Assembly: GCF_036924535.1 (NCBI RefSeq)
Contig: NZ_JAZHRT010000001.1
Coordinates: 4,836,001-4,900,000 of the forward strand
Source of the DNA: Bradyrhizobium sp. AZCC 2262
GTDB taxonomy: Bacteria; Pseudomonadota; Alphaproteobacteria; Rhizobiales; Xanthobacteraceae
Length of the DNA: 64,000 bases
Reading direction: 5' to 3'
Shown one piece after another: positions 1-64,000 of the stretch (positions are counted from its first letter, which is position 1; each line of letters opens with the position of its first letter). Made by a program: the position numbers and the translations under genes. Under the pieces are notes generated by a model. That model worked only from the letters and a program-made list of their open reading frames with translations, had not been told where the DNA came from and searched no databases.

Positions 1-232
1 CGGCCATGCCGACCATCTGCGCCCGGCTCGGCAGGTTCATCGCCAGCAGGTATTTCTCCATCAGCTCGCCGAGCTGCTTCTGCGCGCCCGCCGTCACGCC
101 ACCGACCTGATTCATCGCCTTGGAGAACTCCGGCGACGTCATCGCCTGATTGGCGAAGGAATTGAACCCCTTCTCCATTTCGCCCAGCATGCTCTTCCAG
201 ATCGCGGCAGGATCGTTGCCTTTGTCGGCCAT
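1..232 (-). CDS. PhaE/phasin-like polyhydroxyalkanoate-associated protein (C-terminus cut by window edge)
   Basis: The reading frame starts at an ATG at 232 and runs off the left edge, so only 77 N-terminal residues are visible. The protein is hydrophilic and probably helical, and ends in view with a segment EKYLLAMNLPSRAQM. The pattern of a helical region followed by N-L-P-[ST]-R is what I know from PhaE-type subunits and phasin-like proteins that bind polyhydroxyalkanoate synthase or granules. Its possible role is in carbon-storage granules, but the fragment has no catalytic signature. It is divergent from the alpha/beta hydrolase at 399, with 166 bases between. Family assignment is an inference from one motif. 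Confidence 0.55.
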   Translation of the reverse strand, partial: MADKGNDPAAIWKSMLGEMEKGFNSFANQAMTSPEFSKAMNQVGGVTAGAQKQLGELMEKYLLAMNLPSRAQMVGMA

Positions 233-398
233 AGGCGCCCTCTCCCGAAAGGTTACGAGCGCTTGCCACGCTTCGCTTCAATTGGCTCCATACCACACCC
301 TTGCGGCGGGCCGGTCAACCACTGCAAAGCCTTCTGCGGTGCGGGAAACCATGCCATAGTTACTCAAAGCTCAGGTCACCTAAGGGAAGACAAACGCG

Positions 399-1314
399 AT
401 GCTCGCCCATCAGCCGCCACAGATCGCTCGCGCCAACGGCATCGACATCTGCTACGAAATTTTCGGCGACCCGGCCGCGGAACCGCTGTTTGCTGATCAT
501 GGGGCTCGGCGCCCAGATGATCCATTGGGATGATGAATTCTGCCGGCAGCTCGCCGCGCGCGGCTTTCGCGTCATCCGCTTCGACAACCGCGACATCGGA
601 AAATCCTCGCATCTTTCCGGCGGTAAAAGGCTGACGCCGTTCGAGCTGCTCAAGCAGCGGTTCCTGAAGATCCCAGTCGCCTCGACCTATAAATTAATCG
701 ATATGGCCAAGGACACGGTCGGCCTGATGGACGTGCTCGGCATCAAGTCCGCGCATCTGGTCGGCGCATCAATGGGCGGCATGATCGCTCAGGAAGTCGC
801 GCTGTCGTTCCCGCAGCGGGTGCGTTCGCTGACCTCGATCATGTCGACCACAGGTAATCCAAAAGTGCCGCCGCCGACGCGCGAGGCCGCCGCCGTGCTG
901 ATGGCGCCGCCGCCGACATCAAAGGAAGAATATTTCGCGCGGTTCGCCAAAACCTGGAAGGTGCTGCGTGTCGGCTCGTTCCCGGAAGACGAGGCGCTCG
1001 ACCCATCACGCGCCGCCCGCACCTATGAGCGTGGCCTCAATCCGGCCGGCGTCGGCCGGCAGTTGCGCGCCGTGCTAGCTTCCGGCAGCCGCAAGGAGCG
1101 ACTCGGTCAGGTGAAGGTGCCGACCTTGGTCATTCACGGCACCGTCGATCCGCTGGTCCGTCCCGAAGGCGGCAAGGACACCGCGGCGTCGATCCCGGGC
1201 GCAAAGCTGCTGATGATCGAAGGCATGGGTCACGCCCTGCCGATCCCGATGTGGCCGCAGATCATCGGCGCGATCGACGAGCACGCCCATCGCGCCGCGG
1301 CGAAGGCGGCCTAG
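399..1314 (+). pseudogene. alpha/beta hydrolase, interrupted by a probable one-base frameshift
   Basis: From the ATG at 399, which follows a good Shine-Dalgarno (AAGGGAAG), translation gives a normal N-terminus (ANGIDICYEIFGDP) but terminates soon after 491. From about 490 the +1 frame continues the family pattern (PLLLIMGLGAQMIHW) to a stop at 1314. Removing one T from the TTT at 489-491 joins the two parts into about 304 residues. The second part carries the nucleophile elbow GASMGG, an acid in HGTVDPL and the histidine in MGHALP, so the catalytic triad is intact. It resembles 3-oxoadipate enol-lactonase-like hydrolases; substrate unknown. The stop overlaps the convergent methyltransferase stop by four bases. 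It is either a real lesion or a base-calling error. Confidence 0.75.
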
Positions 1315-2003
1315 CCCTTCGTCGCGATCCAGATGACGTGACGCGCACCGCCGCCCCTTCCGGTGGCGCGGACGTTGACCTCGTTGACGTCGAAGCCTGC
1401 GCCGCGAAGCCGCTTGGTGAACGGCGCATTTGGGCCGGACGACCAGACCGCCAGCACGCCGCCCGGCCGCAACGCCGCACGTGCCGTATCCAATCCGGAC
1501 GGACTATAGAGTGCGTCATTGGCCTTGCGGGTCAGCCCCTCCGGGCCGTTGTCGACGTCGAGCAGAATGGCGTCGAATTTCAAACGGTGCGAGCGGATGA
1601 TTTCGGTGACGTCGGATTCGCGAATGCTCACGCGCGGATCATTCAGGCTGTCGCCAAAAATCTCCGCCATCGGACCGCGCGCCCAGGCGACGACGGCGGG
1701 CACCAGTTCGGCCACCACGATCTGCGCCTTGCTTCCAAGCACGGCGAGCGCGGCACGCAACGTAAAGCCCATGCCGAGGCCGCCAATGAGCAGATGCGGC
1801 TTTGCGACCTTTTCGATCTTCTTCGCCGCGAGCGTCGCCAGCGCAGCCTCCGAGCCGGAGAGGCGGCTGTTCATCAGCTCGTTGGTGCCGAGCATGATGG
1901 AAAACTCCTTGCCGCGCCGCTTGAGGCGGAGTTCACCGTCGGTGCCGGGAATGCGGGCGGTGTCGATTTTTTCCCAGGGAATCATGCTGGAGGTTTTTAG
2001 CAT
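1311..2003 (-). CDS. spermidine-synthase-like SAM-dependent methyltransferase family protein
   Basis: This 230-residue protein has a Rossmann-type core: HLLIGGLGMGFTLRAAL (motif I), then VAELVPAVVAWARG, the acidic DAILLDVDNGPEG and a late LRPGGVLAVWSS strand. That layout is typical of the spermine/spermidine synthase-like branch of SAM-dependent enzymes. No full polyamine-synthase active-site signature is evident, so a true aminopropyltransferase role is doubtful. It is the last gene of the minus-strand lipid run, separated from the P450 gene by a 120-bp palindromic repeat. The start at 2003 lies 15 bases from that repeat. An ATG at 1985 is an alternative start. Confidence 0.8.
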   Translation of the reverse strand: MLKTSSMIPWEKIDTARIPGTDGELRLKRRGKEFSIMLGTNELMNSRLSGSEAALATLAAKKIEKVAKPHLLIGGLGMGFTLRAALAVLGSKAQIVVAELVPAVVAWARGPMAEIFGDSLNDPRVSIRESDVTEIIRSHRLKFDAILLDVDNGPEGLTRKANDALYSPSGLDTARAALRPGGVLAVWSSGPNAPFTKRLRGAGFDVNEVNVRATGRGGGARHVIWIATKG

Positions 2004-2017
2004 GCGAACTCAATAGT

Positions 2018-2139
2018 CGTCGTCCCTGCGAAAGCAGGGACCCATAACCACAGGATATTGTGGTTACGGGCAGAGCATCTGGCACCATGTTTCAATGAGA
2101 GGCCGCGGAGTATGGGTCCCTGCGTTCGCAGGGACGACG
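2018..2139. repeat. family A palindromic dispersed repeat, copy 1
   Basis: A 122-bp element with inverted ends: CGTCGTCCCTGCG at left and its counterpart CGCAGGGACGACG at right. Each end is itself a small hairpin (TCCCTGCG...GCAGGGA) followed inward by CCATA/TATGG. Four further copies lie at 43618, 45793, 53534 and 55601. Confidence 0.9.
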
Positions 2140-2141
2140 GA

Positions 2142-5100
2142 TCAGCCGCCCGCCCACACGTCCAGCACGTAACGGTTCCTGGTGCCGAGATCATCGATCC
2201 AGCGCAGGCCGGCATCGGCGTCGGCGCCTGACTTTTCGCGGTAGATCGCAACCAGCGCGGCCTTGACGTCCGGTTCCATCTTGCTGCCGTCGCCGCAGAC
2301 ATAAACGATCCCGCCCTGCTCGATCAGGCTCCAGACGCGGTCCTTCTGCGCCGCCACCTGATGCTGCACATAGGTTTTCGGCCCGTCGGCGCGCGAGAAC
2401 GCGGTGTGCAGATCGGTGATGCCATCGGCGGCGAAGGCCTTCAGCTCATCCGCGTAGAGAAAATCCTGTTCGGGATGGCGGCAGCCGAAGAACAGCATCG
2501 CCGGGCCAAGTTTTGCACCTTGCGCCTTGCGGTGTGCGCGCTCCTGGAGGAAACCGCGGAAGGGCGCGAGTCCCGTGCCGGGGCCGATCATGATCACGGG
2601 TTGGGCCGGATCATCGGGCAGGCGGAAGCCGGCCTTGGTCTCGCGCACGATGGCATGCACGCTGTCGCCGACGCGGCGGCCGGCAAGATAATTGGAGCAG
2701 ACGCCCTTGTAGACGCCGCGGCCCGAACTCGCTGGCGCTTGAACGACGGCAGCGGTTACGCTGCAGCGGGCCAGATCGGAAGAAGGCGACGACGAGATCG
2801 AGTAGTAGCGCGGCGCCAGCAGCGACAGCATTTCCAGATAGGCGTGGAATGGCAATTCGCAGGCCGGATGTTCCTCCAGCAGGTCGAATACCGATTTGCG
2901 TTTTGTCAGCACGTCCGAGCGGTAACGCTCCGCCGAAGCCTCATCATCGCCGACATAGGCGAGCAGTTTTGGCTTGGTGACAGGACATCGCGTGTGTTCC
3001 GTCATGATCTGGATCTGCTTGCGGGTCGCGATCTGCTGCAGCTCCACGAACTCGGTCAGCAATCGCCCGACCGACACGACATCGCCGACAGGCAATTGCG
3101 CGCGGCGGCCTTCGGCGACCTGCAGCCGGATCTGATCGCCGGGCAGAAAACCGAAACGGCGCGCGACGGAATCGACCAGTGCCGGATCGTTGCGCGGCAC
3201 GACGCTGAGATGGTCGCCGACGCGATAGGTGATGCCGGGCGGCAATTGCACCTCGATATGCCGCGTCGAGCGGTCGGAAGGATTGGCGCCGCTTTTGTTC
3301 TGCAGCTCTGAATTGACCGACACTTTCATCGGCGCAACGCCACCCTGCGCCACGAGCACGTTGACGGCGGACGGCGCCACCGGCTCGATCGAATAAAGCG
3401 GCGCGTCGTCGGCGCTGCGGGCGAAGCTGGAATCGACGCCCAGTTCCTTCATCGCCGCGGGTGCGGCCGCCCTGAACCATTTTTCGAACTGGCCGTCGAG
3501 ATCGCTGCGGGCATCACCCTCGCCGCGGGCATAGAGACTGCGCGCGCCATGGGCCGCCATCTGCTCGTCGATCATCCGCGGCACGGATTGATAGGTCGCG
3601 GCCCAATCGCTGTTGCCGCAGCCGAACACGGCATACCGCACCTTGGCGAGCGCATCCTTCGGCAAACCGCTGTCCAGCCATTTGACGAACTGCGTGGCGT
3701 TATCAGGGGCTGCGCCATTGTAGGAGGCGCAGAAGATCAGCAGCCCGCCCACCTCCGGCAGCTTGCCGACATGGTCGTCGAGCGCGCCGAGTCTGGTCGC
3801 AAAGCCGTTGACCTCGGCGAGGTCAGCGACCCGTGTTGCCAGCTCTTCCGCCGTGCCGAGGTTGGAGCCGTAAAGCACGAGTAGCGGCGTGTTGTGCCCC
3901 GGACGGGCCCGCGCCCGCGGCGCCGCCGCGTTCGAGGCGGCCGCGGCGACCGCCGCGCGTCCGGCGAAGGCGCCGCGATCCTTGTCGGCGCGCGGCCGCA
4001 CCTTGATCTTGAACCCGTCAGGCTTGATGGTCAGCGTTTCCTTCAGCTGCATCTGATAGCGGTGGGTGTCGATCAGCTTGAAGCGCTGCAGGATCATGCC
4101 GATCGCAAGCGCCGCCTCGTGCATCGCAAAGCCACGACCGATGCAGGCCCGCTGGCCGTTGCCGAACGGTTTCCAGGCGTTGATCGGGCGCTTGGCTTCA
4201 GCCTCGCGGCTGAAATTCTCGGGATCGAAGGCGTCCGGGTTAGGTCCCCAGACGCTCGGATCGCGGTGCAGTGCCATCACCAGTACGGTGACAAAAGTGT
4301 TCTTCTTCAGCTTGTACTTGCCGCCGATGGTCTCGTCCTGCAGCGGCGCGATACCGTAGGCCGGTGCCGGCGGCCACAGCCGCAGCGCTTCCTTCAGAAT
4401 CTGCGTGATGTAGGTGAGCTGCGTGACCTGCTGATAGGTCGGCTTCGCATCGAGATCCGGGCCGAGCACCCGGTCGACTTCTTCATAGGCCTTCTTCAGC
4501 ACCGCGGGATGCTTGAGCAGCGCATAGATCGTGCAGGACAGCAGCCCACTGGTGGTCTCGTGGCCCGCGATCAGGAATGTGTTGATCTGGTAGCGGATGT
4601 TGACGTCGTCGAGTTGCTCGCCGGTGGCGCGGTCGACGCCGGTCATCATGGCGCCGAGCATGTCCTTCTTGCCCTCGGCGGCCTCGGCATTACCACGGCG
4701 CTCGGCGATGATCTCGTCGACCATCTTGTTCATGAAGGCGACGTCCTGCGCGAGGTCGCGTCGGCGCTTCTGCAGCCACAGGCCTTCCAGCGGGATGCCG
4801 CGCGTCATCATGATGGTCTCGAGCGAGCGCACCAGCGATTCCACGAACGGGTGGTAATCGCGGCGATAGAACGAATTGAAGCGGTAGTCGAAGCCGCACA
4901 GTCCGATCGTGTCGAGCGTCAGTGCGGTCATGTCGTGGACGACGTCGATCTCCTCGTCGCCGTTGAGCCGCTCCCATTTCTTCACGAGCTGCTCGGCGAT
5001 ATCGACCATGCTCGGATGGTAGGACGTCATCGCGCGGTTGCCAAACGGCTGCAGCAGGATGTTGTGCGCCTTGCTCCAGTTCGGCTCATTGGTGTCGGCG

Positions 5101-5378
5101 GTAAACAGCCCGTCGCCGCCGACGGCGCGAACGCGGCGCAGCGAGCCGCGCACCGCCTTGTCAAAACGTTTCTCGTCGGAGAGCTCGTCGATCAGGTCGT
5201 GGCCGGAGACGATGACGAGCGGTGCACCCATCATGTCGAGCCAGAAGATCGGCCCCAGCTCCTTGGTCAACCGCACCAGGTGCTGCACCGGCGCATTCGG
5301 ATCCAGCGACAGCATGTTGCCGACGACAGGCTTTTTCGGCGGATGCGGTATTGGATTCAGTTTATTGGGGGACGCCAT
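2142..5378 (-). CDS. bifunctional cytochrome P450/NADPH-P450 reductase (CYP102-type)
   Basis: A self-sufficient P450 fused to a diflavin reductase, 1078 residues, close to the size of P450 BM3. Family members hydroxylate or epoxidise medium/long-chain fatty acids using NADPH and O2. Visible in order: GLFT substrate-pocket region near 90, I-helix AGHETTS (271-277), ExxR (E330, R333), heme loop FGNGQRACIG with axial Cys412, an Ala-rich linker (about 463-495), flavodoxin FMN site YGSNLGTAEELA (503-514), FAD motif RYYSISSSP (857-865), NADPH motif GPGTGLAPF (932-940), and a C-terminal DVWAGG. I chose the ATG at 5378, preceded by AGGAGA; the open frame extends upstream but into a palindromic repeat. 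It lies in the same run as an epoxide hydrolase and a WS/DGAT acyltransferase. Confidence 0.95.
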   Translation of the reverse strand: MASPNKLNPIPHPPKKPVVGNMLSLDPNAPVQHLVRLTKELGPIFWLDMMGAPLVIVSGHDLIDELSDEKRFDKAVRGSLRRVRAVGGDGLFTADTNEPNWSKAHNILLQPFGNRAMTSYHPSMVDIAEQLVKKWERLNGDEEIDVVHDMTALTLDTIGLCGFDYRFNSFYRRDYHPFVESLVRSLETIMMTRGIPLEGLWLQKRRRDLAQDVAFMNKMVDEIIAERRGNAEAAEGKKDMLGAMMTGVDRATGEQLDDVNIRYQINTFLIAGHETTSGLLSCTIYALLKHPAVLKKAYEEVDRVLGPDLDAKPTYQQVTQLTYITQILKEALRLWPPAPAYGIAPLQDETIGGKYKLKKNTFVTVLVMALHRDPSVWGPNPDAFDPENFSREAEAKRPINAWKPFGNGQRACIGRGFAMHEAALAIGMILQRFKLIDTHRYQMQLKETLTIKPDGFKIKVRPRADKDRGAFAGRAAVAAAASNAAAPRARARPGHNTPLLVLYGSNLGTAEELATRVADLAEVNGFATRLGALDDHVGKLPEVGGLLIFCASYNGAAPDNATQFVKWLDSGLPKDALAKVRYAVFGCGNSDWAATYQSVPRMIDEQMAAHGARSLYARGEGDARSDLDGQFEKWFRAAAPAAMKELGVDSSFARSADDAPLYSIEPVAPSAVNVLVAQGGVAPMKVSVNSELQNKSGANPSDRSTRHIEVQLPPGITYRVGDHLSVVPRNDPALVDSVARRFGFLPGDQIRLQVAEGRRAQLPVGDVVSVGRLLTEFVELQQIATRKQIQIMTEHTRCPVTKPKLLAYVGDDEASAERYRSDVLTKRKSVFDLLEEHPACELPFHAYLEMLSLLAPRYYSISSSPSSDLARCSVTAAVVQAPASSGRGVYKGVCSNYLAGRRVGDSVHAIVRETKAGFRLPDDPAQPVIMIGPGTGLAPFRGFLQERAHRKAQGAKLGPAMLFFGCRHPEQDFLYADELKAFAADGITDLHTAFSRADGPKTYVQHQVAAQKDRVWSLIEQGGIVYVCGDGSKMEPDVKAALVAIYREKSGADADAGLRWIDDLGTRNRYVLDVWAGG

Positions 5379-5410
5379 CGCGAAATTGTCTCCTGCCTCG
5401 ACCTTCTCTC

Positions 5411-5491
5411 CGTCATTCCGGGATGGTCCGAAGGACCAGACCCGGAATCTCGAGATTCCGGGTTCGATGCTTCGCATCGCCCGGAATGACG
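5411..5491. repeat. family B palindromic dispersed repeat, copy 1
   Basis: An 81-bp element bounded by CGTCATTCCGGG and CCCGGAATGACG, with internal palindromes CGGAATCTCGAGATTCCG, GGTCCGAAGGACC and CGATGCTTCGCATCG. A second copy in opposite orientation is at 60459-60539. It sits between the epoxide hydrolase and P450 genes, within what looks like one transcription unit. Confidence 0.9.
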
Positions 5492-5493
5492 AG

Positions 5494-6489
5494 TCACCCA
5501 AATCGCTTCCTACGCCATTCGATCAGCTTGGCGCTGACCTCGTCCGGCCTTTCCTGCTGCGTCCAATGGCCGCTGCCGCGTACGAGATATTTCTCCAGAT
5601 CCGGCACGAGCTTCTCCATGCCGTCGGCGGCCGATGGCGGCAGCACCGCATCGTTCTCGGCCATGATCATCAACGACGGCACGCGGACGGTATGGTCGAG
5701 GCCTTTCGAGCGCTGCCAGTTGCGTGAAAAATTGCGGTACCAGTTGATGCCGCCGGTGAAGCCGGTCCTGGTAAAGGTGTCGACGAACACCTTCTTTTCC
5801 TCCGGCGACAGGATCGGCGTGCGCGGATCGTGTTTGGCATCGTAGTTCGCGATCATCTGGGGAAACGCCAGATTGAGCCGCGGCGACGCGCCGACGCCGG
5901 CAATCGGCTGTTCCTCCGGTGTCCCTTCGGGACGCGCCACCGGCTTGCGCATGAACGCATCAAAGGTCTGCTCGACCCGGCTTCCAAAAATCCGGTCAGG
6001 CTCGCGGCCAGGGTCCTGGAATTGCACAATGTACATCTTGTCGCCGAAGCGCTGGCGAAACAGCTCGATCGGATCGGCTGGCGCGCGATCCCAGTGCGGC
6101 GTGTTGACGCCGACAACGCCGGCGACCCGATCGATGTGTCGCAGCGGCATCTGCCAGACGATGAAACCGCCCCAGTCGTGGCCGACGAAGATCGCCTTGT
6201 CGATCTTGAGATGGTCGAGCAGGCCGACGAGGTCGCCGGTCAGATGCTCCATGTCGTAGGCCTCGACCGGCTCGGGCCGGTCGGTCGCGCCATAGCCGCG
6301 CTGGTCCGGCGCGATCACGCGGATGCCGGCCTCGCTCAAGGCCTTGATCTGGTGACGCCAGGAAAACGCGATTTCCGGCCAGCCGTGGCAGAGGATGACC
6401 GGCGGCTTGTCGGAGGCCGGCCCCGCCTCGTAATAGCCCATGCGAATACCGTTCACCTGGGCGAACTGCAGCGGCGGCATTTCAATCAT
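5494..6489 (-). CDS. epoxide hydrolase (alpha/beta-hydrolase fold)
   Basis: 331 residues with the epoxide-hydrolase signature: oxyanion motif HGWP (35-38), PDQRGYGATD, and the nucleophile elbow GHDWGG, where the nucleophile is Asp105 rather than serine, as expected for epoxide hydrolases and related dehalogenases. A late acid (AENDAVLP) and the histidine in GSGHWTQ complete the triad. The enzyme would open epoxides to vicinal diols in the cytoplasm. It starts nine bases after the WS/DGAT stop, with AGGG upstream of the ATG at 6489; ATG 6480 is an alternative. Lying directly before a CYP102-type P450, it could process fatty-acid epoxides made by that enzyme; this link is inferred from position. 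Confidence 0.9.
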   Translation of the reverse strand: MIEMPPLQFAQVNGIRMGYYEAGPASDKPPVILCHGWPEIAFSWRHQIKALSEAGIRVIAPDQRGYGATDRPEPVEAYDMEHLTGDLVGLLDHLKIDKAIFVGHDWGGFIVWQMPLRHIDRVAGVVGVNTPHWDRAPADPIELFRQRFGDKMYIVQFQDPGREPDRIFGSRVEQTFDAFMRKPVARPEGTPEEQPIAGVGASPRLNLAFPQMIANYDAKHDPRTPILSPEEKKVFVDTFTRTGFTGGINWYRNFSRNWQRSKGLDHTVRVPSLMIMAENDAVLPPSAADGMEKLVPDLEKYLVRGSGHWTQQERPDEVSAKLIEWRRKRFG

Positions 6490-6498
6490 TATCGAACC

Positions 6499-8046
6499 CT
6501 ATTCAGCAGCACTGGTCATTCTCGGCGGCGGCGCGAACGCCGCCTCCAGCGCTTCAAATTCGCGAGGGAGCATGTCGCACATCACCTGGACATGGGGAAT
6601 GATGTTGGCGCCGGCGATGAAGCCGAAATCGAGCTGGTCGCGGTAGCTCTGCACGGTGATGTTGAGCGCGATCCCGTGGGTCGAGATCGACACCGGGAAG
6701 ATGTGCAGCAATTCCGCACCCGCAGCGTACAGCGTCTGTCGCGGTCCCGGCACGTTGGACACCGTGATGTTGGCGGACGGCGGCAACACGTTCGACAGGT
6801 CCGAGCGGCTGTAAAGCAGCGCCATGATCTGCACCAGGATCGGCGCACCGAGCATCGAGACGTTGGAGACCTGTGGCATGAAGGCGCGCAGCGGATGCGA
6901 CATCTCCTTGGACTTGGTGGACTGCGCGATGATCGTCTCCAGCCGCTCCTTCGGATTCTCGATATTGGTGGCGATCGAGCAGATCATGCCGAACACCTGG
7001 TTGTTGGCCTCGGTGTTGCCCTCCTCGCGCAGCGAGATCGGTACCGCCGCGGTCATCGACTTGGCCGGCAAAGCGCCCCGTTCCAGCAGATAACGCCGGA
7101 CCACGCCCGAGGACAGCGCCAGCACCACGTCGTTGAGCTTGCCACCGGATGCCTTGGCGACCGCCTTGGTCCGCGACAGCGAGATCGAGGTACCGGCAAA
7201 GCTGCGCTCCGACGAAATCGCCTTGTTCAAAATCGTCGGCGGCGAAACCATGCTGGCGATGCTGTCGCGCGACTTCGGATCGGAGATCTTGCCGACCACG
7301 TCGGAGACGCTCTTGAGCATCGCCGGAATGCTGCCGGCGAATTTCACCGCGCTCTCGATCTGGAACATGGCGTTGTCGAACAGGATCGATCCGAGATCGC
7401 TCTTGCCCGAGCGCGGCAGATCGAGGGTTTTCGGCGTCGAAGAGCCGTCGAAGGGCTGGCGCCAGAGCTGCTGGTAGGAATCGATCAGGTTGGCGGCGAT
7501 GTCGCGCGGCTCGTTGCCGCCCTTGGCCTGCGGAACCGGTTGCTCGACCACGCGCGGCACCGGGGTGACGTCATAAATCATGTTGGTCAGCGCAGCACCC
7601 GCGCCGCCATCGATGCAGGCGTGATGCATCTTGGAATAAAGCCCGATCTCGTTATCCTTCATGCCCTCGAAGACGTAGAACTCCCAAAGCGGCCGGGCGC
7701 GGTTGAGCAGCTTGGCATGCATCCAGCCGACGATGCGCTCCAGCGTCGCACGGTCATAGGGCGCCGGCAGGCTGCCGCGGAAAATATGACGGTCGATGTC
7801 GAACTGGTCGTCCTCGACCCAGGACGGATGATCGATGTCGAGCGGGGCCTTTTCCAGACGGGCCTTGAGGATCGGCGCGATGTGCAGCCGCGAGGCGATC
7901 ATCGCCTTGAAGTCCTCGAAGAAGTTGCCGTTATAGTTCTCCGGCAGGCGGAAGATCGCCATGCTGCCGACATGCATCGGCATTTCCGGCGTTTCCAGAT
8001 AGAGAAACGACGCGTCCATCGAAGACAGCTTCTTGGCGTCCGCCAT
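6499..8046 (-). CDS. wax ester synthase/diacylglycerol acyltransferase (WS/DGAT family)
   Basis: 515 residues starting at ATG 8046, which has a strong GGGAGG site. The N-terminus LSSMDASFLYLETPEMPMHVG and the acyltransferase motif HHACIDG (H141-H142, D146, G147) identify the WS/DGAT family, which transfers acyl groups from acyl-CoA to alcohols or diacylglycerol to make neutral lipids. A downstream PLW.F segment and late NVPGPR motif also fit. The open frame extends upstream to 8142 but without family-like sequence. It sits between a lipase-like hydrolase and an epoxide hydrolase in one minus-strand run. The true acyl acceptor cannot be read from the sequence. Confidence 0.93.
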   Translation of the reverse strand: MADAKKLSSMDASFLYLETPEMPMHVGSMAIFRLPENYNGNFFEDFKAMIASRLHIAPILKARLEKAPLDIDHPSWVEDDQFDIDRHIFRGSLPAPYDRATLERIVGWMHAKLLNRARPLWEFYVFEGMKDNEIGLYSKMHHACIDGGAGAALTNMIYDVTPVPRVVEQPVPQAKGGNEPRDIAANLIDSYQQLWRQPFDGSSTPKTLDLPRSGKSDLGSILFDNAMFQIESAVKFAGSIPAMLKSVSDVVGKISDPKSRDSIASMVSPPTILNKAISSERSFAGTSISLSRTKAVAKASGGKLNDVVLALSSGVVRRYLLERGALPAKSMTAAVPISLREEGNTEANNQVFGMICSIATNIENPKERLETIIAQSTKSKEMSHPLRAFMPQVSNVSMLGAPILVQIMALLYSRSDLSNVLPPSANITVSNVPGPRQTLYAAGAELLHIFPVSISTHGIALNITVQSYRDQLDFGFIAGANIIPHVQVMCDMLPREFEALEAAFAPPPRMTSAAE

Positions 8047-8201
8047 ATTATCCTCCCGCAGTAGAAAACGCGGCGCCTTGGCGGCGCTTCTGGCGTCCAG
8101 AATGTCTTTATTATTGGAGCATATCCGAAAACCTCTCACCATCCTGCATCAATTGCAGGGCGGGACCTTTCGGGATCATGCCCTTGGCTCAGGGCGTTGG
8201 C

Positions 8202-9002
8202 TCAGGATTGTGCATTTTCAGGGGGGCCGTAGGCAATGGCAAATGGTCCTGATCGGTCAAAATGCTTAAATTCCCCTTCGGGCTGCGCCAGACGGTCGGC
8301 CACCGCCCATAATGCAGCGGGGTTGACGCCGAGCCCGATATGGCTGGCGAAGTACACCTCGATGTTTTCGGCGGTATCGGAAGGACGCTGCAGGCAGGTG
8401 TGCCAGTTCACGATGCCGTCGGTGCGGGAATAGATCGAGGTCGCCGGCACCGGCAGGTCACCGGCGATCGCCTCTCTTATCTCGGGATTGTCGTCGACCG
8501 CCTCCCCCGACAGCGCCTCATAGAGCCGCGTGGCGTTGGTCGCCCTTATGTCGTTGGCAAACGGACTGCCGAGCGTAATCACGGCGCGCACCATGTCCGG
8601 CATCTGCAGGGCGAGATCGCGCGCATAGACACCGCCGAGACTCCAGCCGAGCAGGCTGACCTTGCGGCCGGTCTGGTCGTGAATGCGCCGCAGGAGGTCG
8701 CGCAACGCACCGCGCTTGGAAGCGACGCCGCCGAGATTGCGGCCCATGTTCCACGCATGGGTGTCGTAGCCGAGCTCTGTCAGGTAGCGCCGCATCGGCG
8801 CCATCGAAAGATCGCTGGCGAGAAAGCCCGGCAGCGCCAGCACCGGATGCCCATCGCCCTTCGGCGCCCGCAACAATAGCGGCGACAGCAACAGGCTCGA
8901 ATTCAATTCGAACAGGCCCCTCGCCTCGGCCAGCATCAGAAAGAGGCTCGGCGGCCGGAGCCTTTGCTCTTCCGTCACTGCCCCGCCCTCCGCGATGGCC
9001 AC
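8202..9002 (-). CDS. lipase/esterase-like alpha/beta hydrolase
   Basis: About 266 residues if translation starts at GTG 9002, two bases after the stop of the DUF6489 gene and preceded by AAGGAC. The frame stays open further upstream, but that part is the out-of-frame shadow of the DUF6489 gene. It carries PVLALPGFLASD near the N-terminus, a nucleophile elbow GWSLGG, and LGSPF after it, the pattern of triacylglycerol-lipase-like or acetyltransferase/hydrolase proteins. An aspartate in SRTDGIVNW and a histidine in ASHIGLG are plausible triad members. Substrate unknown; its place before the WS/DGAT gene suggests ester or lipid turnover. Confidence 0.8.
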   Translation of the reverse strand: MAIAEGGAVTEEQRLRPPSLFLMLAEARGLFELNSSLLLSPLLLRAPKGDGHPVLALPGFLASDLSMAPMRRYLTELGYDTHAWNMGRNLGGVASKRGALRDLLRRIHDQTGRKVSLLGWSLGGVYARDLALQMPDMVRAVITLGSPFANDIRATNATRLYEALSGEAVDDNPEIREAIAGDLPVPATSIYSRTDGIVNWHTCLQRPSDTAENIEVYFASHIGLGVNPAALWAVADRLAQPEGEFKHFDRSGPFAIAYGPPENAQS

Positions 9003-9004
9003 TG

Positions 9005-9256
9005 TTACTTGTCCTTCTTGCCCATGCCGCCAAGGCCGGCCATGGTCACGAACATATCCTGAAATCGCTCGGCGATCTTGGGATCGAACGTGAACCAGCT
9101 CTGGATCAGCGACTCCGGAGAAACCTTTTCGATATTGGCCATCAACTGCTGCTGCATCTTGTCCATCACGGCCGTCTGCATCGGCGAGACGTCGGGCAAT
9201 CCGAAAAACTGCCTGGCCTCCAGCGGCGTGCAATCGACTTCGAGGTTAACTTTCAT
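9005..9256 (-). CDS. small conserved protein, DUF6489-like
   Basis: An 83-residue protein beginning MKVNLEVDCTPLEARQF and continuing FGLPDVSPMQ, the arrangement I associate with DUF6489 of alphaproteobacteria. It is hydrophilic, has no signal peptide or membrane segment, and ends in a charged tail. It is the first gene of the minus-strand lipid run and lies two bases ahead of the lipase-like gene, suggesting translational coupling. A role in fatty-acid or polyhydroxyalkanoate metabolism is only suggested by neighbours. Confidence 0.75.
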   Translation of the reverse strand: MKVNLEVDCTPLEARQFFGLPDVSPMQTAVMDKMQQQLMANIEKVSPESLIQSWFTFDPKIAERFQDMFVTMAGLGGMGKKDK

Positions 9257-9354
9257 GACCGCTCCTTTTGCTGGCTTGTGACAGTATCGCCACGATGCGC
9301 GGCGTCGCGCAAGGACAAGACCCCGCCTCCACCCCCGTCAATCGTCTGGTATGG

Positions 9355-10608
9355 TCAACCAAAACGTTCGACGGCAAAAGGCCGGACATCGGCAAACGGG
9401 GTCTCGCCGGTCATCATTTCAGCCAGCAGGCGGCCGGTTGCGGGTCCGAGCGTCAGGCCGTGGTGCTGGTGGCCGAAATCGAACCATAGCCCACTGTGGC
9501 GGGGGGCCTTGCCGATCACCGGCAGCATATCGGGCAGGCAGGGCCGCGCGCCCATCCAGGGCTTGGTGTCGACCGGCTCTCCCAGCGGGAACAGCCTGTG
9601 TGCCCGTGGCAGGGCCCGCTCGACCTGGACCGGCGTCGGCGGCGCGTCGCGGTGGGCGAACTCGGCGCCGGTGGTCAGACGAATGCCGCGGTTCATCGGC
9701 GCCAGAAGATAGCCGAGATCGGTGTCCAGGACGGGATGGTTCAAAACCGCATTGCCGTGCGGCTTGAGGTGCAAATGGTAACCACGCTTGACCTGAAGCG
9801 GGATCGAATAGCCGAGCGGCGCAAAAATCTGATCGGACCACGGCCCCATCGCCACGACGACGTCGCGCGCAGTGATCGTGCCTTCCAGCGTCGCCACCCG
9901 CCACCTTCCGCCGGATTGTTCGAGCGTGCGTGCGTCGCCAACCAGATATCGACCACCCTTGCGGCCGAACAGCGCCGAATAGGCTTTGGCCAGGCCGCCG
10001 GGATCCGGCACGAAGCCCGGCGCCGGAAAATGGATGGCGCCGCTGAAATCGCCGGTCAGATGCGGCTCGCGCGCAATGATCGCCGCCGTATCCAGGATCT
10101 CGCCCGCGACCCCATACTGCCTGGCACGCTCCAGCTCCCCCACGGCGCCCGCAAGCGTCGCCTCGGAGCGAAACAGCTTGATCCAGCCGTTCCGCTGCAA
10201 CAGCTCCGGCACATTGGCCTCCGCAATCAGCGCCTCATGCTCAATCAGGCTGCGCTGGATCAGCGGCAATTCGGCCATCGCACTGTGCAGTGCACGCTGC
10301 GGCGACGAGGCGAGGAAATACCGTGTCAGCCACGGCAGGAAGGCCGGCAAGTCCCTGAAATGGTAACGCACCTGCGGCGCGCGAAGGAATGCGTAGCGCA
10401 GGATCTGGCCGAGATCGCGCGGAAACATGTAGGGAAAGACCGAGGCGCATTCGATCAATCCGCCATTGCCGTAGCTGGTTTCCTCGCCGGCGGTGTTGTG
10501 CCGGTCGATCAGAACCACGCGCCGGCCGCGCTTCTGCAAGTGCAAGGCGGCGCTCACGCCGACCATGCCCGCACCCAGGACGAGTACGTCGGCCTTCAGT
10601 TCCGCCAT
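9355..10608 (-). CDS. FAD-dependent D-amino-acid dehydrogenase-like oxidoreductase (DAO family)
   Basis: 417 residues of the glycine oxidase/D-amino-acid dehydrogenase (DadA-like) family. It has the N-terminal FAD dinucleotide fold LGAGMVGVSAALHL, the ribose-binding acidic end LIDRH, the segment EETSYGNGGLIE typical of DadA-type enzymes, and a C-terminal FGHQHHGLTLGPATG that closes the FAD site. Such membrane-associated enzymes oxidise D-amino acids or N-methyl amino acids to keto acids and pass electrons to the respiratory chain. It is transcribed divergently from the peptide importer at 10801, sharing a 192-base intergenic region, so amino acids released from imported peptides are plausible substrates. 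Confidence 0.87.
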   Translation of the reverse strand: MAELKADVLVLGAGMVGVSAALHLQKRGRRVVLIDRHNTAGEETSYGNGGLIECASVFPYMFPRDLGQILRYAFLRAPQVRYHFRDLPAFLPWLTRYFLASSPQRALHSAMAELPLIQRSLIEHEALIAEANVPELLQRNGWIKLFRSEATLAGAVGELERARQYGVAGEILDTAAIIAREPHLTGDFSGAIHFPAPGFVPDPGGLAKAYSALFGRKGGRYLVGDARTLEQSGGRWRVATLEGTITARDVVVAMGPWSDQIFAPLGYSIPLQVKRGYHLHLKPHGNAVLNHPVLDTDLGYLLAPMNRGIRLTTGAEFAHRDAPPTPVQVERALPRAHRLFPLGEPVDTKPWMGARPCLPDMLPVIGKAPRHSGLWFDFGHQHHGLTLGPATGRLLAEMMTGETPFADVRPFAVERFG

Positions 10609-10800
10609 CCGGCACTCCGAAAGTTCACGTGCTTGCGCGCACCTCTTATGGTGAACCTAGCCATTGCCGCACCGCCGCGCAAACCGGCATGCGGTGCGGG
10701 ATAATGATGCTTGCGCGGCGGCTGGACTTTGGCAACATGGCTCGGCAATATCCGCCGCCAGTCGCGGAAATGGCTGATCAAAAGCGGGGAAATCGAACAA

Positions 10801-12408
10801 ATGTCGGTACGTCGGAGCTTGTTTGCAGCGGCCACGGCTTCAATCCTTGCCTTAACGACAACCTTGGCCATGGCGCCGGCATCGGCCCAGACCCTGCGCT
10901 ATGCCAACCAGGGCGATCTCAAATCGCTCGACCCCTACACGCTGAACGAGAGCACCACCCACGCCCATCTCGGACATGTCTTCGAAGGCCTGGTGGCCCG
11001 CGACAGGGACCTCAAGATCGTCCCCGCATTGGCAGAGAGCTGGGAAATACCGGAGCCGACCCGCTGGCGGTTCCATTTGCGCAAGGGCGTGAAATTCCAG
11101 AACGGCGACCCCTTCACTGCTGACGACGTGGTTTTCTCGGCGGAGCGTGTCCAGAAGAAGGGCTCGAACCTGCAGACCCGCATTCCCAGCGGCACCAAAG
11201 TCGTCAAGGTCGACGACCACACGGTGGACTTCATCCTGCCCTCGCCCAATCCCATTCTCAATTCGCAATGGGATACCTGGTACATCATGGACAAGAAGTG
11301 GGCCGAGGCGAACAACGCCGTCGAGCCCACGCCCGCCGCGGCAACGTCGCCGAGCTTTGCCTCGCTCAACGCCAACGGCACCGGCCCCTTCACCGTCGAG
11401 AGCCATCAGCCAGGCGTCAAGACCGTGTTCAAGGCCAACCCGAATTGGTGGCGCAAGCCCGAGCATAACCTCAAGGAAATCATCTTCACCCCGATCGGCT
11501 CGGATGCGACCCGCGTCGCCGCCCTGCTCTCGGGCGAAGTCGATGTCATCGAACCGGTTCCGATCCAGGATATTTCGCGGGTCGATTCCAGCCCTAACGC
11601 CCAGGTGCTGAAGGGACCGGAACTTCGCACCATCTTCCTCGGCATGGATCAGGTGCGCGACGAACTGCTCTATTCCAACATCAAGGGCAAGAACCCCTTC
11701 AAGGACGTCAAGGTGCGCGAGGCCTTCTTCAAGGCCGTCGACATCGAGCTGATCAAGACCCGCGTCATGCGCGGCCTGTCGACGCCCTCGGCGCTGATGA
11801 TCGCGCCGCAATTGTTCAAATTGTCGGGTGACTTCAAGCGCCCGAAGTTCGATCCCGACGGCGCCAAGAAGCTTCTGACCGAAGCCGGTTATCCCGATGG
11901 TTTTGAAGTCACGATGGACTGCCCCAACGACCGCTACGTCAACGACGCCGCGATCTGTCAGGCGGTCGTCGGCATGCTGGCCCGCATCGGCGTCAAGGTG
12001 ACGCTGCTGGCCCAGCCCAAGGCGCAGTATTTCGCCAAGGTGCTGAAGCCCGGCGGCTATCAAACGTCGTTCTTTCTGCTCGGCTGGACCCCCGGCACGT
12101 TCGACTCCCACAACGTCCTGTACGACATCATGGGCTGCCGCGACGATCCGAAGTCCAGCCGCGGCGAAGCCAATCTCGGCGGCTACTGCAACAAAAAGCT
12201 CGACGAACTCACGGACAAGGTGCTGGTGGAATCCGATACGGACAAGCGCGACGTCCTGATCAAGGAGGCGTACGAGATCGGCGCCAAGGACTTCGGCTAC
12301 ATCCCGCTGCACCAGCAGGCGCTGGCGTGGGGCGTTTCGAAAAAAGTCAAGCTGAGCCAGCGCGCCGACAACCAGGTCCTGCTCTACTGGGCGACCAAAC
12401 AGGACTAG
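10801..12408 (+). CDS. peptide ABC transporter substrate-binding protein (SBP family 5), system 1
   Basis: 535 residues with a clear signal peptide (RRS, then an Ala/Leu/Thr-rich core, cleavage likely after ASA). The mature start QTLRYANQGDLKSLDPY and later FHLRKGVKFQNGDPFTADDVVFS are hallmarks of the DppA/OppA family of periplasmic peptide receptors. I chose ATG 10801, which follows GGGGAAAT; upstream in-frame codons look non-coding. It heads a five-gene set SBP-B-C-D-F. A hairpin with a T-rich tail follows at 12428 and may lower expression of the downstream permease genes relative to this receptor. Confidence 0.93.
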   Translation: MSVRRSLFAAATASILALTTTLAMAPASAQTLRYANQGDLKSLDPYTLNESTTHAHLGHVFEGLVARDRDLKIVPALAESWEIPEPTRWRFHLRKGVKFQNGDPFTADDVVFSAERVQKKGSNLQTRIPSGTKVVKVDDHTVDFILPSPNPILNSQWDTWYIMDKKWAEANNAVEPTPAAATSPSFASLNANGTGPFTVESHQPGVKTVFKANPNWWRKPEHNLKEIIFTPIGSDATRVAALLSGEVDVIEPVPIQDISRVDSSPNAQVLKGPELRTIFLGMDQVRDELLYSNIKGKNPFKDVKVREAFFKAVDIELIKTRVMRGLSTPSALMIAPQLFKLSGDFKRPKFDPDGAKKLLTEAGYPDGFEVTMDCPNDRYVNDAAICQAVVGMLARIGVKVTLLAQPKAQYFAKVLKPGGYQTSFFLLGWTPGTFDSHNVLYDIMGCRDDPKSSRGEANLGGYCNKKLDELTDKVLVESDTDKRDVLIKEAYEIGAKDFGYIPLHQQALAWGVSKKVKLSQRADNQVLLYWATKQD

Positions 12409-12427
12409 TCAGGCTTCAACACCAGGT

Positions 12428-12460
12428 CCCGGCGGCTTTGCGGCTTCCGGGGCTTTTCTT
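12428..12460 (+). terminator. stem-loop with T-rich tail between receptor and permease genes
   Basis: CCCGG (12428-12432) pairs with CCGGG (12447-12451) around a loop holding GCGGCTT twice, and is followed by GCTTTTCTTTT. It lies 20 bases after the receptor stop, so it may be a leaky terminator or an mRNA-stability hairpin inside the operon. The stem is short. Confidence 0.4.
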
Positions 12461-12514
12461 TTCGAGGCGACAGCGACGTCCGCCGCCGCATCCAAAGAGC
12501 AGTGAAAGGAATCC

Positions 12515-13495
12515 ATGCTCGCTTTCACTCTTCGCCGCGCTATCCAGGCCATCGGCGTCATGATCGCCGTCGGCGTCATCGCGTTCTCGATGTTCCGCTT
12601 CGCCGGCGACCCGGTCAACCAGATCGTCTCATTGGATACGCCGGCCGCCGAGCGCGAGGCGGTGCGCAAGTCGCTCGGTCTCGACGATCCCGTGCCGGTG
12701 CAGTTCGCCCGCTACTTCGCCAATGCCGCGCAATTCAAGTTCGGGGTGTCCTATCAATTCCGCCAGCCGGTCTCGAACCTGTTGATGGAGCGGATGCCGG
12801 CGACGCTGGAGCTTGCCGCCTGCGCCACCGTTTTCGCCATGGTGTTCGGCATCCTGATGGGGGTCTATTCGGCGTTGCGGCGTGATACCCTTCTTACAAA
12901 ATTCTTTCAGGCGGTGTCGCTGATCGGAATCTCGCTGCCGACGTTCTTGATCGGCATTCTCCTGATCTACCTGTTCTCGGTGACGCTGGGCTGGCTGCCC
13001 TCGTTCGGCCGCGGCGACGTGGTACGGATCGGCTGGTGGACCACCGGGCTGCTGACCTTTTCCGGACTGAAGGCGCTGATCATGCCGTCGATCACGCTGG
13101 GCCTGTTCCAGATGACGCTGATCATGCGGCTGGTACGCGCCGAAATGCTCGAGGTGCTCCGCACCGATTACATCCGCTTCGCCCGCGCCCGTGGCCTGAC
13201 GACCCGGGCGATCCATTTCGGCCACGCGCTGAAGAACACGCTGGTTCCCGTCATCACAGTGGCAGGGCTGCAGTTTGGCTCGGTAATTGCTTTTGCCATC
13301 ATCACCGAAACCGTCTTCCAGTGGCCGGGCATGGGACTGTTGTTCGTGCAGGCGGTGCAAAATGTCGATATCCCGATCATGGCGGCCTACCTGCTGATGG
13401 TTTCGCTGATCTTCGTCACCATCAACCTGGTGGTCGATATCCTCTACACCGTCGTCGATCCGCGCCTGCGCTCGACCATCAGCCGCCCGGCCTGA
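12515..13495 (+). CDS. peptide ABC transporter permease (DppB type), system 1
   Basis: 326 residues, about six membrane segments, with the EAA loop typical of binding-protein-dependent permeases (DYIRFARARGLTTRAIHFGHALKN). The N-terminal RRAIQAIGVMIAVGVIAFSMFRFAGDP matches the DppB/OppB pattern. The ATG at 12515 follows AAAGGAATCC. It forms the membrane channel with the DppC-type subunit that starts 13 bases after its stop. A second open frame overlaps the 5' part but lacks membrane segments. Confidence 0.93.
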   Translation: MLAFTLRRAIQAIGVMIAVGVIAFSMFRFAGDPVNQIVSLDTPAAEREAVRKSLGLDDPVPVQFARYFANAAQFKFGVSYQFRQPVSNLLMERMPATLELAACATVFAMVFGILMGVYSALRRDTLLTKFFQAVSLIGISLPTFLIGILLIYLFSVTLGWLPSFGRGDVVRIGWWTTGLLTFSGLKALIMPSITLGLFQMTLIMRLVRAEMLEVLRTDYIRFARARGLTTRAIHFGHALKNTLVPVITVAGLQFGSVIAFAIITETVFQWPGMGLLFVQAVQNVDIPIMAAYLLMVSLIFVTINLVVDILYTVVDPRLRSTISRPA

Positions 13496-13508
13496 AGCGA
13501 GACCTCCG

Positions 13509-14480
13509 ATGTCCGATGCCGTGGTACCTCACCGAGTAGAGCCGAGCGCGCCGCGGACGCGCGCCGGCACGAGCTGGCTGAAGCGCGCGCTCGACAGCGA
13601 CGTTTTCTATTCGTTCCGCCGCTCGCGGATGACCATGGTGGCGGCGGCCGTCACCCTGCTGTTCTTTCTGCTGGCGCTCTTTGCTTCGCAGCTTGCGGTG
13701 CAGAACCCATTCGATCCGGCCCAACTGCAATTGATGAATTCGCGCATTTCGCCGCTATGGACCGCCGACGGCCAGAGCCCGTTCCTGCTCGGCACCGACG
13801 AACAGGGCCGCGACGTGTTTTCGGCCATTCTCTACGGTTTGCGGATTTCGCTCGTGGTCGGCGTGCTCGGCGTTATCTTTGCCGGCACGCTCGGCATCAC
13901 GCTTGGCCTGATCGCAGGCTATGTCGGCGGCGCGGTCGACGGCTTGATCATGCGCATCGCCGACGTGCAGCTCACCTTCCCCGCGATCCTGATCGCGCTG
14001 CTCGTTAACGGCGTCGCCAAATCCGTGTTCGGCAACCGATTAGATGCAATGAGTACGCTGGCGGTGCTGGTGGTTGCAATCGGGCTGAGCTTCTGGGTGC
14101 AATATGCCCGCACCGTGCGCGGCTCGGTCATGGTCGAGAAGAACAAGGACTATGTTGCGGCCGCCCAGCTGATCGGCCTTCCCGCGCCCAAGATCATGCT
14201 GCGGCACGTGCTGCCCAATACGATGGGCCCGATCCTGGTGATCGCAACCATCAACCTCGCGCTCGCCATCATCACTGAGGCGACGCTCTCGTTTCTCGGC
14301 GCCGGCATGCCCGACACCATGCCCTCGCTCGGCACCCTTATCCGGATCGGTAACAACTATCTGTTCGCCGGCGAGTGGTGGATCGTGGCCTTCCCCGGCA
14401 TTGCGCTGGCGGGGCTGATCCTCTCCATCAACCTGCTCGGCGACTGGCTGCGCGACGCGCTCAATCCAAAGCTCCGATGA
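13509..14480 (+). CDS. peptide ABC transporter permease (DppC type), system 1
   Basis: 323 residues with an N-terminal cytoplasmic extension, a first membrane helix, then LGTDEQGRDVFSAILYGLRISL, the DppC/OppC signature, and the EAA loop KDYVAAAQLIGLPAPKIML. It is the second membrane subunit of importer system 1. Its last codons overlap the ATPase start by ATGA, consistent with translational coupling. Confidence 0.93.
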   Translation: MSDAVVPHRVEPSAPRTRAGTSWLKRALDSDVFYSFRRSRMTMVAAAVTLLFFLLALFASQLAVQNPFDPAQLQLMNSRISPLWTADGQSPFLLGTDEQGRDVFSAILYGLRISLVVGVLGVIFAGTLGITLGLIAGYVGGAVDGLIMRIADVQLTFPAILIALLVNGVAKSVFGNRLDAMSTLAVLVVAIGLSFWVQYARTVRGSVMVEKNKDYVAAAQLIGLPAPKIMLRHVLPNTMGPILVIATINLALAIITEATLSFLGAGMPDTMPSLGTLIRIGNNYLFAGEWWIVAFPGIALAGLILSINLLGDWLRDALNPKLR

Positions 14481-15475
14481 CCGTACCCGTCCTTTCCGTG
14501 CGTAACCTCAAGGTGGAATTCCTCACCCGCCGCAGCACGCTGCGCGCCATCAACGGCGTCTCCTTCGACATCGCCAAGGGCGAAGTGCTCGGCGTGGTCG
14601 GCGAGTCCGGCGCCGGCAAATCGGTCACGGGCCTCGCCGTCATCGGATTGATCGATCCGCCCGGCCGCATCGCCGGCGGCGAGATCTATCTGTCGGGAAC
14701 GCGGATCGACCATCTGCCGCCGGAAGAAATCCGCCGCATCCGGGGAAAACGGATCGGGATGATCTTCCAGGATCCGCTGACCAGCCTCAATCCGCTCTAC
14801 CGGATCGGCGACCAGATCGTGGAGACGATCCGGACCCACCTGAATCTTTCGGAGACCGCGGCGCGCAAGCGCGCCATCGACCTGCTGGCCGAAGTCGGCA
14901 TCCCTGCGCCTGAGAAGCGCATCGACGCCTATCCGCACGAATTCTCCGGGGGCATGCGTCAGCGCGTCGTGATCGCGCTGGCGATCTGTGCCGAACCGGA
15001 ACTGATCATCGCCGACGAGCCGACCACCGCGCTCGACGTCTCCGTACAGGCGCAGATCATTTCGCTGATCAAGCGCCTCGGGCGTGATCACGGCACGGCG
15101 GTGATGCTGGTCACCCACGACATGGGTGTGATCGCCGAGACCTCCGACCGCGTCGCCGTGATGTATTCTGGCCGGATCGCCGAGATCGGTCCGGTGCAGG
15201 ACGTGGTGCAGAACCCGCTCCACCCCTATGCCAAGGGACTGATGGGGGCGATCCCGACGCTGGCCGGCGAAGACAAGCGGCTGGTGCAGATTCCCGGCTC
15301 AATGCCGCGGCTGTCGGCGATCCCGCCGGGCTGCTCGTTCAATCCGCGCTGCGCCTTTGCGTTCGACCGTTGCCGCGTCGATCGGCCGGAGCCGCTCAAG
15401 CATGGCTCGCATGCCGTGGCCTGTCATCTCTTCGATACCGCGCCAAATGAAAGCGCAAAGGAGACCGCGGCATGA
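14477..15475 (+). CDS. peptide ABC transporter ATPase (DppD type), system 1
   Basis: 332 residues starting at ATG 14477 inside the preceding stop (ATGA). Walker A GESGAGKS, Q-loop MIFQDPLTSLNP, ABC signature FSGGMRQR, Walker [13 protein letters not shown] and the H-loop LVTHDMGV are all intact. The C-terminal oligopeptide-transporter extension with PPGCSFNPRC is present. It pairs with the DppF-type ATPase encoded next, again with an ATGA overlap. Confidence 0.94.
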   Translation: MTVPVLSVRNLKVEFLTRRSTLRAINGVSFDIAKGEVLGVVGESGAGKSVTGLAVIGLIDPPGRIAGGEIYLSGTRIDHLPPEEIRRIRGKRIGMIFQDPLTSLNPLYRIGDQIVETIRTHLNLSETAARKRAIDLLAEVGIPAPEKRIDAYPHEFSGGMRQRVVIALAICAEPELIIADEPTTALDVSVQAQIISLIKRLGRDHGTAVMLVTHDMGVIAETSDRVAVMYSGRIAEIGPVQDVVQNPLHPYAKGLMGAIPTLAGEDKRLVQIPGSMPRLSAIPPGCSFNPRCAFAFDRCRVDRPEPLKHGSHAVACHLFDTAPNESAKETAA

Positions 15476-16470
15476 CGGCCTCCTTTGTCGATGTGCGAAA
15501 TCTGCGCCGCGTGTTCGATGTCTCAAAACCGTGGCTCAACCGCGTGCTGGAAGGCGGGCATCTGGAATTTTTGAAGGCCGTCGACGGCGTGACCTTCGAT
15601 ATCAGGAAGGGCGAAACCTTCGCACTCGTCGGCGAGTCCGGCTCGGGCAAGACCACCGTGGCGCGAATGGTGGTGGGATTGCTGCCGCCGAGCTCGGGCG
15701 AAGTGATCATCGACGGCGTCTCGATGACGAGTGCGAGGCAGGCGCAGGCGCGGCAGCGGCTGCGCCGCCGCATCCAGATGATTTTTCAGGACCCCTATGC
15801 GAGCCTCAATCCGCGTTTCCGGGTCGACGCCATCGTCTCCGAGCCGATCCGCGCCTTCGACCTGATCCAGGGCGAGCGCGACATCCGCACGCGCGTCGGT
15901 GAATTGTTGAGCGTCGTCGGCCTGCATCCCGACGACGGTCTGAAATATCCGCACGAGTTTTCCGGCGGCCAGCGCCAGCGCATCGCAATCGCGCGAGCAT
16001 TGGCGTCGGAGGCCGAATTCATCGTCTGCGACGAGCCGACCTCGGCGCTGGACGTTTCCGTGCAGGCGCAGATCCTCAACCTGATGCGTGACCTGCAGGA
16101 CAAGTTCGGGCTGACCTATCTCTTCATCAGCCATAACCTCGCCGTGGTCCGCCACATGGCGACCCGGATCGGCGTGATGTATCTCGGCCGCATCGTCGAG
16201 ATTGCGGAAGGGCGCGAATTATTCGCCAATCCGCGGATGCCCTACACCCGGATGCTGCTGGGCGCGGTTCCGGATCTCGCGATGTCCGGCCGCCAGCGCA
16301 TCCCGGTCAAGGGCGAAATCCCCAACCCGATCGATCCGCCGCCCGGCTGCGCCTTCAACCCGCGCTGCCCGCTGGCGTTCGATCTCTGCCGCAAGGAAGC
16401 GCCCGTCCTGATCGATGGCGTCGCCTGCCATGCCGTCAACCATCCGGTTGAGACCGCAGCCGCGGTATGA
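15472..16470 (+). CDS. peptide ABC transporter ATPase (DppF type), system 1
   Basis: 332 residues with Walker A GESGSGKT, Q-loop [14 protein letters not shown], signature FSGGQRQR, Walker B FIVCDEPTSALD and H-loop FISHNLAV. The FQDPY.SLNP and GGQRQRI forms are characteristic of DppF/OppF rather than DppD/OppD. The C-terminal PPGCAFNPRC motif is conserved. It completes importer system 1; the next gene starts about 100 bases later. Confidence 0.94.
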   Translation: MTASFVDVRNLRRVFDVSKPWLNRVLEGGHLEFLKAVDGVTFDIRKGETFALVGESGSGKTTVARMVVGLLPPSSGEVIIDGVSMTSARQAQARQRLRRRIQMIFQDPYASLNPRFRVDAIVSEPIRAFDLIQGERDIRTRVGELLSVVGLHPDDGLKYPHEFSGGQRQRIAIARALASEAEFIVCDEPTSALDVSVQAQILNLMRDLQDKFGLTYLFISHNLAVVRHMATRIGVMYLGRIVEIAEGRELFANPRMPYTRMLLGAVPDLAMSGRQRIPVKGEIPNPIDPPPGCAFNPRCPLAFDLCRKEAPVLIDGVACHAVNHPVETAAAV

Positions 16471-16573
16471 TCACGGAGATGGGTGCAATGCGTGGCATCC
16501 CAGCGGTTGGCATCCAGCCGCACCTGTGGTCAAGTGCGCCCGCATCGTGATCTCAGCACCGCATCGGATTCCC

Positions 16574-18379
16574 ATGAGCAACATCAATCCCGATCCGTTC
16601 ACCACAAGGCCGGAAATCGAAGGCACCTTTGGCGTCGTGACCTCGACCCACTGGATCGCCACCGCCGTCGGCATGGGCATCCTTGAAAAAGGCGGCAACG
16701 CCTTCGACGCCGGTGTGGCTACCGCCTTTACGCTGCAGGTGGTCGAGCCGCATCTGAACGGCCCAGGCGGCGATGTGCCCATCATCGTGCATGACACCGA
16801 ACGCGGCCGCACCGAGGTGATCTGCGGTCAGGGCCCCGCGCCTGCGAAGGCGACCATCGCGCATTACAAGAGCGAAGGCCTGGAAATGGTGCCCGGCACC
16901 GGTCTTCTCGCCGCCTGCGTGCCCGGCACGTTCGAATCCTGGATGCTGCTGCTGCGCGATTACGGCACGATGCGGCTGCGCGACGTGCTGGAACCCGCGA
17001 TCGCCTACGCCCGCGACGGCTATCCGCTGGTCGAGCGTGCATCCGCGACTATCCAGGTCGTCGAGAAACTGTTCCGCAATCACTGGAAGACATCGGCTGC
17101 CGTCTATCTGCCAAACAACGAGGTGCCGAGGCCCGGTACGCTCTTCACCAACAAGCAGCTCTCGGAAACCTACGCCCGCATCCTGAAAGAGGCCGAAAGC
17201 GCCGGCTCCGACCGCGTCGCGCAGATCGAACGCGCGCGAAAATCCTGGTCGCAGGGTTTTGTGGCGGAAGCGATCGACAAGTTCTGCCGCACGCAGGAAG
17301 TCATGGACGTCTCCGGCTCGCCGCATCGCGGCGTGCTCTCGGCAGATGACATGGCGCGCTGGCAACCGACCGTCGAGGCGCCGCTGACCTACGACTATGG
17401 CCGCTACACCGTTTGCAAGCCCGGCGTCTGGAGCCAAGGCCCGGTCATGCTGCAACAGCTCGCCTTGCTGAAGGGTTTTGAGCTCGACGGGCTCGATCCC
17501 GCCGGCCCGGAATTCATCCACCTGCAGATCGAATGCGCAAAACTCGCCTTCGCCGATCGCGAGAAGTTTTATGGCGACCCGAAATTCACCGAAATCCCGA
17601 TCACGACCTTGCTGTCGGACGCCTACAATGACGAGCGCCGCAAGCTGATCTCCAAAGACAGAGCCTCGCTCGATTTCATCCCGGGGTCGGTCGAAGGTTT
17701 TGGCTCGGTCGTCAAACTGCGCCGCGCCGAAGGCCATCGCGAGGCCGTCGGCGCTATGGGCGCGGGCGAGCCGACCGTCGGCCGCTTCGGCGAGGTGCGC
17801 GGCGATACCGTGCATTTCGACATTATCGATCAGGCCGGCAACATGGTTTCGGCAACGCCATCCGGCGGCTGGCTGCAATCCTCGCCGGTCATTCCGGAAC
17901 TCGGCTTCTGCCTCGGTAGCCGCGCGCAGATGTTCTGGCTGGAGGAAGATCACCCGGCGGCGCTCGCGCCCGGCAAGCGCCCACGCACCACACTCTCGCC
18001 CACCATGGCGTTGCGTGACGGCGAGCCGTACATGGCCTGGGGTTCGCCGGGCGGGGACCAGCAGGATCAATGGACCACGCAGTTCTTCCTGCGGCATGTG
18101 CACGCCAAACTGAACCTGCAGGAAGCGATCGACGCGCCGGCATGGCATTCCGAACACTTCCCGATCTCGTTCTGGCCGCGCACCGCGCGCCCCGGCGTGC
18201 TGGTGGTCGAGAACCGCGTGCCGAAGGCGACCGTCGATAAGCTGAAAAGCCGCGGCCACGTCGTCGAGATCGGCCCCGACTGGTCGGAAGGACGCCTCAC
18301 CGCAGCCTCCAGGGTCGGTCGCCGCCGCCGCGCCGCCGCCAATCCGAGGGGCATGCAGGGCTACGCGGCAGGACGATAG
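16574..18379 (+). CDS. gamma-glutamyltransferase-like Ntn hydrolase
   Basis: 601 residues of the gamma-glutamyltransferase/cephalosporin acylase family, which hydrolyse or transfer gamma-glutamyl or acyl groups after self-cleavage. N-terminal VVTSTHWIATAVGMGILEKGGNAFDA and VEPHLNGPGGD fit the family. The expected nucleophile at the new N-terminus of the small subunit is Thr412 in GDTVHF; later SATPSGG and GKRPRTTLSPT also match. I chose ATG 16574, where family homology begins. No signal peptide is evident, unlike classical periplasmic enzymes, suggesting action on imported substrate in the cytoplasm. It lies between two peptide importers and next to a DUF1028 gene. Confidence 0.9.
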   Translation: MSNINPDPFTTRPEIEGTFGVVTSTHWIATAVGMGILEKGGNAFDAGVATAFTLQVVEPHLNGPGGDVPIIVHDTERGRTEVICGQGPAPAKATIAHYKSEGLEMVPGTGLLAACVPGTFESWMLLLRDYGTMRLRDVLEPAIAYARDGYPLVERASATIQVVEKLFRNHWKTSAAVYLPNNEVPRPGTLFTNKQLSETYARILKEAESAGSDRVAQIERARKSWSQGFVAEAIDKFCRTQEVMDVSGSPHRGVLSADDMARWQPTVEAPLTYDYGRYTVCKPGVWSQGPVMLQQLALLKGFELDGLDPAGPEFIHLQIECAKLAFADREKFYGDPKFTEIPITTLLSDAYNDERRKLISKDRASLDFIPGSVEGFGSVVKLRRAEGHREAVGAMGAGEPTVGRFGEVRGDTVHFDIIDQAGNMVSATPSGGWLQSSPVIPELGFCLGSRAQMFWLEEDHPAALAPGKRPRTTLSPTMALRDGEPYMAWGSPGGDQQDQWTTQFFLRHVHAKLNLQEAIDAPAWHSEHFPISFWPRTARPGVLVVENRVPKATVDKLKSRGHVVEIGPDWSEGRLTAASRVGRRRRAAANPRGMQGYAAGR

Positions 18380-18398
18380 TTCGAAGAGCAACAAAGAG

Positions 18399-19109
18399 AT
18401 GACCTGGTCGATCATCGCGCGCGATCCCCTCACCGGCCAAATCGGCATCGCGGTTGCGACCAGGTTTTTCGCGGTCGGCGCGCGCGTTCCGCATATCGCC
18501 CCCGGCATCGGCGGTATTGCGACGCAGGCGCTGGTCAATCCCTATTACGGCATCGACGGCGTGAAACTGCTGCGCGAAGGAAGCTCGCCCCGCGAGGTGG
18601 TGGACACGCTGATTGCCACCGACAGCGGCCGCGAGGCCCGGCAGCTTCATGTCATGGATATCAAGGGCCGGATCGCAGCGCATACCGGAGCCGAATGCGT
18701 CGACTGGTGCGGACATATTCAGGGTAACGGCTTCTCCCTCGCCGGTAACATGCTGGCGGGCGCCGCCGTGCTCGACGATACCGCGAAAACCTTTATCACC
18801 AATGCCAACCTGCCCTTTGCGCAACGGCTGATCGTGGCCATGAAGGCCGGCGAAGCCGCCGGCGGCGACAAGCGCGGCAAGCAATCGGCCGCGCTGGTGA
18901 TCCAGGGCGAGGAGGAATGGTCCGATCTCGACCTGCGCGTCGACGACCATACCGATCCACTTGCCGAACTCGAGCGGCTGGAACAGGTCAGCCGCGAACG
19001 CTGGGTGCATTTCCGCCCGTTCCTGCCGACGCGCAGCAATCCGGCAGGAATCACCGACCGTGCCGTCATCGACGCCACTATCGAGGCGGCCATGGCGCGA
19101 AAGACATGA
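18399..19109 (+). CDS. DUF1028 family protein (Ntn-hydrolase-like)
   Basis: 236 residues beginning [24 protein letters not shown] and containing [14 protein letters not shown] and [13 protein letters not shown], the recognised DUF1028 pattern. The family is described as having an Ntn-hydrolase-like fold; its reaction is not established to my knowledge. It has no signal peptide. It begins 19 bases after the gamma-glutamyltransferase-like gene and overlaps the next ATPase gene by ATGA, so it is expressed with the importer. A peptidase-like or amide-processing role on imported compounds is inference. Confidence 0.9.
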
Positions 19110-20095
19110 CGGCTGGCCCGCTGATCGAAATCGAGGGCCTGCGCGTGGTCTTCCACGGCGACGACGGCCGCACAACGCACGCGGTCGACAGTGTCGATCT
19201 AAGCGTGGCCAATGGCGCGACGCTCGGACTGGTCGGCGAATCCGGCTGCGGCAAGAGCGTGACGTCGCTCGCCATCATGGGCTTGTTGTCAAAGCACTCC
19301 GCCGAGGTCTCCGGTTCGATCCGCTTCGACGGATTCGATCTGCTCGATGTCCCCGACGAGACGCTGCGCGACCTGCGCGGCAACCGGCTGGCGATGATCT
19401 TCCAGGAGCCGATGACCTCGCTCAATCCGAGTTTTACCATCGGCGACCAGATCATCGAGACGATCCTGCGCCATCGCGGCGGCTCGCGGCGGCAGGCGCG
19501 CGAGCGCGCCATCGAGCTGTTGCGCCGCGTCCACATCCCCTCCCCCGACAAGCGGATCGACGAATATCCGCACAAGCTCTCCGGCGGCATGCGCCAGCGA
19601 GTGATGATCGCGATGGCGCTGGCCTGCGACCCGCGCCTCTTGATCGCGGACGAGCCGACCACCGCGCTCGACGTCACCCTGCAGGCGCAGATCCTCGACC
19701 TGATGCGCGAGCTGAAGGCCGCCAGTGGTGCCGCGATCATCCTGATCACCCACGACCTCGGCGTGGTCGCCGAAGTCTGCGACGAGGTTGCGGTGATGTA
19801 CGCCGGCGAAATCGTCGAGCGCGCACCGGTCGACGAACTCTTCGCCAACCCGCAGCATCCCTACACGGTCGGCCTGCTCGGCTCGATCCCGCGGCTCGAC
19901 CGCCGCGCCGCGCATCTGGCGACCATCGAGGGCATGGTGCCGAATATGGCGAACCCGCCAGCCGGTTGCCGTTTTTCCGCGCGCTGCCCCTTTGTCGTTG
20001 AGAGCTGCATCGCCGCGCCGCCACCGCTCGTAATCGTGAACCCAGGTCACGCCTCGCGCTGTATCCGGGCGCCGCTGGAGCGGCTGGTGTCATGA
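19106..20095 (+). CDS. peptide ABC transporter ATPase (DppD type), system 2
   Basis: 329 residues from ATG 19106, which overlaps the DUF1028 stop. Walker [10 protein letters not shown]-loop [14 protein letters not shown], signature LSGGMRQR, Walker [13 protein letters not shown] and H-loop LITHDLGV are present; the [10 protein letters not shown] form is typical of the DppD/OppD side. The C-terminal [11 protein letters not shown] motif marks an oligopeptide-type ATPase. It begins the second importer, whose genes are ordered D-F-SBP-B-C, different from system 1. Confidence 0.94.
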
Positions 20096-21201
20096 CCGCG
20101 CTGCTCGAAGTCGACGGCCTGGTGAAGCATTTCGTCGCCGCGCGTTCGGTGTTCGGCCGGCCCACCGCCTATGTCAAAGCGGTCGATGGCGTCAGCTTCA
20201 CGGTCGAGGCCGGCAAGACGCTGGCGCTGGTCGGCGAATCCGGCTGCGGTAAATCCACCGTGAGCCGGCTGGTGCTGCGGCTGATCGAGCCGGACGCGGG
20301 CACTGTCCGCTTCGAGGGCCGCGACCTCGGTGCGCTAAATGCCAATGATTTGCGTGCCTTCCGCCGCGATGCGCAGATTATCTTTCAAGATCCTTATGCG
20401 TCACTCAACCCGCGCATGACCGTCAGCCAGATCCTGACCGAACCGCTGGCGCTGCACGATCTGGTGCCGGCTGCACGCCGGCGCGAGCGGGTCGAGGAGC
20501 TGCTGCGGCTGGTCGGCCTTGAGCCGCGCTTTGCCCGCCGCTATCCGCATGAATTTTCAGGCGGCCAGCGCCAACGCATTGCGATTGCGCGAGCGCTCGC
20601 CGTGGAGCCGAAACTGGTCATCTGCGACGAGCCAGTGTCGGCGCTCGACGTCTCGATCCGTTCGCAGATCCTCAATTTGCTGCGCGACCTGCAGGACCGG
20701 CTCGGCCTCGCCTACATCTTCGTCTCACACGATCTCGCGGTCGTGAAGCACATCGCGGACCGGGTCGCGGTGATGAATCTCGGCGTGATCGTCGAGGCCG
20801 CGGATGCGCAGGCGCTCTTCGCAGCTCCCCGGCATCCCTACAGCCGGGCCCTTCTGTCGGCAATTCCCGTGCCCAAACCGCGGGCAAAGCGCAGCCGAAT
20901 TGTGCTGCAAGGGGAAATGCCGAGTGCACTCGATCCACCAGCCGGCTGCCGTTTTCATACCCGCTGTCCCTACGTGATTGACCGATGCCGCATGGAAGTG
21001 CCGCAACTGCTCACGGATGGTGCAGGACATGCCACAGCCTGCCACCGCACGGCGGAACTGCCGCCACCGGAGACGGTCACGGCAATGGACAGCGGCTTTT
21101 CACCCGCCCTGGAAAAATTGGTGGCGGCCTTCAGCAAAGGCACGGAAGGTGCAGGGCGCAACGGGGTTGATATGGTTGGGACCACAACAACGGTGAGTTA
21201 A
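20092..21201 (+). CDS. peptide ABC transporter ATPase (DppF type), system 2
   Basis: 369 residues, slightly longer than its system 1 counterpart because of a C-terminal tail. Walker [10 protein letters not shown]-loop [14 protein letters not shown], signature FSGGQRQR, Walker [13 protein letters not shown] and H-loop FVSHDLAV are intact. It overlaps the upstream ATPase by ATGA, and its TAA stop shares its last base with the ATG of the receptor gene at 21201, so the second importer looks translationally coupled. Confidence 0.94.
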
Positions 21202-22733
21202 TGGATATGGGGTCGTCAGTGATGAAATTCTTGCGTTTGGCATTTGCCGCAGCAGGGTTGCTGGTGTCGTCGGAGGCGGTCGTGCACGCCCAAAGCACGC
21301 TGCGCATAGGCATCGCCCAGGATCCGGATGCCCTCGACCCGTCGATCAGCCGCACCTATGTCGGCCGTATCGTGTTCGCGGCATTTTGCGACAAGCTGTT
21401 CGATATCGACGAAAAGCTCAATATCGTGCCGCAACTGGCGCTGTCACATGAGACATCCGCCGACGGCAAGGAGATGACGATCAAGCTCAGGTCCGGCGTC
21501 AAATTCCATGATGGTGAGCCCTTCGATGCCGAAGCCGCCAAATTCTCGATCGAGCGCCACCTGACGCTGCCGGCCTCGTTCCGAAAACCAGAACTGGCGA
21601 CAGTTGACCATGTCGATGTCGTCGATCCCCTGACGATCAAGCTCGTGCTCAAATCACCGTTTGCACCGCTGATCGCACAACTTACCGACCGTGCCGGGAT
21701 GATGATGTCGCCCAAGGCCGTCAAGGAGCAAGGCGACAAGTTCGCACAGCATCCGGTTTGCGCCGGGCCCTATAAATTCGTTGAGCGCGTGCAGCAGGAC
21801 CGCATGGTGTTCGAAAAGTTCGCCGATTACTGGAACAAGGACAACATCTTCATCGATCGCGTGGTGTTTCTGCCCATCGTCGATTCTACCGTGCGGCTCG
21901 CCAATCTGAAATCAGGCGGCCTTGACTTGATCGAGCGTGTCCTGGCGACTGACATCAAGGCCGTTCGAGCCGACAGCAAGCTGAAGTTGTCGACAGCGCC
22001 CGGGATCGGCTACATGGGTCTCACCATCAATGTCGCCAACGACAAGAACAAGGGCGCGCTCAGCCAGTCCGTCAAGGTGCGGCAGGCACTCGATCTGTCG
22101 ATCGACCGCGAAGCCCTCAATCAGGTGGTGTTCAACGGCGAGTTCATCCCCGGTAATCAATGGGTCAGCCCCAGTCATCCCTATTATCAAAAGGGATTTC
22201 CAGTCAAACCTCGCGACGTCACCAAAGCCAAGGCCCTGTTGAAGGAAGCTGGTGTAAGCCTCCCGGTCACGGTCGATCTCATGGTACCGCTAGGCGCGGA
22301 GAACGAGGCGGTCGCGCAAGTGCTGCAGTCGATGGCATCCGAAGCGGGTTTCGACCTGAAGATTCGTACCATTGAGTTCGCGACGTCCTTCAAGCAGGCC
22401 CAGGCCGGAGAATTTCAAGCCTTCCTCATCCCTTGGAGCGGACGCATCGATCCGGACGGCAACGCCTTTGTATTTCTGCACAGCAAGGCGCCGCAGAATG
22501 ACGGCGGCTACTCCAATCCGGAAGCTGACAAAGCGCTTGAAGATGGCCGTCTCGTGAACGATCAGGCGCAGCGCATGGCGGCTTACGAGAAGCTGACCAA
22601 GGCCGTCCTCAACGACGAACCATTGATCTATCTCTATCATCCCAAACTTCTGATCGCGCATACCACCAAGCTCGAGGGCTACAGGCAGATGCCGGACGGG
22701 CTGGTGCGGGTGGTCGGGCTGAAACTGAAGTGA
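21201..22733 (+). CDS. peptide ABC transporter substrate-binding protein (SBP family 5), system 2
   Basis: 510 residues if started at ATG 21201; ATG 21222 (MKFLRLAFAAAG) gives a more compact signal peptide and is equally possible. Mature sequence begins near QSTLRIGIAQDPDALDPS and contains LRSGVKFHDGEPFDAEAAKFS, the family-5 receptor pattern. It differs enough from the system 1 receptor that the two should bind different ligands. A strong hairpin element lies between this gene and the permease gene at 22882. Confidence 0.92.
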   Translation: MDMGSSVMKFLRLAFAAAGLLVSSEAVVHAQSTLRIGIAQDPDALDPSISRTYVGRIVFAAFCDKLFDIDEKLNIVPQLALSHETSADGKEMTIKLRSGVKFHDGEPFDAEAAKFSIERHLTLPASFRKPELATVDHVDVVDPLTIKLVLKSPFAPLIAQLTDRAGMMMSPKAVKEQGDKFAQHPVCAGPYKFVERVQQDRMVFEKFADYWNKDNIFIDRVVFLPIVDSTVRLANLKSGGLDLIERVLATDIKAVRADSKLKLSTAPGIGYMGLTINVANDKNKGALSQSVKVRQALDLSIDREALNQVVFNGEFIPGNQWVSPSHPYYQKGFPVKPRDVTKAKALLKEAGVSLPVTVDLMVPLGAENEAVAQVLQSMASEAGFDLKIRTIEFATSFKQAQAGEFQAFLIPWSGRIDPDGNAFVFLHSKAPQNDGGYSNPEADKALEDGRLVNDQAQRMAAYEKLTKAVLNDEPLIYLYHPKLLIAHTTKLEGYRQMPDGLVRVVGLKLK

Positions 22734-22747
22734 GAGGCCGAGCTATG

Positions 22748-22877
22748 CTCTCGTGTCCTGGACGCGGTGCAGCATTCTTACGCTGCTCCGCAGAGCGGGG
22801 ACCCACCACACGACCAGACTGGGTCCCAGTTCAGCAGCGCAACATTGCATGTTGCGCTGCGCCCGAGACACGAGAAA
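22748..22877. repeat. palindromic intergenic element with a 12-bp perfect hairpin
   Basis: The gap between receptor and permease genes is filled by an imperfect inverted repeat: CTCTCGTGTCCTGG at left and CCCGAGACACGAG at right, with inner GGGGACCCA/TGGGTCCC. Inside it, GCAGCGCAACAT (22834-22845) pairs perfectly with ATGTTGCGCTGC (22849-22860) around loop TGC. It ends a few bases before the permease ATG and may act as an RNA stability or processing element. Confidence 0.75.
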
Positions 22878-22881
22878 CACC

Positions 22882-23823
22882 ATGCTGAACTTCCTCAGCC
22901 AGCGCATCCTGCAGCTGATCCCGACATTGTTCTTCGTGTCGGTCCTGATCTTCTCGCTCCAGCATCTTCTGCCCGGGGATCCAGCACTGGTGATGGCCGG
23001 CGAGGAGCGCGATCCCGCCGTCATCCAGCAAATTCGCCAGCAATATAAGCTCGATCAACCGATCCCGGTCCAATATGCCTATTGGATCAAAGGCGTTTTA
23101 TCCGGCGATCTCGGCGAGTCCCTGCGCATCAAGGTGCCCGTCCTGAATCTGATCGCGCAGAAACTGCCTGTGACGATGCAAGTGGCGTCGATGGCGATCG
23201 TGATCGCCTTCCTGATCGGCATTCCCGCCGGCATCATCTCCGCGGTGAAGAAGGGCACGGCCTGGGACTACGGCGCCAATCTGTTCGCATTATGGGGCAT
23301 CTCGACGCCGAATTTCTGGCTCGGCATCATGCTGATCTTCCTTTTCTCGGTTGAACTCGGCTGGCTGCCGGCGTCTGGCTTTGTGCCACCCTCTGAGAAC
23401 TGGCGCGCCAGTATCGCTTCCACCATCATGCCGGCCTTCGTGCTGGGCAATGCGATTGCCGCGATCCTGATGCGGCATACCCGCAGCGCGATGCTGCAGG
23501 TGCTGGAAAGCGACTACGTCCGCACCGCCCGCGCCAAGGGCCTTTCCGAACGCTCCGTCATTCTCAAGCACGCCATGCGCAACGCGTTGACGCCAGTCAT
23601 CACGCTCGGCGCGCTCGAACTCGGCACGCTGCTGTCGGGCGCGGTGCTGACCGAGCAGATCTTCTCCATCCCGGGTTTCGGCAAGCTGATCGTCGACGCG
23701 GTCTTCAACCGTGATTATGCGGTCGTGCAGGGCGTCGTGCTGACGACGGCCACAATCTACATCACGCTGAACCTGATCGCCGATATCGCGTATGTCCTCG
23801 TCAATCCGCGGCTGAGGGCTTAA
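22882..23823 (+). CDS. peptide ABC transporter permease (DppB type), system 2
   Basis: 313 residues from ATG 22882 (MLNFLSQRILQLIPTLFFV), where membrane-protein homology begins; the longer open frame upstream is read through the palindromic element. It contains LQHLLPGDPALVMAG, GISTPNFWLGIMLI and the EAA loop DYVRTARAKGLSERSVIL, all DppB/OppB features. It is followed four bases after its stop by the DppC-type subunit. Confidence 0.93.
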   Translation: MLNFLSQRILQLIPTLFFVSVLIFSLQHLLPGDPALVMAGEERDPAVIQQIRQQYKLDQPIPVQYAYWIKGVLSGDLGESLRIKVPVLNLIAQKLPVTMQVASMAIVIAFLIGIPAGIISAVKKGTAWDYGANLFALWGISTPNFWLGIMLIFLFSVELGWLPASGFVPPSENWRASIASTIMPAFVLGNAIAAILMRHTRSAMLQVLESDYVRTARAKGLSERSVILKHAMRNALTPVITLGALELGTLLSGAVLTEQIFSIPGFGKLIVDAVFNRDYAVVQGVVLTTATIYITLNLIADIAYVLVNPRLRA

Positions 23824-23826
23824 GTC

Positions 23827-24714
23827 ATGACCGACGCGGCCCTCGGCGCGATCAAGCTGACCACCTCCGACGAACTGGAGAGCCCGGCGCGGCGCGCGCT
23901 GCGGCGTCTGTTCAAGCGCAAGGGCGCGGTGGCGGGCCTTGTCGTGATCGCGGTTTTCATCCTGCTCGCGGTGTTTGCGCCGCTGATCTCGCCTTACGAG
24001 CCGATCGCGACAAGCTGGTCGCTGGTGCGCATGCCGCCTTCCGCGCTGCACTGGTTCGGAACCGACGAACTCGGCCGCGACATACTCGCCCGCGTGATCT
24101 ACGGCGCGCGGGCTTCGCTGCTGGCCGGCGCGATCTCGGTCGGGATCGCACTTTCGATCGGCGTGCCGCTCGGCCTCTTGTCGGGCTACCGCGGCGGCTT
24201 CATCGACGCGCTGATCAGCCGCATGACGGACGCGATGCTGGCCTGTCCGTTCCTGATCCTCGCGATTGCGCTGGCCGCATTCTTAGGGCCCAGCCTCGGC
24301 AACGCCATGATTGCGATCGGCATATCGGCGACGCCGATCTTCGTACGGCTCACGCGAGGCCAGGTGATGAGCGTCAAGGTCGAGGATTATGTCGAGGCCG
24401 CGCGCGCGATGGGCAATCCGCGCTGGCGGATCGCGCTGTTTCACATCCTGCCGAACATCATGCCGGCGCTGTTGGTGCAGGCGACGCTGTCGATCGCCGC
24501 GGCGATCATCGCGGAAGCCGCGCTGTCCTTCCTCGGCCTCGGCCAGCAGCCGCCGGCGCCCTCCTGGGGCAGCATGCTCAACGCCGCGCAACGCTTCCTG
24601 ACCAACGCGCCCTGGATGGCGGTCTGGCCGGGACTGGCGATCTTCCTCGTGGTGCTGTCGTTCAATCTGGTCGGCGACGGCCTGCGCGACGCGCTGGACC
24701 CGAGGGAACGGTAG
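23827..24714 (+). CDS. peptide ABC transporter permease (DppC type), system 2
   Basis: 295 residues with FGTDELGRDILARVIYGARASL, the typical DppC signature, and an EAA loop EDYVEAARAMGNPRWRIALF. A short cytoplasmic N-terminus precedes the first membrane helix. It completes importer system 2 and ends the plus-strand run; a family C palindromic repeat follows 11 bases later. Confidence 0.93.
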   Translation: MTDAALGAIKLTTSDELESPARRALRRLFKRKGAVAGLVVIAVFILLAVFAPLISPYEPIATSWSLVRMPPSALHWFGTDELGRDILARVIYGARASLLAGAISVGIALSIGVPLGLLSGYRGGFIDALISRMTDAMLACPFLILAIALAAFLGPSLGNAMIAIGISATPIFVRLTRGQVMSVKVEDYVEAARAMGNPRWRIALFHILPNIMPALLVQATLSIAAAIIAEAALSFLGLGQQPPAPSWGSMLNAAQRFLTNAPWMAVWPGLAIFLVVLSFNLVGDGLRDALDPRER

Positions 24715-24725
24715 CAGCGGAAAGC

Positions 24726-24810
24726 CGTCATTGCGAGCGCAGCGAAGCAATCCATAGCGTCACAAAAAGAAAGTATGGATTGCTTCGTCGCTGCGCTCCT
24801 CGCAATGACG
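24726..24810. repeat. family C palindromic dispersed repeat, copy 1
   Basis: An 85-bp element bounded by CGTCATTGCGAGCG and its inverse CGCAATGACG, with inner arms GAAGCAATCCAT and ATGGATTGCTTC. Further copies are at 44779 and 46702. It may serve as a bidirectional transcription end between convergent genes. Confidence 0.9.
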
Positions 24811-24832
24811 GACAATTCGTTTCGGGCAGCGG

Positions 24833-25576
24833 TTAAATCACAATCTCCCGCATCACCCGTCGGCAATCCATCTCGTATTCCAGATCAATCACCGGCGGGC
24901 GGGCGAAGTGCCAGGTCAGGCCCGACCGCGCGGCGCCACGGCGAACCAGCGCATCGGCAAAGACGTGGTGGAAATCGTGGATGGTGTAGGTCTGCACGTC
25001 GGTCGCATCCTTCCAGCCGAACCCGAATTCGCCCATGCGCCGCTCCATCACGCTGGCGACGTAGCGGACCTTCTCCGCAATGCCCTCCGGACTGACGTCC
25101 CGATAGCGTACGGTGCGCTCTGCATAGCTGGCGTTGCCTTCCTGCGACTCGCCACTGCCTGCGATGACGAAACTCGGCGACGCGCTCTGGCTCGGGCGTG
25201 TGAATGAAAAGGCGTAGAACGATGGCTCGGCCGGCGGATCGATCTCCGGGCAGACATTGCTGCGCGCCACCGGGTTGGTCGTACCGTCATACACGCCCCA
25301 CTCCGCCAGCGTCTTGACGTAGTGCAGGTTGAAATTGCGGAATCCTTCGTCGGTGAAGGCAGCTGGCGAGCGCAGCTCGCAGGCACAGAATGACGTCAGC
25401 GGCCTGCCCGCCGCCTGGATGTATTTTGCGATCTGCGCAAAGCCTTCGGCCAGCGGTACCAGCTTGTCAAAACGCACCCGCTCGATTTCATATCCGGGAT
25501 TGGCCGCTATCCCGCCGGAATACTGAAACACGGCTGGAATGAAGCGGTAATTGCCGGCGGAAAAGTCGCTGGTCAT
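24833..25576 (-). CDS. conserved protein, possibly 2-aminomuconate-deaminase-like (CnbZ/RidA-related)
   Basis: 247 residues from ATG 25576, preceded by AGGGGAG. Recognisable stretches are GRPLTSFCACELRSP, TNPVARSNVCPE and a C-terminal TDVQTYTIHDFHHVFAD...GLTWHFARPPV, which resemble proteins annotated as 2-amino-5-chloromuconate deaminase (CnbZ) and recall the RidA/YjgF style of ending. Such enzymes remove amino groups from enamine/imine compounds. No signal peptide. It stands alone, convergent with the peptide importer and separated from the RND unit by a strong terminator. The enzyme name is tentative. Confidence 0.5.
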   Translation of the reverse strand: MTSDFSAGNYRFIPAVFQYSGGIAANPGYEIERVRFDKLVPLAEGFAQIAKYIQAAGRPLTSFCACELRSPAAFTDEGFRNFNLHYVKTLAEWGVYDGTTNPVARSNVCPEIDPPAEPSFYAFSFTRPSQSASPSFVIAGSGESQEGNASYAERTVRYRDVSPEGIAEKVRYVASVMERRMGEFGFGWKDATDVQTYTIHDFHHVFADALVRRGAARSGLTWHFARPPVIDLEYEMDCRRVMREIVI

Positions 25577-25651
25577 GTTGGCTCCCCTGTTTTTCTTTCT
25601 TCCTAGCATGCAGAAGCCGGCGGCGGCGCCGGTCGCATGGCTGCCGGCACG

Positions 25652-25685
25652 AAAAAACGACGGCAGCGATAATCCGCTGCCGTCG
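25652..25685 (-). terminator. Rho-independent terminator of the RND efflux unit
   Basis: CGACGGCAGCG (25658-25668) and CGCTGCCGTCG (25675-25685) form a perfect 11-bp stem with a 6-base loop. On the minus strand the stem is followed by six T residues. It begins 31 bases after the RND stop codon. Confidence 0.92.
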
Positions 25686-25716
25686 CCCGTAAACTTTCTC
25701 TACCCGTGGGAAAGGC

Positions 25717-28700
25717 TCAGGTCGGTTTGAGCGCCGTCCTGTCGAGATCGAAATCGGCAATCTCCTTGGTCCGCTGCGAGTCGGCCTTCGCCTGGTGGTC
25801 GGTGGCGAGCCAGACATAGACCGCCGGCAGCACGAACAGCGTGAACAGCGTGCCGATCGACATGCCCGATACGACGACGAGACCGATCGAGAAGCGGCTG
25901 GCCGCGCCCGCACCGGTGGCCGTCAGCAGCGGGATCAAGCCGGTGACCATTGCCGCCGTCGTCATCAGGATCGGACGCAGCCGGATGCGGGCCGCCATTT
26001 CGATCGCCGAACGCTTGTCGAGGCCTTCGTTGAGCTGCAATTCGTTGGCGAACTCCACCATCAGGATGCCGTGCTTGGTGATCAGGCCGACCAGCGTCAG
26101 CAACCCGACCTGGGTGTAGATGTTGATCGTCGCCACGCCGAAGAACAGCGGGATCAGCGCGCCAACAATCGCCATGGGAACGCTGATCATGATCACCAGC
26201 GGATCCCGCAGGCTTTCGAACTGCGCCGCCAGCACCAGGAAAATGATGATCAGCGCAAAGCCGAAGGTGACCGCGAGCTGGTTGCCTTCCTGCACATATT
26301 GGCGGGAGTCGGCCAGGTAATCATGACCGAAGCCGGCAGGCAGCTTCTTGGCTTCGCCCTCCAGGAAGTCCACCGCGTGCCCGACCGTCACGCCCGGCAT
26401 CGGCACCGCCGAGAAGGTCGCGGAGTTGAGCTGGTTGTAATGCGTGAGCGAATTCGGATCGGTACCGGTTTCGATCGACACGATGGTCGACAGCGGCACC
26501 AACTGCCCGGTGTTGGTCGGAACGTAGTAACCGCCGAGCGCTTCCGGCGACAACCGCATGCCGCGCGGCACCTGCGGGATCACCTGGTACGACCGTCCCT
26601 CGAGGTTGAAGCGGTTGACATAGTTGCCGCCGAGCAGCGTCTGCAGCGTGCTGCCGACCTGCGCCATGTTGATGCCGAGATCGCTCGCCTTGGACCGGTC
26701 GATGGAGACGCGCACGATCGGCTGGTTGAAGTCGAGGTCGCTGTCGGAGACGATGAACAGGCCGCTCTTGCGTGCGGCATCCTTCAGCTTGGCCATCTGC
26801 TCAAAGACGGCCTGGAAGCCGGCGGTCGAATTGATCACCATCTGAACCGGCAGGCCGCCCGGCCCGCCCGGGAGCGGCGGGAGGTTGAACGCGAACGCCT
26901 GGACGCCTTCGATCTTGCTGATTTCAGCCTGCACCAGCGGCTTCAGCTTGATCGAGGAACGCGGGCGCTCGTCCCACGCCTTGAGCAGCATGCCGGCAAT
27001 ACCGCCCTGCGGCCCGTTGATGCCGTTCAGGACGAAAGTCAGGTCGGTTTCGGGAAATTTGGCAAACGCCTTGTCGAGCTTTTCGCCGTAGAAGTCGACA
27101 TAGTCGATGTTGGCGTATTTCGGCGCCTTGGTCACCGAGAACACGATGCCCTGGTCCTCTTCGGGCGCCAGCTCCTTGGAGGTGTTCATATACAGGAAGC
27201 CGACCAGGCCGAGGATCGTCAGCGCGAACAGTCCGGTGATCGGACGATAGTCGAGCGAGCGGTCGAGCTGACGGCCGTACCAGCGCGTCATCGCACCGAA
27301 CACCCGGTTAACGAGCCTGGCGAATCGTCCCTCGTCGGCGCTCTTCAGCAGCACCGAGCACATCATCGGCGACAGCGTCAGCGCGATCACGCCTGACACG
27401 ATCACCGAGCCCGCCAGCGTGAAGGCAAATTCGCGGAACAGCGAACCGGTCAGGCCACCGAGGAAGCCGATCGGCGCATACACCGCCGCCAGCGTGATCG
27501 TCATCGAGATCACGGGCCCGACGATTTCGCGCGCGCCCTGCAGCGACGCCTGCACCGGCGTCTTGCCCTCCTCCAGATGGCGATGGATGTTCTCGACCAC
27601 CACGATAGCGTCGTCGACCACAAGTCCGATCGCCAACACCATCGCCAGCAGCGTCAACAGGTTGAAGCTGAAGCCCATCGCCAGCATGAGACTGCAGACG
27701 CCGATCAGCGACAGCGGAATCGTGACCACCGGAATGATGACCGAGCGGAACGAGGCCAGGAACAGGAAGATCACGACGACGACGATCAGCACCGCCTCGA
27801 TCAGCGTGTTCTTCACCTCGTCGATCGAGGATTGAATGAACTTGGTGGAATCATAGGCCACCTTCATCTTCATCGACGGCGGCAGGTTGCGTTCGAGCTC
27901 AGGAAACAGCGCGCGCACGCCCTTGACCAGCGTCAGCGGGTTGCCTTGCGGGGTTGCCTGCACGCCGATGAAGATGGCGCGCTCGCCGCTGAATGCGACG
28001 CTCGCATCCGAGCTTTGGGCGGCTAGTTCGACGCTCGCGATATCCTCGATCCGCACGAAGCCACCGTCCTTGGACTTGACGATCATCTTCTTGAACTGCT
28101 CGAGATTCCGCAGGTCGGTGTTGGTCGAAATGTTCGAGACGATGAAGTAGCCCTTGGCCTGACCGGCGGCGGCCTGGAAGTTGTTGGCCGCAATCGCCGC
28201 AGAGACATCGCTTGGCGACACGCCGCGGCCCGCCATCTTGACGGGATCGAGCCAGAGCCGCATCGCGAATGTCTGTCCGCCGAGAATGTCGGCGGATGCC
28301 ACGCCGTCGACCGTCGACAGCACCGGCTGCACCACGCGCGTCAGATAATCCGAGATCGCCGAACCGGAGAGCTCATCGCTGGAGAAGCCGAGATACATCA
28401 CGGCCGTGGTCTGGCCGGTGGTCTTGGTCACGATCGGATCGTTCGATTCCTTCGGGATCAAATATTTGACCGAATTCACCTTGGCGAGGACTTCGGTCAG
28501 CGCCTGGTTCGGGTCGAAGTTCAGCTTGACGTAGACCTGGATCGTGCTGGTGCCCTGCACCGACGACGAGGTGATGTAGTCGACGCCTTCGGCGGAAGCG
28601 ACCGCCTGCTCGATCGGCGTGGTGATGAAGCCCTGAATCAAGTTGGCCGACGCGCCCGGATAGACGGTGGTGACGTTGACCACGGTGTTCGACAGTTTCG

Positions 28701-28812
28701 GATACTGCCGGATCGGCAACACGCTGGCGGCCCGCAAACCGATCAGCAGGATCAGCAGGCTGACGACGACCGACAGGATCGGACGCTTGATGAAGATATC
28801 GGTTAAGGCCAT
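25717..28812 (-). CDS. RND multidrug efflux permease (HAE1/AcrB family)
   Basis: 1031 residues, the usual AcrB size. The N-terminus FIKRPILSVVVSLLILLIG, the transmembrane proton-relay DD in LAIGLVVDDAIVVVENI, and the C-terminal LVGLITKHGILMVEFAN mark an inner-membrane drug/proton antiporter with twelve membrane helices and two large periplasmic domains. It is the last gene of a minus-strand unit TetR - adaptor - pump, 103 bases after the adaptor. No outer-membrane channel gene is nearby, so it probably uses a TolC-type protein encoded elsewhere. Confidence 0.95.
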   Translation of the reverse strand: MALTDIFIKRPILSVVVSLLILLIGLRAASVLPIRQYPKLSNTVVNVTTVYPGASANLIQGFITTPIEQAVASAEGVDYITSSSVQGTSTIQVYVKLNFDPNQALTEVLAKVNSVKYLIPKESNDPIVTKTTGQTTAVMYLGFSSDELSGSAISDYLTRVVQPVLSTVDGVASADILGGQTFAMRLWLDPVKMAGRGVSPSDVSAAIAANNFQAAAGQAKGYFIVSNISTNTDLRNLEQFKKMIVKSKDGGFVRIEDIASVELAAQSSDASVAFSGERAIFIGVQATPQGNPLTLVKGVRALFPELERNLPPSMKMKVAYDSTKFIQSSIDEVKNTLIEAVLIVVVVIFLFLASFRSVIIPVVTIPLSLIGVCSLMLAMGFSFNLLTLLAMVLAIGLVVDDAIVVVENIHRHLEEGKTPVQASLQGAREIVGPVISMTITLAAVYAPIGFLGGLTGSLFREFAFTLAGSVIVSGVIALTLSPMMCSVLLKSADEGRFARLVNRVFGAMTRWYGRQLDRSLDYRPITGLFALTILGLVGFLYMNTSKELAPEEDQGIVFSVTKAPKYANIDYVDFYGEKLDKAFAKFPETDLTFVLNGINGPQGGIAGMLLKAWDERPRSSIKLKPLVQAEISKIEGVQAFAFNLPPLPGGPGGLPVQMVINSTAGFQAVFEQMAKLKDAARKSGLFIVSDSDLDFNQPIVRVSIDRSKASDLGINMAQVGSTLQTLLGGNYVNRFNLEGRSYQVIPQVPRGMRLSPEALGGYYVPTNTGQLVPLSTIVSIETGTDPNSLTHYNQLNSATFSAVPMPGVTVGHAVDFLEGEAKKLPAGFGHDYLADSRQYVQEGNQLAVTFGFALIIIFLVLAAQFESLRDPLVIMISVPMAIVGALIPLFFGVATINIYTQVGLLTLVGLITKHGILMVEFANELQLNEGLDKRSAIEMAARIRLRPILMTTAAMVTGLIPLLTATGAGAASRFSIGLVVVSGMSIGTLFTLFVLPAVYVWLATDHQAKADSQRTKEIADFDLDRTALKPT

Positions 28813-28915
28813 CGCAGATCATCCCGCTGAGTTCAGCATTTTCGGGCGCGGTCTCATGCTGAAGACCGCTGCCCGCCTTTCGCCAGCGCGGCCCCTCTGG
28901 GCCGCGGGTCATGTG

Positions 28916-30109
28916 TCAATAGCGCGGCGGGTTCGCCGGAATCGGTGGCACCGGATCGTTCGAGACCGTTACCGCCGACCCCGATTGCAGCTTGAGCTGC
29001 CCCACGGCCACGACGCGGTCACCGTCCTTCAACCCTTTCAGGATTTCGGCACGTCCTTCGAGGCGCTTGCCGGCCTGCACGAAGGTCCGCGTCACTGTCA
29101 GGCTGGTCTTGCCGTCTTCCTCTTTTTTCTCGCTGAGGAGGAAGACCGAGTCGCCATAGAGCGTGTAATCGACCGCGGTTTCGGGCACGGTGATGACCGG
29201 CGGCTTGTCCGGCAGCACCACCGTGGTGGTCGTGAACATGCCGGGCTTGAGGATCTTGTCCGGATTCTGGATCGTCGCCTGCACGCGGATGTTGCGCGTG
29301 TCGGTCGCAATCTGCGGCTCAATGGTGGTGATCTTGCCTTCGAACGTACGCCCCGGATACGCATCGACCGCGATGCGAACGATCTGGCCGACCTTGAGCT
29401 GGGCGGAATCCTTTTCCGTCACGGTGAAGTTGGCATACAGCGCCGACAGATCGGTCAGCGAGACGATCTGCGTGCCGGCGGTCAGATATTGTCCGACCTC
29501 GACCTTGCGAACGCCGAGTTCGCCGTCAAACGGCGCCCGCACCAGCTTTTGCGAGATGATGGCCTCGGTCTTGGCAATGCCGGCGCTGGCCTGATCGAAC
29601 GCCGCTTGCGCGGTGTCCACCGTCGCCTGCGGTCCGACCTGACGCTCCATCAGTTGCTTGGCGCGATCCAGCGATATCTGCGCCACCCGCTGCTGCGCCT
29701 TGAAGTTGGCGAGGTCGCCCTGGTCCGGACCGTCGAACAACTGAACCAGCGGCGTGCCCGCTTTCACGGTGGCACCGGCCGTAAACTGGATGTCGGTGAT
29801 GCGGCCGTTGACGTCCGAGGTCACGTTGACCTGATGCACGGCGGCGAGATCACCGACTGCGATCAGAAGGTTCGGAATGGTCTCGGGCTTCGCCGTGGCA
29901 ACGTTGACGCTCACCGGCGGCGGCTTGTTGTTCGCAAAGAACTGCGCGATCATCTTGCCGCGGAAGTAATTGAACCAGACCAGCCCGCCGACCAGCAAGG
30001 TCAGCAGCAGCCCGACGACGATGAACCAGCGCACCAGCCGAACCGGCCGCTTGTGCGACTTGTCGACAATCGGCTTGCCCGAAATTTTTGGTTCAGTCAC
30101 AATATTCAT
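28916..30109 (-). CDS. RND efflux periplasmic adaptor (HlyD/AcrA-type membrane fusion protein)
   Basis: 397 residues from ATG 30109, one base after the TetR stop; a GTG at 30118 in the same frame would overlap that stop. One N-terminal membrane helix (WFIVVGLLLTLLVGGLVWF) replaces a lipoprotein signal. The lipoyl/barrel region includes VTSDVNGRITDIQFTAGATV and RAPFDGELGVRKVEVGQYL, and a Gln/Ala-rich helical hairpin lies between. It links the inner-membrane pump to an outer-membrane channel. Confidence 0.93.
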   Translation of the reverse strand: MNIVTEPKISGKPIVDKSHKRPVRLVRWFIVVGLLLTLLVGGLVWFNYFRGKMIAQFFANNKPPPVSVNVATAKPETIPNLLIAVGDLAAVHQVNVTSDVNGRITDIQFTAGATVKAGTPLVQLFDGPDQGDLANFKAQQRVAQISLDRAKQLMERQVGPQATVDTAQAAFDQASAGIAKTEAIISQKLVRAPFDGELGVRKVEVGQYLTAGTQIVSLTDLSALYANFTVTEKDSAQLKVGQIVRIAVDAYPGRTFEGKITTIEPQIATDTRNIRVQATIQNPDKILKPGMFTTTTVVLPDKPPVITVPETAVDYTLYGDSVFLLSEKKEEDGKTSLTVTRTFVQAGKRLEGRAEILKGLKDGDRVVAVGQLKLQSGSAVTVSNDPVPPIPANPPRY

Positions 30110-30110
30110 G

Positions 30111-30812
30111 TCATGCACTTTCTGCAGTTACCGATTGTCCCGAATTCGGTGACAGCTCGCCGCCCAGATGAGAAGCAATTGCGGCTTCGGTAAGTCCGAT
30201 GCCACGCAGGATGAATTGACAGAGCTGCCGCTCCAGATCAGCAGCGTTGCCGTAGGAAAGACAGGGCACGGCCGGAAGCCGCGTGAGCGCCGACATCAGC
30301 ACGGTGTGATGGGCGAACCAGAACAGGTTGAGCGGATCGCCGCCAATCTGTTTTGCGTCGCCAGCCGCGACCGCTCTTTCGATCGATGCACTGAACATCG
30401 GTCCGATCAGGCCGCTGATCTTGTCGTAGAGCAGCCGCGCGAACTCGCCGTCATCGAGATGACTCGTCGTCATCAGCCGCAGCCGCTGTGCTTCCTCCTG
30501 ATCCGACCCGTCGGATACTTCCATGAAATGGCCGACCATGCCCTTGACCAATTCGACCAGTGTGGCAGTTGAAGGCTCCTGGCCGAGCAGGAGTGCGAAA
30601 TCCGGATCGGCCTCGCACTCCTCCGCCAGGATTTCGGCATAGAGCGCGGCCTTGGAGGGGAAGTGCTTGAACAGCAGCCCTTCCGAAATGGCCGCGGCGG
30701 CCGCCACGCTCTTGGTTGTGGTGCCGGCAAAGCCGTTACGGGCAAAGCATCGCTTTGCCGCGCTCAGGATCAATTGCCGCCGCAGGTCACTGGTCATGCG
30801 CAGGGTAGACAT
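30111..30812 (-). CDS. TetR/AcrR-family repressor of the adjoining RND pump
   Basis: 233 residues from ATG 30812; ATG 30797 and a GTG at 30830 are other possible starts, the latter inside the operator. The N-terminal helix-turn-helix reads FAGTTTKSVAAAAAISEGLLFKHF, a typical TetR DNA-binding domain, followed by a variable ligand-binding domain. It is the first gene of the pump unit and its start lies just after a 16-bp palindrome, which indicates negative autoregulation of the whole unit, with release by a pump substrate. The ligand is unknown. Confidence 0.92.
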   Translation of the reverse strand: MSTLRMTSDLRRQLILSAAKRCFARNGFAGTTTKSVAAAAAISEGLLFKHFPSKAALYAEILAEECEADPDFALLLGQEPSTATLVELVKGMVGHFMEVSDGSDQEEAQRLRLMTTSHLDDGEFARLLYDKISGLIGPMFSASIERAVAAGDAKQIGGDPLNLFWFAHHTVLMSALTRLPAVPCLSYGNAADLERQLCQFILRGIGLTEAAIASHLGGELSPNSGQSVTAESA

Positions 30813-30818
30813 GAGCGC

Positions 30819-30834
30819 GTGAGTAATCACTCAC
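30819..30834. promoter_or_regulatory. TetR operator-like palindrome upstream of the RND unit
   Basis: GTGAGTAATCACTCAC is symmetric at 14 of 16 positions and lies 7 bases before the TetR ATG on the minus strand. The form GTGAGT-N4-ACTCAC is common for TetR repressors of RND pumps. A possible minus-strand -35 (TTGACT, 30848-30843) lies just upstream, which would place the operator over the -10 region. Confidence 0.75.
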
Positions 30835-31038
30835 CTTGACGAAGTCAAGGATCTATTGCAGCGCACCAAGCGGATTCTGTTGCGGGGTGACGTCAAAGAC
30901 ACAGCTACATCGCCTTGTTCGAGCACCATTTTCCCGGGAATCCGGCACTCACCTTTTCGGCTCATCCCGGACCGGCCGCAACTCCCACGCGCCGCTGATG
31001 GCCTGGAACTGAAAATTGCGCTCCGGTTTGACGTCTTC

Positions 31039-31066
31039 TTGACGTCTTGGGCACGGCATTTAAGAT
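31039..31066 (+). promoter_or_regulatory. sigma-70-like promoter of the P450 gene
   Basis: TTGACG (31039-31044) and TAAGAT (31061-31066) are separated by 16 bases. TTGACGTCTT occurs twice in tandem (31028-31037 and 31039-31048), so the -35 hexamer is duplicated. The predicted start point falls just ahead of the palindrome at 31077. Confidence 0.5.
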
Positions 31067-31076
31067 AGTTGCAGAT

Positions 31077-31096
31077 GCGACTAATTTGATAGTCGC
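31077..31096. promoter_or_regulatory. operator-like inverted repeat before the P450 gene
   Basis: GCGACTA and TAGTCGC form perfect 7-base arms around ATTTGA. The site lies 24 bases before the P450 start and just downstream of the predicted transcription start, a position suited to repression. The left 12 bases recur at the start of the TetR gene at 46625. Confidence 0.6.
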
Positions 31097-31120
31097 TTAC
31101 TTGTCTTCCCAGAGAGAGCC

Positions 31121-32341
31121 ATGAATTTGGATGCGCGCGAACTGGCAGCCACCTTCGACCTCGAACGGCTGACGCCGGAATTCTATGCCAACCCCTACCC
31201 GACCTATCGCGCGCTGCGTGAGACCGAGCCGGTCAAGCGGCTGCCGAACGGCGCGTACTTTCTGACCCGCTACGACGATCTGGTTGCGGCCTACAAGAAT
31301 ACCAAGGCCTTCTCATCGGACAAGAAGAAGGAGTTCTCGCCGAAATACGGTGCCTCCCTGCTCTACGAGCACCACACCACGAGCCTCGTCTTCAACGATC
31401 CCCCGGCCCATACCCGCGTCCGGCGGCTGATCATGGGTGCGCTGTCGCCGCGCGCGATCGCCGGCATGGAGCCCGATCTGGTCCGGCTGGTGGACCGCCT
31501 GCTCGACGCCATCACCGTCAAGCGCAAGGTCGACCTGATCGACGACTTTGCTGCCGCGATCCCGATCGAGGTGATCGGCAATCTGCTCGACGTGCCCGAG
31601 GACGAGCGCGAGCCCTTGCGCGACTGGTCGCTGGCCATCCTCGGTGCGCTGGAGCCGGTGGTTAGCCCGGACGCCTTCGCCCGCGGCAACAAGGCGGTGC
31701 AGGACTTCCTTCTCTATCTCGAGGGGCTGGTGGCGCGGCGGCGGGCCAAGCCCGGCAACCCCGATCGCGACGTGCTGACACGACTGATTCAGGGTGAAGA
31801 CAATGGCGAGCGGCTGACGGAGAAGGAACTGCTGCACAACTGCATCTTCCTGCTCAATGCCGGCCATGAGACCACCACCAATTTGATTGGCAACGGGCTG
31901 GTGGCGCTGTCGGTACACACTGGCGAGAAACAGCGGCTGATCGAAAATCCCGCACTGATCAAGACCGCGGTCGAGGAAATGCTGCGGTTCGAAAGCTCGA
32001 ACCAGCTCGGCAACCGCATGACCGTCGAGCCGTTCGAACTCGGCGGCGTCGCGTTGCCCGCGGGCACGCCGGTGACGCTGTGCATCGGCGCCGCCAACCG
32101 CGATCCCGCGCAGTTCGCCGATCCCGAACGTTTCGATATTGGCCGCACGCCGAACCGGCATCTCGCCTTCGGCACCGGCGCGCATCAATGCGCGGGAATG
32201 GCGCTGGCACGGCTCGAAGGCGCGGTTGCGATCTCGCGCTTCCTGGCACGGCTTCCGGATTACGCGATCAGCGGTGAACCCGTGCGCGGCGGTCGGGTCA
32301 GATTCCGCGGGTATTTGAGCGTGCCTTGCGCGGTCAGCTAG
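31121..32341 (+). CDS. cytochrome P450 (bacterial class I type)
   Basis: 406 residues, soluble, about the size of CYP105/CYP107-like bacterial P450s. Visible are the C-helix region HTRVRRLI, the I-helix oxygen-activation motif AGHETTT (247-253), ExxR (E286, R289) and the heme loop FGTGAHQCAGMALAR with axial Cys357. The ATG at 31121 follows AGAGAGA. It needs separate redox partners; a palustrisredoxin-reductase-like gene is at 51123 but no ferredoxin gene is seen in the window. The preceding promoter and palindrome suggest inducible expression. Substrate unknown. Confidence 0.94.
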   Translation: MNLDARELAATFDLERLTPEFYANPYPTYRALRETEPVKRLPNGAYFLTRYDDLVAAYKNTKAFSSDKKKEFSPKYGASLLYEHHTTSLVFNDPPAHTRVRRLIMGALSPRAIAGMEPDLVRLVDRLLDAITVKRKVDLIDDFAAAIPIEVIGNLLDVPEDEREPLRDWSLAILGALEPVVSPDAFARGNKAVQDFLLYLEGLVARRRAKPGNPDRDVLTRLIQGEDNGERLTEKELLHNCIFLLNAGHETTTNLIGNGLVALSVHTGEKQRLIENPALIKTAVEEMLRFESSNQLGNRMTVEPFELGGVALPAGTPVTLCIGAANRDPAQFADPERFDIGRTPNRHLAFGTGAHQCAGMALARLEGAVAISRFLARLPDYAISGEPVRGGRVRFRGYLSVPCAVS

Positions 32342-32533
32342 GGGTGCGACGAATTGCACCAGCCCAGCGCCGCAAAATCGAAATGCAAGCCATAGATCCC
32401 AAGCGAACGATTTCTGCGCGTGCGCGTTGACATTTCCGGGCGACGAAGCAGGGAGTTGCGATCATGCTTCCACGCGGCGTTCGTGTTACGGCGCTTTTTC
32501 TTGGTGTGTCGGCGATCGCGGTGAGCACTGGCC

Positions 32534-34096
32534 ATGATCCCGCACGCGGCGCCACGTATTGCCGCGCCACCGCGACCAGCCGCGCCACACGTTGCGGGGC
32601 CACGCCCCGAGATCCATCGTGCCGCGCCGCCGCAGCAACCGGCGATGACGAGACACCCCGAGCCGCGCATCGCTACACCATCGAGCACATCACCCGCTGC
32701 CGGCGCGCGACCGTCGCGAAAGGAACAGATCGAAACGCTGGCGCAGCAGCGTGAGCAGCGCGTCCAGCAGCGGACACAAATGGTGCAGGAGCGGCAGCGT
32801 GACATGCTGTCGCGCCAAAGCACAGCGCGGCAGAGCCGCATCGATCGTTTGCAACAGCGCGTGCAGCAATTGCAGTCGCAAAAGCCGGAAGGTCGCCGGG
32901 CGCAACGCGTGCAGGAACGGTTGCTGCAGACTCAAAACCACCTGCTCCAGCGCGAACAACGGCTACAGCAAGGCGATCAGGCACGCCTGCAGCGGCTGGG
33001 ACCGCGGCCTGCCGCTGAAGAACGAACCGCGGCTGCAGCTGCAGCCCGCGGGCGATTTGCCGCGCACTTCCGCAATAATGATGCGCTGCAAGCCCAGGCA
33101 GCGCTCACCGCCCGGGAGAACCGCTGGGCTCCCCGCCACGCCTGGCGGCGCGGCCATCGCGCCGCGTTTGTAGCGTGGCTCGGTCCGGTGTTCTGGCCCT
33201 ATGCCTATTCCGATATCTTCAACTATACCTTCTGGCCCACCGCCTACGACCCCGGCTATTGGGCCTACGCTTACGATGATTTCGTCGACACAGTGTTCTG
33301 GGGCGCGGACAGCCCGTATTCCGCTTACGCTAGATATCCTGAACCAGGCGCAGCGGTCACGGATTCTCAAGCGCGCGGACGCGCTAGCGCGAGCGCGCAG
33401 ACTATCCGGCAATTGTGCGGAGATCCGGATAAGGGCGTGACCGCCTGGCCGATCGCGGAAATCACGCGGGCAGTACGGCCGACGCCCGAGCAGCGCGCCC
33501 TGCTCGATGAACTGAAAGCCGCTGCGGCAAAGGCTGCCGACGCGTTCAAGGAATCCTGTGTCGATTCCTATGCGATGACGCCACCCGGTCGCCTGCGGGC
33601 GATGACGAACCGCGTCAGCGCAACGCTCAACGCGGTAAGGATCGTGCGTCCGGCACTTGAGGCGTTTTACAATTCGCTGAACGACGAGCAAAAGGCGCGT
33701 TTCAACGCGCTCGGCCCCAACGTCGGCGAGCATTCGCAACAGCAACCGCAACAGGCATCGAACGCTCAAACCGAGGGCTGCGGCGAACCGAAATCCGGTC
33801 TCACGCAGCTACCGATCGAGCGGATCGAGGCCGTGATACATCCGGCAGGTAAGCAAAAGGAAGCACTCGACCGCTTGGGCACGGCGACGAAGAATGCGGT
33901 TGAAAAATTGCAGGCCGCCTGCCCCGACGACGTACCGCTCACACCGCTCGGCCGGCTGGAGGCGATGGAAAAGCGGCTCGACGCCATGCTGCAGGCATCC
34001 GCGCTGGTGCAGCCGGGATTGGATGAGTTCTATGCCGTGCTGAGCAACGAGCAGAAGGCGCGCTTCAATACGCTGCAGCAGACCGCAAGCCCCTGA
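32534..34096 (+). CDS. tandem LTXXQ (Spy/CpxP-like) envelope protein, 5' end probably frameshifted
   Basis: The 520-residue frame starts at ATG 32534 without a signal peptide. In another frame, ATG 32464 follows a strong site (CAGGGAG) and encodes a good signal peptide (RVTALFLGVSAIAV); a one-base change between about 32517 and 32533 would join them. The protein has a Pro/Ala-rich start, a Gln/Arg-rich coiled-coil stretch (about residues 60-160), a Trp/Tyr-rich segment, then two copies of a domain with the pattern CG.P..G.T..PI..I......P...Q...L and DEQKARFN/NEQKARFN near their ends. These match the LTXXQ-motif family of periplasmic chaperone-like proteins, here duplicated. Function likely in envelope stress. 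Confidence 0.8.
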   Translation: MIPHAAPRIAAPPRPAAPHVAGPRPEIHRAAPPQQPAMTRHPEPRIATPSSTSPAAGARPSRKEQIETLAQQREQRVQQRTQMVQERQRDMLSRQSTARQSRIDRLQQRVQQLQSQKPEGRRAQRVQERLLQTQNHLLQREQRLQQGDQARLQRLGPRPAAEERTAAAAAARGRFAAHFRNNDALQAQAALTARENRWAPRHAWRRGHRAAFVAWLGPVFWPYAYSDIFNYTFWPTAYDPGYWAYAYDDFVDTVFWGADSPYSAYARYPEPGAAVTDSQARGRASASAQTIRQLCGDPDKGVTAWPIAEITRAVRPTPEQRALLDELKAAAAKAADAFKESCVDSYAMTPPGRLRAMTNRVSATLNAVRIVRPALEAFYNSLNDEQKARFNALGPNVGEHSQQQPQQASNAQTEGCGEPKSGLTQLPIERIEAVIHPAGKQKEALDRLGTATKNAVEKLQAACPDDVPLTPLGRLEAMEKRLDAMLQASALVQPGLDEFYAVLSNEQKARFNTLQQTASP

Positions 34097-34135
34097 CCGC
34101 AACTTTGACCCCGATCCTCTTGAAGAGGTGATCGA

Positions 34136-34603
34136 ATGAAGCAATGGCACTTCATCATGCTTCTTGCCTGGCCAACGTCCAGCAGGCAAGACGTACCTGT
34201 GCGGCGCCGTAATCGGATATTCCTGATAGGGACATTGAGCGCAGTAGCGTACTTGCTTCCATCGCCTTCCGCGCTCCCTCAGGCATCCCAAGGCGCCGAG
34301 GACCCCTCAGGGCAACAGGCATTCAACAATGCCTGCCGGACATGTCACATGGTGAGAGAGGGCGACAATCGGCTCGGCCCTAACCTGTACAAGGTTGTTG
34401 GACGGAAAGCAGGATCGCTGCCGGACTACGGGTTTTCCAGCGCGATGAAGGAGGCCGGTTTCGTCTGGGATGAGGAAAAGCTCGATCGCTTCATTGCAAA
34501 CCCCGATGAGGTCGTACCCGGCAACAGCATGAAGCCGTTTGGTGGCCTCGCATCGAGCGGCGATAGAAAAAAGATCATCGCCTTCCTTGCTCAATCGCGA
34601 TGA
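34136..34603 (+). CDS. class I c-type cytochrome
   Basis: 155 residues with a positively charged N-terminus (RRRNRIFL), a hydrophobic export segment, and the heme attachment motif CRTCH (67-71). The axial methionine is likely Met132 in NSMKPFGG. GPNLYKVVGRKAGS is typical of cytochrome c2/c550-type soluble electron carriers of the periplasm. ATG 34136 has AGAGG upstream; a GTG at 34199 would shorten the leader. A small hairpin (CCTCT-TGA-AGAGG, 34116-34128) covers the Shine-Dalgarno. No oxidase or dehydrogenase gene lies next to it, so its redox partners are unknown. Confidence 0.92.
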   Translation: MKQWHFIMLLAWPTSSRQDVPVRRRNRIFLIGTLSAVAYLLPSPSALPQASQGAEDPSGQQAFNNACRTCHMVREGDNRLGPNLYKVVGRKAGSLPDYGFSSAMKEAGFVWDEEKLDRFIANPDEVVPGNSMKPFGGLASSGDRKKIIAFLAQSR

Positions 34604-34650
34604 CGCGGCGGCCTCAGTCGGTGAAGATGGGGGCGACCAAGCCTCCTCCG

Positions 34651-35526
34651 TCATTTGACCATGCGCGCCGATGCCAAGGCGCGTTCCATCGCCTGCGTTA
34701 CAACGACCGCGGAGCGTTCGTCGAGATGGACGCCGTCCGCCCAGCGCAACTCGCTCCGATTCACTTCGACAGGCAACCATCGCTTCATATCGGGAAACGC
34801 CGCGTGAACGATCCCCCGCGTGGTCGCTGCAAAGCGCGAGCCTTCAATCGCTTCGGAATATGGTAGCTCGAACAGGAACACCCGCGCGCCGCGCTGCTCC
34901 ATTTGCCGGATCAATTCCCCAATTCGCTTCACGTTGAGCCGGGCGGCATCCGTCGGATCCTCCGCATCGAATTGCTGCAGCGCGCGATCGGCATAGATCC
35001 GGTTGTCGAAATCGCCCGGCGGCTGCGCGACCAATCGGCGCAGGTCGAGCGCAACCTGCTCATAGGTCAGCGGCGCATGACGCAGCTGCTCATAGGCGGC
35101 CACCGCGGCCCGCACCGGGCGAAAGAAAAACGGCTCGGTGTCACCGCGCGAGTAACGTTCGACCAGCGCGGCATCGGTGGGACGGGCGAGAACATTCGCC
35201 TCGACCAGAATGAATTTCGGGAGCTGAGGCTGGTTCGCAACGATCTCCAGCCCGGTGACCGGAGAGCCCCCGGCAAGCGCCAGATTCCGCAAGCCGCGCG
35301 TTGCAAAATATTCCTCCTTGAGGCGGAACGTGATCGAACTGCCCACCAGCACGGTAGCAGGCACCGGTTCGCGCAAGTAACGGCTCAGGGTGATCAGCGT
35401 GCCGTCCCGCGTCGTCGTCGCCGGCATTTGTAGCCCGCCGCCGAAGCGCACGGTGGCGAAACCGCAGGCGATCAGGACAATCGCTGCGCCAGTACCGCAT
35501 TTCACCAACCAACGAATGGTAGACAT
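34651..35526 (-). CDS. SGNH-hydrolase-like protein paired with an MBOAT acyltransferase
   Basis: 291 residues with an N-terminal membrane anchor or signal (IVLIACGFATVRFGG). VGSSITFRL (62-70) holds a candidate serine nucleophile and WADGVHLDE near the C-terminus holds a D-x-x-H dyad, the SGNH-hydrolase/acetyltransferase arrangement. It begins 13 bases after the MBOAT gene. Pairs of MBOAT and extracytoplasmic SGNH-like proteins (as with AlgI/AlgJ-AlgX) O-acylate polysaccharides; the glycan here is unknown as no glycosyltransferases are present. Confidence 0.75.
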   Translation of the reverse strand: MSTIRWLVKCGTGAAIVLIACGFATVRFGGGLQMPATTTRDGTLITLSRYLREPVPATVLVGSSITFRLKEEYFATRGLRNLALAGGSPVTGLEIVANQPQLPKFILVEANVLARPTDAALVERYSRGDTEPFFFRPVRAAVAAYEQLRHAPLTYEQVALDLRRLVAQPPGDFDNRIYADRALQQFDAEDPTDAARLNVKRIGELIRQMEQRGARVFLFELPYSEAIEGSRFAATTRGIVHAAFPDMKRWLPVEVNRSELRWADGVHLDERSAVVVTQAMERALASARMVK

Positions 35527-35539
35527 TTTTTTCTCGTCG

Positions 35540-36904
35540 CTAGAACTGGAAGTAGATGAACGACGTTTCAGCGCCAGCCTCCAGATACATCAGCGCAGCC
35601 ATCGCGCCGTAGAGATATGGCTCCGCCCAGCGAAGTCTTCCCTCGAGCAGCGGAAGGAAACCAAGGTGCTGAATCATGACCGGCAGTGAATAGAGCAGCG
35701 CCAGGCTGTAGAACAGCTTGGTCGGGTTGGGATTTGTGCTCGGCACAAACATGCCCGTGAGGTAACCGACCGCATGATCGAAGTTCGGCAGCTTGAAGAA
35801 AATCCAGAGCATGGTGACGCAGACAAAAACGACCGTCATCTGCGCCGCTCGAAACACCGCAAAGTCGATCGACGCCAGGCGCGCCAACAAGGGGCGTTCG
35901 AGCACCAGCAGCAGGCCGTGCAACAAACCCCACATCAGATAGCCTAGCCCGGCGCCGTGCCAGAGGCCGCCCAATCCCATCACGATCATCAGGTTCAAAT
36001 AGGTCCGCCACAAGCCGTGGCGATTGCCGCCGAGCGGGACGTAAAGATAGGTCCGCAGCCAGGTCGATAGCGAGATATGCCAGCGCGCCCAGAATTCGGA
36101 GAAGGAGGTCGAGATGTAGGGAAGATTGAAGTTGATCGGCAGGCGGTAGCCGAACAGGAGACCAAGCCCGATCGCAATCGCGGAATAGCCGAAAAAGTCC
36201 GCATAGATCTGATAGCTGTAGAGGAAAACGAGCAACCAGCGATCCTGCGTCTGCAGCGTCTCATAGAGCGGGAAGCTCATGTAAGACGTCATTTCATTGA
36301 GGTTGTTCGCAACGTAGAGCTTGAAGAAAAATCCGGTCAGGATCCACTTCGCAACCTCAACAAACGGTACATCCGCGATATATTTCGGATTGATCTGCGG
36401 CATGAACATTTCGGCGCGCGTGATCGGGCCTGAAACCAGCTGCGGAAAGAAGATGATGTAGAGGAAGACGCCCGCCAGCGTCGGCGGCGCCGCCTTCTGC
36501 CGGGTCAGATCGACCAGCAGACTGATGTTGTGGAAGACAAAAAATGAAATGCCGATCGGCAGCGGCAGCTTCAGCAGGAAATCAAGCGGTGCGAAGTCGA
36601 CCAGGCTGGGGGACGCCGGATCAATGAACAGCAGCTTGTATTTGAAGAACGCGAGCAGCGCGAGGTTGAAGGCGATGCCGACTGGAAGCCAGGCCTGCCG
36701 GTTTCGCAATGCCAGGACCAGGAAGAGGTAGGTTCCAAAAACCGCGACGGCCAGCAGCGCCAGCAGTTCAGGTTGGCCATAGCCGTAAAAGAACAGGCTC
36801 GCGAAAACGAGTAGCTGGACCTGAAATACTCGCAGGGCCGGCAGGTAATAGGCCGCAAATACGATCGCGGTGAAGACGCCGAACTGCCAGGAAGTGAAAG
36901 TCAT
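35540..36904 (-). CDS. MBOAT-family O-acyltransferase (AlgI-like)
   Basis: 454 residues, strongly hydrophobic with roughly ten or more membrane segments. LPIGISFFVFHNISLLVD, FWARWHISLSTWLRTYLY and the conserved GGLWHGAGLGYLMWG, whose His is the usual MBOAT catalytic residue, are clear. AlgI-like members carry acyl groups across the inner membrane for O-acetylation of exported glycans. It is transcribed with the SGNH-like gene downstream. Confidence 0.93.
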   Translation of the reverse strand: MTFTSWQFGVFTAIVFAAYYLPALRVFQVQLLVFASLFFYGYGQPELLALLAVAVFGTYLFLVLALRNRQAWLPVGIAFNLALLAFFKYKLLFIDPASPSLVDFAPLDFLLKLPLPIGISFFVFHNISLLVDLTRQKAAPPTLAGVFLYIIFFPQLVSGPITRAEMFMPQINPKYIADVPFVEVAKWILTGFFFKLYVANNLNEMTSYMSFPLYETLQTQDRWLLVFLYSYQIYADFFGYSAIAIGLGLLFGYRLPINFNLPYISTSFSEFWARWHISLSTWLRTYLYVPLGGNRHGLWRTYLNLMIVMGLGGLWHGAGLGYLMWGLLHGLLLVLERPLLARLASIDFAVFRAAQMTVVFVCVTMLWIFFKLPNFDHAVGYLTGMFVPSTNPNPTKLFYSLALLYSLPVMIQHLGFLPLLEGRLRWAEPYLYGAMAALMYLEAGAETSFIYFQF

Positions 36905-37020
36905 GCCGCCCCAACGGTAGTTGGGGGAAGCTCTAGCATCTCGACGTGGGAGGGCCTAGCCGAAACCGGGATTGCCGGGTCGCAGCAGGCCGCTCGATTC
37001 TGGCCTAGTGCACGGGAATT

Positions 37021-37395
37021 CTAATTTCCAGCGGTGTTGAAGCGGGAGAGATCGCAATCGCGTTCGGCGTATTTCACGCGGCGCAGGCCGTCGCGGTCTT
37101 CGATCACGGTCGGCCGGCAACGCGCGCTCCAGGCGGCCTGGGCGGCTTCATCGGCCTTCAGCTCTTCCGCTGTCCGGGACACGATCTTCACGGTGCCGCC
37201 GCCGCCGACGTAGAAATTGGTTTGCTGGCTGGGAAGCAGCGGCGCGCCGGGGGCAGCGGCGGCAGCGGCCTTGGCATCCGCTGCAGCCTGCGCCGCGCGA
37301 GCGGCATCAGCGGCGTGGCCGTGATCCATCGCGAACTGCGCGGACGCGGACGATACCGAAGCGAGGACAATCGAGATTGCGATGAAGACGCGCAT
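37021..37395 (-). CDS. small secreted protein, paralogue of the 37593-37883 product
   Basis: 124 residues from ATG 37395 (AGAGG upstream). A signal peptide (MRVFIAISIVLASVSSASA) is followed by an Ala-rich stretch, then a C-terminal domain WSARCRPTVIEDRDGLRR and VKYAERDCDLSRF. The pair of cysteines and the C-[RK]-P...D-x-[DE]-G...R...YA...C-[DE] spacing are shared with the next small gene. I do not recognise a named family. It is probably periplasmic with one disulfide. Confidence 0.75.
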   Translation of the reverse strand: MRVFIAISIVLASVSSASAQFAMDHGHAADAARAAQAAADAKAAAAAAPGAPLLPSQQTNFYVGGGGTVKIVSRTAEELKADEAAQAAWSARCRPTVIEDRDGLRRVKYAERDCDLSRFNTAGN

Positions 37396-37592
37396 GGACA
37401 CTGCCTCTTGAAATGAATGCCGAACGTCAGGAATGCCCGGCAAGCATTGAGGCGGCGTAAAGCGGCGTGACTAACCGGGCCGCAATTTGGTCGATAAAGA
37501 TTTAGCGGTCTTTCGGGCGCGGCAAGGCGCCATAATTCATCGAGCCAGCGGGCTCGGAATGCTTCTCGCTGGTCGCGAGGCGCGAAAGCGCG

Positions 37593-37883
37593 TTACTCGC
37601 TGCGGCCGAACTCGCAGCCCTTGCGGGCGTAAAGCAGGCGGACGACGCCTTCATCGTCATAGGTGCGCTTCGGCTTGCAGAACGCTTCCCACTTTTCGAT
37701 GCTGGCGCGCCTGGCCTTTTCGTCTTCCTGATCCTGCGCCGCGTTGCGCACCGGATCGTCCACGTAGGACGTCGTGCACACACTTCCATAGAACTTGCTG
37801 TGGGTGCAGCGTTCCACGGTCTGCCAGGCCTGCGCCGATGTCGACAGCAGGGCGAGGGTCGCAATTGCGTAAAGGATTTTCAT
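37593..37883 (-). CDS. small secreted cysteine-containing protein, paralogue of the 37021-37395 product
   Basis: 96 residues: signal peptide MKILYAIATLALLSTSAQA, an N-terminal pair of cysteines (ERCTHSKFYGSVC), then WEAFCKPKRTYDDEGVV and LLYARKGCEFGR. The C-terminal half aligns by eye with the preceding small protein. GGAGCG precedes the ATG. Function unknown; family not recognised. The two genes are separated by about 200 bases without a clear reading frame. Confidence 0.75.
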   Translation of the reverse strand: MKILYAIATLALLSTSAQAWQTVERCTHSKFYGSVCTTSYVDDPVRNAAQDQEDEKARRASIEKWEAFCKPKRTYDDEGVVRLLYARKGCEFGRSE

Positions 37884-38117
37884 GTTGTCGCTCCGCTCGC
37901 GGAGACGTTCTCCGTGCGGTGTAGCTAGCGCCGGAGTCCGTAGAGGCGCAACGGTAACCCTTTGTTAAGCTAAATACCCTCAACAAAGGTTAAATCTGGA
38001 ACTGGCATCCTGTCGCGTTCTGCTACGCCATTCGAAAAATAGCGCCGGGCCAGTTCGGCGACGAGACAACATCGTCCATCGATGACACAGTGAGCGCGCG
38101 ACTAACGCTCGCCCCTG

Positions 38118-38981
38118 CTACACCACAGTCCGGTGCCGCTCGATGCAAGTCTTCAAGACTTCATCCATCGACTTGTTCCACCAGTCGTTGGAAAAAATTT
38201 CGATCTCGGAATAGCCGACAAAGCCCTGCGCCTCGACGGCCGATCGCACAGATGTGATGTCGATGACGCCGTCACCCATCATGCCGCGATCGTTGAGGAT
38301 ATCTTTTGTCGGCACCAGCCAGTCGCAGACGTGAAACGCCAGCAAGCGATCCTTTCCCGCGCGCGCGATCTGCGGCATCAATTCCGGATCCCACCAGATG
38401 TGATAGACGTCGAGCGCGACGCCGAGCGCGCCGGTGCGCTGCGGATCGAGTTGGTCGCAGATATCCAGCGCCTGCTTCGTCGTGTTCACGCAGGCGCGGT
38501 CCGCGGCATAGGCCGGGTGCAAGGGCTCGATCGCGAGCGGCATGTTGGCCTGTTTGGCGTACTCCATCATTTCGGCGATGGCGTCACGGACCTGCGCGCG
38601 CGCGGCCACGATGTCTTTCGAGGCAACGCTTCCCGGCCGCGAATACTGCGGCAGGCCACCGACGACCAGAACGATACAGGGCGCGCCAAGCGCCTTGGCT
38701 TCATCGATGGCGCGGCGATTGTCGTCGCGCGCCTCGATGCGGCGCGCCGCATCCGCCGTGAACATGCCGCCTCGGCAATAGCCCGATAATTCCAGCCCGG
38801 CGTCGCGTACCGCCCGCACCGCACAGTCGAGGCCTATGGCCGCCACCTGATCGCGCCAGGGATCGATGGCGCGGATGCCATGCCGCGCGCAGGCCTCGAC
38901 GATGGCTGTGAGGTCGCCCTGCTTGCGGACCGTCGCCGTGTTCAGCGACAGCCAGCGATGGTCGGAAGAAAAATCGCGCAT
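38118..38981 (-). CDS. sugar phosphate isomerase/epimerase (xylose-isomerase-like TIM barrel)
   Basis: 287 residues from ATG 38981, overlapping the stop of the DUF993 gene by ATGA. It has the AP-endonuclease-2/xylose-isomerase TIM-barrel pattern with probable metal ligands in AIEPLHP (Glu), ALDVYHIWW (Asp/His), AFHVCDW (His) and YSEIEIFS (Glu). Members interconvert keto-sugars or process inosose-like intermediates. It ends a seven-gene catabolic unit whose ABC importer lies at the 5' end. The specific substrate cannot be read from sequence. Confidence 0.88.
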   Translation of the reverse strand: MRDFSSDHRWLSLNTATVRKQGDLTAIVEACARHGIRAIDPWRDQVAAIGLDCAVRAVRDAGLELSGYCRGGMFTADAARRIEARDDNRRAIDEAKALGAPCIVLVVGGLPQYSRPGSVASKDIVAARAQVRDAIAEMMEYAKQANMPLAIEPLHPAYAADRACVNTTKQALDICDQLDPQRTGALGVALDVYHIWWDPELMPQIARAGKDRLLAFHVCDWLVPTKDILNDRGMMGDGVIDITSVRSAVEAQGFVGYSEIEIFSNDWWNKSMDEVLKTCIERHRTVV

Positions 38982-40174
38982 CAGGGCTCGATGCCGCGCG
39001 TTGCCAGCATTGTCTTCATGCGCCGCGTCGCCAGTTCGGGGTTGGAGAGCAGCCCGGCCTTGTCGGCCAGACGAAACAGTTCCGCCAGATGCAGCGTCGA
39101 GCGCGTGCTCTCCTGCCCGCCGACCATGGTGAAATGGTTCTGATGGCCGTTGAGCCACGCCATGAACACGATGCCGGTCTTGTAGAACCGCGTCGGCGCC
39201 CGGAAGATGTGGCGCGACAGCGGTACCGTCGGCCCCAGCACATCGTGGAAGCCAGCCTCGTCGCCGGCAGCCAGCCGCGACAGCGCATAGGACGCCGCCG
39301 GCGCGATGGCGTCGAAGATGCCGAGCAGCGCGTGCGAAAAACCCTTCGCGTCGCCGGCAATCAATTCGGCGTAGTTGAAATCGTCGCCGGTATACATCTT
39401 GACGTTCTTGTCGAGACGCCGGCGCATGTCGATCTCGCGCTGCTTGTCGAGCAGCGAGACTTTTACACCATCGACCTTGGCGGCGTTGGCGTTAATGATG
39501 GCAACCACTATGTCCATCGCCTTGTCGAGGTCTGCCGTACCCCAATAGCCCGCCAGCGCCGGGTCGAACATGTCGCCGAGCCAGTGGATGATCACGGGCT
39601 CGCGGACCTGGCCCAGCACGCGATTATAGACGCTTGCGTAGTCGTCGGCGCTGCGGCCGAGCTTTGCCAGCGCACGCGAGGCCATCAGGATGATGCGGCC
39701 GCCAGCCTTTTCGACCGCGGCGATCTGTTCTTCGTAAGCATGGATCACGTCATCGATGGACTTCGCATCTTCGACCGCGAGGTGGTCGGTGCCGGCACCG
39801 GAAAACACCAGCGCATTGCCCTTTGCCTTCGCCGCCTTCACCGAACGCTGGATCAATTCCAGCGAGGTCGGCCAGTCCAGCCCCATGCCGCGCTGCGCGG
39901 TGTCCATCGCTTCGGCGACGCCGAGGCCGAGGTCCCAGATGTGCTCGCGGAACGCAATGGTCCGATCCCAGTCGATAGCGGATGTTAGCCACGGGTCGTT
40001 ATCCGCGAATGGATCGGCCACCACATGGGCGGCAGAGAACGCCACGCGGTTGAGCGTGCCTTCGAGCTTCGCCGGAAACATCCGCGACGCCGCCAGGCGA
40101 TAGGTTTCGATCGAACGATCCGCCATCGGCAATTTCAGCGACAGCGAAGACATCGGCAAGACTGGCTTGTTCAT
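38981..40174 (-). CDS. DUF993 family protein (dihydrodipicolinate-synthase-like TIM barrel)
   Basis: 397 residues. FSAAHVVADPFADNDPW, GNALVFSGAGTDHL and REPVIIHWLGDMFDP are features I associate with DUF993, a little-studied family annotated as related to dihydrodipicolinate synthase. Lys238 in VDGVKVSLLD sits where a Schiff-base lysine would be in class I aldolases; this is an inference. It is coupled to the isomerase downstream (ATGA) and lies 12 bases after the Gfo/Idh/MocA gene, so the three probably act in sequence, with an aldol cleavage or dehydration as its possible reaction. Confidence 0.87.
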   Translation of the reverse strand: MNKPVLPMSSLSLKLPMADRSIETYRLAASRMFPAKLEGTLNRVAFSAAHVVADPFADNDPWLTSAIDWDRTIAFREHIWDLGLGVAEAMDTAQRGMGLDWPTSLELIQRSVKAAKAKGNALVFSGAGTDHLAVEDAKSIDDVIHAYEEQIAAVEKAGGRIILMASRALAKLGRSADDYASVYNRVLGQVREPVIIHWLGDMFDPALAGYWGTADLDKAMDIVVAIINANAAKVDGVKVSLLDKQREIDMRRRLDKNVKMYTGDDFNYAELIAGDAKGFSHALLGIFDAIAPAASYALSRLAAGDEAGFHDVLGPTVPLSRHIFRAPTRFYKTGIVFMAWLNGHQNHFTMVGGQESTRSTLHLAELFRLADKAGLLSNPELATRRMKTMLATRGIEP

Positions 40175-40186
40175 GGCTAGGCCTCC

Positions 40187-41338
40187 TCACACCTTGATCG
40201 GGGCGACGTCGATCCAGCGCCGCTCGCGCCAGCTCTGCAACGCGCATTCGGCAAGCTGCACGCCCTTGGCGCCTTCCAGCAGCGTGAACTTGTAGGGCGC
40301 ATCCTCGCAGACGTGGCGGATGAACATCTCCCACTGCTCCTTGAAACCGTTGTCGTAGACGACGTTTTCCGGAACCTTCTGCCAGTCGGCGTAGAAATCA
40401 TGGGTGCGCTTCTCGTCCGGATTCCATACCGGCCGTGGCGTCGCCTGCCGGGCCTGGATCACGCAATCGGTCAAGCCCGCCACCGCCGAGCCGTGGGTGC
40501 CGTCGACCTGGAAAGTCACGAGGTCGTCGCGGTAGACCCGCGTCACCCAGCTCATGTTGATATGCGCGATCACGCCGCCCTTGAGGCGGAAGGTGGCGTA
40601 GGCGGAGTCATCGGCGGTCGCCGTGTACTTCTTGCCCTTCTCGTCGAAACGTTCGGGGATATCTGTCGTGCCGAGACAGGAGATGCTCTCGACCTCGCCG
40701 AAGAGATTGTCGAGCACGTAGCGCCAGTGACAGACCATGTCGAGGATGATGCCGCCGCCGTCCTCGCTGCGATAGTTCCACGACGGCCGCTGCGCCTCCT
40801 GCCAGCCGCCTTCGAACACCCAATAGCCGAACTCGCCACGCACCGAGAGCATGCGCCCGAAAAAACCGGAATCGCGCAGGAAGGCGAGTTTCTTCAGGCC
40901 CGGCAAAAACAGCTTGTCCTGAACCGTGCCGTGCTTGAGCCCCTTGGCGTTGGCGAGCCGCAGCACCGCAACCGCCTCGTCCAGATTGGTCGCAATCGGC
41001 TTTTCGCAATAGACATGCTTGCCGGCGTTGATCGCCTTGGTCAGCAGCGAGGGACGCGCCTGCGTGGTGGCCGCGTCGAAGAAGATCGTATCGTCCTTCG
41101 CGGCCAGCGCCTTGTCGAGATCGGTCGACCAGCGCTCGACGTTGAAGCGCTTGGCAAGGCGCTCGACTTTGTCGGCGTCGCGGCCGATCAGGATCGGATC
41201 AGGCAGCATGCGGTCGCCGTTGGACAGCAGCACGCCGCCCTGGTCGCGGATCGCGATGATGGAGCGGATCAGGTGCTGGTTGAGCCCCATCCGGCCCGTC
41301 ACACCGTTCATGATCAGGCCGAGGCGTTTGGTCGTCAT
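40187..41338 (-). CDS. Gfo/Idh/MocA-family NAD(P)-dependent oxidoreductase
   Basis: 383 residues. The N-terminus MNGVTGRMGLNQHLI departs from the usual GxGxxG but keeps a Rossmann start; the diagnostic EKP motif is in HVYCEKPIATN, and the C-terminal sheet domain has DMVCHWRYVLDNLFGE, whose His is a usual catalytic candidate. Members oxidise sugar or inositol hydroxyls. It overlaps the upstream enolase-superfamily gene by ATGA. It is longer than typical inositol dehydrogenases (about 340) and has an unusual loop ALAFLRDSG-type extension near the cofactor site. Confidence 0.9.
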   Translation of the reverse strand: MTTKRLGLIMNGVTGRMGLNQHLIRSIIAIRDQGGVLLSNGDRMLPDPILIGRDADKVERLAKRFNVERWSTDLDKALAAKDDTIFFDAATTQARPSLLTKAINAGKHVYCEKPIATNLDEAVAVLRLANAKGLKHGTVQDKLFLPGLKKLAFLRDSGFFGRMLSVRGEFGYWVFEGGWQEAQRPSWNYRSEDGGGIILDMVCHWRYVLDNLFGEVESISCLGTTDIPERFDEKGKKYTATADDSAYATFRLKGGVIAHINMSWVTRVYRDDLVTFQVDGTHGSAVAGLTDCVIQARQATPRPVWNPDEKRTHDFYADWQKVPENVVYDNGFKEQWEMFIRHVCEDAPYKFTLLEGAKGVQLAECALQSWRERRWIDVAPIKV

Positions 41339-42741
41339 ACTGCTTTCTCCAAAGGAATTCTGGCTGTGGGCTGCTCGAGCGGCGACATCGCCGACCAGTC
41401 TGGATGTACTGAAGTGGCGAAGCCCGGTGCCGTCAGCGATCCCGTCAGGAGATCGCCGTCATGGATCGCGAGCCGAATTTTGTTGCCATCGCGCGCGTAG
41501 AGATCGGGATGCGCGGACAAAAATGCCTCTGCCTCAGTAGCGGGCGTGTCGCCAAAACCGTCGACGTAATGATGGCCGTTGCGCTCGGCATGGGTGACGC
41601 CGATCAGCGCGCCGAGCGCCAGATCCTGCTGCACCGCCAATCCCGCCTGGCAGGTCAAGTCCTCGCCCGCGACGAAGCATTTTTCGCCGGCGGCGCTCCA
41701 TTTGGCCGCGCGGGTCGCGTTGATCACCGACTTGTAGATGCCCTTGCAGGATTTCGAGGAGATACCGCGATAGCCGAGCGCCCGCGCGATCGGAAACGCA
41801 TCGTAGGAGTCGTCAGCCTCGTCGACGATGAAATCGCGACGTGCCAGCGCGCCGAGCGGCGATTGGCGGGTGATGTCGCGCGGCATCGGCTGTTCGATAT
41901 ACAAGAGCTTTGCCGTGATCGGCCGCAACACCGCCTCGCGGTCGAGCCGGTCGACCAGCGCGCTCAAAGCAGCGAGGTCGGCATATTGTTCATTGGCGTC
42001 GAGCGTCACGCGATAGTCGTAGGGCAGCGTGGCGAGTTCCTTGCCGATCCTGATCAGGCGATCCGCATCGTGTGCGGGATCGCCGTTGAGCTTGAGCTTG
42101 AAATAGCGCGCCCCGGCGTTTTCTCTGATGTCGGCGACACCGCCCTCGCCTTCGACCTTGTCGTCCATGCCGACCGTGTGCCGGATCGCCACGCGCTCCC
42201 GCCGCCTGCGGCTCGCAAGAAACTGCGGCGCGTCGACATCAGTCAGATCGCGCGACAACCGCGCATCGATGCCGGCGACATTGGCCGCCATACCATCAAA
42301 GAAGTTGGTCCCAATACAGCGCAGCAGCGCATCCAGGATCGCCTTGTCGATTTCGGCTGGTCCGTAGGCCGCGGCCAGCGGCGGAATGTCTTCCGTGCCG
42401 CAGGCCTCGATCTGCGCGCCGATACAGGCGGCATGCAGGCCGAACGCCGTCTCGAAGCCGGAATGCGTCAGATAAATATTTCGCGCGATCAACAGCGAGC
42501 GCCGCAGCTCGGTAACCGTTTCTTCGGGCGCCAGCTGCGGCCGCTTATCGAACCATTTTGGCACCAGGAATTCGGCGCCGGCGCCAGTGGCCGTACCCTT
42601 ACCTTCGACCTCGATCTCGACGCGCACAAAGGCCTGCGGCGTCGCGTTGATGACGACCGCGCCGAACCGGAACGGCCGGGCGAAGCTGACCGGACGCTCA
42701 AAGAAGGCAATGTCCTTTACGGCCAAGCGATACGGCATCAA
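41335..42741 (-). CDS. enolase-superfamily enzyme (mandelate racemase/muconate lactonizing type)
   Basis: 468 residues, longer than the usual 370-400, with an extended N-terminal capping domain. Catalytic residues can be placed: KxK (K215, K217) in YFKLKLNG, metal ligands D248 (LDANEQY), E283 (YIEQP) and D307/E308 (VDEADD), and a second-side lysine K330 in ISSKSCKG. These fit the muconate lactonizing/dipeptide epimerase-like subgroup, which abstracts a proton alpha to a carboxylate. It follows the importer ATPase by 8 bases and is coupled to the oxidoreductase, so its substrate is likely the imported acid or a first product. Confidence 0.88.
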   Translation of the reverse strand: MMPYRLAVKDIAFFERPVSFARPFRFGAVVINATPQAFVRVEIEVEGKGTATGAGAEFLVPKWFDKRPQLAPEETVTELRRSLLIARNIYLTHSGFETAFGLHAACIGAQIEACGTEDIPPLAAAYGPAEIDKAILDALLRCIGTNFFDGMAANVAGIDARLSRDLTDVDAPQFLASRRRRERVAIRHTVGMDDKVEGEGGVADIRENAGARYFKLKLNGDPAHDADRLIRIGKELATLPYDYRVTLDANEQYADLAALSALVDRLDREAVLRPITAKLLYIEQPMPRDITRQSPLGALARRDFIVDEADDSYDAFPIARALGYRGISSKSCKGIYKSVINATRAAKWSAAGEKCFVAGEDLTCQAGLAVQQDLALGALIGVTHAERNGHHYVDGFGDTPATEAEAFLSAHPDLYARDGNKIRLAIHDGDLLTGSLTAPGFATSVHPDWSAMSPLEQPTARIPLEKAV

Positions 42742-42749
42742 GCCAGCTT

Positions 42750-43598
42750 TCAGTCCAGCGCACTTTGGGTGAAGAAATGCTTGCGTATCCGCTGCACCAG
42801 TTCGGTGAAGGCGGGATCAGCCATCGCGTCCAGCGAGCGCGGGCGCGGCAGCGGCACGTCGTAGATCGCCGCGATCGCGCCGGGACGCTCGGTCATGACC
42901 AGCACGCGGTCGGCGAGGAACACGGCTTCCGGTATAGAATGCGTGATCAGCAAGACGGTCTTGCCGGTCTCGCGCTGAATGCGCATCAGCTCGACATTCA
43001 TCCTCTCGCGCGTCATGGCGTCGAGCGCGCCGAACGGCTCGTCCATCAGCATGATCTTGGGATCGTGCACCAGCGCTCGGCAGATCGAAGCGCGCTGCTG
43101 CATGCCGCCCGAAAGCTGCCAGGGCAGTTTCTTCTCGAACCCTTCGAGGCCAACCAGCTTTAGCAGCGCTTTCGCCCGCGGCAGATATTCGTCGCGCGGC
43201 AGCTTCTTCATGTCGATCGGCAGCATTACGTTGGAAAGGATGTTGCGCCATGGCAGCAGCAGCGCGTTCTGGAACACGATGCCGACATTACCGTGCGGTT
43301 TTGTAACTTGCTCGCCTTCGACGAGAATCTCACCGGTCGAAGGCGGGAGCAGGCCCGAAATCATCTTCAGCAGCGTGGACTTGCCGCAGCCGGACGGGCC
43401 GACCACGACAAAGAACTCGCCTTCGTTGATGTGGAAATCCAGCGGCCGCAGCGACGGCACATCGCCGTCGCGCGAGCGATAGGTTTTCGAGACGCCCGAC
43501 AGCGTGATGCCCGACGCCGCGCCGCCGGTACGATCCGACACCAGGCGCAGATGCGCGCCCGGTGCGCCGAAGTCGGATGGTTTGGTCGCGGGGTTCAT
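42750..43598 (-). CDS. NitT/TauT-type ABC transporter ATPase
   Basis: 282 residues from ATG 43598; the longer frame runs into a palindromic repeat. Walker A GPSGCGKS, Q-loop GIVFQNALLLPWRN, signature LSGGMQQR, Walker B IMLMDEPFGALD and H-loop LITHSIPEAVFLADR are intact. The FQ...LLPW and DEPFGALD forms are typical of the SsuB/TauB/NrtD group. It drives the importer formed with the permease at 44887 and the receptor at 43759. Confidence 0.94.
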   Translation of the reverse strand: MNPATKPSDFGAPGAHLRLVSDRTGGAASGITLSGVSKTYRSRDGDVPSLRPLDFHINEGEFFVVVGPSGCGKSTLLKMISGLLPPSTGEILVEGEQVTKPHGNVGIVFQNALLLPWRNILSNVMLPIDMKKLPRDEYLPRAKALLKLVGLEGFEKKLPWQLSGGMQQRASICRALVHDPKIMLMDEPFGALDAMTRERMNVELMRIQRETGKTVLLITHSIPEAVFLADRVLVMTERPGAIAAIYDVPLPRPRSLDAMADPAFTELVQRIRKHFFTQSALD

Positions 43599-43617
43599 GA
43601 GAAAGGCCCCCTCCACC

Positions 43618-43737
43618 CGTCGTCCCTGCGAACGCAGGGACCCATACGCCGTGCCCTTCGGTTCGGGCACGGGGGTAGAGACCTTCTGCAACAATGCAGG
43701 CCGGTGGCTATGGGTCCCTGCGTTCGCAGGGACGACG
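43618..43737. repeat. family A palindromic dispersed repeat, copy 2
   Basis: A 120-bp element with ends CGTCGTCCCTGCGAACGCAG and CTGCGTTCGCAGGGACGACG. It lies between receptor and ATPase genes inside the importer operon. Confidence 0.9.
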
Positions 43738-43758
43738 ATAGATACGTCATTAGTCTGC

Positions 43759-44757
43759 TCACGAACCGCCCTGCGGCAGGTAGTCGTTGGTGTAAAACGC
43801 CTTCGGATTATCCTTGGCCTTGGCATCCAACCCGCCATATTCGACCATCAGATTGACCGTATCGGTCATGTTCTGATCGGTGACCTGGAACGGCCGCTTG
43901 TTCCTGGTTTCCGGCGTGCGGTAGAGCGGGATCGTCAGCTCAAACCCCTGCGTCAGCGTTTCGATCTTGCCGCCCTTCGGGTTGGCGTCGAGGATCGACT
44001 GCGCGGCGCCTTTCGGATCCTTCTCGGCGGCTTCGACTGCTTTCGTCGTCGCCGACATGAAGCGCTTGACGAGATCGGCATTGGCCTTGACGAAGTCGGT
44101 GTTGGCGACGACGCCCGAGCAGACCATGTTGATGCCGTAGTCGGCGAACTTGATGGCATTCACGTCCTTGCCGGTGGCGTCCTTGATCTTCATCGACTGG
44201 TCCATGACATAGCCGAGCAGAAGGTCAGCCTGGCCGTTGATGACGGCGTTCAGCTTGGTCTGGCCGTCACCGGCGACCGTCTGGAAGTCGCTTTCCTTGA
44301 GGCCGGTCTTCTTCAGGAACAGTGGCCAGATCTGCGTCATCGAGTCAGCCGGCGTGATCGCCACCGTCTTGCCCTTGATGTCCTCGGGCTTCTTGATGTT
44401 CTTTTCGACAAACCCCATTGCCGACATCGGGCTGGTCTGCAGCAGCACGCCGGTGGCGGTGATCGGCGCACCCTTCACCGCGGCGCGCATCATGGTGGGC
44501 ACGTCGACATAGCCGAAATTGGCGGTCTTCGCCGCTACCGCCTGCGTGGTCGCCGCCGAGCCGCGGCCTTCCTGGATTTCGAGGTCGATGCCCTCGGCGG
44601 CATAGATGCCCTTGGCCTTGCCATAATAGAACGGCGCGTGCTCGCCATAGACGTACCAGTTCAGCATCAGCACGACCTTGTCTGCTGCCGATGCCGGAAG
44701 CACCGAAAGCGCAGTCCAGATCAAGGCGGCGGAGATCGCCGCTGTCGTTCGCATCAT
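43759..44757 (-). CDS. NitT/TauT-type ABC transporter substrate-binding protein (NMT1/THI5-like)
   Basis: 332 residues from ATG 44757, six bases after GGAGG; a second ATG follows at once. The signal peptide ends near LPASA. Mature sequence VVLMLNWYVYGEHAPFYYGKAKGIYAAEGIDLEI and FGYVDVPTMMRAAVKGAPI is the NMT1/THI5-like domain used for aromatic, sulfonate or pyrimidine-like ligands. The ligand is unknown but should feed the enzymes encoded downstream. The gene is flanked by family A and family C palindromic repeats within the operon. Confidence 0.93.
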   Translation of the reverse strand: MMRTTAAISAALIWTALSVLPASAADKVVLMLNWYVYGEHAPFYYGKAKGIYAAEGIDLEIQEGRGSAATTQAVAAKTANFGYVDVPTMMRAAVKGAPITATGVLLQTSPMSAMGFVEKNIKKPEDIKGKTVAITPADSMTQIWPLFLKKTGLKESDFQTVAGDGQTKLNAVINGQADLLLGYVMDQSMKIKDATGKDVNAIKFADYGINMVCSGVVANTDFVKANADLVKRFMSATTKAVEAAEKDPKGAAQSILDANPKGGKIETLTQGFELTIPLYRTPETRNKRPFQVTDQNMTDTVNLMVEYGGLDAKAKDNPKAFYTNDYLPQGGS

Positions 44758-44778
44758 TGTCTTCCTCCCGTTTTGCTT

Positions 44779-44856
44779 CGTCATTGCGAGCGAAGCGAAG
44801 CAATCCATTCCTCCACTTGCGGCGCTATGGATTGCTTCGCTGCGCTCGCAATGACG
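44779..44856. repeat. family C palindromic dispersed repeat, copy 2
   Basis: A 78-bp element with CGTCATTGCGAGCG at left and CGCTCGCAATGACG at right, lying between permease and receptor genes of the importer. Confidence 0.9.
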
Positions 44857-44886
44857 TCATCTGTTGGTGTTTCCAGTAATAAATCT

Positions 44887-45696
44887 TTACGAAGCAAAAA
44901 TGATGTCGTCGCGCTGGCTGACATGCCAGGGGATCACGAGACGCTCGATGCGGTCGACGACCCAGAACAGAACCACGCCGAGCAGCGCCAGGATCACCAG
45001 CGCGGCAAACATCGTCGGCAGATCGAACGTTCCGATCGAGCGCTGCATCACGTAGCCGATGCCGGAATTGGAGCCGACGAACTCGCCGACCACGGCACCG
45101 ACCACCGCCAGCGTGATCGAGACTTTCAGCCCCGAAAAGATAGCCGGCATCGCATGCGGCAGGTTGACGGCGCAGAACACGCGGAAACGGCTACCCTGCA
45201 TGGCGCGGGCGAGATCGACCATGTCAGGGTCGACCGATTTGAAGCCCTGCACCGCCGACACCACGACGGGGAAAAACCCCAGCAGGAACGCCGAGATCAC
45301 CTTCGGGATGATGCCGAAGCCGAACCACACCACGAACAGCGGCGCGATCGCGATTTTCGGCACCGATTGAGAGAACACCAGCAGCGGATAGACGTAGCTT
45401 TCCACCGTCTTCGAGCCCGCGATCAGCATGGCGACGGGAATGCCGAACAGCGCTGACAGCAGAAAGCCGCAGATGGTGGCGTAGGTGGTCGGCCAGGCCT
45501 GCCGCAACAGTTCCGGCCACTCCGTCCGCAGCACCGCCACGACATCGCCGGGCGCGGGGATCTGGTAGGCCGGAATCTGGAACAGGCGGATGGTGAGGTC
45601 CCAGGCCACCACGATGAACAGCAGGAACAAAAACGGCCGCACCCACGCAGCATTCAGCGCTTTCGACACGCCACTCTCGCGCTTCAGCTCCGCCAC
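44887..45696 (-). CDS. NitT/TauT-type ABC transporter permease
   Basis: 269 residues from GTG 45696, which follows GGGAGCGG; the frame is open farther upstream but lacks a better site. About six membrane segments and the EAA-type loop DLARAMQGSRFRVFCAVNLPHAMP followed by ALKV-type SGLKVSITLAVVGAVVGEF identify an SsuC/TauC-like permease. It is the first gene of the seven-gene unit, so the promoter should lie in the region before 45696, part of which is a family A repeat. Confidence 0.92.
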   Translation of the reverse strand: MAELKRESGVSKALNAAWVRPFLFLLFIVVAWDLTIRLFQIPAYQIPAPGDVVAVLRTEWPELLRQAWPTTYATICGFLLSALFGIPVAMLIAGSKTVESYVYPLLVFSQSVPKIAIAPLFVVWFGFGIIPKVISAFLLGFFPVVVSAVQGFKSVDPDMVDLARAMQGSRFRVFCAVNLPHAMPAIFSGLKVSITLAVVGAVVGEFVGSNSGIGYVMQRSIGTFDLPTMFAALVILALLGVVLFWVVDRIERLVIPWHVSQRDDIIFAS

Positions 45697-45792
45697 ATCC
45701 CGCTCCCTGTGATCGTCTTTTTCGGGGAAGAAATTAACCCGTTGGATAAATACTGGCAAGCGGGTTTTGGCGCTGCAATTTGCGACTGCCGC

Positions 45793-45914
45793 CGTCGTTC
45801 CTGCGAAAGCAGGAACCCATAGCCACCGGCGTCAATTGTCAGAGTAAGATCAAGGACTACCGCCTCAAATCGAAAGGCCGCGGCGTATGGGTCCCGGCGT
45901 TCGCCGGGACGACA
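45793..45914. repeat. family A palindromic dispersed repeat, copy 3
   Basis: A 122-bp element with diverged ends (CGTCGTTCCTGCG and CGCCGGGACGAC). It lies between the TetR stop and the permease start. Compensatory differences keep each end hairpin paired. Confidence 0.88.
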
Positions 45915-45917
45915 GAA

Positions 45918-46625
45918 TCAAACCGGCTGATGCGCCGGGGACCGCACGCCTGATAATGCCGGCTTGCCGAAATCCGCGGTCGACTTTCCCGTCAGCGCCG
46001 CCAGCACCAGCGCCACCATGTGGGCGAGACGTTCGTCCCTCGCCTCCTTCTTCAGGAGGTCGCGGCCGAAGATCACGGAGAGAGTGGCGCTGTTGGAGAG
46101 ATAGAAGAAGCACAGCGCGGCGATCGAGATGTAAAGCTGGACCGGATCGACGGCAACGCGAAAATCGCCGCTTTCGACACCGCGCGTCACCACGGTGCGG
46201 ATCATCTCGACGAACGGCGAATGCATCGATTTGACCTTGGTGGAGCGCTTCAGATGGCGGGCCTTGGCGAGATTTTCGGTGTTGAGCAGCGCCAGAAATT
46301 CCGGGTTGCGGAGGAAGTAGTTCCAGGTGAAGTCGATCAGCCGTTCGATCGCCTCGGGCGGATCGAGATGTTCGAGATCGAGTTCGCGCTCCTCGGAACG
46401 GATCTTGTCATAGGCGCCTTCCAGCACCGCGAGATAGAGGTCTTCCTTGTTGCCGACGTGGTAGTACAGCATGCGCTTGTTGGCGCCGGCGTTTGCCGCA
46501 ATGCGGTCGACGCGTGCGCCGGCCAGGCCATGGGCGGCGAATTCCTGCTTGGCGGCCTCGAGAATGCGAAGCCGCATCCCCTCGGGGTCGCGCTGCCATT
46601 TCTGAACGCGTTTTGCCTTTGCCAA
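45918..46625 (-). CDS. TetR/AcrR-family transcriptional regulator
   Basis: 235 residues if started at TTG 46625; the next ATG (46577) would cut the first helix, and a stop lies eight codons upstream, so TTG is preferred. The helix-turn-helix is GARVDRIAANAGANKRMLYYHVGNKEDLY, close to the RutR-like branch of TetR regulators. It is encoded just upstream of and on the same strand as the NitT/TauT-type catabolic unit, making it the probable regulator. The 12 bases GCGACTAATTTG run into its start codon and recur in the P450 promoter palindrome. Confidence 0.85.
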   Translation of the reverse strand: MAKAKRVQKWQRDPEGMRLRILEAAKQEFAAHGLAGARVDRIAANAGANKRMLYYHVGNKEDLYLAVLEGAYDKIRSEERELDLEHLDPPEAIERLIDFTWNYFLRNPEFLALLNTENLAKARHLKRSTKVKSMHSPFVEMIRTVVTRGVESGDFRVAVDPVQLYISIAALCFFYLSNSATLSVIFGRDLLKKEARDERLAHMVALVLAALTGKSTADFGKPALSGVRSPAHQPV

Positions 46626-46701
46626 ATTAGTCGCCCGATGATTGCATCAGGCAAGCTGTAGCATGCAGGGAAGCGTTTGAGAACGTGGGATGCATTATCC
46701 C

Positions 46702-46811
46702 CGTCATTGCGAGCGCCAGCGAAGCAATCCAGAGGCCACAAAGCAAGATGGATTGCTTCGTCGCTGGCGCTCCCTTGCGCAAACGCTTCGCGTTTGTCGC
46801 AGGCAATGACG
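46702..46811. repeat. family C palindromic dispersed repeat, copy 3, with an inserted hairpin
   Basis: Left end CGTCATTGCGAGCG and inner arms match the other copies, but the right end is interrupted by an extra palindrome, CAAACGCTTCGCGTTTG (46779-46795), before the closing CAATGACG. At 110 bp it is about 25-30 bp longer than the other copies. Confidence 0.85.
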
Positions 46812-46817
46812 GCTGGG

Positions 46818-47687
46818 TCAGTCGGCAGCGGTTGGCTTCCCAGCCGACGGCTGCACCAGCAGGGTCGGCACGCCGCACGTGCCGCTGCGCACCGTCATCA
46901 CCCGCGTCCCCGGCTTGCGGCCGGTGCGGACTTCCGAGACGTCGACACCGGCCTGAGTCAGCCGCGCATGGGTGGCGTCGATGTCGGCGACGCGCCAGCA
47001 CAGGCCGCGCAGCCGGTCCTGAAGTTTGTCCGGCGACGTATCCGTCTCCTTGCCCGGCCGGTGCGTAACCTCGACAATCAAGTCGCCGCAGCGGAAGAAC
47101 ATCAGCCGGCCCCAATCGGGGTGCGATCGGTCGAGCGCCATGTCGAGGCCGAGCCGCGCACCATAGAGGGCGGCTGCGCGTTCGGGGTCCGACGTCGAGA
47201 CCACGACATGGTCCATCGCCATGATCGATCCGACGCTCGTTGGGACCGAGAGCGGGCGCTCCTTGTCCCGCTCGAGGAAGAACAGGCGCACGCCGCGCGT
47301 GGCCTCCGCGGCCGTCCGCGTGCGCTTCCAGGTGAGCGTCGCACCTGAGATCGCGTCGCGGCTTTCGACCTCGGCAACGGGCTCCGGCTTCAGCGTCAGC
47401 CGATCGAGTCTGTGGTGCGTCTTGGCGATGTCGCTGGTTCGGAAGCAGATACTCGCCAGCCCCTCGCCTTCTGCGGCAAACACCGCGCGAATACGGTCCG
47501 CATTCGCGCCCTCGCCGCTCGGCGCCACCAATTCCAGCGTCGTGTTATCGAGCGTGAACAGAACGCGGTCGGCGCCGTCGCCGCCGTACTGCCAGGCCGG
47601 TGCACGGGCAAACAAGGTCTGGTAGGCGGCGGCCGCCGCGTTGATGTCGCCGGTGAGAACGACGACGTGATCGAGGCCGGTGATCAC
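46818..47687 (-). CDS. VOC-family protein with two glyoxalase-like domains
   Basis: 289 residues from GTG 47687, which overlaps the glutamate dehydrogenase stop as GTGA. The N-terminal domain starts ITGLDHVVVLTGDINAAAAAY and the second near MDHVVVSTSDPERAAALYG; both follow the vicinal-oxygen-chelate pattern with a His in the first strand and Glu residues in later strands (VEVTH). Members include dioxygenases, lyases and hydrolases using a metal. Reaction unknown. Coupling to glutamate dehydrogenase is conspicuous. Confidence 0.85.
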   Translation of the reverse strand: MITGLDHVVVLTGDINAAAAAYQTLFARAPAWQYGGDGADRVLFTLDNTTLELVAPSGEGANADRIRAVFAAEGEGLASICFRTSDIAKTHHRLDRLTLKPEPVAEVESRDAISGATLTWKRTRTAAEATRGVRLFFLERDKERPLSVPTSVGSIMAMDHVVVSTSDPERAAALYGARLGLDMALDRSHPDWGRLMFFRCGDLIVEVTHRPGKETDTSPDKLQDRLRGLCWRVADIDATHARLTQAGVDVSEVRTGRKPGTRVMTVRSGTCGVPTLLVQPSAGKPTAAD

Positions 47688-48943
47688 GGGAAGAGGCCTC
47701 GCGTGTTCTTGGCAGCGCGGACCTTTTCCACGCCGATCGCCATCGCTGCGGTGCGATGCGGAATCGTGTCGGCATTGGCACGCTGCACCATCTGATCGAA
47801 GGCACGATCGAGAATCGCATATTCGCGCCGCGTCACCTCCTCTTCCTCCCAGAACAATTGTTGCAGGTCCTGCACCCACTCGAAGTAGCTGACCACGACG
47901 CCGCCGGAATTGCAGAGAATGTCGGGAATCAGGAACACTTCGCCCTGGCGCTTTTCCAGTACCAGATCGGCATCCGGCGTGGTCGGGCCATTGGCGCCCT
48001 CGGCCAGCACCCGGCATTTCAGGTTTTCCGCGACCTTCGCGTCGATCACCCGCTCCATCGCCGCCGGCACCAGCACGTCGCAGGGCAGCGTCAGGATTTG
48101 CTCGGGATCGAAGGCCAACTGGTTGGAGTAACCGGCGATGCTGCCATGCGCGCCCGCGTGCCGCATCAACGCGGGAATATCGAGCCCGGCCGGATCGTGC
48201 AGCGCGCCGGTGTGATCGCTGACCGCGACGATCTTCAACCCGTATTGATGCAGCTCCAGCGCGGCATAGGAGCCGACATTGCCAAAGCCCTGGATGACGG
48301 CCGTGGCGGTGCCTGGATTGATCGACAGCTCCTTCAGCACGCGCCTGGCGAGATAGGCCACACCGCGACCGGTCGCTTCGCGGCGGCCAAGCGTGCCGCC
48401 CGACGATACCGGCTTGCCGGTGACGATCTCGGTCACGGTTTGGCCCTGGTACATCGAATAGGTGTCCATGAACCAGGCCATCACCTGCTCATTGGTGCCC
48501 ATGTCCGGCGCCATCACGTCGGTGTGCGGGCCGACGAAGGGAATCATCTCCTGCATGTAGCGCCGCGACAGCGCTTCCAGTTCGCGTTTGGAGATGGTGG
48601 AGAGATCGACATTGACGCCGCCCTTGGCGCCGCCGTAAGGCAGCCCGACCAGCGCGCATTTCCAGCTCATCCAGATCGCAAGTGCTGCAACTTCGCCGAT
48701 GTCGACGGAGGGCGCGAATCGCGTTCCCCCCTTGGTCGGGCCGAGGGTGAGGTGATGCTGCACCCGGTAGCCTTCGAACACTGCGACCGTGCCGTCATCG
48801 CGGTGAATCGGACAGGAAACGGTGATGGCTCGCTTCGGCATCAGGATACGGTCGCGTTCGTCCATCGGGATTTCGAGATGGTTGGCGATCACACCAAACT
48901 GGTTCACCGCCATGTCGAACACCGGACCGGAATAAACGGTCAT
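47684..48943 (-). CDS. NAD(P)-dependent glutamate dehydrogenase
   Basis: 419 residues, the usual hexameric size. ATG 48943 lies five bases after GGAGG. Features: VEFEGYRVQHHLTLGPTKGG-like substrate region (GYRVQHHLTLGPTKGG), catalytic lysine region LPYGGAKGGV, PDMGTNEQVMAWFMDTY, nucleotide fold VIQGFGNVGSYAA and the C-terminal NSGGVVVSYFEW. It interconverts glutamate and 2-oxoglutarate plus ammonia. It is divergent from the sugar-kinase gene at 49169 across 225 bases and coupled to the VOC gene. Confidence 0.95.
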   Translation of the reverse strand: MTVYSGPVFDMAVNQFGVIANHLEIPMDERDRILMPKRAITVSCPIHRDDGTVAVFEGYRVQHHLTLGPTKGGTRFAPSVDIGEVAALAIWMSWKCALVGLPYGGAKGGVNVDLSTISKRELEALSRRYMQEMIPFVGPHTDVMAPDMGTNEQVMAWFMDTYSMYQGQTVTEIVTGKPVSSGGTLGRREATGRGVAYLARRVLKELSINPGTATAVIQGFGNVGSYAALELHQYGLKIVAVSDHTGALHDPAGLDIPALMRHAGAHGSIAGYSNQLAFDPEQILTLPCDVLVPAAMERVIDAKVAENLKCRVLAEGANGPTTPDADLVLEKRQGEVFLIPDILCNSGGVVVSYFEWVQDLQQLFWEEEEVTRREYAILDRAFDQMVQRANADTIPHRTAAMAIGVEKVRAAKNTRGLFP

Positions 48944-49168
48944 CATTTCCTCCACTTTTGTCGCGTTGCTGGGAAACCCGGACGGCCGTCAGCCGTTATA
49001 CGACGGTATGCCCCAGCCCCCTTAAGGACGGTCGCAGTCTCCTCTATACTCCCATCTCAAGCTGCAAAGACGGCACGGTTGCGAATAATTTCAGCGAATG
49101 CATTCGATAACCAGTGCTAATGTAGCGCGCCGGGCCGGGATCACCCATCAGCTCATGACGGAAAACGA

Positions 49169-50080
49169 ATGCAGGCCCTCTTCATCGGACAGACCTATAT
49201 CGACGTCACCTTCATCACCGACCACATGCCGACCGGCGACGAAAAACATGTGGCCTCCGCCTACGCGGTGTCCTTTGGCGGCAATGCCGTCACCGCGGCG
49301 TTCTGCTGCGCCAAGCTCGGCATCGTGCCCGACCTGATCGCGACCATCGCCAACGACTGGCTCGGCCGCATGTTTCAGGACATGGCGGCGAAATACGGAA
49401 TCTCGATCCATCCGCGCAAGGTCAATTCCTCCTCGCTGTCCTTCATCATGCCAAAGGACGGCAAGCGCGCCATCGTGCGCTGCCGCGACGACGAGCATAT
49501 CCATCCCTTTCCGATGCTGAATTTGAAGGGCTGCCGCGCGCTGCATGTCGATGGCCATCAGCCGGATGCCGCGATCCACTACGCAAAACTATGCCGCGAG
49601 GATGGCATTCTGACCTCGCTCGACGGCGGCGGCCTGCGCACCAACACGCACGAGCTGTTGGAGTTCATAGACGTCGCCATCGTGGCCGAGCGGCTGTGCG
49701 AGCAGATGGACAAGACGCCGAACGCGATGCTGGACTATCTCAAGAGCCGCGGCTGCCGGGTCGGCGGCGTCACCATGGGCGAACAGGGCCTGCTCTGGTA
49801 TGACGAGACCGGTGCGGTCCGCAAGCTACCGGCGCTGCCAATCGCAGGCGAGCGCGTGATCGATACCAACGGCGCCGGTGACGTATTTCATGGCGCTTAC
49901 GTGTTTTCGTATCTCAACAATCCCTCGAAAGGCTGGCAGGACCATTTCGAGTTTGCGCGCGCGGCCTCGACCTATAAGATCCAGCGCCTCGGCAACGAGG
50001 CTGGATTGCCGGCGCTTGCCGATATCGATGCCGTCAAGCAGGAGTTCCAGATCGGGCGTAAGAAGGAATTTTGGGATTAG
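49169..50080 (+). CDS. PfkB-family carbohydrate kinase
   Basis: 303 residues. The N-terminal IGQTYIDVTFITDHMPTGDEK and VSFGGNAVTAAFCCAKLG correspond to PfkB substrate motifs, and IDTNGAGDVFHGAYVF contains the catalytic GAGD with the Asp base. The kinase would phosphorylate a sugar or sugar acid with ATP. It precedes a ribokinase-like gene with only 6 bases between, giving a two-kinase operon. Substrate unknown. Its N-terminal half is closer to the general sugar-kinase branch than to ribokinase. Confidence 0.9.
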   Translation: MQALFIGQTYIDVTFITDHMPTGDEKHVASAYAVSFGGNAVTAAFCCAKLGIVPDLIATIANDWLGRMFQDMAAKYGISIHPRKVNSSSLSFIMPKDGKRAIVRCRDDEHIHPFPMLNLKGCRALHVDGHQPDAAIHYAKLCREDGILTSLDGGGLRTNTHELLEFIDVAIVAERLCEQMDKTPNAMLDYLKSRGCRVGGVTMGEQGLLWYDETGAVRKLPALPIAGERVIDTNGAGDVFHGAYVFSYLNNPSKGWQDHFEFARAASTYKIQRLGNEAGLPALADIDAVKQEFQIGRKKEFWD

Positions 50081-50086
50081 GCATCC

Positions 50087-51019
50087 TTGAGAAGCAATTT
50101 GGGGCGCGTCTTCGTCGCCGGCAGCATCAACATGGATGTGGTGGCGACAGCCAGCCGGCATCCCAGGGTCGGCGAGACCGTCGCCGGCAACGCCGTGCAT
50201 TATTTTCCGGGCGGCAAGGGTGCGAACCAGGCGGTCGCCGCGGCGAAGCTGGGTGCATCGACCGCGCTGATCGGCCGGCTGGGCACAGATGCCTTCGGCC
50301 AGCAATTGCGGACATTCCTCGCCGCGCAAGGCGTCGACCTCGCGCTCGTCAAGGACACCGCCGGGACCCATAGCGGAACGGCCATCATCACCATCGCCGA
50401 CGCCGACAACACCATCGTGGTCGTGCCTGGCGCCAACGCGCTCGTCAGTGCGGACGATGTTGCCGCTCCCGTGCTCGCCAAGGGTGATGTCGCTGTCAGC
50501 CAATTCGAAATTCCGCAAGCTACGATCGCCGCGTTTTTCGAGCGCGCGCGGGCGGCCGGCGCGACCACGATCCTCAATCCGGCGCCGGCCATCGCCTGTG
50601 GCCCGGAGTTGCTCGACCTCGTCGATATACTGATCCTCAATGAGACCGAGTTGGGGTTTCTTGCGCATACCGAGCTTCACGATGGCGACGCGCCTGATCG
50701 CTTCGTCGAGGCGGCGAGGCGCCTACAAACAGGCACGAACGGAATCATCTGCGTCACCTTGGGCAGGCGTGGCGTGCTTGCGCTTGTCGGCGGCGAGGCA
50801 TTGATGATTGCCGGACGCGCGGTGAAGGCCGTGGATACGACCGGCGCCGGTGACTGCTTTGTCGGCGCCCTCGCCGCGCAGTTGGCGGGCGGCACGGCCA
50901 TCCGCGACGCGCTCAACTACGCAAATGCGGCGGCATCGATCTCCGTGCAGCGGATGGGCGCTGCGCCATCGATGCCGATGGCGGCGGAAGTGGATGAGAT
51001 ACTGGCAAAACGCGCCTGA
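50087..51019 (+). CDS. rbsK: ribokinase-like PfkB-family kinase
   Basis: 310 residues from TTG 50087; no ATG is available before the conserved N-terminus (FVAGSINMDVVATASRHP). PGGKGANQAVAAAKLG and VDTTGAGDCFVGALAA are the two PfkB signatures in ribokinase form. NETEL also matches ribokinases. Predicted to phosphorylate ribose or a similar pentose in the cytoplasm, although no ribose transporter is adjacent. A family D palindrome follows three bases after the stop and may end transcription. Confidence 0.85.
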   Translation: MRSNLGRVFVAGSINMDVVATASRHPRVGETVAGNAVHYFPGGKGANQAVAAAKLGASTALIGRLGTDAFGQQLRTFLAAQGVDLALVKDTAGTHSGTAIITIADADNTIVVVPGANALVSADDVAAPVLAKGDVAVSQFEIPQATIAAFFERARAAGATTILNPAPAIACGPELLDLVDILILNETELGFLAHTELHDGDAPDRFVEAARRLQTGTNGIICVTLGRRGVLALVGGEALMIAGRAVKAVDTTGAGDCFVGALAAQLAGGTAIRDALNYANAAASISVQRMGAAPSMPMAAEVDEILAKRA

Positions 51020-51022
51020 CTT

Positions 51023-51119
51023 CGTAGGGTGGGCAAAGGAGCGATAGCGACGTGCCCACCATCTATCACCGAACTCGCTGCGAGATGGTGGGCACGCTTC
51101 GCTTTGCCCACCCTACGGA
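51023..51119. repeat. family D palindromic dispersed repeat (single copy here)
   Basis: CGTAGGGTGGGCAAAG at left and CTTTGCCCACCCTACG at right form 16-bp inverted ends; inner arms GTGCCCACCATCT and AGATGGTGGGCAC pair as well. The 97-bp element fills the gap between convergent ribokinase and ferredoxin-reductase genes. Confidence 0.9.
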
Positions 51120-51122
51120 GCC

Positions 51123-52343
51123 TCAACCAAGCGCGCTCTTCAGGTCGAAGCTGCTGTCGGCCGCCTGCTCGGGTGTGATCGAGCCGTTGGCGGCAAGCAG
51201 GCGCCGTCCGAACATGTGGTCGCCAGCGCGGTTGACTGACTCGATGCCGACGAGTTGTCCGGCCTTGTAGCAAAAAGCGGAGAATGCGCCCGCGGCACGA
51301 TCGCCGCGCACCACCACGCGGTCGTAGCCGGTGGTGAGCCCCACCATCTGCAGCTTGTCAGGGCCCTGATCGCTCCAGAACCAGGGCAAGCCGTCATAGG
51401 GCTTGGCATCGCCGGTCAGCCGGGCCGCGACGCAACGCGCGTGTTCGGTAGCGTTCTGCACCGACTCCAGCCGCAACGAGCCACCGAACCGCGGGCTTTC
51501 GTAAAGCGCGCAATCGCCGATCGCCGAGATGTTCGGATCGGAGGTCAGCAGATGCTCGTCGACCACGATGCCGGCCGCGACCTTCAGCCCTGCCTCCGCC
51601 GCCAATTCGACATTGGGCAGGACGCCGACGCCGACCACGATCAGATCGGCCTTGATATGCCGCCCGTCGCTGAGGCTTACACCGGTGACCGTGCTGCCGT
51701 CGCTCTCGATGCTTGTGACCTGCACCCCGAGATGAATCCGGATACCGGCCGCGGCGTGCCGCGACTGAAAGTGTTCCGAGATTTCCGCGGTCACCGCGCG
51801 CGCCATCACCCGCGGCGCGAGCTCGATGACGTCGACCTCGAGGCCCTTGGCCCGGGCGGTCGCCGCGAATTCCAGGCCGATGAATCCGGCGCCGATCACG
51901 ATGACGCGCTGCCCCGGAGCGATGTAGTCGCGCAACGACTGGCTTTCGTCGAGCGTCCGCAAATAGCGCACGCTGTCGAGATTGGCGTTGGGAATATCGA
52001 GCAGACGGTTGCGCGCGCCGGTCGCCAGCACCAAATGGCCGTAATCGAGCGAAGCGCCGGAGGCGAGCAACACCTTGCGCGCTACGCGATCGATCGACAC
52101 CGCGCGATCGGAGATCAGATCGATGTTCTGGTCGGAATAGAATTTTTCCGGCCGGAACATCAGGCTGTCGGGTCCGCCGGTCCCCTTCAGGTAGGCCTTG
52201 GATAGCGGCGGCCGCTGGTATGGCAGATGGCCTTCATCGTTCAACAGCGCGACGCGTGCGGAAAAGCCGTGCTGGCGCAGCGACATCGCAAGCTGAAAGC
52301 CTGCATGGCCCGCGCCGATGATGACAACCGGTCCTGCCGTCAT
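51123..52343 (-). CDS. ferredoxin reductase (rhodocoxin/palustrisredoxin reductase type)
   Basis: 406 residues with two dinucleotide folds: FAD (VIIGAGHAGFQLAMSLRQHG) and NADH (VIVIGAGFIGLEFAATAR), plus YQRPPLSKAYLKG and the late IGDCALYESPRFG. This is the layout of putidaredoxin/palustrisredoxin reductases that pass electrons from NADH to a [2Fe-2S] ferredoxin serving class I P450s or dioxygenases. No ferredoxin gene is beside it, and the nearest class I P450 in view is 19 kb away. It is convergent with the ribokinase gene. Confidence 0.92.
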   Translation of the reverse strand: MTAGPVVIIGAGHAGFQLAMSLRQHGFSARVALLNDEGHLPYQRPPLSKAYLKGTGGPDSLMFRPEKFYSDQNIDLISDRAVSIDRVARKVLLASGASLDYGHLVLATGARNRLLDIPNANLDSVRYLRTLDESQSLRDYIAPGQRVIVIGAGFIGLEFAATARAKGLEVDVIELAPRVMARAVTAEISEHFQSRHAAAGIRIHLGVQVTSIESDGSTVTGVSLSDGRHIKADLIVVGVGVLPNVELAAEAGLKVAAGIVVDEHLLTSDPNISAIGDCALYESPRFGGSLRLESVQNATEHARCVAARLTGDAKPYDGLPWFWSDQGPDKLQMVGLTTGYDRVVVRGDRAAGAFSAFCYKAGQLVGIESVNRAGDHMFGRRLLAANGSITPEQAADSSFDLKSALG

Positions 52344-52617
52344 GGGAACATCCTACGTTCAAGCACACGGGAATGACCCATGTTGTTTCCTCTCCACTGA
52401 TTTTGGCTTGCCTGTCTCGTCCCCTGGGAGCGGCGCTCGTGTCCGCACTCCAAACGATGACAGGCCCCATCTGACCTCATGGCGCGAAGAGACGCAAGAG
52501 CATCTCTGGCCTCCTGAGGCCGGTTTGGGCCGTATTTTGCTGTCTTGATCGGGGATTGTCACCTCTGGCCTTCTGCGATTTAAATGCCCGCCCCTTTCCC
52601 TGCCCTGAGGTCCTGTC

Positions 52618-53411
52618 ATGTCGACATCAGATGATACCGCCAGCGCGCCCGCCCTGCTCCGGATCGAGGGCCCGATTGCCACCATCACCCTGAACCGGCC
52701 CGCGGCCTTCAACTCCATCAATCTGTCGATCGCCCAGAAGCTCGAGCAACTCGGCGCGGAAGTCGAGGGCAACGACGATATCCGCGTGCTGGTGATCGAG
52801 GGCGAAGGCCGCGCCTTCTCGGCCGGCGGCGATCTGCAGACCATTGGAGCAGCCGCCGCCAATGACACCGTCGCGCCCGTGGTAGGTGAACTGCTGAAAC
52901 ACTACCACGCCTTCATCGAGACGGTGCGGCGGATGCCGAAGATCGTTCTCTCCAGCGTCCACGGCTCCGCCGCCGGCGCCGGCATGGGGCTGGCCTTCGT
53001 CACCGACCTCTGCATTGCCGCCGATGACGCCCGCTTCACGCCGGCCTACGCCAAGATCGGCGTCTCGCCGGATGGCGGCAGCACGGTCGGCATGGTCGGC
53101 ACCGTCGGCATCCGCCGCGCACTGCAGATATTTTTGGCCGAGGACAGTTTTACCGCACAGCAGGCCCATGAATGGGCCTGGTCGCCCGCGTGGTTCCGGC
53201 GGCAGAGTTGAAGGCCGAGACGCGCAAATTCGCCGAACGGCTGGCGCAGAATCCGCCCGGGGCGATCGCAGGCACCAAGTCGCTGGTCTACCAGGCCGCG
53301 GTTACGCCGACCAAGCAACAACTCGATGCCGAGGAAGCGAAGATCATCGACGCCATGCTCACCGAAGATTTTCGCGTTGCTGTGAAGAAGTTCACCAGCA
53401 AGTCGAAGTGA
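52618..53411 (+). pseudogene. enoyl-CoA hydratase/isomerase, interrupted by a probable one-base deletion
   Basis: From ATG 52618 (GAGG upstream) the crotonase pattern is clear: IATITLNRPAAFNSI, oxyanion residues in RAFSAGGDL and SVHGSAAGAGMGLAF. After HEWAW the frame leaves the family and stops at 53211. In the frame entered near 53173 the expected GLVARVVPAAEL continues to 53411 with a normal C-terminus. Adding one G to GGG at 53174-53176 restores HEWGLVARVV and a protein of about 264 residues. The predicted reaction is hydration or isomerisation of an enoyl-CoA. It is a lesion or a homopolymer base-calling error. Confidence 0.85.
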
Positions 53412-53533
53412 GACCGGTGGCGACACCGTCACGCTCTTTCATCTGCCTCCGCCACGGCACGCCGTTCAGGTTCGATAGGACGGGCGATGTGTGGCGCGTT
53501 GCGGAGGTAGATTAACGTCGCCCCACTCTCGAT

Positions 53534-53654
53534 GTCGTCCCTGCGAACGCAGGGACCCATACGCCGCGGCAGCAATTGTTTTGGAAGACGTCAGCCGTCT
53601 CGCTTCAACCAATAGCACAACGCGGTATGGGTCCCTGCGTTCGCAGGGACGACG
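53534..53654. repeat. family A palindromic dispersed repeat, copy 4
   Basis: A 121-bp element with GTCGTCCCTGCGAACGCAG and CTGCGTTCGCAGGGACGACG at its ends. It ends two bases before the DctM-type stop codon. Confidence 0.9.
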
Positions 53655-53655
53655 A

Positions 53656-54996
53656 TCAATTCGGACAAATGTACCCTGTCCCTGACGGCGACTTGAAGCA
53701 ACCGACCGATTCCGGAATCACCTGCTTCGGCAGCCACAGCACCACCTTCGGGAAATAGATCGTGAAGGTGATGGTCACCAGAAATACCACATAGATCGGC
53801 AGCGCTGCCCGTAATGCCTTGGAGAACGGGACGCCGACGAATTTCGAGGCCATCAACAGCACCAATCCGTATGGCGGCGTAATCAGCCCGAATGCCAATG
53901 TCGCGATCAGCACGACGCCCATGTGAACGGCGTTGATGTCGCCGGCCTGGGTCAGCGTGTTCACTAGCGGCATGAAGATGATGATGGTCGGCACCGGCTC
54001 GATGAAATCGCCGACTATCGTGAACAGCAGCACCAGCAACAGCATGATCAGATGCGGATCGTTGCCGGCGAGCGAGATGATCCAGTCGGCGATCACGGAG
54101 GCGCCGCGCAGGTAGGCCAGCATCCAGCCGAACGCATTGGCGGCGCCGATCGTGATCAGCGGCAACGAGAAGATCAGCCCAGCCAGGCAAAAATCATAGG
54201 GAATGTTCTTGAAGTGCCCGCGGTTGAGCGCGGGGATCACCACCGCGATGATCCAGATCACCGCGACGACGCCGGCTTCCGTCGGCGTGAAGGCGCCGGT
54301 CAGGATACCGCCGAGCAGGATGACAGGGATCATCAGCGGCAGAGCGGCGTCACCTGCCGCGAACACGATCTGGCGCAACGGCGCGCGCGGCCTGCGCATC
54401 CCGGTCGGTCCGAAGAAATAGCAGTAGATCATCAGGCCGAAGCCGATCATCAGCCCGGGCACGACGCCGGCCATGAACAGGCCGGCAATCGAGACGTTGC
54501 CTACTGCGCCGTAGACCACGGCGGTGATGCTCGGCGGCACCAGCGCCGCGATGGTGGAAGCGGCGGCGATGATCGCGGCGATGAAGGAGGGACTGTAGCC
54601 CTCCTTCTTCATCGGACCGCCCAGCGCGCGCGTCATCACGGCGACGTCGGCGGTGGTGGAGCCCGACATTTCCGAGAAGAACATCGAGAAGACGACCACG
54701 ACCTGCGAGAGCCCGCCCCTGATATGCCCGACCAGCGACAGCGACAGGTTCGCTATTCGCACCACCACGTTGGCCGAACTCATGAGTTCGCCGACCAGGA
54801 GAAAGAACGGTATCGCCAGCAGCGCTTCGGAATCCACGCCGTCAAAGATCTTCTGCATGATGGCCGCGAGCGAGACGTCGGCAAGCAGCGCGCCGACGAA
54901 AACCCCGGCCATGAGCGAGAACGGCACCGGCACGCCGAGATAGCCGAAGAACAGGAAGCAGAACGTCATCAGGCCAAGAATGACGGGCGCGCTCAC
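53656..54996 (-). CDS. dctM: TRAP transporter large permease (DctM type)
   Basis: 446 residues from GTG 54996, which overlaps the small-permease stop (GTGA). About twelve membrane segments; FFSEMSGSTTADVAVMTRALGGPM and SPSFIAAIIAAASTIAALVPPSI are the DctM family core. The last dozen residues are encoded at the edge of a palindromic repeat and may be a non-native tail. It forms the sodium-driven channel with DctQ for the substrate delivered by the receptor at 55737, probably a sugar acid given the nearby uronate dehydrogenase. Confidence 0.93.
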   Translation of the reverse strand: MSAPVILGLMTFCFLFFGYLGVPVPFSLMAGVFVGALLADVSLAAIMQKIFDGVDSEALLAIPFFLLVGELMSSANVVVRIANLSLSLVGHIRGGLSQVVVVFSMFFSEMSGSTTADVAVMTRALGGPMKKEGYSPSFIAAIIAAASTIAALVPPSITAVVYGAVGNVSIAGLFMAGVVPGLMIGFGLMIYCYFFGPTGMRRPRAPLRQIVFAAGDAALPLMIPVILLGGILTGAFTPTEAGVVAVIWIIAVVIPALNRGHFKNIPYDFCLAGLIFSLPLITIGAANAFGWMLAYLRGASVIADWIISLAGNDPHLIMLLLVLLFTIVGDFIEPVPTIIIFMPLVNTLTQAGDINAVHMGVVLIATLAFGLITPPYGLVLLMASKFVGVPFSKALRAALPIYVVFLVTITFTIYFPKVVLWLPKQVIPESVGCFKSPSGTGYICPN

Positions 54997-55580
54997 GGCT
55001 GCACCCTGTTCCGGAAGCTGGTGTCGGCCGGCGGAATGTCGCTGGCGTCCTCAAGCGGCGGCTCGGGATGGTCGAAGCCGTTGCGGATTCCATTGACGAG
55101 TTGCTCGACGGTGAACAGCGCGATCAGTGCGCCGGACAGCGGGATCGCGGCATAGAGCGAGGCGATCGGCGTATTCGACGGCAGCCGAAAACTGCCGAAG
55201 CCCCTGAGATAGTTGATATAGCCGTAATAGATCAGAACCCCCGCCACAGCGAGCACCACGACGCGGATCAGGATTTCGACGATCAGCCGCGGCGTGCCAT
55301 GCATCGCCTCGGAGACCGCCGTCAGATAGAGATGATCGTTGCGGCGCGTGGCGACCGCGGCGCCGATGAAGATCGCGTAGATGAACAGCGTCGAGGTGGC
55401 TTCCTGCAGCCATAGCCATGGATTGCCGAGGGTCCGCGTGACGATATCGGCCGTGACCGAGAGCGAGAAACCAAAACACAGCACGCCGCAGACGATCATC
55501 AGGAACAGTTCGAGCCGATCGAACGCCCGCCACTTCAAATGATGCTGGCGCTGCAGCACCAGCTTGTCGGCAATGGACAT
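54993..55580 (-). CDS. dctQ: TRAP transporter small permease (DctQ type)
   Basis: 195 residues from ATG 55580. Four membrane segments; NPWLWLQEATSTLFIYAIFIGAAVATRRNDHLYL is the DctQ signature region (W...E...F....G...A.R...H). A repeat element lies immediately upstream, between this gene and the receptor gene. The C-terminal tail is soluble and overlaps the DctM start codon. Confidence 0.91.
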   Translation of the reverse strand: MSIADKLVLQRQHHLKWRAFDRLELFLMIVCGVLCFGFSLSVTADIVTRTLGNPWLWLQEATSTLFIYAIFIGAAVATRRNDHLYLTAVSEAMHGTPRLIVEILIRVVVLAVAGVLIYYGYINYLRGFGSFRLPSNTPIASLYAAIPLSGALIALFTVEQLVNGIRNGFDHPEPPLEDASDIPPADTSFRNRVQP

Positions 55581-55600
55581 CTTGACTTCACACTCTCTGT

Positions 55601-55723
55601 CGTCGTCCCTGCGAACGCAGGGACCCATAACCACAGTTGCTAATTGTTTTGCGGAAAATCGGCTAACCGATCGCTCAACCGACGGGCCGCGGCGTATGGG
55701 TCCCGGCGTTCGCCGGGACGACG
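55601..55723. repeat. family A palindromic dispersed repeat, copy 5
   Basis: A 123-bp element with a canonical left end (CGTCGTCCCTGCGAACGCAG) and a right end carrying the variant CCGGCGTTCGCCGGGACGACG-like hairpin seen also in copy 3. It lies between the TRAP receptor and small-permease genes. Confidence 0.88.
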
Positions 55724-55736
55724 TACGGATAAAATG

Positions 55737-56738
55737 CTAATTGATCGCCCGGATCAGCGTCTTGATCTTGTCGGCGTGCGGGCCGAGATCCTTGGCGAGC
55801 TTGTCGAGATAGGGATCGGCGATCTTCTGGAAGCTCGCCTTGTCGACGTCCTTGACGATCTTGACGCCCATTTTCTCGAGCTTCGTCGCGGCCGTGTTCT
55901 CCAGGTCGAAAGCCCGCTTCGGCTCCTGCACGCTGACGTCCCGCGCGGCGGCAAGCACCCACTTCTTCTGCTCGTCACTGAGGCTCTGCCAGAGCTTGTC
56001 GCTGATCCACACGATGCAATTATTGGCCTCGTGCCCGGTCATCGACAGCACCGGCGCGACTTCATAGTGCTTGTTGATCAGATAGACGTTGACCGCGTTC
56101 TCGCCGAAATCCACCACGCCGGTTTGCAGCGAGGTGTAAACGCTGCCGAACGGCATGTGTACCGTCTGGGCGCTGTAGGCCGGGAACATCATGTCCTCGG
56201 TCGCGGTCGCCTGAACGCGGACCTTCAGGCCCTTCATATCCTCCGGCTTACGCACCTCCTTCTTGCCGTACATGTTCCGGAAGCCCTGGGTGCCGAGGCC
56301 GATGGCGTGAATGCCCTGCGTGGTGCTGTCGATCATGTCGCGAACGGCTTCGAACACCTTCTCGTCGCCGAGCGCCTTGATGTTGTGTTCTTCCGAGCGG
56401 AACAGGAAGTGCAACGACATCACGCCGGCCTGCGGCGAGATCGTCGACGTGTTGGCGGATGACACGACCGCGAAATCAAGATCGCCGGCTTTCACGAGCT
56501 GCAGGAGCTGGGGCTCCTGCCCGAGCTGCGCGCCGGGAAACTGGTCGACCAGCATCGTACCCTTGCTCAACTCCTTCAGCTTCGCTGAAAAAATGTCGTA
56601 GGCGATGCTGTAGCCGGAGTTGAGTTGCTGGTCGTGCGCGAAGCGATAATGCTTGGCGTCCTGCGCGGCTGCACCGGTAGCGAGCATGACGACCGCAGCG
56701 GCGATCGCCGCGAATATCGATTTCCCTGGATTCCCCAT
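55737..56738 (-). CDS. dctP: TRAP transporter substrate-binding protein (DctP type)
   Basis: 333 residues with a signal peptide cleaved near GAAA-QD. YRFAHDQQLNSGYSIAYDIF, QFPGAQLGQEPQLLQLVKAG and VRVQATATEDMMFPAYSA belong to the DctP fold; Arg in KVRVQ is the usual carboxylate-binding residue of TRAP receptors. The ligand is therefore probably an organic or sugar acid. A GntR-box-like sequence (56793-56803) lies about 55 bases upstream of the ATG. Confidence 0.93.
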   Translation of the reverse strand: MGNPGKSIFAAIAAAVVMLATGAAAQDAKHYRFAHDQQLNSGYSIAYDIFSAKLKELSKGTMLVDQFPGAQLGQEPQLLQLVKAGDLDFAVVSSANTSTISPQAGVMSLHFLFRSEEHNIKALGDEKVFEAVRDMIDSTTQGIHAIGLGTQGFRNMYGKKEVRKPEDMKGLKVRVQATATEDMMFPAYSAQTVHMPFGSVYTSLQTGVVDFGENAVNVYLINKHYEVAPVLSMTGHEANNCIVWISDKLWQSLSDEQKKWVLAAARDVSVQEPKRAFDLENTAATKLEKMGVKIVKDVDKASFQKIADPYLDKLAKDLGPHADKIKTLIRAIN

Positions 56739-56792
56739 GACGCGTTTCCCCCGTTGGTTTGATTTTTCCCAATCAAACCATCAGGGCAGCGA

Positions 56793-56803
56793 GATTGTCA
56801 ATA
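56793..56803. promoter_or_regulatory. GntR-box-like site before the TRAP genes
   Basis: GATTGTCAATA matches 10 of 11 bases of TATTGTCAATA found in the 58640 region. A weaker match, AATTGTCGATA (56856-56866, 9 of 11), lies just after the dehydratase stop. The position fits control of the TRAP genes by the local GntR regulator. Confidence 0.55.
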
Positions 56804-56883
56804 AAGTATCGGGATTATCTCCCAGGACGGGCCATATCGTCAGCCTTCAGGCGATAATTGTCGATAATTAAGAACCGCAGAGG

Positions 56884-58590
56884 CTAGTCCTTGCCCTGCC
56901 CGCGCATAAAGTCGAAGTCGCAGCCTTCGTCGGCCTGCAGAATCGTCTCGTTGAACAGGTGCGCGTAGCCGCGCCTGGCCCATTCGGGCGTGACGGCTGG
57001 CGCAAGCGCCGCGCGGCGCTTCGCAAGCTCCGCTTCGTCGACCAGGAGATCGATGCTGCGTTTCGCGACATCGAGGCGGATCATGTCGCCGTTCCTGACC
57101 AGCGCCAGCGGACCGCCCACGGCGGATTCCGGCGTGATGTGCAGCACGATGGTGCCGAACGCGGTACCGCTCATGCGCGCATCCGATATCCGCACCATGT
57201 CCTTGACGCCGCCGCGCGCGAGCTTCTTCGGGATCGGCAGATAGCCCGCCTCCGGCATGCCGGGCGCACCCTTGGGGCCGGCATTGCGCAGCACCAGCAC
57301 GTCGTCGGCGTTGACGTCGAGATCGGAATCGTCGACCCGCAGCGTCATGTCCTCGACGGATTCGAACACCACGGCGCGGCCGGTATGCTGCAGCAGCTTT
57401 GGGCTTGCCGCCGATTGCTTGATGACCGCGCCACGCGGCGCGAGGTTGCCGTGCAGCACCGCCATCGCGCCTTCAGCCTTGATCGGATTGTCGCGCGGCC
57501 GGATGGCGTCCTGTCCCGGTACCTCCTCGGCGTCGGCAACGACGTCGCGCAGCGTTTGCCCCGTAATGGTTTTGGCATCGAGGTCGATAAGATTGCCGAG
57601 TTGCGCCATCAGTTTGGGCACGCCTCCGGCATGATGGAAATGCTCCATGTAATGCTCGCCGGACGGTTTCAGGTCGATCAGCACGGGCACCTCGCGGCCG
57701 AGCTTGTCGAACGCTTCGAGATCGATGCGATGCTTGGTGCGGTTGGCGATTGCCGTCAGATGAATGAGCCCGTTGGTCGAGCCACCGATCGCCTGCAGCA
57801 CCACTTGTGCGTTCTGGAACGAAGTAGCCGTCAGCAATTCGCTCGGCTTTGGCCCCTTCGTCCTGGCCATCACGGCCGCCACCCTGCCGCTCGCCTCCGC
57901 CGAGCGAAAGCGCTCGGCATGCGGCGCGGGGATCGTCGCGCTCATCGGCAGCGACAGACCGAGCGCCTCGGTGATGCATGCCATGGTGCTGGCGGTGCCC
58001 ATCACCATGCAGGTGCCGACAGAGGGTGCCAGCCGGCCGTTGACGGCTTCGATTTCAACGTCGTCAATTTCGCCGGCACGATATTTTCCCCACAGCCGCC
58101 GGCAATCCGTGCACGCCCCCAGCACTTCGCCCTTGTGATGCCCGACCACCATCGGCCCCACCGGAATGACGACGGTTGGGAGATCGGCGGAGACCGCTGC
58201 CATGATCTGCGCCGGCAAGGTCTTGTCGCACCCGCCGATCACGACCACGGCATCCATCGGCTGCGCGCGGATCATCTCCTCGGTGTCCATCGCCATCAGG
58301 TTGCGAAGATACATCGAGGTTGGAAACGCAAAGCTCTCGGCGATCGAGATGGTCGGGAACACCATCGGCATCGCGCCCGACAGCATCACGCCGCGCTTCA
58401 CCGCTTCGATGATCTGCGGAACGTTGCCGTGACAGGGATTGTAGTCGCTGTAGGTATTGGTGATGCCGACGATTGGCCTGTTCAGCGCATCATCCGAATA
58501 GCCCATCGCCTTGATGAAGGCCTTGCGCAGGAACAGCGAGAAGCCAGCATCGCCATAACTCGTCAGTCCCTTGCGAAGTCCGTCGGCCAT
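56884..58590 (-). CDS. IlvD/Edd-family sugar-acid dehydratase
   Basis: 568 residues with the three Fe-S cluster cysteines of the family: Cys53 (NPCHGN), Cys121 (GGCDKT) and Cys194 (GTCMVMGTAST). CTDCRRLWGKY and the C-terminal SDARMSGTAFGTIVLHI also fit. The CTDC.R.W.. stretch is a feature I associate with pentonate/hexonate dehydratases (such as L-arabinonate or D-xylonate dehydratase) rather than with IlvD of branched-chain amino-acid synthesis. It would remove water from an aldonate or aldarate to give a 2-keto-3-deoxy acid. It faces a divergent oxidoreductase-regulator pair across two GntR-like boxes and precedes the TRAP genes. Confidence 0.9.
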   Translation of the reverse strand: MADGLRKGLTSYGDAGFSLFLRKAFIKAMGYSDDALNRPIVGITNTYSDYNPCHGNVPQIIEAVKRGVMLSGAMPMVFPTISIAESFAFPTSMYLRNLMAMDTEEMIRAQPMDAVVVIGGCDKTLPAQIMAAVSADLPTVVIPVGPMVVGHHKGEVLGACTDCRRLWGKYRAGEIDDVEIEAVNGRLAPSVGTCMVMGTASTMACITEALGLSLPMSATIPAPHAERFRSAEASGRVAAVMARTKGPKPSELLTATSFQNAQVVLQAIGGSTNGLIHLTAIANRTKHRIDLEAFDKLGREVPVLIDLKPSGEHYMEHFHHAGGVPKLMAQLGNLIDLDAKTITGQTLRDVVADAEEVPGQDAIRPRDNPIKAEGAMAVLHGNLAPRGAVIKQSAASPKLLQHTGRAVVFESVEDMTLRVDDSDLDVNADDVLVLRNAGPKGAPGMPEAGYLPIPKKLARGGVKDMVRISDARMSGTAFGTIVLHITPESAVGGPLALVRNGDMIRLDVAKRSIDLLVDEAELAKRRAALAPAVTPEWARRGYAHLFNETILQADEGCDFDFMRGQGKD

Positions 58591-58630
58591 TTTCTTGCTT
58601 CCTGTCGTCGTGGATGGGCACTTAAGAAGC

Positions 58631-58713
58631 CCGTTGGATTATTGTCAATATTTGATTATTCAGCACTGCAATGGGCCATTTTGCCCGAAAATCCAACGGT
58701 ATTATTGACAATA
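58631..58713. promoter_or_regulatory. divergent regulatory region with two GntR-like boxes in an inverted arrangement
   Basis: TATTGTCAATA (58640-58650) and its exact reverse complement TATTGACAATA (58703-58713) flank the divergent promoters. CCGTTGGATT (58631-58640) and AATCCAACGG (58690-58699) are a further perfect 10-base inverted pair. Each box is palindromic around a single central base. The FCD-type GntR regulator encoded at 59764 is the obvious candidate binder. Confidence 0.72.
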
Positions 58714-58759
58714 TCAGAGGCGTATGCTGACTACCGGCCATGACCGGAAACGCGCGCCC

Positions 58760-59767
58760 ATGAACCAGCCTTTGCGCATTGGCCTGATCGGCGCCGGCAT
58801 GGTGAGCCGTCATCATCTGATTGCCTGGGCGACTATACCAGATCAGGCCCGCGTCGTGGCGATCGCCGATCCCTTCGCTGAAAACGCCGCACGTCGCGCG
58901 ACCGAGTTCGGGATTTCGCAAACCTACGCCAGCGCCGAGGCAATGCTCGCGACTGTGACGCTCGACGCCATCGATATCGCGGCCCCCCGCGAGATGCACG
59001 CGCCGCTGGTGCGGCTCGCCGCCGCGAAACGATTGCCGGTGCTTTGCCAGAAGCCGCTCGCACCCAACCTGCGGGAGGCAAGCGACCTCGCCGCCGAGGT
59101 CGAGGCTTCGACGCGCCTGATGGTGCACGAGAACTGGCGCTTTCGCGGCTATTATCGCGATGCCGCAGCGTGGCTGCGCGAGGGACGCATCGGCCAGGTC
59201 AAACAGGCCCAACTGACGCTGCTGACATCGGGCGTGTTGCCGGGGCCGGACGGGCTTTGTCCGGCGCTGGAGCGGCAGCCCTTCATGCGTCGGGAACGGC
59301 GCATGCTGGTCGCGGAGGTGTTGATCCATCATCTGGACACGCTCCGCATGCTGCTCGGGCCGCTGCAGGTGACGGCGGCGCAACTCTCGCGTTCCAGCGA
59401 TCTTCTCGTCGGCGAAGACGGCGCGGTGATCCAGCTTGCGACCGGCAGCGGTGCGGGCGTTACAGTCTTTGCAAGCTTCGCCGCCCACGGACATCCGGCC
59501 GCGCAGGTCGACCGGCTGGAGATTCTCGGCGATGCGGGCGCAATCCGGCTCGACGGACCATCGTTGACCTGCTCGGGCGCGTCGCCCGGCGAGCGCACCT
59601 ATGATCTCCCCACCGAGTATCAGGGTTCCTACAACCGGACGATCGCGCATTTCGTCGACGCGCTCCGCGACAATAAGCCCTTCGAGACGGCACCGCAGGA
59701 CAATCTCGAGACCTTGCGCCTGGTCGAGGATTGCTATCGGCTGTCGGGCTGGGAGGCCTTGCGATGA
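58760..59767 (+). CDS. Gfo/Idh/MocA-family oxidoreductase
   Basis: 335 residues from ATG 58760, where homology starts (PLRIGLIGAGMVSRHH); ATG 58724, a few bases after AGAGG, would add 12 residues and cannot be excluded. The N-terminal Rossmann motif GLIGAGM, the LCQKPLAPNL segment (variant of the EKP motif with Q in place of E) and VHENWRFRGYY are visible. It probably oxidises a sugar or sugar-acid hydroxyl with NAD(P). It overlaps the GntR gene by ATGA. Confidence 0.87.
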   Translation: MNQPLRIGLIGAGMVSRHHLIAWATIPDQARVVAIADPFAENAARRATEFGISQTYASAEAMLATVTLDAIDIAAPREMHAPLVRLAAAKRLPVLCQKPLAPNLREASDLAAEVEASTRLMVHENWRFRGYYRDAAAWLREGRIGQVKQAQLTLLTSGVLPGPDGLCPALERQPFMRRERRMLVAEVLIHHLDTLRMLLGPLQVTAAQLSRSSDLLVGEDGAVIQLATGSGAGVTVFASFAAHGHPAAQVDRLEILGDAGAIRLDGPSLTCSGASPGERTYDLPTEYQGSYNRTIAHFVDALRDNKPFETAPQDNLETLRLVEDCYRLSGWEALR

Positions 59768-60453
59768 AGCCGCAGGAAGCATTGACCGAACCATCCGCGC
59801 CGACGCGCGAGGAGGAACAGGCCGAAGTCATCCGCCGGCTGGAAGAGGACATCATCTTCGGCCGCTTCGCGCCGGGTTCGCGGCTGGTCGAGGACACGTT
59901 GATGACGCGCTACGGCGCCAGCCGGCATTTCGTGCGGCAGGCGCTGTTCCAGCTCGAACGCCAGGGCATCGTGCTGCGCGAGAAAAACATTGGCGCCACG
60001 GTGCGGTTCTATTCATCCGAGGAAGTGCGCCAGATCTACGAGGTGCGGGAAATGCTGACGCGGCAGGCGGCATTGATGATCGCCTTGCCCGCCCCCGCCG
60101 GCCTGATCGCGCAGTTGAACGAATTGCAGCGGCAATATTGCGCCAAGGCCGACGCGCAGGATTTGCGCGGCATTCACGAGGCCAACGACGCCTTTCACGT
60201 CGCGCTGTTCTCGGCCTGCGGCAACCCGTATCTGGTGCACTCACTGCAGGACTACATGAACCTGACGCTGCCGATGCGCGCCAAGAATCTCGCCGATAAG
60301 GAGGGACTGGCGCTATCCCGCCGCCAGCACGAATTGATGATCGAGTTGTTGAAAGGCCGCGACAGCTGGGCGCTGGCGCAGCTGTGCGTTGATCACATGC
60401 AGTACAGCAAGTCGGACTATCTCGGCCGCATCGCGGGAGATAAGAGCGAATAG
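59764..60453 (+). CDS. GntR-family regulator with FCD ligand domain
   Basis: 229 residues from ATG 59764, inside the preceding stop. The winged helix reads GRFAPGSRLVEDTLMTRYGASRHFVRQALFQLERQGIV, and the C-terminal FCD domain has EVREMLTRQAALM, the metal/ligand residues in NDAFHVALFSACGNPYL and a late RRQHELMIELL. Such regulators sense sugar acids or other carboxylates. It is co-transcribed with the oxidoreductase and most likely controls the surrounding uronate genes through the TATTG(T/A)CAATA boxes. Confidence 0.92.
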   Translation: MKPQEALTEPSAPTREEEQAEVIRRLEEDIIFGRFAPGSRLVEDTLMTRYGASRHFVRQALFQLERQGIVLREKNIGATVRFYSSEEVRQIYEVREMLTRQAALMIALPAPAGLIAQLNELQRQYCAKADAQDLRGIHEANDAFHVALFSACGNPYLVHSLQDYMNLTLPMRAKNLADKEGLALSRRQHELMIELLKGRDSWALAQLCVDHMQYSKSDYLGRIAGDKSE

Positions 60454-60458
60454 TTGGC

Positions 60459-60539
60459 CGTCATTCCGGGGCGATGCGCAGCATCGAACCCGGAATCTCG
60501 AGATTCCGGGTCTGGTCCTTCGGACCATCCCGGAATGAC
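60459..60539. repeat. family B palindromic dispersed repeat, copy 2
   Basis: An 81-bp element nearly identical to copy 1 at 5411-5491 but inverted. It separates the convergent regulator and uronate dehydrogenase genes. Confidence 0.9.
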
Positions 60540-60549
60540 ACTCAGAACG

Positions 60550-61371
60550 TCACTTCTTCCAATCCACGATCCCACCCTTGTCGCCGTCGAACTCCATGCT
60601 GCAGAACGTACCGCCCTGGTAGTAATCGCCGACGGGATCCGGCTTCAGCTTGGCCTGCTCGGCCATCGCGTGCTCGCGGAAATCTTCGCCACGGCCGGTC
60701 GGCCGGTAGCCGAGTTCGTAGGCGCGATGGTTGTCCCACCAGGCACGCTCGTTATAGGAGGCGCCGTAGAAGATTTCGAAGTGAATGTCGGAATGATCGA
60801 GCCCGATGTGGCAGAGCTGCACCAGATCCTCCGGCTTCAGCCAGATCGACAGGCGGCGATGATCCAGTGGCATCTCGCCGAAATTGCCGATCCGGATACA
60901 GGTGACACCAAGCCCGTGCTTGTCGGCATAGAGCGCGCCGACCGCTTCGCCGAACACCTTGCTGACGCCATAGCGGCTGTCCGGCCGCGCGGTGACGTCG
61001 GTGCCGATCCTGTGATGGCGCGGGTAGAAGCCGACCGCGTGGTTCGACGAGGCAAACACCACGCGTTTGACACCCTTCTTGCGCGCCGCCTCGAACAGAT
61101 TGTAGCCGCCGATGATGTTGGATTGCAGGATCGAATCCCAGGGCCCTTCGACCGAATAACCGCCGAAATGCAGGATGCCGTCGACGCCTTCGCAGATCGC
61201 CTCGACCTGGACGAGATCGGCGAGATCGGCCGCCTTGAATTGCTCGTTCTTGCCGAGATCGGCCGGCGCCGTCAAATCGCTCAGCAGCAGGTCCGGATAG
61301 ATCGGCGGCAACAGCTTGCGCAAGGATGTGCCGATCCCGCCGGCGGCGCCGGTCATCAATATGCGTGGCAT
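60550..61371 (-). CDS. udh: NAD-dependent uronate dehydrogenase
   Basis: 273 residues from ATG 61371, where the extended-SDR fold starts (TGAAGGIG, 7-14). The active-site Ser in FASSNHAVGFYP, Tyr134 and Lys138 of YGVSK, the GASYNERAWWDN stretch and a late YQGGTF match what I recall of the Agrobacterium uronate dehydrogenase. The enzyme oxidises D-glucuronate or D-galacturonate to the aldarolactone. It is divergent from the SMP-30 lactonase gene across 93 bases containing an ATTGTCA core (minus strand, 61412-61418). Confidence 0.9.
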   Translation of the reverse strand: MPRILMTGAAGGIGTSLRKLLPPIYPDLLLSDLTAPADLGKNEQFKAADLADLVQVEAICEGVDGILHFGGYSVEGPWDSILQSNIIGGYNLFEAARKKGVKRVVFASSNHAVGFYPRHHRIGTDVTARPDSRYGVSKVFGEAVGALYADKHGLGVTCIRIGNFGEMPLDHRRLSIWLKPEDLVQLCHIGLDHSDIHFEIFYGASYNERAWWDNHRAYELGYRPTGRGEDFREHAMAEQAKLKPDPVGDYYQGGTFCSMEFDGDKGGIVDWKK

Positions 61372-61464
61372 TTCGTTCCTCTTATCTCTCGACCGATTTG
61401 CGGTCATTAGCTGACAATGATAGCAAATCCAACTGTCAGGGAAACGCAACAACGAGAACAGCAA

Positions 61465-62433
<969 letters not shown>

Positions 62434-62457
62434 GTCCGCGCGCCCTTCAACGCCGCT

Positions 62458-63354
62458 TCACCCCTTCTTTTCCTGTGCGTCGGCGGTCTGCTTGGCGAGC
62501 GCGTCTTCAAACGCCTTTTCCAGCGTCGCGGCATAGGCGTTGAACTCGCCGGGATTGACGAACGGATTCGGCGCGCCATCCGAGAGCATGGCACGCTTGT
62601 CCTGCATCCTGTACATTTCCGGATGCGGCGCGAGCAGCACATCCACTTTCATGTCCTTCGCCCGCGCGAACGTCTTCCTGTAATCGGTAACGATCCCGGA
62701 ATAGGTCGGATTGCCGACGAGCCGGTTCAGCGCCACGGTGCCGCTGCAGAAGATGAGCACGGAGCGCGTTGCGTCGCCATCCTTCACGGAGAATTCCCAA
62801 CTCGTGCAGCCCGGCGAATGGCCGGGCGTTTCGCGGGCGGTTAGAGTCACGTCCCCGACGCTGACCGTGTCGCCTTCGCGCACCGTTCGGTCCACCTTCA
62901 CCGGCGGAAATGCCAGCGCGGTGTCTTCCTGCGCGCCCGGATAATAGCCGCCTTCGAGCAGTGGCTTGTCGGCTTCGCCTGCGATCATCTGGGCGCCGCT
63001 GGCCTGTTTCATTTCGGCAAGGCCGCCGGTGTGATCGATATGCGCGTGGGTGTTGACGAGGTATTTGATGTCGGTGACCTTGAAGCCGAGCTTTTCGATG
63101 TTCGCCTTGATCTGGGAGGTTGCTTCCGGCATCACCGTATCCACCAGGATATGGCCCTGCGGCGATGTGATCAGGTAGGACGCCAGGCCGTCGGTTCCGA
63201 CATAATAGACGTTACCGATCATCTTGAACGGCTCGGTCGGCGTGTTCCACTTGACCTTGAGGGTTTCGAGCAGATCCTTGACGGTCTGGGCCTGTACTGT
63301 TCCGGTCAGCGACACCAGCGCGACAAGCACAACGACGATTTTCTTCACGGGCAT
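62458..63354 (-). CDS. subclass B3 metallo-beta-lactamase (BJP-1-like)
   Basis: 298 residues with a signal peptide cleaved after VQA (about residue 22). Zinc ligands are in HAHIDH (H103, H105, D107, H108), PGHS (H179) and PHPE (H244), the B3 arrangement. CSGTVALNRLVGNPTY, PGHSPGCTSWEF and GDGAPNPF-like SDGAPNPFVNPGEF closely resemble the Bradyrhizobium enzyme BJP-1 as I remember it. Periplasmic hydrolysis of beta-lactams, including carbapenems, is known for that enzyme; for this one it is predicted. It is on the opposite strand to the SMP-30 gene (24 bases between stops) and is not linked to mobile DNA, so it looks like a resident chromosomal gene. Confidence 0.93.
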   Translation of the reverse strand: MPVKKIVVVLVALVSLTGTVQAQTVKDLLETLKVKWNTPTEPFKMIGNVYYVGTDGLASYLITSPQGHILVDTVMPEATSQIKANIEKLGFKVTDIKYLVNTHAHIDHTGGLAEMKQASGAQMIAGEADKPLLEGGYYPGAQEDTALAFPPVKVDRTVREGDTVSVGDVTLTARETPGHSPGCTSWEFSVKDGDATRSVLIFCSGTVALNRLVGNPTYSGIVTDYRKTFARAKDMKVDVLLAPHPEMYRMQDKRAMLSDGAPNPFVNPGEFNAYAATLEKAFEDALAKQTADAQEKKG

Positions 63355-63435
63355 CCTCCATTTTTTCTTTGTTGCGTCGTCGCCGTGTCGGATGCGGCAT
63401 CGACGTTGAGTGTTAGCCTGACGATGATTCTGGTC

Positions 63436-63469
63436 AAAAAAATGCCGGCCGCTTTTCGGCGGCCGGCAT
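63436..63469 (-). terminator. Rho-independent terminator of the aldehyde dehydrogenase gene
   Basis: ATGCCGGCCGC (63442-63452) and GCGGCCGGCAT (63459-63469) form a perfect 11-bp stem with a six-base loop. On the minus strand it is followed by a run of six or seven T residues. It lies 32 bases after the stop at 63501. Confidence 0.93.
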
Positions 63470-63500
63470 CTTTCACGATCGGCGCGAGCGCCGCATCAAT

Positions 63501-64000
63501 TTACGCCGCGTTGTAGCCGGCAACCGCCTTCACCTCGAGATATTCCTCGAGACCGTACTTGCCCCACTCGCGGCCGTTGCCGGACTGCTTGTAGCCGCCG
63601 AACGGCGCGGTGCGGTCGTTCGGCACGCCCTGCAGGTTGACGTTGCCAGCGCGGATCTGCTTACCGACGCGACGCGCGCTTTCAACGGTGTCGCCGGTGA
63701 CGTAGCCGGCGAGACCATAGGGCGTGTCGTTGGCGATCTTCACCGCCTCGGCTTCATCCTTGGCGCCGAGGATCGTGAGCACCGGTCCGAAGATTTCCTC
63801 CCGCGCAATCGTCATGTCGTTGGTGACGTCGGCGAAGATGGTCGGACGGACATAGAAGCCCTTGTTGACGCCCTCGGGCAGACCGGGACCGCCGGCGACC
63901 AGTGTCGCGCCTTCGTCGATGCCCTTCTTGATCAGCGCCTGGATCTTGTCCCACTGGATGCGCGACACGACCGGGCCGATGGTGGTGCCTTCGGCGCGGG
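63501..64000 (-). CDS. aldehyde dehydrogenase family protein (N-terminal part outside the window)
   Basis: About 166 C-terminal residues are visible; the frame is open to the window edge ([19 protein letters not shown]). [28 protein letters not shown], with the EEIFGPV NAD-site motif, and [24 protein letters not shown] are standard for NAD(P)-dependent aldehyde dehydrogenases. The catalytic cysteine lies outside the window. It has its own terminator and is not in the lactamase unit beyond. A role as semialdehyde dehydrogenase of the uronate route is possible but not supported by position alone. Confidence 0.93.

Follow-up and report, generated by a model that had tools for sequence, protein, structure and literature searches.

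An eight-gene cluster conserved in Bradyrhizobium and relatives looks like an import and breakdown route for a sugar-like acid centred on an aldolase-like DUF993 protein

A cluster of eight minus-strand genes in a 64-kb window (the whole stretch of DNA that was analysed) from Bradyrhizobium sp. AZCC 2262 was confirmed to be real and conserved together, and it looks like an import and breakdown route for a sugar-like acid, centred on the aldolase-like protein DUF993. The reading we prefer, with a probability of roughly one half, is that the genes form an operon for the locally regulated catabolism of a polyhydroxylated carboxylate (an oxidised sugar or a similar hydroxy acid), which would be taken up, converted by an enzyme of the muconate-lactonizing (MLE) subgroup, oxidised to a ketone by a Gfo/Idh/MocA oxidoreductase (Gfo) and cleaved by DUF993 through a Schiff base, with one fragment being isomerised towards glycerate. 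The parts are listed in Table 1. A phage or mobile origin was rejected: patterns of DUF993 had no match in viral contigs, and the GC content stays between 0.60 and 0.66 across the window.

Table 1 Features of the cluster, with positions in the 64-kb window
Feature	Position	Strand	Remarks
TetR-family regulator (TetR_N, TetR_C_29)	45918..46625	-	Pfam above cut-offs; heads the cluster in 70/80 loci
Candidate operator, inverted repeat TTATCC-N4-GGTTAA	45734..45749	-	~40 bp upstream of revised permease start; proposed function
NitT/TauT-type ABC permease	44887..45696	-	BPD_transp_1 117 bits; start revised to GTG 45696 from sequence
NMT1/THI5-type periplasmic receptor	43759..44757	-	NMT1 154 bits; start approximate
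ABC ATPase	42750..43598	-	ABC_tran 116 bits; start revised to ATG 43598 from sequence
Divergent enolase-superfamily enzyme, MLE subgroup, 468 aa	41335..42741	-	
Gfo/Idh/MocA oxidoreductase	40187..41338	-	Pfam above cut-offs; PDB 3oqb E 2.9e-240
DUF993, putative Schiff-base aldolase	38981..40174	-	relative solved as PDB 4dnh (hypothetical protein SMc04132)
Xylose-isomerase-like TIM-barrel isomerase/epimerase	38118..38981	-	AP_endonuc_2 132 bits

The complete eight-gene order was present in 70 of 80 loci of named organisms, mostly Bradyrhizobium, and also in locus L111 from a genome of another class; a Chelatococcus plasmid carries all eight genes with the TetR gene last, at the opposite end. 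A scan of genome contigs with the MLE alignment gave 576 confirmed relatives, of which the best 80 were retained; as almost all of these belonged to the family of Bradyrhizobium, the diversity of loci was taken from other genome samples and from plasmids. Forty stretches were picked by hand for diversity, so that fractions among them are not unbiased, and neighbourhood rows can lack genes because the gene caller missed some, such as the Gfo gene of L106, which was recovered by tblastn.

Co-occurrence was counted in 297 genomes of the order by matches to the Gfo, DUF993 and MLE proteins, leaving aside one DUF993 row and three Gfo rows that were weak second matches; kinship among the genomes inflates these statistics. 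The Gfo gene was found in 61 genomes, and all 61 also had DUF993; the two genes lay at most 500 bp apart on the same strand in 58 of them and apart in three. The MLE gene was found in 41 genomes, 40 of which had DUF993 (12.6 expected), less than 10 kb away in 30 cases. Outside the family of Bradyrhizobium, assuming that 14 genomes of the order sample belong to it, DUF993 was present in 49 of 49 genomes with Gfo and in 28 of 29 with the MLE gene. DUF993 itself was found in 91/297 genomes of the order, 28/289 of the class and 33/299 of the phylum, and an MLE match in 91 of the 98 genomes of the genus Bradyrhizobium. An earlier note on this DNA had described the gene set, read it as one catabolic unit and taken its exact composition for a pathway. 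The gene set and the conserved unit were borne out by the eight-gene order and the close spacing of Gfo and DUF993, and the joint conservation reaches beyond close relatives to other families, a genome of another class and plasmids. The exact set held in part: it recurs as a set, but its core is three enzymes. The steady unit is oxidoreductase, DUF993 and isomerase; neither the MLE enzyme nor the NitT importer is obligatory, and either can be exchanged. Carriers of the eight-gene set include soil bacteria related to Bradyrhizobium.

Alternatively, two modules may stand side by side, the importer and the MLE enzyme serving one substrate and the three-enzyme core another, with regulation alone being shared. 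In 11 of the 41 genomes, no DUF993 was found within 10 kb of the MLE gene (one of these genomes has none at all, and some contigs are short); away from DUF993 it often has its own importer (L172, L173, L176, L181, L187), and in loci of other families the identity to the window proteins falls to 36–51% for MLE whereas Gfo holds 65–77%. However, DUF993 is present in all but one of the MLE genomes, even where the genes lie apart, and the MLE and Gfo genes share a 4-base overlap in the window; we consider two independent modules very improbable.

By its predicted fold, a capping domain and a TIM barrel, the enolase-type enzyme is a divergent member of the MLE subgroup, and the closest folds in structure comparison were muconate, dipeptide and N-acylamino-acid enzymes of this subgroup. 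K215/K217, D248/E283/D307 and K330 were invariant in 27 of 27 MLE rows; by position, we take them to be the KxK motif, the three acidic metal ligands and the second lysine, respectively. Pfam MR_MLE_C did not match the window protein at an E-value of 1, and matched 7 of 14 relatives (best 6e-13). Fold and residues thus agree with the MLE-type enzyme proposed before. MLE relatives away from DUF993 adjoin genes of the uronate or polysaccharide type (KduI/IolB, GH39), and a haloarchaeal relative (30% identity) adjoins genes for heparinase II/III and acetylxylan esterase. Many relatives have a second, IolO-like isomerase beside MLE; a weak search of the AZCC 2262 genome, run without a positive control, did not find one.

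The MLE relatives of L178, L187, L272 and L275 are accompanied by a DHDPS-family protein and an NAD-dependent epimerase/dehydratase, a combination that resembles uronate dehydrogenase, cycloisomerase and KdgD. A lactone route of this kind, analogous to the oxidation of galacturonate by Udh-Gci-KdgD, would begin with the Gfo enzyme oxidising an aldose or uronate at C1 to give a lactone. Ring opening by the MLE enzyme would yield a 3-deoxy-2-oxo acid, which DUF993 would dehydrate or split via Lys238, with the isomerase handling an anomer or a product. Excerpts of two papers offer analogues: the product of Gci from galactarolactone is a 3-deoxy-2-oxo acid (PMC6353982), and another cycloisomerase of the enolase superfamily acts on a sugar acid (PMC9706016). 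On the other hand, 21 of the 61 Gfo genomes of the order sample carry the Gfo-DUF993 pair with no MLE match, and the core route therefore does not depend on MLE as an intermediate step. Further, the Gfo-DUF993-isomerase core and the epimerase-DHDPS pair coexist in L178, which speaks against a simple substitution of one for the other, and the carboxylate-binding stretch of DapA is, in a weak alignment, not kept in DUF993. We consider the lactone route unlikely.

DUF993 was modelled as a barrel of the dihydrodipicolinate synthase type (DapA/NanA fold) with Lys238 at the Schiff-base position, in line with the aldolase-type enzyme and the lysine named in the earlier note. K238 lies on strand six (residues 234–239) and is invariant; in a weak part of the alignment with DapA 6p90 (i-Evalue 0.57) it faces K161, and by position it is the putative Schiff-base lysine. 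The pyruvate-binding stretch GTTGE of DapA reads D91-T92-A93-Q94-R95 in DUF993 (very weak alignment, 3.5 bits), and the strand 194–198, compared with Tyr133 of DapA, has no tyrosine and carries H197-W198. Therefore, as far as the weak DapA alignment can be followed, the chemistry of DUF993 may not be a classical 2-oxo-acid aldol cleavage. A close relative, SMc04132 of Sinorhizobium meliloti (61% over 383 residues), was released in 2012 as the structure of a hypothetical protein (4dnh). As a published analogue, we count in favour of Schiff-base cleavage that an E. coli garL knockout could no longer use glucarate or galactarate through the DapA-like aldolase GudL once GudL carried the mutation K167A, opposite Lys161 of DapA (excerpt of PMC11775122).

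The partner enzymes of DUF993 differ by clade. Other clades neighbour genes for acyl-CoA dehydrogenase, ETF, CoA-transferase and enoyl-CoA hydratase, which are unusual for sugar routes. Together with the closeness of the MLE fold to muconate, dipeptide and N-acylamino-acid enzymes and a ring-cleaving dioxygenase gene adjoining the Chelatococcus cluster, these neighbours would suit a hydroxylated cyclic or aromatic-derived acid, on which the MLE enzyme would act like muconate cycloisomerase and whose ring DUF993 would open at the ketone. Sugar ABC transporters recur, however, as do isomerases and glycerate kinase (many neighbours are unlabelled), and a non-sugar substrate seems rather improbable to us.

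The oxidoreductase has the Rossmann and C-terminal domains of the Gfo/Idh/MocA family (PF22725, PF02894 and PF01408 above cut-offs), and E112-K113-P114, D200 and H204 were invariant in 18 of 18 rows; K113 of the EKP motif, D200 and H204 are presumably the catalytic residues. In Qingshengfaniella, the core is separated from glycerate kinase by genes for NAD(P) transhydrogenase; together with R53/K57, for which we assume an NADP-related role, they hint at NADP as cofactor, and the enzyme is probably NADP-linked. It fell below the NCBIfam cut-offs for IolG (68.5 vs 355) and levoglucosan dehydrogenase (53.1 vs 650). The isomerase matched PF01261 (AP_endonuc_2) well above the cut-off of 31 bits, with E152, D191, H217 and E261 invariant in 18 rows; IolO, 2-oxo-tetronate isomerase and hydroxypyruvate isomerase were rejected (19.1–25.4 bits vs NCBIfam cut-offs of 300–353). 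Glycerate kinase was found near DUF993 in 6 of 77 clustered loci (L107, L126, L129, L130, L133, L136), three of them of the Gfo type; it was absent from the other 71 and from the cluster of the window, and the AZCC 2262 genome has one elsewhere.

The NitT/TauT importer is complete (NMT1 receptor PF09084, permease PF00528, ATPase PF00005). Taurine, SaoAPX and aliphatic-sulfonate importers were rejected at NCBIfam cut-offs (for example, ATPase 228.9 vs 357, permease 106.8 vs 295, receptor 63 vs 163.5). NitT receptors bind non-sugar compounds too. In relatives, the importer is replaced by tripartite tricarboxylate transporters, which carry acids. Of 76 upstream regions from relatives, 67 contain a 12-mer of the candidate operator. 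In the distant loci L106, L110 and L111, copies that are exact or have one mismatch precede transport or TetR genes. The 20-mer occurred once in the AZCC 2262 genome with up to three mismatches allowed, giving no operator link to the glycerate kinase there; a consensus promoter scan found none.

For the catabolism of a polyhydroxylated acid, we propose the following order and direction of steps. The NitT/TauT importer would take up the acid, and the MLE enzyme, with KxK, Lys330 and its Asp/Glu/Asp metal site, would remove the proton adjacent to the carboxylate and convert the acid, by lactone cycloisomerisation or epimerisation, to the substrate of the three-enzyme core. The Gfo enzyme would oxidise one secondary hydroxyl to a ketone, to which Lys238 of DUF993 would form a Schiff base, and retro-aldol cleavage would split the chain. 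The isomerase would convert one fragment to a form ending in glycerate, to be phosphorylated by glycerate kinase. As long as no inducer is present, TetR would keep the operon repressed through the inverted repeat ahead of the permease gene. We favour this route because of the co-occurrence, the predicted fold and lysine of DUF993, the predicted fold and residues of the MLE enzyme, the acid-type transporters and the glycerate kinase neighbours; it is weakened by the absence of glycerate kinase from most loci and by the acyl-CoA dehydrogenase, ETF and CoA-transferase neighbours of other DUF993 clades, which it does not explain. A wider proposal, which we put forward tentatively and with some doubt, is that DUF993 is the first of a class of aldolases that act through a Schiff base and cleave 3-keto instead of 2-oxo acids, supplied by a dedicated dehydrogenase. 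It would be a plug-in splitting module reused with Gfo, SDR, flavin GMC or acyl-CoA dehydrogenase/CoA-transferase partners for several carbon sources across Proteobacteria, and in the cluster described here it would serve an acid supplied through a new enzyme family of the MLE subgroup.

In the literature covered, which leaves most subscription papers beyond reach, we found no description of the function of DUF993/PF06187, 4DNH or 3OQB and no pathway assigned to homologous clusters, as the earlier note had supposed; an assignment may therefore have been published elsewhere. Within it, SMc04132/33 occur in PMC12542648 only, where, in the part covered, a regulon table groups SMc04132, 04133, 04135, 04138 and 04139 as uncharacterised or putative; SMc04134 occurs in PMC11387232. 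Fixing one substrate would name the aldolase family, the Gfo subfamily, the isomerase and the new MLE branch together, and it would bring to light a carbon source possibly used by most Bradyrhizobium.

Among known systems, myo-inositol catabolism (IolG, IolE/IolI/IolO, IolJ) combines a Gfo dehydrogenase, a TIM-barrel isomerase and an aldolase; the cluster shares this logic, but its Gfo and isomerase proteins score well below the cut-offs for IolG and IolO, and direct membership in inositol, levoglucosan, hydroxypyruvate or taurine routes was ruled out by NCBIfam cut-offs. Compared with muconate cycloisomerase, dipeptide epimerase and N-succinylamino acid racemase of the MLE subgroup, the window enzyme has 12–20% identity, is ~100 residues longer and has no Pfam match. 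The close relatives of DUF993 and Gfo in the PDB, 4dnh and 3oqb, are titled only hypothetical protein and oxidoreductase. With the DHDPS/NAL superfamily (DapA, NanA, GudL and KdgD, the last a member of the DHDPS family), DUF993 shares the barrel and the position of the lysine on strand six, but it has 11–18% identity, is ~100 residues longer, forms its own Pfam family (PF06187) and, unlike DapA, has neither GTTGE (weak alignment) nor a tyrosine on strand five. The Udh-Gci-KdgD route of Agrobacterium likewise joins a dehydrogenase, a cycloisomerase and a dehydratase in one route (excerpt of PMC6353982). Udh-type PF01370 and KdgD-type PF00701 had no match among the ten proteins scanned; in their places, the cluster has Gfo for Udh and DUF993 for KdgD, and it has an isomerase in addition.

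The genome holding the window (9.48 Mb, one contig) carries the eight genes as the earlier note had described them; order, strand and families were all borne out by the sequence and by Pfam matches over the cut-offs. Among named records, the closest protein matches and loci come from Bradyrhizobium. The cluster is a real, conserved catabolic unit. Of 98 genomes from the genus, 91 gave a match to its divergent enolase-superfamily enzyme (MLE). A search with the MLE alignment confirmed 576 relatives, of which the best 80, almost all from the own family, were retrieved as named loci; 70 of these had the order TetR-permease-receptor-ATPase-MLE-Gfo-DUF993-isomerase on one strand (Gfo, Gfo/Idh/MocA oxidoreductase); at least one gene was missing in 10 of these best 80, mostly with a contig end near the cluster. 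In one locus (L215), TetR adjoins MLE and the importer is absent. The identical eight-gene order was found in L111, a locus from a genome that belongs to a different class of the phylum; in the tree, its DUF993 clusters with the one carried by a Paraburkholderia plasmid. An arrangement in which permease to isomerase, seven genes, follow one another in this order and TetR stands at the opposite end was seen in three genomes that share one other family (L184, L185, L189), in a single genome from yet another family (L101/L188) and on a plasmid of Chelatococcus. A record labelled Frankia sp. RB7 (L220, JAUEPE010000052.1) had a Bradyrhizobium-type MLE (76%), Gfo, DUF993 and isomerase; mislabelling or contamination is suspected. 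An assigned pathway for the conserved unit was not found in the literature searched.

Among 297 genomes of the order, DUF993 was present in 91, MLE (E up to 1e-20) in 41 and the close Gfo type (E up to 1e-80) in 61. All 61 Gfo genomes had DUF993 (18.7 expected), as did 40 of the 41 MLE genomes (12.6 expected); because the genomes are related, the co-occurrence probabilities overstate independence. Gfo and DUF993 were at most 500 bp apart on one strand in 58/61 Gfo genomes, and MLE and DUF993 at most 10 kb apart in 30/41 MLE genomes. With the own family left out, DUF993 was found in 49/49 Gfo and 28/29 MLE genomes. In a phylum sample of 299 genomes (DUF993 in 33, MLE in 12), 11 of the 12 MLE genomes had DUF993, the exception being genome G507. 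An MLE match was absent from 21 of the 61 Gfo genomes and the close Gfo type from 30 of the 91 DUF993 genomes.

The gene set in the window is one of several forms that a broader DUF993 theme takes. In 39 DUF993 loci from 37 genomes, picked by hand, the Gfo type adjoins DUF993 in 23, all with the isomerase; MLE lies within the stretch in 10 of these 23, and MLE plus the NitT/TauT-type importer in 7. Importers near the Gfo-DUF993-isomerase core vary: NitT in part of the loci, a tripartite tricarboxylate transporter in Nitratireductor, Paroceanicella and Palleronia, an MFS transporter in Erwinia and a sugar ABC transporter in Paracoccus. Glycerate kinase was found near 6 of 77 clustered loci, three Gfo-type (L126, L129, L136) and three SDR-type (L107, L130, L133). 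A DUF993 tree of 56 rows, weak in its deep branches, groups by partner, with 7 label changes versus 21.0 with shuffled labels (7 or fewer in 0/200 shuffles); partners in the remaining clades are SDR, GMC, LacI, CoA-transferase, acyl-CoA dehydrogenase and ETF genes. In L128, L131 and L133, DUF993 belongs to a further kind of operon, together with SDR, acyl-CoA dehydrogenase and ETF genes; some members also carry CoA-transferase, enoyl-CoA hydratase and GMC oxidoreductase genes. The DUF993 protein of L127 (CP090106.1, 3.7 Mb, labelled Sinorhizobium meliloti pSymB) is, by eye, nearly identical to PDB 4dnh (SMc04132); the replicon label looks doubtful, since this tag belongs to the chromosomal series.

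Outside the own family, Gfo is 65-77% identical to that of the window. Across 18 rows its EKP Lys, D200 and H204 do not vary, nor do R53 and K57. The latter two suggest NADP as cofactor; the transhydrogenase genes beside the Qingshengfaniella core fit with this. The isomerase keeps E152, D191, H217 and E261 (18 rows), the usual metal site.

Upstream of the permease lies an inverted repeat that has no second copy in its own genome, even with 3 mismatches allowed; its 12-mer GTATTTATCCAA is shared by 67 of 76 related upstream regions. At one mismatch or fewer, 10 copies were found in 1.42 Mb of loci, compared with 2.0 per simple block-shuffled set. Eight of the ten coincide with the beginning of a gene for a permease, TctC or TetR: five come from the own family, the source of the pattern itself, and three are distant (L106, L110 and, placed by TetR position, L111). 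The copies in L093 and L182 have no such location. The GC-rich palindromes look like a candidate dispersed repeat.

Features of the window and of compared loci
Feature	Position	Context
Inverted repeat TTAWCC-N4-GGWTAA (window copy TTATCC-N4-GGTTAA)	45734-45749	upstream of permease
GC-rich palindromes, types GTCCCGGCGAACGCCGGGAC and GTTCCTGCTTTCGCAGGAAC	45891-45910, 45797-45816, 43599-43758	operon gaps
Glu/Leu/Phe/Val dehydrogenase, minus strand (Pfam); two sugar-kinase-like open frames, plus strand (by eye)	47684-51019	upstream of cluster
NAD-dependent epimerase/dehydratase + 354-aa DHDPS-family protein	L178:7333-9469, L187:13896-14957, L272, L275	adjoining MLE relatives
MLE with KduI/IolB, GH39, TIM-barrel protein, 2-hydroxyacid dehydrogenase	L137:4217-8962, L122	Rhizobium plasmids

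The first sugar-kinase-like frame has a relative in four of the clustered loci. The epimerase/dehydratase-DHDPS module, a sister module, also occurs on an actinobacterial plasmid, and in L178 it stands beside the core. An importer of the oligopeptide type is also encoded in the Rhizobium plasmid loci. Rhizobium accounts for 92 of the 128 plasmid records that match MLE.

The chemistry proposed for the cluster is a commitment rather than a result. Published analogues for the proposed mechanism are GudL (PMC11775122), Gci (PMC6353982) and a sugar-acid cycloisomerase (PMC9706016).
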